Positions 1 to 28,838 of a stretch of 28,838 bases of DNA are shown here, piece after piece. Each line of letters opens with the position of its first letter. Within the stretch, counting starts at the first letter, position 1. A program made the translations under genes and the position numbers. Location of the stretch: IMG/VR virus record IMGVR_UViG_3300025276_000160, positions 1 to 28,838 of that record. One strand, written 5' to 3'. The DNA comes from a virus. The notes beneath the pieces were generated by a model. The model searched no databases and was not told the DNA's origin. It was given only the letters and a program-made list of their open reading frames with translations.

Positions 1-98
1 CCATCGGCAATAACTCTTGCGACAAAGCTCTTAGTCAAAGCTGATTGACTAAAGAACAGCATCATCATTTTTCTACGTCTGCTCGTATATTTAATCAT
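1..98 (-). CDS. Partial unidentified phage protein (N-terminus only)
   Basis: The ATG at 98 overlaps the stop of the upstream gene (TAATG), and the frame stays open for 32 residues to the window edge. The visible part begins MIKYTSRRRKMMMLFF: a very basic start, then a short hydrophobic stretch. The rest lies outside the window, so no function can be given. The overlap with a virion gene suggests it belongs to the same structural operon. Confidence 0.6.
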   Translation of the reverse strand, partial: MIKYTSRRRKMMMLFFSQSALTKSFVARVIAD

Positions 99-352
99 TA
101 TATAATAGAATCAAAGTACCCGTCTAAAGCTGTCTTTAAAGCAGCGAAACTTGCATAAGCAGTTCCAGCCTCGTTTTGAAGATCCGAATATATCGTTTTG
201 TCTAATAAAGAAACTCCAGATACCGTTTTTAATATTAAAAAATCTCCGTATTTTTGTCTCTGTATTTCTGAAAAAGCAGGATAGCGATATTCGATACCGT
301 TGTTTATTACTAACTCCTTTGTTACTGTGTCTTGATAAATTTTAAATGCCAT
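98..352 (-). CDS. Small putative virion protein, 84 aa
   Basis: A complete 84-residue frame with an ATG start, lying 29 bases after the second tail-tube-like gene and ending in a TAATG overlap with the next gene. It has no membrane segment or recognisable motif. The first 50 residues look beta-rich (alternating hydrophobic residues) and the last 20 look helical. Position in the head/tail operon suggests a virion or assembly role, but that is inference only. Confidence 0.65.
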   Translation of the reverse strand: MAFKIYQDTVTKELVINNGIEYRYPAFSEIQRQKYGDFLILKTVSGVSLLDKTIYSDLQNEAGTAYASFAALKTALDGYFDSII

Positions 353-381
353 TTTATTTTTATTTTATTTTGTTTTAGTTT

Positions 382-1314
382 TTAAAGACAAGCTGTAGTA
401 TCAAATAATATAAATCCAACTACAAGTCCATTTTCGTCTAATTGAATCCAATACCAATTAGGATGATCTCCAGGTTGATGAGAACTATTATCCCAGTCAC
501 TTGGAGGAGTAGGAATACCACCTGAAACAATATTTATTAAAGATGTATAAGACGCTGTTTGTCCTGTATCTGTATTTGTAAAAGGAATCTGTCCAGCTGA
601 ATCGCTATATGCTTGAGTTCCTAATGTTATCCAAGAATCAGATGCAGCTTTATATAATGTTTGACCTTGCCAAGTCATATCCCCATTACTTCCTAAACTT
701 ACCGATGCTTGCATACCATAAAGAAATGTACAAGTAGAAAAACCAGATGATGCTCCTGCGTAAGAGTATTCTGTTGCTACTTTTGTCGTTAGATTTACAA
801 CAATATTTCCAGTATTATGAAATGTTCCATCAAAACTCGGAGTAAATCCGTTTAAATTAGCTAAATAATAAGCTTGATTATCCTCTTTCCCATTCATTGT
901 AATTCTATAACCGTTTAAACTTGCTTTATCTGATCCTGTTTCTTGAGTTAATTGTGAATCCAATCCGTTATATAAACCTAATATTCTAATATTTCCTAAC
1001 CTATCAACGTAAATAGCTCTATAATACTTCTTAACAAGCTTATAAACCTCTTGTCCTGCATACATTTTAGGTATTTCAAACGATAAACTTTGATTCCAAG
1101 CAACATCTCCACCTACTATTTCAGTAGTTTCGTTGAATGTAGGATTTATTCCAACCCAATCAAATAGAATAGATGCGGGAAAAGACGTAACCGACTGATT
1201 ATTTATTACTATTTGACTACGAGAGTACTTAACATAAGGAAATAAATAAACCTTATCTATTCCTCCTTGTAAATCCTTACAAATTCTATTTATATCTTTA
1301 GTAATACTATTCAT
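382..1314 (-). CDS. Tail-tube-like structural protein with C-terminal extension, 310 aa
   Basis: The first roughly 180 residues share a pattern with the 170-residue protein at 3963-4475: a QSLSFEIP-type strand, then VDRLGNIRILGLYNGLD matching EDRNGNYWSIGADDGID, then TG..KA..N.Y.IT followed by A..L. This suggests a second tail-tube-fold subunit. The remaining 130 residues are unique, rich in Gly, Ser, Thr and aromatics (YWIQLDENG near the end), and could be a surface-exposed domain. The ATG at 1314 overlaps the end of the connector gene by 8 bases. It could be a minor tube, tail-tip or adaptor protein rather than the main tube; the homology is judged by eye. Confidence 0.6.
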   Translation of the reverse strand: MNSITKDINRICKDLQGGIDKVYLFPYVKYSRSQIVINNQSVTSFPASILFDWVGINPTFNETTEIVGGDVAWNQSLSFEIPKMYAGQEVYKLVKKYYRAIYVDRLGNIRILGLYNGLDSQLTQETGSDKASLNGYRITMNGKEDNQAYYLANLNGFTPSFDGTFHNTGNIVVNLTTKVATEYSYAGASSGFSTCTFLYGMQASVSLGSNGDMTWQGQTLYKAASDSWITLGTQAYSDSAGQIPFTNTDTGQTASYTSLINIVSGGIPTPPSDWDNSSHQPGDHPNWYWIQLDENGLVVGFILFDTTACL

Positions 1315-1843
1315 TTAAAGGAGTTTCATATAATGTAGGCTCTTCTCTACCAAAGTACCATCCAGCAGTTAAGCTTATATCTTTATTTGCATTTACTTCG
1401 TCTTGTGATGTCTTATATTCAGCTAAAGGGTTCTTGCATATCCATTTTTGAAAGCGTTGTACATAAGTATCAGCTTTTGAACTATAAATAGTAGATATTA
1501 ACGCCTTTTCGTCTTTATCCATTAATTCGCTATCCTCTGGAGTATGTTTAAAAGCTCCTCCGTTAGTTATCATAAAACCACTTACTGTAATATACTCAGC
1601 ACAAGCTTGATTCTTTGTTATAGGCTTAACGTATTCATCGAATAAAGTTTTATATAAACCCGTTAACGTATTAGCTAATATATCTGCTACAATCTTATCA
1701 TATAATTCTGTTCCTAATAATGGCTCTATAACCGTTATCATAACGTTTTCTATATTCATTTGGTATTTGTCTATATCGACATTACCTCCAATTATTGTAG
1801 TCTGAGTTAACTCTGCTGGTGTTATAAATAATAAAGTTGCCAT
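1307..1843 (-). CDS. Head-tail connector / adaptor-like protein, 178 aa
   Basis: The protein is largely alpha-helical and starts MATLLFITPAELTQTTII. It resembles the small connector proteins that follow the portal in Bacteroidota phages (DUF6712-like; family recalled, not searched). A tyrosine-rich central helix (LYDKIV, LYKTLFDEY) and the ending EEPTLYETPLNE fit a ring-forming adaptor that closes the head after packaging. The start overlaps the portal stop in TAATG and the end overlaps the next gene by 8 bases, so it lies in a tightly coupled operon. A structural role is likely; the exact ring is uncertain. Confidence 0.55.
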   Translation of the reverse strand: MATLLFITPAELTQTTIIGGNVDIDKYQMNIENVMITVIEPLLGTELYDKIVADILANTLTGLYKTLFDEYVKPITKNQACAEYITVSGFMITNGGAFKHTPEDSELMDKDEKALISTIYSSKADTYVQRFQKWICKNPLAEYKTSQDEVNANKDISLTAGWYFGREEPTLYETPLNE

Positions 1844-3567
1844 TATCCTTTGTTTTTATTTGGAGTTATTGAAACATCACTATTATTAGTAGGTACTTTG
1901 TAACCTCTTCGTCTTGCTTCGCTTGTACTTACTGTTTTAGCTGAAGGGTCGATTTTTGGAGATAAAACCGCTTTACTTGGACTCTCTTTTTTTAGATATA
2001 TTTCTCTTTGCCATTTATGTCTACAAGTTCCGTTAGGAAATTTAGCAGATATTTTACCTCCACCTTTCCATAACCATATAGAATAAGGAGCTGAGCCTCC
2101 TTTTCCTTTACCGAAACCAGGATTGCTACTTGAGTTTTCCATTCTTAAAATATCTTCTTTTCGATATAATTTGTTTGCATTAATCATAGCTCGACAAAAT
2201 GCCCTTTGTGGAAATTTATTACCTACGTATCTATACCTAATCATAATTTTATCAGAGTCTTGTTCTGATTTAGCGTTTGGAAAAGCCTTACCTGTATTTG
2301 TAAAGTTAACCAAACTTAAAACGTCATCATCCGTATCGTAGTCAACCTCATTAAATGACATTAAGCTCCAATTATTTTCATTTAAGTCCTCTCCTAAAGA
2401 TATTAATTCATCTGCCATATATTGACTTGCTCCGTCATCTGATAAACAAACGTGATTAGATAATATTGTAGGCTCTTCTAAAGGCTCTTCTACTATCTCT
2501 GTAAGCGGTTTAAAATATAAATCTAAGTTAATACCATAAGCTAATAAAACGTTCTCTAAAGCATCTAAAATAAAGTCTTGTTTAGGCTTGATAACTCTCT
2601 TTAATAATTGTTGCTCTGCCATATCCATTTCATCGGCAGTATTACTAAAACCGCTTGAAGATACAATACCAACTAATGCTGGACTTGTTGCTCTATGACT
2701 TGTCAGTATCTTTTGAGTCGCCTCTTCCGATAACCATTGCCATTGTTTATGAATGTTGTCAGCTACGGGAAAGACCGTTACCGTTATAGGTTCTTGATCT
2801 CTACCTGAGAAATTCAATATAAAAGTTCCCGAATTAGAACTCCCTGTAAGCTTTCTTCTTATATCCTTTTCTATTTTATCCTTTTGCTCTGGAGTTAAGC
2901 TCATTCCGTCAGGAATATTTATAACATAACCAGCAGATAAACCGTTTTTAATATAGCTAATATTTCCGTTTGCAATTTCCTCTTCCATCTCCATATAAGT
3001 CATTGAACTTATATAATCTGGGTCGCTAAAATATACTTTTCCTATTTTGTAAGGTTTACCACAATAAATTTCTATTGCATCTTTTGAAGTTCCAAACGCT
3101 GAGAATTGTTGAGGTTTATTTTGTTGCCATTTTGCCCAATTTCTTGAAAACCAATAATGTTCTATTTCTCCGTCTTCGTTTTGAATACTCGGCACAACGC
3201 TTTCTTTTGCTATATGCTCTATTGAAGATAAATCGCCTCCTTTAGTTTTTATAACCTGCATTGAAAACTCTCCGAAGATTTGAAAGTCTGATATTATTTT
3301 ACGTAACTCTTTAGGTCTTAATATCGTTTGAAGCTTTGCCCAATCCATAACGCCTCTTGCTCCATTTGTAAAATCTAATCCTCTACCATAAATTAAATCA
3401 ATATATGAGTTATTTATACTTGCATTTGTAACCGAACCGTTTTGTCTATCTATTATGTATTGATAAAAAGAGTTATTTCTACCGTTTAAAACCCAATCCA
3501 TAGAAGTATTTTCTATTACGTCAGGTCGTACATAATTAGATAATTGTATTAGTTTAATATCTGCCAT
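1843..3567 (-). CDS. Portal protein with C-terminal extension, 574 aa
   Basis: Probable portal, the dodecameric ring through which DNA is packaged. Residues 1-340 have portal-like features: an N-terminal segment with DLIYGRGLDF, a central IPDGMSLTPEQKDKIEKDIRRKLTG helix, then WQWLSEEATQKILTSHRATSPALVGI and a long stem-like helix (AEQQLLKRVIKPKQDFILDALENVLL). Residues from about 370 form an extra domain with YRYVGNKFPQRAFCRAM, YRKEDIL, NPGFGKGKGGSAPYSIWLWKGG and CRHKWQREIY, a pattern recalled from other Bacteroidota phage head proteins and possibly related to minor-head domains. The tail end is basic and low-complexity. It overlaps both neighbours through TAATG. Confidence 0.75.
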   Translation of the reverse strand: MADIKLIQLSNYVRPDVIENTSMDWVLNGRNNSFYQYIIDRQNGSVTNASINNSYIDLIYGRGLDFTNGARGVMDWAKLQTILRPKELRKIISDFQIFGEFSMQVIKTKGGDLSSIEHIAKESVVPSIQNEDGEIEHYWFSRNWAKWQQNKPQQFSAFGTSKDAIEIYCGKPYKIGKVYFSDPDYISSMTYMEMEEEIANGNISYIKNGLSAGYVINIPDGMSLTPEQKDKIEKDIRRKLTGSSNSGTFILNFSGRDQEPITVTVFPVADNIHKQWQWLSEEATQKILTSHRATSPALVGIVSSSGFSNTADEMDMAEQQLLKRVIKPKQDFILDALENVLLAYGINLDLYFKPLTEIVEEPLEEPTILSNHVCLSDDGASQYMADELISLGEDLNENNWSLMSFNEVDYDTDDDVLSLVNFTNTGKAFPNAKSEQDSDKIMIRYRYVGNKFPQRAFCRAMINANKLYRKEDILRMENSSSNPGFGKGKGGSAPYSIWLWKGGGKISAKFPNGTCRHKWQREIYLKKESPSKAVLSPKIDPSAKTVSTSEARRRGYKVPTNNSDVSITPNKNKG

Positions 3568-3869
3568 TATGAATAAGTATATAAGCCATTAGTTAATTTA
3601 AAATCTTGTGGCTCTTGTGATGTTGTTAATGTTTTACCTCTATAAACTACTTCCGTTCCTTCGGTTACTTTTAATTGATGTCTGTCATTTTCTACAAAAG
3701 TAAATGTAAAAGTAATATTTAACTTTCCGTTAGTTATTATATACGTTGCAGCTGGTGTTGCAGTAACGTTAGTCGCTTCGTTATACAAAGCAACAACTAA
3801 TAAAGTACTCGGATAAAATCGAGGTATTACGCTTAAAGTATGTATTGAATTGCTTGGGTCGATTACCAT
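3567..3869 (-). CDS. Small beta-rich virion protein, 100 aa
   Basis: A 100-residue protein rich in beta-branched residues (long alternating stretch around NGKLNITFTFTFVENDRHQLKV), suggesting a small Ig-like or jelly-roll fold. It starts the transcription segment just after a strong terminator and has the AAACGTTT palindrome 7 bases before its ATG. It ends in TAATG with the portal gene. A capsid decoration or tail accessory protein would fit its position between the tail-tube-like gene and portal, but no family is recognised. Confidence 0.6.
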   Translation of the reverse strand: MVIDPSNSIHTLSVIPRFYPSTLLVVALYNEATNVTATPAATYIITNGKLNITFTFTFVENDRHQLKVTEGTEVVYRGKTLTTSQEPQDFKLTNGLYTYS

Positions 3870-3875
3870 ACAATA

Positions 3876-3885
3876 TAAACGTTTA
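3876..3885 (-). promoter_or_regulatory. TAAACGTTTA palindrome 7 bases before a start codon
   Basis: A perfect 10-base palindrome in the gap before the 3567-3869 gene. The AAACGTTT core ends 7 bases before the ATG. The same core occurs in three other gaps of the structural operon. It may be a promoter core element giving very short leaders, a protein-binding site, or a translation-initiation element; the sequence alone cannot decide. Confidence 0.45.
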
Positions 3886-3908
3886 AAGTCGTTTTTTGTT
3901 ATTATATT

Positions 3909-3941
3909 AAAAAACCCCCTACGAATTAACGTAAGAGGTTT
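3909..3941 (-). terminator. Intrinsic terminator after the tail-tube-like gene
   Basis: Read on the minus strand, the two 12-base arms (3930-3941 and 3912-3923) pair fully with two G-U wobbles around a six-base loop, and the hairpin runs into six Ts. It lies 21 bases after the stop of the 3963-4475 gene and before the 3567-3869 gene. It probably ends or attenuates the capsid / tail-tube transcript ahead of the portal segment. Confidence 0.8.
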
Positions 3942-3962
3942 ATAATTAAAAGTAATATAATT

Positions 3963-4475
3963 CTATACTGTAACTGCTTTAAAAGCTGTAACCGTTGCAG
4001 AATCTAAAATAGGAGCTAATTCTTTAGTAGTCGCTACACCTGTAATAGTGTATAAATTACCGTCAGCTTTTGCTCCACCAGTTGATTGAACTACAGTAAA
4101 ATCAATACCATCATCCGCACCAATCGACCAATAGTTACCGTTTCGATCTTCTAATACTCCTTGAACAAATCCTGCTACCATCAAATTAAATTGAGCATTA
4201 GTTGCTGCATCTGGCACTTTAAAAACAAAAGTACCTGTTTGAGTATTAACTCTTGAAAACGTATCTCTCGAAGCTTCCATCGATTGTTCGAAGGTATTTA
4301 AATCTCCTTCTAACTCAAATTTATAATTAGCAGTTAGTGCCGCATTCATAGCTGTTGCCTCTCCTGCAACAACCGTAAACGGGTCTACTAACTCATTATA
4401 TAAATATAGGGTTGAGTTACCCCCTAAACTGTCCTTACACGGTCTAAGCCTTCCAGCTGAAATATCGCACGCCAT
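3963..4475 (-). CDS. Major tail tube-like protein, 170 aa
   Basis: The N-terminus MACDISAGRLRPCKDSLGG is a signature recalled from a conserved Bacteroidota phage structural protein coded next to the major capsid protein. The body alternates beta strands, with FEQSMEASRDTF, then AGFVQGVLEDRNGNYWSIGADDG, and a C-terminal strand region ending DSATVTAFKAVTV. Length and composition fit a tail tube subunit that polymerises around the tape measure. It lies between hairpins: one after the capsid gene and a strong terminator behind it, which suits a highly expressed, separately regulated message. A second, longer protein of similar pattern is at 382-1314. A capsid accessory protein is the main alternative. 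Confidence 0.6.
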   Translation of the reverse strand: MACDISAGRLRPCKDSLGGNSTLYLYNELVDPFTVVAGEATAMNAALTANYKFELEGDLNTFEQSMEASRDTFSRVNTQTGTFVFKVPDAATNAQFNLMVAGFVQGVLEDRNGNYWSIGADDGIDFTVVQSTGGAKADGNLYTITGVATTKELAPILDSATVTAFKAVTV

Positions 4476-4505
4476 ATCTGTTTAATTTTTTTTTATAAAA
4501 CATTA

Positions 4506-4538
4506 GCTATCAGTTAATTAATGTAACTAACCGATAGC
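4506..4538 (-). other. RNA hairpin between capsid and tail-tube-like genes
   Basis: An 11-base-pair stem with an 11-base loop lies in the 83-base gap after the major capsid gene. One pair is G-U on the minus-strand RNA but would be A-C on the plus strand, so the fold favours the transcribed strand. Only a weak U-rich stretch follows, so it may be a processing, stability or partial termination signal rather than a full terminator. Confidence 0.55.
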
Positions 4539-4558
4539 GTTTGTTTAGGGGTTAGTAA

Positions 4559-5491
4559 TTAAGCTGTTGTTGTAAGTAACCAAACAATCTCGTTAGAATT
4601 GTAATAACCAACTCCAGCATTATAAACGATTTTTCCTCTTACGTTTCCAGTCAATAATCCGATAGCATCTTCATCCTCTAAAGCTACTGTATTAAAGTCT
4701 GAATTTAAACCTGTAGCAAATACAAGATTTTTCTTTTCAGCTGCTATAATAGTGTTATCTGGAAGACCTTGTATTTCTACTAAGTTATAACGTCCAAATT
4801 TAGCCATTTTTTCATCTGCTGTTCCGTTCCAAGCAATACCTTTAGATATTAAATGAAATGTATAAGCTTGAAAAACGTTAGAAGATACTAATACTTGTAC
4901 TTCTTTTCTTCTCAAAGCTACAGGAATAGCATTTAAAGCTGCTTTCAAGTGAGACTCAACGTTTGATTCAGTAGTTATTGCTCCTAATGCTGTAATACCA
5001 TTGTTAGCTTTAATTACTGCTCCATCTGCTGCGAATTGTACAGTAAATCCATCTCCGATTTCTCCATTTGTTGCGTTTAATCCAGTCCAAATTTCATCGT
5101 CTACTTTAGCAGCTTGACTTGATAACATTTCTAATTGGATAGCCTCTACAATATCAGCTGGAGCGTTTACGTTAGAAGCAGAAGCTCCCATAGAATCCTC
5201 TGACCAAGTTTGTCTAAAATCTTCTTTACATACAGTAAAGTCATTTTTTACTTTTTTAGGCTCGATTACTTTCTCGCTTAAAGTTATAGTTCCAGCTGGA
5301 GCGTGTCCACAAGAATAGTTTACAGTTCCATCAGCGTAAGCAATCTTACGAAGATTCATTTTGTAGTTTACATTTTCTGCTACCGTTAAAACTCCTAAAG
5401 AGAGAGTAGATCCTTCTTTAAAAGCTGCTCCGATAATTCCACCTGCTACTTTTCCAGCATAGTTTGATGATACGTTTGTTGTTGTTGCCAT
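4559..5491 (-). CDS. Major capsid protein, 310 aa
   Basis: Called as the major capsid subunit from its place directly behind the XkdF-like prohead protease (2-base gap) and its composition: Ala, Gly and Val rich, few Cys, 310 residues. An N-terminal arm (MATTTNVSSNYAGKVAGGIIGAAF) is followed by a beta-hairpin-like stretch, an E-loop-like KVIEPKKVKNDFTVCKEDF, a long helix (IVEAIQLEMLSSQAAKVDDEIWTGL) and a domain with YTFHLISKGIAWNG and YYNSNEIVWLLTTTA at the end. This is the layout expected of an HK97-fold coat protein. The hairpin at 4506-4538 lies after it. Family not confirmed by search. Confidence 0.8.
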   Translation of the reverse strand: MATTTNVSSNYAGKVAGGIIGAAFKEGSTLSLGVLTVAENVNYKMNLRKIAYADGTVNYSCGHAPAGTITLSEKVIEPKKVKNDFTVCKEDFRQTWSEDSMGASASNVNAPADIVEAIQLEMLSSQAAKVDDEIWTGLNATNGEIGDGFTVQFAADGAVIKANNGITALGAITTESNVESHLKAALNAIPVALRRKEVQVLVSSNVFQAYTFHLISKGIAWNGTADEKMAKFGRYNLVEIQGLPDNTIIAAEKKNLVFATGLNSDFNTVALEDEDAIGLLTGNVRGKIVYNAGVGYYNSNEIVWLLTTTA

Positions 5492-5493
5492 TT

Positions 5494-6579
5494 TTATTTG
5501 TTGTTTCTAATTGATTGAAGGATTCGACCCTTCTTTGTTAATTCTACTTGTTTAATTTCTGTCTTTACGCTCTTTGCAGCTGGTTGGTTTGATAAAGTTA
5601 CAACCTCAGCTTTTAAAGTTTCGTTTTCTTTTTTGAATTCTACTAAGTCTTTATTAATAGTTTCAAATTTAGAATCTACATCTTCGCTATACTTAATTAA
5701 TAAGCTTTTAATAGCTTGAGTAATTTCTTCAGTACTTGGAGCTGATGGTGTAGATAATTCCTCCTCTACAGGAGCTTCCTCAACGTTTACCGCTGTAACT
5801 ACTCCTTCAACTACAACTAACATTCCCATATCAGTAGGATACTCTCCGTCTGGTAATGCAATACGTTCTTCGCCTTCCGTTACGAATACAACCGTTCCAA
5901 CCTCTAAAATTTCGCCATCGTATTGGATAGTTAATTCTCCAGATTGTACGCTTCCTAATTTAACCTCTTTCACAATACCTAAACCAACGAGTACTTCGTT
6001 AACTTGGTCTTTGAAAGATTTTGTTTCTTCTGCCATTTTTATATTTGATTTTAAATTTACTTCTTTAAGATTAAATAAACCGTCTATTGAAAAACCGTTT
6101 ATTTCTCCGCTTAGAGCCTTCTTATATATAACATCATTCTCACACTTCATTTTAACAATCCAAGAACCCTCTACTATATCATTCTTATCTAAACCATAAG
6201 CGTTTGCTGTATCGTTCTTAGGGTCTTTAACAATCCAACTCTCAACAAAAGAAATTCCATCGATAGGAGCTTCGTGTTCTAACTTAGAATTTAATTGGAA
6301 TCCAGACTTAAAGAAATTATGAGCTGAAGCTTTTATGGTTTCTTTTGGAAAAGTAATATAAAACTCCTCTCCGTTTTGATTACGGTAAATTGGCTTATTA
6401 GGAATTAATACAACTCCTAATAAAGTACGCTCTATTTTGTCAACTTCAGCGAGTTTAATACTTTCCTCTTGTTTTTTTAATGCAATAAACATTGACTCCA
6501 TTGCAGGATCGTCTACTAATGAAATAGAATATACATTCTTTTTAGCAGCATCAAAAATTGCTTCGTAGGTTTTTATCAT
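5494..6579 (-). CDS. XkdF-like prohead protease fused to scaffold-like region, 361 aa
   Basis: Residues 15-175 match the XkdF-like putative serine protease pattern: YSISLVDDPAMESMFIAL, then GVVLIPNKPIYR, FPKETI, a LEHEAPIDGISFVESWIVKD segment with a candidate active-site His near 102, and GEINGFSIDGLF. Residues 180-360 are acidic, then a helical coiled coil (SKFETINKDLVEFKKENETLKAEVVTL) and a basic end, which look like a scaffold. The likely role is to guide shell assembly and then cleave scaffold and coat inside the prohead. It directly precedes the capsid gene. The start is the ATG at 6579, with AAACGTTT 8 bases upstream. Confidence 0.8.
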   Translation of the reverse strand: MIKTYEAIFDAAKKNVYSISLVDDPAMESMFIALKKQEESIKLAEVDKIERTLLGVVLIPNKPIYRNQNGEEFYITFPKETIKASAHNFFKSGFQLNSKLEHEAPIDGISFVESWIVKDPKNDTANAYGLDKNDIVEGSWIVKMKCENDVIYKKALSGEINGFSIDGLFNLKEVNLKSNIKMAEETKSFKDQVNEVLVGLGIVKEVKLGSVQSGELTIQYDGEILEVGTVVFVTEGEERIALPDGEYPTDMGMLVVVEGVVTAVNVEEAPVEEELSTPSAPSTEEITQAIKSLLIKYSEDVDSKFETINKDLVEFKKENETLKAEVVTLSNQPAAKSVKTEIKQVELTKKGRILQSIRNNK

Positions 6580-6584
6580 TATAG

Positions 6585-6596
6585 TTTAAACGTTTG
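6585..6596 (-). promoter_or_regulatory. AAACGTTT palindrome before the protease gene
   Basis: The AAACGTTT core at 6588-6595 ends 8 bases before the ATG of the prohead protease gene, in a 42-base gap that follows the tape measure gene. It has the same core and almost the same spacing as the sites before the 3567-3869 and 14108-14716 genes. Confidence 0.45.
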
Positions 6597-6621
6597 TATT
6601 CGGTTATTGTTACATTATTGT

Positions 6622-8445
6622 TTATAATCCGCTCTCGGTAATTATATTGTTGTCTAAGTTTTGAGCTGTAGTTATATCTCCACTAACTACATAAGCCTGT
6701 ACTGGTTCTTGATTGTTTAGGTTTATACTTTCGTTAATTTGATTTCCTTCAGTTCCTTCTACTAAATTAAAAGCTGGTGCTGTTGGAGTTGATCCTCCTC
6801 CTCCAACTCCTACATCTTCTCCTGGTATTCCACCCTGAAATTTTGCTGATGCTATTTTTGCAATAGTTGATACTCCCGTTGCAGATGCAAAAGCTAAAGA
6901 TGCTATACCTGCTGGATTTGGTACTGGACCTATAGCTATTGGAGATTGTGCTAATGAAGCTTGAATTGACTTTACAGCATCTATACCGGCAAGAGATAAA
7001 TTCATTACTTTCTGAACTGCAAAACTTGCCCTTGCTCTTTTCTCTTTACTCTTTTCGTCTTGTTTTCCTAAAGAATCTGCAATAGAAAAAACATCTGACG
7101 TTAAAGTTTGTACTGAAATAATACCTTCTTTTATTTTATCAAGTTTGTTTTTTTCGTTTTCTTCAGTATTTGAAGAGGTTTCATCGTTTGCCTTTTTAAT
7201 TATTGCTGCTATCTTATCTGCACTTTCTTGCTCGATAGCTTCTATAAGTTCTTTTTTAGCACCTAAAGCCTCAAGCTCTGCTATGTCAGCATCTGCTTTA
7301 CGTTCTATTTCTGATATTTCTCTTTCTAATCCTTTAAGAAAATAATAGTCTTCTACCTCTTGTATTTTAGCTAACCTTTTATTTTCATCATCAATATCTT
7401 TTTGGTCTTGTTTTTCTTTATCATCTTTCTTTTTTTGTTCACTTGCATCTTTAACTTCTTTTCTTTTCTTTTCAGCATCATCTTCTATTTTCTTTTGTTT
7501 CGCTGCCTCAGTTGTTGTAGCTTGTATAGATTTAATTCTTGCCTCCTCATCTCTGTCAGCCATTTCTTCTAATTTGGCAAACTTTGTTTTATTTGATGAA
7601 GATACTTTTTCTAAATTTATTACTGCAATTCGAGCCTCTGCCTCTTTGTCTAAATCTTCAGCCCCCGAATCAGATTGTTCGTTTTGTGCTATTATAGCAT
7701 CTAACTTTTTCTTTGCTGCTGCTAATTCTGATTCTGTTTGTTTAGTTTCTGCTATCCTAACTTCATCGATTGCCTTTTTCTTTTCTTCATAGGATGCGGT
7801 ACTACTTTCAATAGTTTCTTTTGCCTTAATTAAATCTCTATCCAATTCTGCTCTCGAAACGCTAAGCAATCTCATTGTATCAACTACTTGTTGTAAGTCT
7901 CTCTTTGCTTCTGCTGCTATTCTAAACTCAGCAGCTACCTCATCACCGAAACCCGATACCGCTTTCTTACCGGTTTCCATAGCACCCTTAAAATCTCCCG
8001 TGAAAAACTTAACTAAAGCTTCTCCGATTACAAGAACTCTATCTCTAACCACATCAATAGTTGCACTAATCCCCGCCATTACTTGGTCAAACGCTTCTGC
8101 TCCCGCTTTAGTTGACGTAAATGCTTTGTATAAAGACGTTAATGCAAGAGCAACCGCAGCGATTACAAGTCCAATAGGATTAGCTACAAGCAACCACATC
8201 TGTTTTATTAACGCACGTACGCCTCTCAACGCTCCACCAGTAGCCTTATTCATTCCTTCAAAAGCTGCTTGATTTCTTTGTGTTGATTTCTTTGCTTTGT
8301 CTTGAGCGTCTGTAGTTTTTTTAGTTGCTTTTTCTACATTTTTCTGAGAGGTTGTAGTTTCGTCTAAAGAATGATTTAAATTATCTATGTTTTTTACTGC
8401 ATCTTTAGTCTCAGCCTCTATTTTTATTACCTTTTTAATAGCCAT
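6622..8445 (-). CDS. Tail tape measure protein, 607 aa
   Basis: A long helical protein: residues 1-60 are charged coiled coil, about 75-115 hold a hydrophobic membrane-like segment (LLVANPIGLVIAAVALALTS), 190-430 is a very long Lys/Glu-rich coiled coil, and 480-540 is a second Ala/Ser-rich hydrophobic region (QSPIAIGPVPNPAGIASLAF), with a flexible Gly-rich tail. This arrangement is typical of tape measure proteins, which set tail length and enter the host envelope with DNA. Using the usual rule of about 0.15 nm per residue, 607 residues suggest a tail near 90 nm. It follows the tail fibre genes and precedes the head genes, an unusual place. Confidence 0.8.
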   Translation of the reverse strand: MAIKKVIKIEAETKDAVKNIDNLNHSLDETTTSQKNVEKATKKTTDAQDKAKKSTQRNQAAFEGMNKATGGALRGVRALIKQMWLLVANPIGLVIAAVALALTSLYKAFTSTKAGAEAFDQVMAGISATIDVVRDRVLVIGEALVKFFTGDFKGAMETGKKAVSGFGDEVAAEFRIAAEAKRDLQQVVDTMRLLSVSRAELDRDLIKAKETIESSTASYEEKKKAIDEVRIAETKQTESELAAAKKKLDAIIAQNEQSDSGAEDLDKEAEARIAVINLEKVSSSNKTKFAKLEEMADRDEEARIKSIQATTTEAAKQKKIEDDAEKKRKEVKDASEQKKKDDKEKQDQKDIDDENKRLAKIQEVEDYYFLKGLEREISEIERKADADIAELEALGAKKELIEAIEQESADKIAAIIKKANDETSSNTEENEKNKLDKIKEGIISVQTLTSDVFSIADSLGKQDEKSKEKRARASFAVQKVMNLSLAGIDAVKSIQASLAQSPIAIGPVPNPAGIASLAFASATGVSTIAKIASAKFQGGIPGEDVGVGGGGSTPTAPAFNLVEGTEGNQINESINLNNQEPVQAYVVSGDITTAQNLDNNIITESGL

Positions 8446-8576
8446 AATCTCTTTATTTTTCTATTAAACCCTTTCCAAGTACTAACCATTTCTCGTTTAC
8501 CTTTAGCTATCTCTGTATATTCTCCTGCTCCGTAATAGTCTCCGCTTTGTAGTATTTTAATTATCTCTGCTATCAT
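8427..8576 (-). CDS. Small basic protein before the tape measure, 49 aa
   Basis: A 49-residue frame starting MIAEIIKILQSGDYYGAGEY and ending in a basic stretch with KGFNRKIKRLWLLKR. Its ATG overlaps the stop of the preceding gene (ATGA) and its end overlaps the tape measure start by 19 bases. It fills the 127-base gap between these two genes. No family is recognised; being between tail genes it may be a small tail accessory or assembly factor. Confidence 0.55.
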   Translation of the reverse strand: MIAEIIKILQSGDYYGAGEYTEIAKGKREMVSTWKGFNRKIKRLWLLKR

Positions 8577-9160
8577 ATTGTACCGCTTGAAATTCTATGA
8601 ATACTTAACATCCTTGAGGTTATTGTTAACGTTCCTGTATCTGTTTTTAAAAATATTTGTCCTCCGTTTGTTTTAAAATCTGATAAAGTATAAAAAGGAA
8701 ATGCAACACTAACTTTGTAAGGAGTAGCTTTTAAGGTTGAAATAACTCTCTCAATAAATACATTAGTTGGAGCTAATCCTCCTCCAATATCTAACGAAAC
8801 ATCTAAACCATTTGGATTTCCTGTTTTACCAGTAATCTCAAAGTCAATACGCATAGTATAACCATCGCCAATAGAAATAGGAGTTATTTTATTATTTGTA
8901 GTATCCCATAATTCAGATATACCTCTAATCTCTAAAGGTAAATAAGAGCTATTAGACGCAGCTCCTCCTCCATCAATTACTAATTTTGAATCCGTTGAGG
9001 TTATAGTTTGAGCTGTTGCAGTTGATTGAGCATAGCTTCCCCATCCAGCAACTTTATAAAGTTCTACAAAATTATTGTTTGTTTTACCGAAAGCACTAAA
9101 TAGAGTTTCTCCCGTTCCGTCTCCTGCTATTGTTCCGTTATTAATTACTTGTTGTGCCAT
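8573..9160 (-). CDS. Tail fibre / appendage protein, 195 aa
   Basis: The N-terminus has the pattern INNGTIAGDGTGETLFSAFGKTNNNFVELY, the well-known GDGTG...AF.K.N.NF.ELY motif at the start of many tail appendage and fibre proteins. The rest (about 60-195) looks like a beta-sandwich with Gly/Thr-rich loops and alternating strands, as in receptor-binding or fibre-tip domains. The start overlaps the BACON-bearing tail gene by 20 bases. A role in host adhesion is likely; the receptor cannot be inferred. Confidence 0.6.
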   Translation of the reverse strand: MAQQVINNGTIAGDGTGETLFSAFGKTNNNFVELYKVAGWGSYAQSTATAQTITSTDSKLVIDGGGAASNSSYLPLEIRGISELWDTTNNKITPISIGDGYTMRIDFEITGKTGNPNGLDVSLDIGGGLAPTNVFIERVISTLKATPYKVSVAFPFYTLSDFKTNGGQIFLKTDTGTLTITSRMLSIHRISSGTI

Positions 9161-11573
9161 TGTTATCTGCTGTTATTATGTTTGAATCCGCTGTTATTAT
9201 ATTACTGTCTACTGTTAAAGTTGTAGGTTCTTGAATTAAAGTAACCTCTGGAACTAAAGAGCCATTTCCTAAGTTAACCGCCATTACTCTTTGAGTTGGT
9301 AAAGTATTCTCTAATATATTAAAAGTTAAATTATTTCCAGAACTTGATAAGGTCATCCAATCAGTACCAAATCCTAAGTCTACTTTTAAAACTGTTTTTC
9401 CTTCTAAATTGGTTACTTGTATTGTTTCTGTTTTTGCTTCAGAGCTTGTGTCTGTTATTGGTTTAGTAGGAACTGCACAATCCCATCTACCACAGATTCT
9501 ATTGCTTATTGATTTTTCAAAGTTATTTATTAAATTTAAAGTAGTTTCTCCCGTTAATATATTGTAGTTATATTTATCTATTCTATAATAGTTTCCTTTA
9601 ATTTCTAAAGTATCGTTTAATTGTAGTTTAGTAATTATATGTAAAGGTAAAACTGCTTTAAAAACAAAGTTTCTTTTCTTTGGATTAAATATAGATTCAA
9701 CATAACTCTTATAATAATTTGTATATAAATTACTCGTTAAAGCTTCGTAAGTATATGTACTAAAATCAGCCTCAAATAATAAAGCAAAATTAGGATTATT
9801 TAAACCGTAATGATGAAAAGGAGTATTTATATTGTATGTAATTTGAGATCGAGTTCCGTCATCTTCTATAAACCCAAGAGCGACATCACTTGCAGCTCCA
9901 ACAAGCAAGTTATAAAATATTAATGCGTTAGGATTAACAGGCTCACTCGATTCATCTATAATAGCTCCATATTGATAATTGGTTATATCGTTGTTAGCCA
10001 AATTAGGAAGTCTCTCGTAAACTATCTGCTCAAAAGGTAAAGTAAAATCTAAAGGTTTACCATCTAATATTTTACCATTAATGTCTTTTAAGGTTAGTTG
10101 GCTATCTCCGTATCCTCTATCATTATTGTTTTTAAATTGCATTGCAACAATAGTCTTAGGGTCTGAGTACTTTAAATTTATTCTATTTAATAAATCTCCT
10201 CTATTTACATCGTATTTCTCAAAGTCTATATACCTTGTAACGTCTCGTAAGATACCTTTAGAGTAATAAGAAGATAAAGAGTCAACGTAAAGAGTTCCGT
10301 CATCTTGAGGTATTAATACGAGTTTAAACATATTAAACAATCCTTTTAAAAAGTCTAATATATTTATCTTAGGTACTTCCTCCGAAACTATAAAATTACT
10401 TTCGATAGTTTGAATACTTGCTGTAGTTGTCGCTTGTGGAGGTAAACGTTGAGTAAAGCCTATTAATCTCGATTGATACAAAGTAGCTTGATATTCAAAT
10501 TCTTCAGATGTTTTTATTTCCCAATACGCATCTATAGTAAGTTGTTCCTCCGTTGTATGTATTACAAAATTAGTAACACTATCCCCAGACAATGGAGTTA
10601 TAGAGTGTTGATTTCCATTTATATATAAAATAACCTCATAATTAACGTTTAAAAACAAAGTTTCTGGAAAAATTTCTAATTTAAATATAACCCTTGTATA
10701 TACGTTATGATAAGGAAAAGTATAACTTCCTATATTAGCTGCGTTAATAAAATTTAAATCTCCTCCATCCCAATCTATAATTTGAGCATCTCCTCCAGGC
10801 TCTTTATTTTCGCTTGGATTAAGCCACATATATAACTCATTGAACTCGGTAGTACCGAAGAAATCTCTACTAAAGACTACAGGGTTCTCGTAATCGTCTG
10901 CGTTATATTTATTCTCTATGGCTTCTATTATCTTTAGTATTCTAATTGAAGGTCTTAAATCGTTCCAAACAACGCCAGTATCGTTTCCTCCTAAGAAAGA
11001 TATATTTCGAGTCTTTTGATCCGCATTATTAGGACTTGATGTATCTATATAATATTGTTTCTTTGCTAATAAATTATATACAATATCTCTATTGCTTATT
11101 GTATTGCCATTTAAATTTAAGGTTACGCCAGTAGTACCTAATCCTTGTTTTACTTTATCGCTATTATAAGAGTGATTAAAATATGATAAATCTAAATCCT
11201 TTAATTCATCTTTACCAATTGTATCTTTTAGGTTTACTAAATTGCCAAAGAAATTAATTGTATATGAATCTGGTTTGTTTTTTTTTACGTTAACCTTTGT
11301 TAATCTAAAACGTCCCATTTTAAATAGAATACCGTCTAAATGTATTTCTCCATCTACCTTAATCCTTGCATCAAAACTATTATCTATATCAGCGTCATAC
11401 CAATGCTTAAAAACTTTGTTATTACTTTTGGAAGCTGGGACTGTAAAAGTCTTTGTATAGTCTCCTGTATTTCTTGTAATATCAGATATATCTAAAACGC
11501 TTGAATTAATCTCTACAGATTCATCCTTGTTTTGGTCTAATTTACTTCCTTGTATATAGAGAGTTGTTATCAT
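9141..11573 (-). CDS. Large minor tail / baseplate protein with C-terminal BACON-like domain, 810 aa
   Basis: The N-terminal part (MITTLYIQGSKLDQNKDESVEINSS..., then TKTFTVPASKSNNKVFKHWYDADI) resembles distal-tail / tail-hub proteins of Bacteroidota siphophages. The middle has many aromatic strands and ends near LNDTLEIKGNYYRIDKYNYN with TLNLINNFE. From about 713 to 784 there is a BACON-like Ig fold: VTNLEGKTVLKVDLG, DWMTLSSSGNNLTFNI, N, QRVMAVNL, and EVTLIQEP. BACON domains are best known in Bacteroidota carbohydrate-active proteins and a crAssphage tail protein. The last 25 residues repeat DSNIITA. Likely located at the tail tip, with the BACON domain helping glycan contact. Confidence 0.65.
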   Translation of the reverse strand: MITTLYIQGSKLDQNKDESVEINSSVLDISDITRNTGDYTKTFTVPASKSNNKVFKHWYDADIDNSFDARIKVDGEIHLDGILFKMGRFRLTKVNVKKNKPDSYTINFFGNLVNLKDTIGKDELKDLDLSYFNHSYNSDKVKQGLGTTGVTLNLNGNTISNRDIVYNLLAKKQYYIDTSSPNNADQKTRNISFLGGNDTGVVWNDLRPSIRILKIIEAIENKYNADDYENPVVFSRDFFGTTEFNELYMWLNPSENKEPGGDAQIIDWDGGDLNFINAANIGSYTFPYHNVYTRVIFKLEIFPETLFLNVNYEVILYINGNQHSITPLSGDSVTNFVIHTTEEQLTIDAYWEIKTSEEFEYQATLYQSRLIGFTQRLPPQATTTASIQTIESNFIVSEEVPKINILDFLKGLFNMFKLVLIPQDDGTLYVDSLSSYYSKGILRDVTRYIDFEKYDVNRGDLLNRINLKYSDPKTIVAMQFKNNNDRGYGDSQLTLKDINGKILDGKPLDFTLPFEQIVYERLPNLANNDITNYQYGAIIDESSEPVNPNALIFYNLLVGAASDVALGFIEDDGTRSQITYNINTPFHHYGLNNPNFALLFEADFSTYTYEALTSNLYTNYYKSYVESIFNPKKRNFVFKAVLPLHIITKLQLNDTLEIKGNYYRIDKYNYNILTGETTLNLINNFEKSISNRICGRWDCAVPTKPITDTSSEAKTETIQVTNLEGKTVLKVDLGFGTDWMTLSSSGNNLTFNILENTLPTQRVMAVNLGNGSLVPEVTLIQEPTTLTVDSNIITADSNIITADNNGTTSN

Positions 11574-12964
11574 ATATTATTAATCTCATTATAAGAATAA
11601 TCGAACTTTATTTCATAGTTGATCAATCGCTCATTTAATTGAGTTTTATAGCTTAATTCTTTAGACTTAATACTTAAAGGTATAAATATTGAAGATATTT
11701 TACTAAATATATTAGTACTATAAGACCATATACGCTCACTTAGTAACATTTGAGTAAATGCTTCGTTCATATCTTGATCTACAAATCCACTATTTAAAGT
11801 TAATTCTGTTCTACCTTGCACATTATACCTAACAAATTGATGATTTCCTAAGCTTGGTTGTCCTCTATCGCTTTCAAACTCGCTACTCGTTATAGATAAA
11901 CTATTATTTTGCTCTTTAAAAAACGTTAATACTTGTTCTGCTCCTTCTTTATTCTGAAAAAATATGTCGATAGGAGTATATTTAGGTTCATCTTGTATTA
12001 ATAACGTTGTAGTTTGACCGTTAAATACTACCTCTATATAAGAATCTGTAGTAGTTTCGGTACATATTACCCATATATATTTAACTAAATTTGAAGAATC
12101 GGTAGTTAATGGTATTGTAAAGCTTTGATTTATTTCATTGTTAGGATAACTTATAACCGTTGCAGTTGTTTGTAATGTTTCAGATACTAAAATAGGAACT
12201 ACAAAAACCCCTTCTCTATTTACTTTATAGTCTTGAGTTGCTATTAAAGTATTATTTTCTATTGTAGTAACGTTTTCTCCTTCGTTTCCGTAAGAGTAGC
12301 CTAAAGACATCAAAGAAGTAGTTGCGTATTGAGGAGCTTCTGGTCCTGTTGATCCTGCTTGGGTTGTTAATACATTAACGGTCATAGCTGCAACGCCACT
12401 AACATCAATTAAAGTTGCTGATTGTAAACCATTTTGAACAGCTGTAATAGTTACAATGGTTTCTAATCGAGTTGCTGTATGCGTTGTTAATGTATTTATA
12501 TAATTTTTTATTTCTTCTGCATTTGCTGAAGCAGATGTAAAAATACCTCCATTTATTGGTACTGTATGTAAAACTCCGTTTAAAGTAAGAAAAGCATTAT
12601 CAGATGAAAGAGCTTTATTTGTAACCGTTAAAACTGTAATCTGTGGTTGAGCTACGAAGTCGTTATTGTATATAACCGAAGTCTTAACCCATCGCTGATT
12701 GTTCCCATTTATTACGGAAGTTGTAGTTGTTTTCTGAGGTGCAAAATCTATATAGTCATTTACAATTCTTGCTATATTTATTCTATCTGAACCTGTTGAA
12801 GCAGTAGGGTTATTTTTAGTAGTTGTATATGTTGCAGTTGCTGGAGGAGAGGATTTTAACCCATCCCAAACTGAAACGCTCAACTTGTAATTCTGACAAG
12901 TTAATCCTGAAGCTACTGAAACTAAAGGAGTAGTAATATAATAGGGACTATTTGATTTTATCAT
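11570..12964 (-). CDS. Tail structural protein, 464 aa
   Basis: A beta-rich protein opening MIKSNSPYYITTPLVSVASG, followed by an Ig/fibronectin-like segment (YKLSVSVWDG, ATATYTT), INIARIVNDYIDF, and several Thr-rich strands. The C-terminal 100 residues contain ILFFQN-like and FVRYNVQGRTELTLNSGFVDQDMNEAFTQMLLSERIW, a pattern seen in minor tail proteins preceding the hub in Bacteroidota phages (recalled). It overlaps both neighbours through ATGA. A role in the tail tip or baseplate is likely; a specific function is not assignable. Confidence 0.55.
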   Translation of the reverse strand: MIKSNSPYYITTPLVSVASGLTCQNYKLSVSVWDGLKSSPPATATYTTTKNNPTASTGSDRINIARIVNDYIDFAPQKTTTTSVINGNNQRWVKTSVIYNNDFVAQPQITVLTVTNKALSSDNAFLTLNGVLHTVPINGGIFTSASANAEEIKNYINTLTTHTATRLETIVTITAVQNGLQSATLIDVSGVAAMTVNVLTTQAGSTGPEAPQYATTSLMSLGYSYGNEGENVTTIENNTLIATQDYKVNREGVFVVPILVSETLQTTATVISYPNNEINQSFTIPLTTDSSNLVKYIWVICTETTTDSYIEVVFNGQTTTLLIQDEPKYTPIDIFFQNKEGAEQVLTFFKEQNNSLSITSSEFESDRGQPSLGNHQFVRYNVQGRTELTLNSGFVDQDMNEAFTQMLLSERIWSYSTNIFSKISSIFIPLSIKSKELSYKTQLNERLINYEIKFDYSYNEINNI

Positions 12965-13491
12965 TTTATTGTAAATTTTAATAAATCTTCTACATCTAAG
13001 GCGTATGCTTTAACTAATTCGTCTGGTAACCTTTTAAACTCCTTTTCAAATGGCTTTGTAAAAAATGAGGTTGTTTCTAATCCCGTATGAAATACGCTTG
13101 TTGATATAGCAAATAATAATCCTCTTCTTGATGTAAACTGACCAGTTTTATTTCTTGGAGCAATACCTTTTCTAATTGTCCAACCGTTAAAAGCCATTAT
13201 AGGAGGTTTATCTTTTTTGTATTTATACTTTGAATTAGTTACTCGTTTCCTTTTCCAACTTTTACCATCTGCCTTTGTACCTCCTACTCCTTTAACTCCA
13301 TAATCTACAAAAGTCCAGTAGTCCTCCATTTCAAAAGATAACTCAAAACTATTTTTAGATACTTTTGCTTTATAACCAATCGAATCAATTAATTTACCTG
13401 AAGCCTTTTTCTTCTTGCGTTTTAAATTTCCCTTAGATTTATTTACTACTTTAATACCGAAATTATCTAAAGCTTGTAGAGTATCTTTCAT
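12961..13491 (-). CDS. Tail completion / HK97 gp10-like protein, 176 aa
   Basis: A strongly basic protein: Lys-rich N-terminus (NKSKGNLKRKKKKASGKLIDSI), a strand pair (FELSFEMEDYWTFVDYGVKGVGG), a Lys/Arg-rich middle, and a helical end. The NL...L..SI...... F.V.FE......Y..FVDYG.KG pattern matches tail-completion proteins of the HK97 gp10 type (by eye). These bind the head-tail junction or complete the tail before the terminator. It follows directly after the terminator-like gene and overlaps the next gene by ATGA. Confidence 0.6.
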   Translation of the reverse strand: MKDTLQALDNFGIKVVNKSKGNLKRKKKKASGKLIDSIGYKAKVSKNSFELSFEMEDYWTFVDYGVKGVGGTKADGKSWKRKRVTNSKYKYKKDKPPIMAFNGWTIRKGIAPRNKTGQFTSRRGLLFAISTSVFHTGLETTSFFTKPFEKEFKRLPDELVKAYALDVEDLLKFTIK

Positions 13492-13962
13492 TTAAGTAGG
13501 GAAACAAAGGTTAACGGAAGTATTAGGCATTTCAACATCAAAGCTCATTAACCATCCGTCTAAGAGATTCTTTTTATCAAACGTAATAGCATCTAACGTT
13601 GGAGCATCCGAAGCTGTAATATTATTCCTTTCGTAGTCTCTATTCATTATATGCCACATTCTATTTAAAGTAGCAAGAGTTTCGTTGAGGTTATCGGTTT
13701 CGTTATCGTTCTGCCAAAACTTATCTGTATTAACTTCCTTATTAATATCTCTAATTGCCCAGCAGGAAAGCTCAACTGTAAATTGTATTGTTCCTCCACT
13801 TGGAAAAGAAGCACTATTTATATCTATATGAACACAAGGGAATACGGTCATTTTATCAAGCTCTACATTTTCTCCTTTAGTTACCGTATTAACATAACTA
13901 TCAGCTTCTGCTAATTGTTTTAAGTACAAAAGTAATTCTGAGTATTGATTAAGTCCTGCCAT
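13492..13962 (-). CDS. Tail terminator-like protein, 156 aa
   Basis: An alpha/beta protein with helix LLLYLKQLAEAD, strand pair around PCVHIDINSASFPSGGTIQFTVELSCWAI, a second helix (NLNETLATLNRMWHIMNRDY) and a final strand pair (LLDGWLMSFDVEMPN). This order and size fit tail terminator proteins that stop tube growth. Its ATG overlaps the stop of the frameshifted chaperone gene (TAATG), and a tail-completion gene follows immediately. The family is inferred from context and secondary-structure pattern. Confidence 0.5.
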   Translation of the reverse strand: MAGLNQYSELLLYLKQLAEADSYVNTVTKGENVELDKMTVFPCVHIDINSASFPSGGTIQFTVELSCWAIRDINKEVNTDKFWQNDNETDNLNETLATLNRMWHIMNRDYERNNITASDAPTLDAITFDKKNLLDGWLMSFDVEMPNTSVNLCFPT

Positions 13963-14716
13963 TATATATCTATATTATTATCTTTTCCTTTTCTTAAAGA
14001 TGCTTCTAATTTTTGCTTATCTAATTTATGAGCTAAAAATGTATGCATCTCCCAAACGTTCTTTTTTAATATCTTATCTACTTTTAATAAATCATTATTT
14101 GACAATTCTACAACTGTACTATACCATCCCCATTTTTCAAAGTATCGAGAAGCTTTTCCTCCTTCAGTCGTTCCGCCTCCATTATATATTTCTGGGTATG
14201 TATTCGTAATTCGTTCGCTAAAAGAGAAAAAAAACCAAACGCTCCATTTACTATATTCATTGGCATCAGCTTCATTACATCGGCATACTTCTTTGTTCCT
14301 TCGTAGTTTGTTATCTTGTAATTTTTAAAACTGTCTCTATTGGTAATAGGTCTAAATAAGATAGCCATTATTTTATGAAAGTTTTCTACCTCTAAACCCC
14401 AACTACTTAAATCTACAAACTCAGCTGTTGTTATATCATCTAAGTTAGGAATAAATCCAAACTCTACATCTTGAATCTTAAAAGTATATTCAAACTCTGA
14501 GGTTTGCTCCATTGCTTTAGTAAGCTGGATTAAGATATCTGTATAGTCTTTGTTTGATATATTTCCTATATCTCTATACTTTAATTCTGTAAATATCTCT
14601 ATTACTCTCTTGTTATAAGATAACTCGCTTAGATCAGTTCGTTTGTTTAACGCATCGAACCTTTGGTATTGTCCTAAAGTAATTTCTTTTATATTTTCTG
14701 GTAACGTAAGAATCAT
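13962..14716 (-). CDS. Predicted -1 frameshift product of the tail chaperone-like gene, 251 aa
   Basis: The zero frame reads GGT TTT TTT TCT at 14236-14225. A -1 slip on this T8 run moves the ribosome into a frame that stays open to the TAA at 13962-13964, which overlaps the ATG of the next gene (TAATG). The product would be residues 1-163 of the zero-frame protein plus 88 new residues, including FEKWGWYSTVVELS and KVDKILKKNVWEMHTFLAHKLDKQKLE. No good ATG precedes this segment in its own frame. Frameshifted chaperones help load tube subunits on the tape measure. The gene sits by terminase and tail completion genes, not directly by the tape measure. Confidence 0.7.
14108..14716 (-). CDS. Tail assembly chaperone-like protein (zero frame), 202 aa
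   Basis: A helical protein starting MILTLPENIKEITLGQYQRFDAL, a pattern recalled from Bacteroidota phage proteins of the chaperone class, with PMNIVNGAFGFFSLLANELRI near residue 155-175. The C-terminal 30 residues (beyond the slippery run) are charged and low-complexity, as often found where the real conserved tail is reached by frameshift. AAACGTTT ends 7 bases before its ATG. It probably binds tail tube or tape measure subunits during assembly. Confidence 0.65.
   Translation of the reverse strand: MILTLPENIKEITLGQYQRFDALNKRTDLSELSYNKRVIEIFTELKYRDIGNISNKDYTDILIQLTKAMEQTSEFEYTFKIQDVEFGFIPNLDDITTAEFVDLSSWGLEVENFHKIMAILFRPITNRDSFKNYKITNYEGTKKYADVMKLMPMNIVNGAFGFFSLLANELRIHTQKYIMEAERLKEEKLLDTLKNGDGIVQL
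14227..14236 (-). other. T8 slippery site for -1 frameshifting
   Basis: Minus-strand GGTTTTTTTTCTC gives the in-frame heptamer T TTT TTT, which allows both tRNAs to re-pair after a -1 shift. It is placed 163 codons into the chaperone-like gene, where the -1 frame has no stop for 88 more codons. No clear stimulatory hairpin was identified downstream. Confidence 0.65.
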
Positions 14717-14722
14717 ATATTA

Positions 14723-14732
14723 TAAACGTTTA
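14723..14732 (-). promoter_or_regulatory. TAAACGTTTA palindrome before the chaperone-like gene
   Basis: A perfect palindrome in the 35-base gap between terminase and the chaperone-like gene. The AAACGTTT core ends 7 bases before the ATG at 14716, the same spacing as before the 3567-3869 gene. The surrounding bases (minus strand TTTAAACGTTTATA) are the same as at the 3876 site. Confidence 0.45.
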
Positions 14733-14751
14733 AATTGGTAATTTGTTATTT

Positions 14752-15957
14752 CTATCTTAATTCAAATCCTGTGCTTCTACCTAAATGATAAGTTACGTTA
14801 TATCTTAAAGGATCAATTAAATGATTAAAGTCATCTACGAATAGCTTACTGCCTTTATCAGCGTATATATAGTTGTTTAATTCCTTCGCTATATTGCTTG
14901 AGTTATGTTCTACAATAATTTGATAATCTAATAGTAAAGCAATACCTAAAGAAATACTTCCTGGACCTTTCTCTGCTCCTATAATATTACAACCTAAAGA
15001 GGATAATTCGTTTATTAAACGAGGCTCAGCGGAATCAGCCACTATAAGACTATGTCCGCAAACTTCTTTATTAATATGAGCTATCTCGCTTGTAGTTAAT
15101 TTAGGCTTGTATAAATGCTCTTGTACATATATCTTCTTGTGCTTCTTATCTATTGCAACTCCGATTAATGTAGTCGGATCTATACTGAAACCAAAATCTT
15201 GACCATAAGATACCTGTAAATTATCAGGATTAAAAGATCCGAAACTCCAATTAGTAAAAACAACCCCAACAGCTTTCTCTAACCAAGCTCCTAATATTAC
15301 GTGATTATATTTATTAGGATTAGTTATCTTAATACGTTCTATCTCGTTTATAAAAGAGGAGTCTAAATGCTTTAAGTTATCTAAGTAAGTTGTATGAATG
15401 TAAGTTACATCTCCTTTTACTCCGTTGAAGTTTTCAGATACTCCAGCATCTTCAAAGAATCTTTTATATATCCAATGCTCCTTAGTAGTTGGGTTTAATA
15501 TTAATATAACTCTATTATGAACCCCCTTTGTTCTTAAAGATAAATTTATTTTATCGAAGGTACTTTCGTCTGATAGTTCTTCTGCCTCATCTAATATCCA
15601 CGTTGTAACTCCTTGTAAGGACTTTAGGTTTGCTGTTTGGTCTCCGCTTGAGGTCTTTAGTCCTTTAAATATTATCTCGCTCTTAGATACCTTGTTTTCG
15701 ATAACGGAACGGTTAATATTAAAATGCTCGTTAATATCAAATAAATCTAACTTCTCTTGAAACTCTGGGACGATAGACAAATGAGCTGAGGTCATTGTTT
15801 GTCTTGTAAATAATATCTTATGATTTGATTCGTAGGAAAGAGCTGTAATAAAAGTACCAACCCCAAAAGATTTAGAAGAACCCCTACCTCCTGTTATTAT
15901 ATAAAATCTTGTATCGTATTTTAATAGAGCTTTATATTTGTTATTGAGGAGTATCAA
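14752..15957 (-). CDS. terL: Terminase large subunit, 401 aa
   Basis: The packaging motor: an ATPase that drives DNA into the prohead and a nuclease that cuts it. Walker A is GGRGSSKS (about residues 23-30), Walker B and catalytic Glu are WILDEAEE (120-127), and the nuclease carries YGQDFGFSIDPT (Asp about 254), VADSAEPR (308) and FVDDFNHLIDPLRY near the end. This fits the PBSX / Terminase_3 type. No ATG occurs before Met 55, and the start that keeps the N-terminus normal for the family is TTG at 15957, overlapping the small subunit by 17 bases. The protein is on the short side for the family but all key motifs are present. Confidence 0.9.
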   Translation of the reverse strand: MILLNNKYKALLKYDTRFYIITGGRGSSKSFGVGTFITALSYESNHKILFTRQTMTSAHLSIVPEFQEKLDLFDINEHFNINRSVIENKVSKSEIIFKGLKTSSGDQTANLKSLQGVTTWILDEAEELSDESTFDKINLSLRTKGVHNRVILILNPTTKEHWIYKRFFEDAGVSENFNGVKGDVTYIHTTYLDNLKHLDSSFINEIERIKITNPNKYNHVILGAWLEKAVGVVFTNWSFGSFNPDNLQVSYGQDFGFSIDPTTLIGVAIDKKHKKIYVQEHLYKPKLTTSEIAHINKEVCGHSLIVADSAEPRLINELSSLGCNIIGAEKGPGSISLGIALLLDYQIIVEHNSSNIAKELNNYIYADKGSKLFVDDFNHLIDPLRYNVTYHLGRSTGFELR

Positions 15958-16228
15958 ACTTTAGTAAATCTTTTATATTAAAATCATTAACCGTATGAGT
16001 ATTATTCTGGTCGATAGTTTGTACTGGCTTCCCTAAGTAGTATTCCATTAATATTTTAGAAGCTGATACATCAAAATCTTTTGTTGCTTTTCTATGAAGC
16101 ATTCTAACGACTTCTAAGAGCTGTTCTTCGTTTAAGGCATCGTTTAGTATATCCTTGTAAGGATTCTTTCTTCTATCTATACCTTTAGCCTTTGTAGAGT
16201 TGCCTCCGTTGTTTTTACGTTTGTCCAT
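15941..16228 (-). CDS. terS: Terminase small subunit candidate, 95 aa
   Basis: A small basic protein (MDKRKNNGGNSTKAKGIDRRKN) with a helical middle (DALNEEQLLEVVRMLHRKATKDFDVSASKILMEYYLGKP), directly ahead of and overlapping the large subunit gene. This fits a small DNA-binding terminase subunit that recognises the packaging site. The ATG at 16228 is chosen over a TTG two codons earlier. The family is weak by motif, so the call rests largely on position, size and the YYLGKP ending seen in such proteins. Confidence 0.6.
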   Translation of the reverse strand: MDKRKNNGGNSTKAKGIDRRKNPYKDILNDALNEEQLLEVVRMLHRKATKDFDVSASKILMEYYLGKPVQTIDQNNTHTVNDFNIKDLLKFDTPQ

Positions 16229-16259
16229 AATCAAAAGAAATCAATAATTGATACTACTA

Positions 16260-16272
16260 TTTAAACGTTTAA
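16260..16272 (-). promoter_or_regulatory. AAACGTTT palindrome before the terminase genes
   Basis: The 13-base stretch TTTAAACGTTTAA with the AAACGTTT core at 16263-16270 overlaps the stop codon of the 49-residue gene and lies 34 bases before the small-terminase ATG. It is the first, most upstream copy in the structural operon, and the only one not at 7-8 bases from a start codon. Confidence 0.4.
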
Positions 16273-16418
16273 TCTTCCTTTTTGTTACTCAGCTCTTTAA
16301 GTAAAGCATTTATATTAGATATCTCCTCTCCTTGTTTCTTTAAGACTCCCCAGATTGTACCTAATATTTTTTCGTTAATCTTTATTCTTTGTAATTGAGT
16401 ATATTTTTTATCTTGCAT
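16269..16418 (-). CDS. Small coiled-coil-like protein, 49 aa
   Basis: A 49-residue frame starting MQDKKYTQLQRIKINEKILG with a Leu/Ile heptad-like run and a charged end (KELSNKKED). It fills the gap between a membrane protein gene and the terminase genes. No family is recognised. The coiled-coil look suggests a small oligomeric accessory protein. Confidence 0.5.
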   Translation of the reverse strand: MQDKKYTQLQRIKINEKILGTIWGVLKKQGEEISNINALLKELSNKKED

Positions 16419-16420
16419 AT

Positions 16421-16681
16421 TTATAATAATTTTACTGCCAATAATAATAAAGTTGGTACAAATGTAAATACTGCATCTAATACGTTTGGAGTACTAAATC
16501 TCATCTTAGCATCTACGATCTCTTTACCTATTGATACGAATATCATAAATGCTATTGCTTCGATTGTTGTTCCCCATATTACTAATGGGGTCGCTATTAT
16601 ACTTCCATAAAAGAAATGTAATAATTTGTCAGTTGGAACTGATGACATTTCTAGTAATAATCTTTTTAATATTTTTTTCAT
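16421..16681 (-). CDS. Small membrane protein, 86 aa
   Basis: Three hydrophobic segments are visible: about 22-38 (LLHFFYGSIIATPLVIWG), 41-52 (EAIAFMIFVSIG) and 67-86 (NVLDAVFTFVPTLLLLAVKLL). The N-terminus is basic (MKKILKRLLLEM). The DKLLHFFYGSII stretch recalls small phage inner-membrane proteins of the DUF2279 type; this is only a resemblance. It could affect lysis timing, entry exclusion or be a holin-like protein. It follows a zinc-ribbon gene with a 2-base gap. Confidence 0.55.
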   Translation of the reverse strand: MKKILKRLLLEMSSVPTDKLLHFFYGSIIATPLVIWGTTIEAIAFMIFVSIGKEIVDAKMRFSTPNVLDAVFTFVPTLLLLAVKLL

Positions 16682-16683
16682 AA

Positions 16684-16854
16684 TTATATAGATATATGTT
16701 TATACTCCTGATATATTAAAATGTCTGTTACGTCACACAGTTTATTATGACAAGTACAGTTGGTTACTATACCATCCCCATCTATCCCCTCATCGTCAAG
16801 GCTGTGGTCTCCACCCCATATAAGCTCCTTAGAGCAACTCGGACAGCTATACAT
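16684..16854 (-). CDS. Zinc-ribbon protein, 56 aa
   Basis: The N-terminus reads MYSCPSCSKELIWGGDHSLDDEGIDG and a second Cys cluster follows (TNCTCHNKLCDVTD), giving two CxxC/CxC knuckles about 27 residues apart. This fits a one-domain zinc ribbon recalled from many phages (CP.C...LIWGGDHS). Its ATG overlaps the stop of the preceding gene in TAATG. Function of this family is not known; a protein or nucleic acid binding role is plausible. Confidence 0.7.
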   Translation of the reverse strand: MYSCPSCSKELIWGGDHSLDDEGIDGDGIVTNCTCHNKLCDVTDILIYQEYKHISI

Positions 16855-17303
16855 TAGTTTGTCTCATAGGTTCGTGCCTTATAAGATTCAAAAACAGAAT
16901 CTAATTCTTTTGATATTCTAAATAATATTTTTCCAGAACCAGAACAACTTCTACATAAATCGTTTGGATTATACTGTATTGCGAATACGTGAGCGTATAG
17001 TTTTATAATAAAATGTATCTCAGCTTCGTTCCAAACGTTTAAGGTTCGAGTATCTCTATACATTTTATATTGTTTGTATTGATTTTCTTCTAAACAACGT
17101 TGCGCTTGTCTTTTATATGTAAATAATTCGTTTAATTTTTCTTTTCTTTCATTACATCCGCAGTCATCTCCAAATACAGCTTTTACTACTTTTTTAATTC
17201 CAGTTGCTTTAGTAATCTTTTCTACAGTATCTCCTAAACCTTTAGACTTAGTTTTCTTTGTTGTTTTCCTTACTACTTTTTTTGGTTTTTGCTTTGGCTT
17301 CAT
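16854..17303 (-). CDS. Basic conserved phage protein with Cys pairs, 149 aa
   Basis: Residues 1-25 are extremely Lys-rich, followed by GLGDTVEKITKATGIKKVVKAVFGDDCGCNERKEKLNELF, a stretch recalled from Bacteroidota phages. CGC at about 48-50 and CRSCSGSGK at about 116-124 could bind a metal. The gene overlaps the sigma-like gene by 56 bases, unusually long for this genome, and its basic N-terminus is encoded in that overlap. A nucleic acid binding role is possible; nothing firmer. Confidence 0.5.
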   Translation of the reverse strand: MKPKQKPKKVVRKTTKKTKSKGLGDTVEKITKATGIKKVVKAVFGDDCGCNERKEKLNELFTYKRQAQRCLEENQYKQYKMYRDTRTLNVWNEAEIHFIIKLYAHVFAIQYNPNDLCRSCSGSGKILFRISKELDSVFESYKARTYETN

Positions 17304-17736
17304 TTGTTGTCTTTTTAATTATGTCTTTTGCTTTGGTTGTTTCTCTATATGTATATCCGTAATTTATATTGTATCTCTTTTGGATATCTCTTAAACTCAT
17401 TCCATTTGCTCTTTCTAATAGTAGTTCCTTTTGTACCCAATCTAATTTATCAAACGCATCTAATATCTTTTGTTCTTCGTCATCAGGTTCAAATATCTCT
17501 GTTCTATCTTCTAAGTAATGTAACTCCTCAAGTCTTAAATCCTTTTCTTTTCTTAAACGATCCAGGAATAAATTCCTAAGAGTTATATAAACAAAATAAT
17601 CATTCCATTTAGTTTTATCCATTAAACGCAAATACATTTCTTGTACAAGGTCATCAGCTATCATTTTGTCTTTGCAAATTAAATAAGCAGCTTTACGCCA
17701 TTCCTTATCTTTTTTACTTAACTCTTCTAATATCAT
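17248..17736 (-). CDS. Sigma-70-family-like RNA polymerase factor, 162 aa
   Basis: Two sigma domains are visible. Region 2 covers about 15-65: KAAYLICKDKMIADDLVQEMYLRL, then NDYFVYITLRNLFLDRLRKEKD. Region 4 covers about 95-140: LDWVQKELLLERANGMSLRDIQKRYNINYGYTYRETTKAKDII, a helix-turn-helix. The layout is that of an ECF-size sigma with an acidic linker. The last 20 residues are low-complexity and basic. It lies at the junction of replication and structural genes, so it could direct host polymerase to late promoters, perhaps the AAACGTTT sites. The start overlaps the preceding stop (ATGA). A DNA-binding antisigma role is a less likely alternative. Confidence 0.7.
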   Translation of the reverse strand: MILEELSKKDKEWRKAAYLICKDKMIADDLVQEMYLRLMDKTKWNDYFVYITLRNLFLDRLRKEKDLRLEELHYLEDRTEIFEPDDEEQKILDAFDKLDWVQKELLLERANGMSLRDIQKRYNINYGYTYRETTKAKDIIKKTTNEAKAKTKKSSKENNKEN

Positions 17737-17951
17737 TTAATTCGTTTATATATTATATTATATAGCTCTTCTATTTTGTTGTACATTTCTTTATTCTGTT
17801 TAAATATAACCTTTCCTAACTTAGATTCTTTGTTTTGCTCTATAACTATTCTACAGTCTACACTTACATTTATATGTCCTCCTTTTTTTATAGGCTTAGG
17901 GTATATAAAGATTCCTTTTTTCCAACAAGCTAACCTAATATTTATATTCAT
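17733..17951 (-). CDS. Unidentified small protein, 72 aa
   Basis: A basic 72-residue protein starting MNINIRLACWKKGIFIYPKP with several short strands, then a helical end (MYNKIEELYNIIYKRIK). It overlaps the sigma-like gene by ATGA and lies 29 bases after the 17981-18232 gene. No motif is recognised. The overlap suggests coexpression with the sigma-like protein. Confidence 0.55.
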   Translation of the reverse strand: MNINIRLACWKKGIFIYPKPIKKGGHINVSVDCRIVIEQNKESKLGKVIFKQNKEMYNKIEELYNIIYKRIK

Positions 17952-17980
17952 TATACGTAAATTTAAGCAAATAAATCGTA

Positions 17981-18232
17981 TTATTTATTATTAGTTGTTA
18001 ACAATTCTTTTAACTTTAATATCTCTTTATTTTTTTCGGCTCTCATTAAAGTATTGGTTAATTTTAAATCTTTTATTTCTATATCTTTTTCTCCGCTACT
18101 ATTTAAAAGCTCTAAGATTATCTTTGCTAACCTATCTAGCTCCTTGTTTTCTTTTTTAGACTGCCATCGTTCAATAATTCCTAAAGCTTCTAAGAAATAC
18201 GTATGTATTAATATGCTATTGATTAAGCTCAT
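17981..18232 (-). CDS. Small helical protein, 83 aa
   Basis: A mostly helical 83-residue protein with a hydrophobic N-terminus (SLINSILIHTYFLEALGII) and a Lys/Leu-rich coiled coil in the second half (DIEIKDLKLTNTLMRAEKNKEILKLKELL). It overlaps the DnaA-domain gene by 17 bases. It may be a partner of that protein, but no function is recognised. Confidence 0.5.
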   Translation of the reverse strand: MSLINSILIHTYFLEALGIIERWQSKKENKELDRLAKIILELLNSSGEKDIEIKDLKLTNTLMRAEKNKEILKLKELLTTNNK

Positions 18233-18680
18233 TATAGTTTAGCATTTTAATTATTGGAATTACTCTTGTTCTATATTTTTCCTTGTTGTTATCAGATAAT
18301 TCTCTAAATAATAGCTCGTGTTCCTCTAAGTTATATTCTAACTCCTCAACTCTATTTTTTAAAGCTTCTACTTCATTAAAATTGTCATCGTTTGATATAT
18401 CAATTATACCATTATATTTATTATATGCTTTTCTACAATTCTCGTTAGATAGCATAACGGTAGGAAATACGTTTTTAAGGCTATGTATTACCGATGAGTG
18501 ATGTTTACCTACGTATTCGCCAATTCTATGCAATGGAAAGTGTGTCGTTTCTCTTGCTAACTTATAATATATTGTCCTTGCATCGCTAACGTCTCTTAGT
18601 CTTGTTGTATTTCTTATATCTTGTCCCGTCTCTTTTATTACAAAGTTTACTATTTGTCTTAGGGTTTTTATTTTATTCAT
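18216..18680 (-). CDS. DnaA domain IV-like DNA-binding protein, 154 aa
   Basis: Residues 26-75 read as the C-terminal DNA-binding domain of DnaA: TTRLRDVSDARTIYYKLARETTHFPLHRIGEYVGKHHSSVIHSL. The AR...YLAR-type helix followed by IGE..GKHHSSVIH is the DnaA-box recognition signature (normally G..H.TV.HA). No AAA+ domain precedes it; residues 85-154 form a charged coiled coil instead. It may load replication proteins at an origin or compete with host DnaA. The family recalled is Bac_DnaA_C. It lies in the replication region and overlaps the gene before it (ATGA). Confidence 0.75.
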   Translation of the reverse strand: MNKIKTLRQIVNFVIKETGQDIRNTTRLRDVSDARTIYYKLARETTHFPLHRIGEYVGKHHSSVIHSLKNVFPTVMLSNENCRKAYNKYNGIIDISNDDNFNEVEALKNRVEELEYNLEEHELLFRELSDNNKEKYRTRVIPIIKMLNYNELNQ

Positions 18681-18835
18681 CTTTTTGGTCTTTTAATTTT
18701 AACTACTATTATATATATTACATGCTCATAAACAGCCATTGAAGTACTTACTACTTCTATATTCCAATCAAGCTCTAAATCGTTTAGTTGCTTTCTTACT
18801 TCCTCTATTTTTCCAGATAGGATTTTATGTTTCAT
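18677..18835 (-). CDS. Unidentified small protein, 52 aa
   Basis: A frame of 52 residues starting MKHKILSGKIEEVRKQLNDL, with a helix, then a strand-rich part (WNIEVVSTSMAVYEHVIYIIVVKIK) and a basic end. Its ATG overlaps the nuclease stop and its TGA overlaps the DnaA-like ATG (ATGA). It fills an otherwise empty 151-base gap. No family is recognised. Confidence 0.6.
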   Translation of the reverse strand: MKHKILSGKIEEVRKQLNDLELDWNIEVVSTSMAVYEHVIYIIVVKIKRPKR

Positions 18836-19323
18836 ATTTTATATTTTTCTTTTTTTGTTGTAAATCTTTTTAACTCTTCTATCTCAAGATCGCTTAATCT
18901 TGTATATGTTTTCATAGTATCTAAATGAAAGTTTACTCTCGTTCCTGAACTACCTTCTCTTTCAAAAGGAAACATTTTATCATCTTTTAAATACTCTTGG
19001 CTTAATATATCTAAACTATTACCATAAACGGTTTTAGTTGAGTAATCTACAAAGAACAAATAAACTGGTATATTTTTAATCCTTAAATAATCCTTATAAT
19101 GAGAAATAGTGATGCCCGTTTCTTTATACCTATTTAATCTTTCTTGTGTCTTTACCTCTATCACTATAGTTTGAGTTTTGTTATAACTAAATAGCATATC
19201 GAAATGATGAGCTTTATTTGTTATTGGTTTATATACTACTCCTCCTTTACTCTCTAAATAATTTTTTACTATTCTCTCTCCTATATCTCCTTTTTTTACT
19301 TCAGTTTTATCGTGCCAACCCAT
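18832..19323 (-). CDS. PD-(D/E)XK nuclease-like protein, 163 aa
   Basis: The nuclease core is visible: KGDIGERIVKNYLESKGG (Glu 16), HFDMLFSYN (Asp 42), TIVIEVKTQE (Glu 56, Lys 58). This is the E...D...ExK order of the PD-(D/E)XK superfamily, as in small junction resolvases and restriction-like enzymes. The DNA substrate is unknown; resolving recombination junctions before packaging would fit the replication context. The last third (KTYTRLSDLEIEELKRFTTKKE) is helical. It follows a 57-residue coiled-coil gene next to the glycosyltransferase, so a role linked to modified DNA is also possible. Confidence 0.65.
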   Translation of the reverse strand: MGWHDKTEVKKGDIGERIVKNYLESKGGVVYKPITNKAHHFDMLFSYNKTQTIVIEVKTQERLNRYKETGITISHYKDYLRIKNIPVYLFFVDYSTKTVYGNSLDILSQEYLKDDKMFPFEREGSSGTRVNFHLDTMKTYTRLSDLEIEELKRFTTKKEKYKI

Positions 19324-19324
19324 T

Positions 19325-19498
19325 TTAAAATAGTTTTAATTGTTCCTTTTCTCTTTTTTTAATATCAATATATTTAGTCCAAGCTTTATTATATTGATTT
19401 TTAAATTTCTTTTTATCCTCGAAGTATTTTGATTCTTGATCTCTATAAACCTCCATAGCCTTAATTATCTCATCTAATCTATTCTGTTCGTGTTTCAT
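19325..19498 (-). CDS. Coiled-coil protein, 57 aa
   Basis: A highly charged, wholly helical frame (MKHEQNRLDEIIKAMEVYRDQ..., ending REKEQLKLF) whose ATG lies inside the last codons of the glycosyltransferase gene (20-base overlap) and which ends one base before the nuclease start. It fills the gap between the two. No family is recognised. Confidence 0.55.
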   Translation of the reverse strand: MKHEQNRLDEIIKAMEVYRDQESKYFEDKKKFKNQYNKAWTKYIDIKKREKEQLKLF

Positions 19499-20330
19499 CT
19501 TCTATATTTATTAATTCCATTCCGTAATTATTCACGCCTTCTTTTATTGTTATTCCTTCTTTTCTAATTAAATTGTTTTTCTTAAAAGGCTTATAATTTA
19601 CTTGATGATGAAACCTTCCGAATTTATTAGTAATCTCTACCAAGTCAGGATGTTGTTCCTTTAAAGACTGAGCAAATTTAAGTCTATTGTCTCCGTCAAT
19701 ATAAACCTCGTCTGTATTACCTCCTTTTAAAGTCATTGTTGTTGCTTTTCCTTGTAAGAAGGCTGAAAACAATATAGTCCTATAATCGTCTTTTAAAGCT
19801 CTTAAACAGATATCTGTATCTTCGTTATATTTTCCTCTCCATCTATATGGTAAATTGTTATTTATAAGAGTACAAGAATAGATCCTTGTATTTATTAAAT
19901 ACGGTTTTATAGAACCGCTCTTTCTACTTGCAAACATAAAGTAATTAGGACCACTAAAAGCTACCTTTTTAAATCTATCCGTAAAGTCTTCCATACATTT
20001 AAATATAGTTCCGTCTCCAACGGGTATCTTCATATTCTTATTAAGCCTAAAGAATAGATTAATATTATCGTCCATTAACCAATGTCTTTTATGACCTTCC
20101 AATATTGAATGCTCCCAACACCAATTCCTTGCTGGTATACTTCCCTGTCCTAAGTTAGAGAAAGGTAAAACTAATATCTTATCGGGACTAATTACTGAGG
20201 CATAATTATCATACTCTTGAGGTTCTATAACTATCTTGTAAGGGAGTTTCATATACTCTAAGGTTTTACTTGTTAACCTTGATTCGTGTCTACCTTTAGA
20301 GATTATATAAATAGGATATTTAAGAGTCAT
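19479..20330 (-). CDS. TET-associated glycosyltransferase (TAGT)-like, DNA hypermodification
   Basis: The whole 283-residue protein follows the TAGT family that occurs with TET/JBP-type oxygenases in phages: YPIYIISKGRHESRLTSKTLEYM at the start, then PFSNLGQGSIPARNWCWEHS, HWLMDDNINLFFRLN (DDN about 87-89, like the metal-binding DxD), NTRIYSCTLI, PYRWRGKYNEDTDICLRALKD (169-173), TMTLKGGNTDE (203-208) and FGRFHHQVNYKPF. Family members are predicted to glycosylate hydroxymethyl-pyrimidines in DNA. No base hydroxylase or TET-like gene is seen in this window; it may be elsewhere in the genome, or host nucleotides may be used. The neighbouring FkbM gene could modify the sugar. The family is recalled from Iyer and colleagues' 2013 work. 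Confidence 0.8.
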   Translation of the reverse strand: MTLKYPIYIISKGRHESRLTSKTLEYMKLPYKIVIEPQEYDNYASVISPDKILVLPFSNLGQGSIPARNWCWEHSILEGHKRHWLMDDNINLFFRLNKNMKIPVGDGTIFKCMEDFTDRFKKVAFSGPNYFMFASRKSGSIKPYLINTRIYSCTLINNNLPYRWRGKYNEDTDICLRALKDDYRTILFSAFLQGKATTMTLKGGNTDEVYIDGDNRLKFAQSLKEQHPDLVEITNKFGRFHHQVNYKPFKKNNLIRKEGITIKEGVNNYGMELINIEDETRTE

Positions 20331-20334
20331 AATA

Positions 20335-20988
20335 TTATTTTTTAATCCAGCTACCAGTTAAATTCCATCCGCTTTTAAACGTTGGTCTAATTACATTTTC
20401 AAAACCTGCAGCTTCAATTTTATTCATTATATTAATAGCTCGTTTTTTCCAATTATCACCAACTGGATGAAATTCTAATATAATTGCACGCAAATTAGGT
20501 TGTAATATATCAAAATTATATTCAGCACCTTCTACATCTATTTTTACAATAGTAGCATCTTGCAATGCCTTTTCATACTTTATAGCTCCTATTTCGATAC
20601 TACCAACTTTGCCACGTTCTTTTACAATACTATTAGTTACACCTATTCCTTTTGAAATAAATAAATTAATACTTTCACTATCATCTCCAACAACTGCTGC
20701 ATTATATATTTTAGATTTATCCTTATTCTCTAAAGAATCAATATTCATTTTTAATACATCAAAAGTTTGTGGAGTAGGTTCGTAGGATAAAACTTTTTTA
20801 GCACCGCAATTTAAAGCATAAATAGAATACTCTCCAACGTAAGCACCTATGTCTGCGACTATATCTGTTTCTAATATTTTAATACTTTTGCATTCTCTCA
20901 TATTATTAACAAAAGGCTTATCTGATTTTTCTGTTTTAAAAGCGAAATGACCGCCAGTAAATCCGTTTTTTACATAAATTGGTTTCAT
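20335..20988 (-). CDS. FkbM-family methyltransferase, 217 aa
   Basis: A SAM-dependent methyltransferase of the FkbM type: motif I IVADIGAYVGEYSIYAL, then KVLSYEPTPQTFDVLKMNI, IVKIDVEGAEYNFDIL (KxDVEGAE is the family hallmark) and RAIILEFHP. FkbM enzymes typically O-methylate sugars or small molecules. Its gene is 4 bases from the TAGT-like glycosyltransferase and 4 bases after the 85-residue gene, suggesting one cassette. Methylation of a sugar put on phage DNA is a reasonable hypothesis; action on cell-surface glycans or lipids is an alternative. No sign of truncation. Confidence 0.75.
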   Translation of the reverse strand: MKPIYVKNGFTGGHFAFKTEKSDKPFVNNMRECKSIKILETDIVADIGAYVGEYSIYALNCGAKKVLSYEPTPQTFDVLKMNIDSLENKDKSKIYNAAVVGDDSESINLFISKGIGVTNSIVKERGKVGSIEIGAIKYEKALQDATIVKIDVEGAEYNFDILQPNLRAIILEFHPVGDNWKKRAINIMNKIEAAGFENVIRPTFKSGWNLTGSWIKK

Positions 20989-20992
20989 AATA

Positions 20993-21250
20993 TTATTTTA
21001 TAAGTTTTTTATTTATATATCTTTTATCCATATATCTATCTATCTCGACTTGAGGATACCAAACGCTTTGAGTTTTTGGCGTTAGAGGTTGGTTTATTAA
21101 TTTAGCAAAGTCTTTATAATCATTGTAATTCTTAAAGCTTACTATTAATTGTTTTATAGGAGATTTATCTTCTTGAATAAACTCTGGCATATCTTTCCAC
21201 TCCTTTTCTATTTCGTTTTCAAATTCTGGAAATAAACTATCTTGACTCAT
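20993..21250 (-). CDS. Small phage protein with MPEF and SVWYP motifs, 85 aa
   Basis: It contains EWKDMPEFIQED at about residues 17-28 and PLTPKTQSVWYPQ about 55-67, a pair recalled from a small phage protein often coded next to ParB-like or DNA-modification genes (not checked). The middle (QLIVSFKNYNDYKDFAKLIN) looks like a compact alpha/beta fold. Starts with the ATGA overlap and precedes FkbM by 4 bases. Function unknown, but its position supports a link to the modification group. Confidence 0.6.
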   Translation of the reverse strand: MSQDSLFPEFENEIEKEWKDMPEFIQEDKSPIKQLIVSFKNYNDYKDFAKLINQPLTPKTQSVWYPQVEIDRYMDKRYINKKLIK

Positions 21251-21381
21251 AGCTTTACAATTTTAATATCTCCGTTAATATAATGTTCTGCTTTTATACC
21301 AGTCTTTAATTTAACAACCTTGTAAGGCTTTATATTATGACTAATTAATCTTTGCTCGTAAAATACTTTTAATGCTCTCAT
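21247..21381 (-). CDS. Unidentified small protein, 44 aa
   Basis: A 44-residue basic frame starting MRALKVFYEQRLISHNIKPY and ending with short strands (AEHYINGDIKIVKL). It ends in an ATGA overlap with the next gene and starts 12 bases after the stop of the preceding one. No family is recognised. Confidence 0.5.
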   Translation of the reverse strand: MRALKVFYEQRLISHNIKPYKVVKLKTGIKAEHYINGDIKIVKL

Positions 21382-21392
21382 TTATTTGTTTT

Positions 21393-21620
21393 TTATTTGT
21401 TTATATAATTACCACACAAAGGATACATACGAGTGTAATAAGATTGACCTTTTTTTATACGTTTTTTATTATCTAATAAAATATCTTTATTAGCGACTGA
21501 GTCTATTCTACCGTAATAACCTACTTCTTTTCTATCTGGTTTATCAATACTTATAGATCCGATATATTTTGTATCAATCATGTACTCTATAAAGTATCCT
21601 ATTTTTTCAAATTGTGTCAT
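21393..21620 (-). CDS. Unidentified small protein, 75 aa
   Basis: A 75-residue frame starting MTQFEKIGYFIEYMIDTKYI with a basic, Tyr-rich end (KKGQSYYTRMYPLCGNYINK). The segment before it (21621-21683) is AT-rich with no gene. No family is recognised; it is in the replication region near the FEN-type nuclease. Confidence 0.5.
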   Translation of the reverse strand: MTQFEKIGYFIEYMIDTKYIGSISIDKPDRKEVGYYGRIDSVANKDILLDNKKRIKKGQSYYTRMYPLCGNYINK

Positions 21621-21683
21621 AATTTATATTTTTAATTATTTATCAAATTTAAAAAAGATTTATTTATAATCCTAATTATTTTT

Positions 21684-22349
21684 TTAAATATCTAAAGCTA
21701 ACATTCTCCAACAATCGATTAACCTCTCACGAGCCTTAGATTTATGTATTTTTTTATAAAGGATAAAGAGTTGCTTAATATACTGATAATCGCTCTCGCA
21801 GTCTTTAAATAGCTTTTTAGCGTATCCTTTGCCATATCCTTTACAATAGTTTATGTTTTCATCTCCTACTATTAATTGTTCTGCGAAATTATACCTTGCT
21901 TCTGCTTCTGTTATATCGTAGAATCTTTTATGCAAATAATGGTAATTATAAATAAGAGCAGGAAACTGTCTGTAGTCCTTATCAATACTAATTATTATTG
22001 AATTTTTTTTATTCTCTTTCCATTTACGAGCAACTAGATCGTCGGTTTCTAATCCGTGTCCTTGAATAACATTATAGTTTTCTAATACGTATTGTTTTAA
22101 TTCATTTAATAGTTCTGGTATAGAGGAGGCTTTTCTATTGGCTTTGTATTGTATATTTATTGTTTTCCTATAGTTACCGATTGCACAACCGTAATTATAT
22201 ATATCATCTATAATATAATCGTCCTCAACGGTATTTATTATAGACATATAAATCTCATCATATTTAAAGATCGCTTCCTCTATTGTCTCAACGTTTAAAG
22301 AACAAGAGAAAAGTAAAGAATCTATATCGAATATTATTATCTTATTCAT
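21684..22349 (-). CDS. FEN / 5'-3' exonuclease-like, 221 aa
   Basis: Structure-specific 5' nuclease (T4 RNase H / phage T5 type). Visible motifs: IIIFDIDSLLF (Asp 8, Asp 10), QYKANRK (68-73, the arch lysine/arginine), HGLETDDLVA (Glu 101, Asp 103, Asp 104), SIIISIDKDYRQFP (Asp 123, Asp 125), LIVGDENINYCKGYGKGYAKKLF (metal Asp plus helix-hairpin-helix). All acidic ligands seem present. Role: removing RNA primers or 5' flaps in replication and trimming recombination ends. It overlaps the membrane protein gene by 8 bases. Confidence 0.85.
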   Translation of the reverse strand: MNKIIIFDIDSLLFSCSLNVETIEEAIFKYDEIYMSIINTVEDDYIIDDIYNYGCAIGNYRKTINIQYKANRKASSIPELLNELKQYVLENYNVIQGHGLETDDLVARKWKENKKNSIIISIDKDYRQFPALIYNYHYLHKRFYDITEAEARYNFAEQLIVGDENINYCKGYGKGYAKKLFKDCESDYQYIKQLFILYKKIHKSKARERLIDCWRMLALDI

Positions 22350-22551
22350 CCCAAATAAAAGATATAACTACAAGACCGAAATATATGTCTAAGTAATTAG
22401 TTGAAACTTCATCTCCTTTATAGCTTGAAACACTACCTCCAAATACAAAGCCCTTAATAAGTCCTATTTCTATATCTGAGCTTTTGAAATGCCAAAGATA
22501 CAAGCCTAAAGTAGCTATTGAAAAAATTGTATATATTAATATATTTGTCAT
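22342..22551 (-). CDS. Small membrane protein, 69 aa
   Basis: A hydrophobic N-terminus (NILIYTIFSIATLGLYLW, residues 3-20) forms one likely membrane helix and YFGLVVISFIW (57-67) may form a second. The loop between is hydrophilic. It overlaps the FEN gene and lies 3 bases after the phosphoesterase gene. No family is recognised. Confidence 0.5.
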   Translation of the reverse strand: MTNILIYTIFSIATLGLYLWHFKSSDIEIGLIKGFVFGGSVSSYKGDEVSTNYLDIYFGLVVISFIWDE

Positions 22552-22554
22552 AAT

Positions 22555-23283
22555 TTATTTATTTAAGTTCATTTTAACGTTAAAAGCTGTATGTCCTCCT
22601 AATACAACTCCGCAACCTATAGCCTCTTTTTTACCTCCTTGCATATAACCCATTGCGTAACTCTTAGAATCAATACCGCAACCAGTAGCTAATGCAAAGA
22701 TTGCTCTTGTCTTTCCGAATAACCATTCTACATAGAAGTCCGTATGGTAGTGACCGCTAACCGTTGAGACCATATCTCGTTTTGCTGCCATTCTTGGTTT
22801 ACCTGATTTATCTCCGTGAACATAACGAACTCCGTCATAGTAAACGTCTGTAACAAAATTCCATTTAGGAGTTTCTAATACATCTCTATACTCTTTAATC
22901 CATTTACTTGGAATATTACTAGTTTGAGCTTTTCGTATTATAATCCTATCGTGGTTTCCTAAAGTAACATCTGCAATAGGAAAGACTTTATACCATTTAG
23001 ATAGTTTTTTTATAGCTTGTTCAAGCTCATACTTTCCTCCTAATCCATCAGCTGAGGACTCGTGATAAGAACTGTAATGGTTGTCTATAACATCTCCGAT
23101 AAATATTACTTTATTACAATTAAAGTTTTGATAAGTTTCTATACAAAAGTCTAAATATCCATCTAAGCAAAATGGTTCGTGTAAGTCTCCTATAACTAAT
23201 ATTCTATTTTCTTTTTTAGTTAGATTTAAAAACGCTTTCTTTATTTTACCTCTTAGTCTTGGTCTATAGCTTTTTTTTTTCAT
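22555..23283 (-). CDS. Calcineurin-like metallophosphoesterase, 242 aa
   Basis: The family motifs are in order: RILVIGDLHEPF (Asp 33, His 35), VIFIGDVIDNHYSSY (Asp 64), VTLGNHDR (Asn 110, His 111), YVHGDKSG (156-158), and STVSGHYHTDF (177-180). All metal ligands are present. The substrate is not given by sequence; phage members can act on nucleotides, RNA or protein. It precedes the FEN nuclease and follows the ATPase with a 2-base gap. N-terminal 22 residues are basic and may bind nucleic acid. Confidence 0.8.
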   Translation of the reverse strand: MKKKSYRPRLRGKIKKAFLNLTKKENRILVIGDLHEPFCLDGYLDFCIETYQNFNCNKVIFIGDVIDNHYSSYHESSADGLGGKYELEQAIKKLSKWYKVFPIADVTLGNHDRIIIRKAQTSNIPSKWIKEYRDVLETPKWNFVTDVYYDGVRYVHGDKSGKPRMAAKRDMVSTVSGHYHTDFYVEWLFGKTRAIFALATGCGIDSKSYAMGYMQGGKKEAIGCGVVLGGHTAFNVKMNLNK

Positions 23284-23285
23284 AT

Positions 23286-24101
23286 TTAAAATTCTAAATT
23301 ATTTGCATAATCTCCTACGATGTAAGGAGTATCGTTTTCAACTGAAAATGTAAAAGGTTTAAAAGGGTATCCTCTACTCCTTCGACATCTTACAATCGTA
23401 CCGTCTCCAGAAGCTTCAAGTATCATTTGTGTTTCCGCTTTTTTCTCTAAAGAACTACCAAGCCATCCCGTTGGTTTTTCGCTTCCGTAATTAGAATGTA
23501 TAATAGTAAGTATATGAACGTTATGGATTTCCGACCATTCCATTAATTTTTGCACTACAAAGTTACATTCCTCTATATTATTAACGTCATTTACTAAATC
23601 CGCAACACCGTCAATTAAAACTAAACCTAAATCTGGTTCTGATTTTAACTTCCAACCTATCCAGGCTAATCGGTCTTTTGCACTATATTGCCTTAAAGCA
23701 AAAGTATGATAGTTTTCTTTATCGTTTGACATTATTGCCACTCTCTTAAACACTCGTTGTGCGTGAAATCTTCCTTGCTCCGTATCTACGTGTAAAACTT
23801 CTTTTTTATCTCTATGTCCTCTTATAGATCCTTTTCCTTTTGTTTCGTTGTTTAGGAAAACGGAAGCTAGTAAACTTAAAAAATAGGTTTTCATTGTTTT
23901 AGGAGGTGCTTGTATAAAACTTATATTTCCAAATGTTCCAATAGGAATAGGATAAGTTTCTCTTCCTTTATTGGTCTGCAATTCGAATGACCCGCAGCTT
24001 AAAGCAACGGGTGGATATCTTATATCTTCATTCGGATTTACATTAGCGTGTTCGTCAATATATTTAAAATATTGTTCTGCTAATTGCTCATCTTCCGTCA
24101 T
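23286..24101 (-). CDS. RecA-fold ATPase / RepA-like helicase, 271 aa
   Basis: An AAA_25 / RepA-type helicase-like protein: SFIQAPPKTMKTYFLSLLASVF is the Walker A segment (65-72) but with Ala in place of the first Gly and Met before Lys-Thr, VLHVDTEQGRFHAQRV follows, GLVLIDGVADLV is Walker B (160-165), and LTIIHSNYGSEKPTGWLGSSLEKKAETQMIL carries the sensor His and the loop. It follows the SSB-like protein (TAATG), a common replication pair. Possible functions are helicase, recombinase loader or RecA-like strand exchange. Walker A divergence is also seen in relatives and does not prove inactivity. Confidence 0.75.
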   Translation of the reverse strand: MTEDEQLAEQYFKYIDEHANVNPNEDIRYPPVALSCGSFELQTNKGRETYPIPIGTFGNISFIQAPPKTMKTYFLSLLASVFLNNETKGKGSIRGHRDKKEVLHVDTEQGRFHAQRVFKRVAIMSNDKENYHTFALRQYSAKDRLAWIGWKLKSEPDLGLVLIDGVADLVNDVNNIEECNFVVQKLMEWSEIHNVHILTIIHSNYGSEKPTGWLGSSLEKKAETQMILEASGDGTIVRCRRSRGYPFKPFTFSVENDTPYIVGDYANNLEF

Positions 24102-24451
24102 TAAAACGGAATATCAATATCGCTATTAGGCTCTAATGCTGATACTTGCTCAAAAGCTTCAGCTGCTTCTGCTTTAAAAACTGACCAAGCTGCAAGAGAA
24201 GTATAAAATTTATCTTTCCATTCGTTACATTTTACGTTAAATTTTACGTCAACCATATCATTTAGCTTTGTAAACTTATTAAACGCTTCTACCTTTTCGT
24301 CTCCGAATATTTCAAAACAATATAGATTATTGTATTCGTCATCGGTTTTAATTACAAACTCAACCTTTTGCCAATCTGCTCCAGCTTTAGTTGTTCCTTT
24401 TACTACTGGAAGGATTTTCTCGACTTTACCAGTTACCTTAAATTCACTCAT
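24101..24451 (-). CDS. SSB-like OB-fold protein (DUF3127), 116 aa
   Basis: A beta-barrel pattern (FKVTGKVEKILPVVKG, WQKVEFVIKTDDEYNNLYCFEIFGDEKVEAFN, MVDVKFNVKC) fits DUF3127, an OB-fold family typical of Bacteroidota and their phages. The final residues SDIDIPF are an acidic-hydrophobic tip like that of SSB (DDDIPF), which recruits replication proteins. Length 116 is normal for a small SSB. Followed directly by the RecA-like ATPase via TAATG, consistent with a replication or recombination pair. Confidence 0.8.
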   Translation of the reverse strand: MSEFKVTGKVEKILPVVKGTTKAGADWQKVEFVIKTDDEYNNLYCFEIFGDEKVEAFNKFTKLNDMVDVKFNVKCNEWKDKFYTSLAAWSVFKAEAAEAFEQVSALEPNSDIDIPF

Positions 24452-24472
24452 ATTTATTTATTTACTTATTAA

Positions 24473-24571
24473 TTACTCTTCTAAATCATCGAACTCTGCC
24501 CATTCAAGACAATTTCCACATCTTTCTTCACTTAAAAAACTTGCCTCAGCACCACAACAATTGCTATACAT
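24473..24571 (-). CDS. Tiny zinc-ribbon protein, 32 aa
   Basis: Only 32 residues: MYSNCCGAEASFLSEERCGNCLEWAEF... Two Cys pairs (CC near residue 5 and CGNC at 18-21) look like a minimal zinc ribbon; the NCCGAEA start is common among small phage and bacterial ribbons. Its start lies 1 base before the stop of the preceding 124-residue gene and it ends 21 bases before the SSB-like start. Function unknown. Confidence 0.6.
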   Translation of the reverse strand: MYSNCCGAEASFLSEERCGNCLEWAEFDDLEE

Positions 24572-24572
24572 A

Positions 24573-24947
24573 TTATTTCTTTTTAAAGTCTTCGGATTCA
24601 TCTTCAGAGAAAAAGCCAAGTTCGTACATTCCCGTTTGTTTAAGTACTAATCTGCTCATAGCTCTTTTCTCTGCCATTTCCATTACATACCAACTATTCG
24701 TATTACCGTCTTTAAAAGAAAGTCCTTTAATAGCACTTCCAAATGTCTGTAGGTTATCATTATATGCTTTTACTACACAAAAATTAGATTCGCATTTAAT
24801 AACCTCGTATTGGCATTTAATCTTATCTATTGCCATAATTTTCTCTACACCGCTTCTGGTAATAATTAAATAATGCTGATGCTTAAATACGTCATCCTTA
24901 GTTAGCTCATACTTCTTGTAAAGCTCTACTATTTTTTCTTTATTCAT
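24573..24947 (-). CDS. Unidentified replication-region protein, 124 aa
   Basis: The N-terminus is MNKEKIVELYKKYELTKDDVFKHQHYLIITRSGVEKI and the C-terminus reads WYVMEMAEKRAMSRLVLKQTGMYELGFFSEDESEDF. The EMAEKRA.SRLVLK..G.YE.G..SEDE pattern resembles the end of ssDNA-annealing or recombination mediator proteins, but this is weak. It lies next to the SSB-like gene. The start overlaps the 24940-25158 gene by 8 bases. Confidence 0.5.
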   Translation of the reverse strand: MNKEKIVELYKKYELTKDDVFKHQHYLIITRSGVEKIMAIDKIKCQYEVIKCESNFCVVKAYNDNLQTFGSAIKGLSFKDGNTNSWYVMEMAEKRAMSRLVLKQTGMYELGFFSEDESEDFKKK

Positions 24948-25158
24948 AATATTTATTTAAAATTAATAATTCTATTTCTTCTATATCGTTATCTAAAAAC
25001 TCAGTAAAATCTACCGTTTCAAGATCCGTAATTAAATTTACTTTATCTATTTCAAATACACAATCTTCGTTAGGACTAACCCAATCTCCTGTATTACCTG
25101 GAATATAATCTCCGTAAACTTCAAAATTAAGACCTTTATATTCTATTATTTTTGTCAT
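24940..25158 (-). CDS. Acidic small protein, 72 aa
   Basis: An acidic frame (MTKIIEYKGLNFEVYGDYIPGN, later TDLETVDFTEFLDNDIEEIELLIL) with strands followed by a helical end. The ATG overlaps the stop of the 37-residue gene (ATGA). The strong negative charge suggests a possible inhibitor of a DNA-binding host protein, but no family is recognised. Confidence 0.55.
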   Translation of the reverse strand: MTKIIEYKGLNFEVYGDYIPGNTGDWVSPNEDCVFEIDKVNLITDLETVDFTEFLDNDIEEIELLILNKYYE

Positions 25159-25268
25159 TTTATATTATTTAGTATTGATTTTTTTTCTTGAATTGTCTTA
25201 TATAGTAATAATATTTTTTTTTCTAATTTTTTTATATCCGATTTTAAGTCATCTTTTTGAGTTCTCAT
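25155..25268 (-). CDS. Coiled-coil micro-protein, 37 aa
   Basis: A 37-residue frame, MRTQKDDLKSDIKKLEKKIL..., wholly helical and Lys-rich, with heptad-like spacing. Both ends overlap neighbours in the ATGA style, so it is likely to be translated by coupling. No function recognised; it could be an oligomeric antagonist of a host factor. Confidence 0.5.
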   Translation of the reverse strand: MRTQKDDLKSDIKKLEKKILLLYKTIQEKKSILNNIK

Positions 25269-25435
25269 TTTCCGAATATTTCTTTTATTATTATATTCCT
25301 ATAATCTTTAGGACAGTTTTTATCTAATACCTCAAATAGATAAGTAGTTATCTTTTCGTTATCAATTTGTAGCCTTTTGTTTTCTTCCATTAAAGCTACT
25401 ATTCTCTGTTCTTTGTAATTTAATAAGTCGTACAT
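25265..25435 (-). CDS. Small helical protein, 56 aa
   Basis: A 56-residue frame starting MYDLLNYKEQRIVALMEENK with a Glu/Lys-rich helix and a C-terminal stretch with CPKDYRNIIIKEIF. It starts 4 bases after the stop of the 62-residue gene and ends in ATGA overlap. It occupies a gap otherwise empty. No family is recognised. Confidence 0.55.
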   Translation of the reverse strand: MYDLLNYKEQRIVALMEENKRLQIDNEKITTYLFEVLDKNCPKDYRNIIIKEIFGK

Positions 25436-25439
25436 ATTT

Positions 25440-25628
25440 TTATTTTTTATTGCTTGTTGCGTATTCTTGCATTGAGTTTAAGTTATATTTTTTTGTTTGA
25501 GTTTTCCATCTATTTACTTCCTCGTGATATCTGCATCCCAATATAGGATTATAATTTGGAACATTCCACCATTCTTTAAATTCTTTTTTAGGATTTTGTT
25601 TTAAATACTCTATTTTATTTTTGTCCAT
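25440..25628 (-). CDS. Small protein, 62 aa
   Basis: Starts MDKNKIEYLKQNPKKEFKEWWNVPNYN, has ILGCRYHEEVNRWKTQ and a basic end. The start lies inside the end of the 44-residue gene (19-base overlap). It is helical with several aromatic residues. No family is recognised. Confidence 0.5.
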   Translation of the reverse strand: MDKNKIEYLKQNPKKEFKEWWNVPNYNPILGCRYHEEVNRWKTQTKKYNLNSMQEYATSNKK

Positions 25629-25744
25629 TCAACCTGATAGTTTAAGTCGCTATTATATTTCTTTGATTCTATTTGGATCCTAATACCTTTTTGTTTTATA
25701 TCTATTCCTAAGAGTCCGTTAATTGCTTGTCTATATGTATTCAT
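25610..25744 (-). CDS. Small protein, 44 aa
   Basis: A 44-residue frame beginning MNTYRQAINGLLGIDIKQKG, followed by strand-rich sequence ending DLNYQVEWTKIK. The start lies 18 bases after the stop of the preceding gene, and the end overlaps the next gene. This looks like a compact alpha/beta micro-protein. No family is recognised. Confidence 0.45.
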   Translation of the reverse strand: MNTYRQAINGLLGIDIKQKGIRIQIESKKYNSDLNYQVEWTKIK

Positions 25745-25762
25745 AAATCAAAATTTTAAGTT

Positions 25763-25981
25763 TTATTTTTCTTGGAATAAATCTACAAATTTATTTAAAT
25801 CAAATGCTCCATCAAAAAGCTCAAAGTAAATAGACATTGTTTGTTCTATAGTTAATTTACCCCAAGCAAACCCACCAATTAATGAGCCATATATTGGTGT
25901 CCAAGTAGCTGGTAATTCATCTTTCTTTAATAAAATTACTTTTTGATTTTCTAATGATAATCTTTTAAATAATGTTTTCAT
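25763..25981 (-). CDS. Small protein, 72 aa
   Basis: Starts MKTLFKRLSLENQKVILLKK, with hydrophobic middle (GSLIGGFAWGKLTIEQTMSIYFELF) and acidic end. The hydrophobic segment may be a weak membrane helix or buried core. The ATG overlaps the stop of the 54-residue gene (ATGA). Function not recognised. Confidence 0.5.
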   Translation of the reverse strand: MKTLFKRLSLENQKVILLKKDELPATWTPIYGSLIGGFAWGKLTIEQTMSIYFELFDGAFDLNKFVDLFQEK

Positions 25982-26142
25982 AGTTTTATAGATTGAAATT
26001 GATTTTTTGTTACTGCAAAAGCTCTTGACTCAAAAGAAGGTAAGCCTTGCGTGTAGATTAACTTAGCTGATGTTGAATCAGTAGACTTAATTGTAGCATG
26101 TCTTGCTCCTAATCTGTCGATAATAATAAATGTATCTTTCAT
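25978..26142 (-). CDS. Small protein, 54 aa
   Basis: A 54-residue frame starting MKDTFIIIDRLGARHATIKS, with GLPSFESRAFAVTKNQFQ in the second half. It follows a GAAA-loop hairpin by 19 bases and ends in ATGA with the next gene. Looks alpha/beta. No family is recognised; it is an early-gene candidate. Confidence 0.55.
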   Translation of the reverse strand: MKDTFIIIDRLGARHATIKSTDSTSAKLIYTQGLPSFESRAFAVTKNQFQSIKL

Positions 26143-26161
26143 AATTTCTGTTTGTTTTAAA

Positions 26162-26177
26162 GGGGAGTTTCCTCCCC
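26162..26177 (-). other. GC hairpin with GAAA tetraloop between early genes
   Basis: Minus-strand RNA reads GGGGAG GAAA CTCCCC: six strong base pairs capped by a GNRA tetraloop, in an otherwise AT-rich gap 20 bases after the stop of the 26198-26422 gene. A weak TTTAAAA follows. It may be an attenuator, RNA-processing or stability element; the U-rich run on the opposite strand is better, so a bidirectional role is possible. Confidence 0.6.
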
Positions 26178-26197
26178 ATTTGTTTTTTATAATTATG

Positions 26198-26422
26198 TTA
26201 CTTTAAAGTTTCTAGTACTTCAATTAAATCAAGATCTGCATTGTATCCTTTACCGTTTGAGATACCAAATTCTGTATCGAGTTCCCATGTAGATACGTGA
26301 GTAAGTCTTAAAATGTTTTCAGCTCTACTAAGTAATTTGCTCAATGATGAGTCGTTTAGCGTTACTGAAAATGGCTTGTTGTTGTAGTTTGATTGTCCGA
26401 TAATTGTTAAAACGTTTGTCAT
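26198..26422 (-). CDS. Small early protein, 74 aa
   Basis: Starts MTNVLTIIGQSNYNNKPFSV. The ATG at 26422 is preferred to a TTG 33 bases upstream because that region is the predicted transcription start of a strong promoter and contains a leader hairpin. Two beta strands are followed by helices (SLSKLLSRAENILRL) and an acidic end (NADLDLIEVLETLK). It is the first gene after a near-perfect host-type promoter, which marks it as probably early. No family is recognised. Confidence 0.65.
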   Translation of the reverse strand: MTNVLTIIGQSNYNNKPFSVTLNDSSLSKLLSRAENILRLTHVSTWELDTEFGISNGKGYNADLDLIEVLETLK

Positions 26423-26432
26423 AATTTCTAAT

Positions 26433-26456
26433 TTTAGATTGTTGGTTATTTCCAAC
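26433..26456 (-). promoter_or_regulatory. Leader hairpin before the early gene
   Basis: Minus-strand RNA GTTGG-AAATAA-CCAAC folds at the very start of the predicted transcript, near +1 and about 10-30 bases before the ATG at 26422. Its GGGTTG...AATAAC sequence recurs at the start of another leader (27204). It may protect the 5' end or control translation. Confidence 0.45.
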
Positions 26457-26460
26457 CCTA

Positions 26461-26491
26461 CAAATCTACAGACTATTTAAAGATCTCACAA
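26461..26491 (-). promoter_or_regulatory. Bacteroidota-type promoter
   Basis: On the minus strand, TTG at 26491-26489 is followed by 20 bases and TAGATTTG at 26468-26461. This matches the -33 TTG and the -7 TAnnTTTG of Bacteroidota promoters with the expected spacing (about 17-23). It would start transcription near 26455, just before the 26422 gene. It is the clearest promoter in the window. Confidence 0.8.
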
Positions 26492-26493
26492 GT

Positions 26494-26524
26494 CTTTAAC
26501 AAAACTTTAACAAAACTTTAACAT
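26494..26524. repeat. 11-base tandem repeat upstream of the promoter
   Basis: CTTTAACAAAA occurs twice in full (26494-26504, 26505-26515) and again in part (26516-26524), covering the end of the HNH gene just upstream of the -33 box. One turn of the helix per unit suggests a regulator-binding array; a repeat that arose by slippage is the alternative. Confidence 0.6.
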
Positions 26525-26899
26525 ATTGATCTCATTGTTTAGCTCAACAAGTAGATCCTCCTTCTCTTGATTAGTCATTTTAACTGTACTATGAGCCTTT
26601 ATAGAAAGATTCTCTACAAAATCCTTTCCTTTATAACCTTCGAGCCAATACGTAAAAGCTATAGAGTTTCCGTGTGCTGAAAACTTGCTACTCATTGTAT
26701 GATGTCCTACGCAAAGACAAATCCCATTGTCAACATCCCATCTTGTACTCCTATTTCTTCTACTAAATATATGATGACTATTTAAAGTAGGTCTATGAGT
26801 ACAATTTTCAATCTCGCATTTCATTCCAGCACGAAGCTTTACTAAATGAGACCAAGCTGTGTCTAATAATTTTTCTACATTACGTTTTCTTTTAGCCAT
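26507..26899 (-). CDS. HNH / NinG-like endonuclease, 130 aa
   Basis: A metal-dependent nuclease pattern: CEIENC (Cys 28, 33), then LNSHHIFSRRNRSTRWDVDNGICLCVGHHTMSS. The HH 42-43, Asn 58 and HH 66-67 give an HNH (His-Asn-His) order. This resembles NinG/Rap-type recombination nucleases of phages. Both Cys pairs suggest a structural zinc. Its C-terminus is encoded by the 11-base repeats. It may act in recombination or packaging; an intron-type homing role is less likely because it is in an operon. Overlaps the preceding gene (TAATG). Confidence 0.75.
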   Translation of the reverse strand: MAKRKRNVEKLLDTAWSHLVKLRAGMKCEIENCTHRPTLNSHHIFSRRNRSTRWDVDNGICLCVGHHTMSSKFSAHGNSIAFTYWLEGYKGKDFVENLSIKAHSTVKMTNQEKEDLLVELNNEINMLKFC

Positions 26900-27117
26900 T
26901 ACTGTTTTAGTTTTAAACTTATTATTTCCTCCTCTATATATTTAATCTTTTTTTTCCAGTAATTAATACATTGATTTAATACTCTTGTATAATGATCATC
27001 TTTATGAGTAATCATTTCTATTTCCATTAGATAAACCTCTATTTCGTTTACTCTATCTATTTTTAGTTGTATAATTGGTTTTTCTTTATTTTCGTAATAT
27101 TTAATTTCTGTATTCAT
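26899..27117 (-). CDS. Small helical protein, 72 aa
   Basis: The first gene after the long non-coding region. It is helical and charged (MNTEIKYYENKEKPIIQLKI..., KKKIKYIEEEIISLKLKQ), possibly a coiled coil. It ends in TAATG with the HNH gene. Its leader can fold into a closed RNA structure ending 12 bases before the ATG. No family is recognised. Confidence 0.55.
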   Translation of the reverse strand: MNTEIKYYENKEKPIIQLKIDRVNEIEVYLMEIEMITHKDDHYTRVLNQCINYWKKKIKYIEEEIISLKLKQ

Positions 27118-27129
27118 AAGTTTTTTTTA

Positions 27130-27204
27130 AAAGGGTTGCGGTTTACAATCAGTATAACCAGTGACGAAACTTGTTAAATTAATTATTAGTTATTGCAACC
27201 CTTT
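27130..27204 (-). promoter_or_regulatory. Structured leader RNA element
   Basis: The ends AAAGGGTTGC (minus, 27204-27195) and GCAACCCTTT (27139-27130) are perfect 10-base complements enclosing 55 bases. Next to the 3' arm, GGTTaTAC-TGATT-GTAAACC (27159-27140) forms a second hairpin with one bulge, able to stack on the outer stem. The rest of the loop is AT-rich. The 3' arm ends 12 bases before the ATG at 27117. It looks like a folded leader that controls translation or protects the transcript; it lacks tRNA arms. Confidence 0.5.
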
Positions 27205-27206
27205 AT

Positions 27207-27222
27207 TAAATGTAAATTTACA
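27207..27222 (-). promoter_or_regulatory. Weak promoter box with overlapping operator-like palindrome
   Basis: The 12-base perfect palindrome TGTAAATTTACA (27211-27222) overlaps a minus-strand TACATTTA (27214-27207), five of six matches to the Bacteroidota -7 box. A TTTG lies 25 bases further upstream, longer than usual, so the promoter is weak and might need an activator or be blocked by a repressor at the palindrome. The predicted start would be close to the first stem of the leader. Confidence 0.4.
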
Positions 27223-27427
27223 ATAAATAACATTAAAAACAAAAAAAAACGCAAAGTTTTTACACAATACGTTTTTTTTAAATTTAAATAATACTCCGAA
27301 CTCTTATAAAATATTTATTAATATATTATATATATTTTTTTATTATTATTTTTATTTTTTAAAACTATTTAATTAATAAATTTGTAAAGTTATATAAAAA
27401 AAACGAGAATAAATAATTTATTTTGAT
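27223..27427. other. Very AT-rich non-coding stretch, possible origin
   Basis: About 205 bases with almost no G or C, including long A/T runs and TTTTACACA at 27258-27266 (one mismatch to the DnaA box TTATNCACA). No gene or other clear signal is seen. Easy melting and the DnaA-domain protein elsewhere make a replication origin a possibility, but the same features fit an upstream promoter element or spacer. Confidence 0.35.
27408..27422 (-). terminator. Weak AT-only terminator-like hairpin after the holin gene
   Basis: AATAAAT-T-ATTTATT forms a 7-pair A/T stem, followed on the minus strand by CTCG and eight Ts. The U-run and place right behind the holin-like gene suit a terminator, but an all-A/U stem with a one-base loop is weak. 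Confidence 0.3.
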
Positions 27428-27913
27428 TTATTTTTTTACGGTCTTTCCGTATTCTCTTAAAGTAAAGTAACCTCCTATAACCGTAATCCCCATTGTCATA
27501 ACTAAAGGTAAATAAGCCTCGCCTAAAGGTCTGCCATATTGTGAGGATATTAAAAGGAAATCAATTAATATAGTAAAGTTAGCTACAACTAAGGGTCTAA
27601 TATTACGAGTTAATCGGCTTCCAAACTTCATATCAACCTCCCAACGCTTAGTAATCTCAATCTCTCGTTTACTTATTTCTTTTGCAACCTCTATATCTTT
27701 ATCTATTTCAGCTAATAATAAGTCTTTATCGCTTTGAGGTATATTACTATTACCTCGTATTGCATCGCCTAACTTATTTAAACCATCAACACCCGTTATA
27801 GTACCAAGAATATTTAAAATGTCAGGAGATACGCCTACAATACCTCTAAGAACCTTACCAACAAATGTACCTTCGCCACCGTTCTTTATCTTATTTGGAT
27901 TTGATTCATTCAT
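27428..27913 (-). CDS. Holin-like membrane protein, 161 aa
   Basis: An N-terminal soluble part (Gly-rich FVGKVLRGIVGVSPDILNILGTITGVDGL) and charged helix (DIEVAKEISKREIEITKRWEVDM) precede LTRNIRPLVVANFTILIDFLLISS and YLPLVMTMGITVIGGYFTL, two strong hydrophobic segments, with REYGKTVKK at the end. The RxIRP-hydrophobic-...-GGY-LR-YGK pattern matches the GTA_holin_3TM type. It follows the M15 peptidase in a lysis pair (ATGA overlap). Role: opening the inner membrane at the end of infection. Confidence 0.7.
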   Translation of the reverse strand: MNESNPNKIKNGGEGTFVGKVLRGIVGVSPDILNILGTITGVDGLNKLGDAIRGNSNIPQSDKDLLLAEIDKDIEVAKEISKREIEITKRWEVDMKFGSRLTRNIRPLVVANFTILIDFLLISSQYGRPLGEAYLPLVMTMGITVIGGYFTLREYGKTVKK

Positions 27914-28299
27914 ATTTTAGTTCTATTATCCCAACGAGCGTAATTTTCTCTAATATCTACGTGCGTAAAAGTATCATAACGACCTAAACCGTTAGATCTA
28001 CTTCTGTTTTCGCTATGTAAAAGCTCTATTTTATCGGCTACTTCGTCTGGAGTATATCCTTTTATAGTTATATCAGCAGCTTTACCTAATAAATGTTGGC
28101 TTGTTTTAGAGCCTCCTACCGAACGATTTTTTTCTTCGCAACGGTAAGAGCTATTAATTGTAATAGGTTCGTTAAATATGTCTCTAAACGTCTGTAAATG
28201 GATTGCAAGAGCTTGTACGTTTTGAAAAACATCTTTTGGCATCTTACAACCTGCTTTGCATTCAAATTCTGATAGGCTAAAATTCTTACTTAACTTCAT
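27910..28299 (-). CDS. M15 family peptidase, endolysin candidate, 129 aa
   Basis: A zinc peptidase of the Peptidase_M15 (D-Ala-D-Ala or L-Ala-D-Glu carboxypeptidase-like) type. It has the metal motif SQHLLGKAADI (H..G.A.D) and the second metal site THVDIR, with INSSYRC before and GCKMP near the start. No signal peptide is seen. It probably cuts peptidoglycan cross-links during release. It overlaps a 52-residue membrane protein before it and the holin-like gene after it, both through ATGA. Confidence 0.85.
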   Translation of the reverse strand: MKLSKNFSLSEFECKAGCKMPKDVFQNVQALAIHLQTFRDIFNEPITINSSYRCEEKNRSVGGSKTSQHLLGKAADITIKGYTPDEVADKIELLHSENRSRSNGLGRYDTFTHVDIRENYARWDNRTKI

Positions 28300-28454
28300 T
28301 TACCTTTGTTTTTTATAAGATAATACCATCTTGAGATCCCGTATCCAAGAAATACAATACCAGATATTGTAGCTATTCCAACATTAAAGTCAGATAAATT
28401 TAAACCAATACTCATTAATGCTCCTATAGTTATTTTTAAATCTGTTATATTCAT
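28296..28454 (-). CDS. Small membrane protein of the lysis group, 52 aa
   Basis: A 52-residue frame starting MNITDLKITIGALMSIGLNL with a membrane helix at about 26-41 (GIATISGIVFLGYGIS) and a weaker hydrophobic stretch at 8-18, then a basic end (LIKNKGK). Its TGA overlaps the ATG of the M15 peptidase gene (ATGA), linking it to lysis. It could be a second holin, antiholin or pinholin. Confidence 0.65.
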   Translation of the reverse strand: MNITDLKITIGALMSIGLNLSDFNVGIATISGIVFLGYGISRWYYLIKNKGK

Positions 28455-28483
28455 TTCTTTTGACACTTATTGCTTATTAGTGA

Positions 28484-28828
28484 TTATTCTTCTTCTTCTA
28501 CCTCATCCGCTATTGGATAACCAAAAAACGAATGTACTGCTGCTGATGCTGGGAATACTTCAAACTCTCCAAAGTCTAAAGCATCATCTGTTGACATAAT
28601 ATCATAAGACCATCCATCATAATAAACTGCTGGTGTTAATTCGTGACCTTCGGGGTCATAAGTTGCTGGTATTTCAACAACCTTTCCTATATTAACAACC
28701 GCTTGAGTTCCGTTAATATATTGCATAGATGTTACACCTTCTTCGGTTACTTCTTGCCATACGTTTTGACTTACTAAATAATCGAATCCTTCTTGTTCTG
28801 TTGGGAAATTTGTTTTGTAAATATTCAT
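28484..28828 (-). CDS. Acidic small protein, 114 aa
   Basis: Strongly acidic, with two repeated strand pairs (VVNIGKVVEIPATYD, PAVYYDGWSYDIM) and an acidic tail (DEVEEEE). It starts at an ATG close to the window edge; a complete frame. It precedes the lysis genes. No family is recognised; a small virion or tail accessory protein is possible. Confidence 0.5.
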   Translation of the reverse strand: MNIYKTNFPTEQEGFDYLVSQNVWQEVTEEGVTSMQYINGTQAVVNIGKVVEIPATYDPEGHELTPAVYYDGWSYDIMSTDDALDFGEFEVFPASAAVHSFFGYPIADEVEEEE

Positions 28829-28838
28829 ATCTTTATAT

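Follow-up and report, generated by a model that had tools for sequence, protein, structure and literature searches.

Glycosyltransferases of the TAGT family (Pfam PF20691) include the phage T6 enzyme by which glucosylated hydroxymethylcytosine in DNA receives a further glucose (PMC13216743), an example of a phage glycosyltransferase acting on DNA (PMC13216743, PMC13390438). In 288 of 753 phage genomes counted in a 2026 paper, TAGT occurs in the absence of both classical DNA glucosyltransferases; according to that paper, these genomes may code for new transferases (PMC13216743). The T6 gene adjoins a thymidylate-synthase-type gene, in the position of the hydroxymethylase, and lacks the small WYP domain described below. 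The locus analysed here shares the Pfam family with T6, but its TAGT is accompanied by a WYP domain and an FkbM-family methyltransferase, with no thymidylate-synthase-type gene in view. BLASTP between the two TAGTs yielded a best E-value of 0.63 over 12 residues, i.e. no detectable similarity, and a WYP-TAGT profile did not match the T6 protein at an E-value of 10.

Shewanella phage Thanatos has a pentose-modified cytosine, which likewise places a sugar on a DNA base and gives restriction resistance (PMC12838424). The enzymes involved there are TH1_060 and TH1_063, together with a hydroxymethyltransferase-like gene; the paper does not mention TAGT and is not known to describe a methylated sugar (PMC12838424). 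No paper that links FkbM or methylated sugars to the modification of phage DNA came up in a literature search covering works other than Iyer (2013) and Burke (2021), which deal with TAGT and phage TET.

A further comparison is offered by thymidine hypermodification clusters, which combine a thymidylate synthase homologue with a 5-hmdU DNA kinase. In four viral contigs (L253, positions 5087-9319, L254, L255 and L259), a separate group of FkbM enzymes, 28-32% identical to the one studied here, shares its cluster with a thymidylate synthase homologue, a GT-B-type glycosyltransferase and a protein with the helical domain of 5-hmdU DNA kinases. Judged by gene content, these clusters lend independent support to a role of FkbM enzymes in DNA hypermodification. 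The TAGT loci differ from them: BLAST detected no kinase homologue there, and a thymidylate synthase was found in none of 45 TAGT records.

The locus and its three genes

The window, i.e. the whole stretch of 28,838 bases (28.8 kb) analysed, is a virus record and probably a fragment. It encodes a terminase, a portal protein, a holin, an endolysin, a single-strand-binding protein and a nuclease. Three consecutive open reading frames on the minus strand, transcribed in the order 20993-21250, 20335-20988 and 19479-20330, make up the locus:

20993..21250, minus strand: WYP domain ORF, 85 aa, small TAGT-partner domain (W..MPEF ... KT.S.WYP), assigned from family context with TAGT
20985..20997, minus strand: 13-bp repeat AATAATATTATGA, copy 1, at the WYP/FkbM joint from the WYP stop to the FkbM start, read from the sequence
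20335..20988, minus strand: FkbM-family SAM-dependent methyltransferase, 217 aa, putative accessory cassette between WYP and TAGT (PF05050, TIGR01444, AlphaFold2 model)
20327..20339, minus strand: 13-bp repeat AATAATATTATGA, copy 2, at the FkbM/TAGT joint from the FkbM stop to the TAGT start, read from the sequence
19479..20330, minus strand: TAGT-family glycosyltransferase, 283 aa, predicted GT-A fold (PF20691, PHROG 842, GT-A matches of the homologous L159 model)

The TAGT matches PF20691 with an E-value of 1.8e-40 and 139.5 bits (curated cut-off 27.5) and PHROG 842 with an E-value of 2.7e-39. The methyltransferase exceeds the cut-offs of PF05050 (35.4 bits; curated cut-off 22.7) and of NCBIfam TIGR01444 (60 bits; cut-off 37.7). 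A sequence-only reading had described an intact TAGT-family ORF next to an FkbM enzyme with the KxDVEGAE hallmark, four bases apart. All motifs that it quoted were found, KIDVEGAE is complete, and the two genes are separated by exactly four bases (20331-20334). Both members of the proposed pair are thus real, but the WYP ORF, situated within the same range, had been passed over. The reported lack of a base hydroxylase or TET also held: thymidylate synthase, TET and ParB gave no match among the scanned window proteins, a set that does not take in every small ORF of a record that is probably a fragment. Directly downstream of the TAGT lies a nuclease-like gene (18832-19323) with weak, below-cut-off matches to DUF4365/PD-(D/E)XK; it is 96% identical in the relatives L002 and L003 and 28% in L012.

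The WYP domain as constant partner of TAGT

The name WYP is given here after a conserved motif. In nearly all of 80 IMG/VR loci retrieved with TAGT, a relative of the window ORF neighbours TAGT or forms part of the same protein. After dereplication of all loci at 90% TAGT identity, 147 of the 155 clusters have a WYP domain, which lies upstream of TAGT in 118, downstream in 15 and within the same protein in 14. The reverse search, with WYP as query, gave 74 loci; in 72 of them a TAGT lies no more than 4 kb away, and of the remaining two, one breaks off at the WYP gene. WYP is a near-obligate partner of the TAGT subfamily found in the window. FkbM had been considered as the conserved TAGT partner; this candidate was dropped, since WYP holds that place in the 80 loci.

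The domain may form an ORF of its own, make up the C-terminal end of a ParB-like protein, or precede TAGT within one protein; the last arrangement is also seen in cultured phages, namely Tenacibaculum phage PTm1, Aeromonas phages 65 and Aeh1, and Vibrio phage 1.076.O. WYP-TAGT is present in Vibrio phage 1.124.O as well. The window WYP ORF reached the cut-off of no Pfam family and matched no PHROG, and a PDB sequence search with WYP gave no significant match. In the model of the WYP-TAGT homologue L159, the WYP part is modelled with only moderate confidence (pLDDT about 58-87 by block).

Structural models

The GT-A fold was modelled on L159 (387 aa), in whose alignment the window TAGT is a row and not the modelled protein. 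The model aligns with GalNAc-T2 over 232 residues (Z 14.7, rmsd 4.3), and its top Foldseek matches are GT-A-type enzymes; as modelled, the TAGT part of L159 shows a GT-A fold. The AlphaFold2 model of the window FkbM (pLDDT 91.8) has a class I methyltransferase fold. Its structural neighbours include the cobalamin methyltransferase CbiT and the tRNA methyltransferase Trm5 (Z about 16), so the predicted fold does not identify the substrate. A solved FkbM structure (2py6) is a weak sequence match and does not stand near the top of the structural matches listed, which excludes nothing.

DNA as the likely target

Fusions in relatives indicate where the module may act. Locus L104 contains a single ORF of 1091 aa (5450-8725) that combines WYP, TAGT and a DNA polymerase A with exonuclease and polymerase. 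The ParB-like proteins with C-terminal WYP reach the PF02195 cut-off in two cases and stay below it in the others. In L118 (5560-7296) and L034 (9758-11269), the ORF that encodes WYP-TAGT continues into a UDG-like domain, which remains below the Pfam cut-off. These fusions of WYP-TAGT, or of WYP by itself, point to DNA as the likely target. In the window phage, which has no such fusion, this would hold by homology.

Alternatively, the target of TAGT and FkbM might be a surface glycan or a protein, either of the virion or of the host. Protein glycosyltransferases are among the matches of the TAGT fold, and FkbM enzymes are commonly tied to polysaccharides and natural products. Such targets are distinctly unlikely in view of the DNA polymerase A and ParB-like fusions of relatives and of the frequent location of TAGT near terminase or replication genes. 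PF20691, moreover, takes in the DNA glucosyltransferase of T6 (PMC13216743).

FkbM in the joint between WYP and TAGT

The nearest relatives, L002 and L003, share 90-95% DNA identity with the window in aligned blocks. In both, WYP lies directly beside TAGT without FkbM, and the alignment blocks meet at the window's FkbM. Two copies of AATAATATTATGA flank the FkbM gene in the window, compared with a single copy at the WYP/TAGT joint of L002. Since the nearest relative has the same joint without it, FkbM appears to be an accessory, dispensable cassette, and is not essential. Insertion in the lineage of the window and loss in that of L002 both fit and cannot be told apart.

Other genes occupy the same position. 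TAGT paralogues lie between WYP and TAGT in six clusters, FkbM in eight (several of which were fetched by FkbM itself), a Methyltransf_23-type SAM methyltransferase in four clusters as well as in locus L188, and SDR sugar-nucleotide-type enzymes in two. The SDRs reached no NCBIfam equivalog cut-off, so that no specific reaction can be assigned to them. Two further genes were each seen once: one weakly matches a DXD glycosyltransferase family, and the other, which has no Pfam match, carries a TNPPYS motif (NPPY methyltransferase-like).

Recurrence of the FkbM-TAGT pairing

A three-sequence FkbM profile detected FkbM near TAGT in several unrelated phages. The order is WYP, methyltransferase, FkbM and TAGT with overlapping genes in L154, and a polymerase-like gene, FkbM, TAGT, WYP, SDR and dehydrogenase in L164. 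In L159 and L118, FkbM is followed by a WYP-TAGT fusion. A viral scan with the single window FkbM sequence yielded no match; an alignment of seven FkbM sequences as query recovered the clade and 80 viral loci in total. Identities among these loci leave a gap, with 20 at 39% or more and 60 at 32% or less. The TAGT-linked clade, which stems from phage contigs, is thereby set apart from the FkbM family at large (TIGR01444/PF05050), with which the window enzyme shares the sequence family, KIDVEGAE and the class I SAM fold; it also differs in being tied to TAGT. The SAM-binding motif and KxDVEGAE are kept across alignments of the clade.

TAGT is encoded in 16 of the 20 clade records, mostly adjacent to FkbM and once fused to it, i.e. 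in a single ORF of 577 aa in L248. TAGT or WYP is found within 6 kb in 13 of the 20; a fourteenth record (L238) has a divergent TAGT two genes off, and L247 and L250 carry it elsewhere. Three of the four records without TAGT are contigs that end in FkbM; the fourth is L245 (66 kb). The more distant viral FkbMs had neither TAGT nor WYP in the flanks of 57 loci, and TAGT was absent from all 30 whole records used as controls. Repeated pairing, proposed by the sequence-only reading as a check on its idea, is therefore borne out (16/20 versus 0/30). In the FkbM tree, a single clade (support 100/100) contains every TAGT-linked member. Mapping FkbM onto the TAGT tree requires 11 changes, and well supported branches force at least seven of them. 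The trees suggest that one methyltransferase clade joined, or was lost from, many TAGT lineages. FkbM is nevertheless uncommon: it accompanies about 7 of 113 clusters from TAGT-based searches, and counts that take in loci fetched by FkbM are biased upward.

The enzyme might also be unrelated cargo that came to lie in the joint by chance, as its absence from the nearest relative and the 13-bp repeat AATAATATTATGA on both sides would allow. Chance is very hard to reconcile with a single FkbM clade that is repeatedly joined to TAGT, once by fusion, while control records lack TAGT. The joint otherwise holds, TAGT paralogues aside, another methyltransferase, SDRs and the glycosyltransferase-like and NPPY methyltransferase-like single cases.

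Acceptor base

A thymidylate-synthase-type hydroxymethylase was detected in none of 45 TAGT records, many of them fragments, with lengths up to 334 kb (including 334, 199 and 178 kb). The lack of an acceptor enzyme, noted for the window by the earlier reading, may extend to TAGT records in general. Among cultured phages, the thymidylate synthase search was positive for T6, Aeh1, PTm1 and Aeromonas 65 and negative for two 48-kb Vibrio phages; the homologues of the three large WYP-TAGT phages may be ordinary thymidylate synthases or hydroxymethylases. Tet_JBP (PF12851) matched none of the 45 TAGT records, and no control genome gave a match either. In a comparison of 20 genomes, WYP-TAGT was the only common family (19 of 20), the next one being present in six. 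It follows from this blastp clustering of partial genomes that these phages probably have no common enzyme making the acceptor. A search of bacterial genomes with a DNA pattern for GIGVTNSIVK gave no match and no cultured host.

Proposed mechanism

The pair is real and recurrent, and most likely serves to glycosylate and methylate phage DNA, with WYP-TAGT as the core of the system. WYP and TAGT would form one glycosyltransferase module, and DNA glycosylation is predicted to be followed by O-methylation of the sugar; the explanation as a whole is given a probability of about 0.6. The module would glycosylate the DNA of the phage itself while it is being replicated or afterwards, and WYP would probably serve as targeting or partner domain. 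FkbM would act as a tailoring enzyme, catalyzing the SAM-dependent O-methylation of a sugar hydroxyl group, either once the sugar has been transferred or beforehand on the sugar nucleotide. The likely benefit would be a DNA shielded from nucleases or glycosylases for which the plain sugar is no obstacle or serves as a recognition mark. That the sugar accepts the methyl group, and that the modification protects, are predictions. Of the methylated-sugar DNA modification suggested originally, the recurrent pairing is thus confirmed and the DNA target is supported indirectly by the fusions of relatives, while methylation of the sugar is predicted. In an unlikely variant, WYP-TAGT would glycosylate a canonical base directly, without hydroxymethylase or TET, before FkbM O-methylates the sugar; the resulting base with its methylated sugar would then arise by a previously undescribed pathway.

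A different role would be the methylation of a base or another acceptor group instead of the sugar, by which FkbM prepares or caps the acceptor of TAGT. Such a partner might supply the acceptor-making enzyme that these phages do not have in common, and the FkbM fold resembles nucleic-acid methyltransferases such as Trm5. A general acceptor enzyme is not to be expected in so few TAGT modules (about 7 of 113 clusters), L002 possesses TAGT without FkbM, and the D/NPPY motif of amino-methyltransferases is missing from FkbM, which makes this role rather improbable.

TAGTs of the kind that stands without the classical DNA glucosyltransferases now have a constant partner in WYP, tailoring enzymes in one joint and fusions to replication proteins. 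DNA carrying O-methylated sugars would represent a new class of base modification. It would probably be a counter-move against enzymes removing or cutting glycosylated DNA, i.e. a still undescribed methylated-sugar coating that hides phage DNA from bacterial defences.

Possible sugar-donor genes and other neighbours

Individual loci contain candidate genes for sugar-nucleotide supply beside TAGT. L164 (7117-8927) has an SDR and a nucleotide-sugar dehydrogenase, both identified by Pfam, and L411 (3917-5761) has cupin, cytidylyltransferase-like and dehydrogenase-like genes recognised by eye. These sugar-nucleotide-type genes hint at phage-supplied sugar donors. Radical SAM/SPASM genes were observed beside FkbM in L247 (7009-8358), by sequence motif only, and beside WYP-TAGT in L109 (2586-3806), by Pfam.
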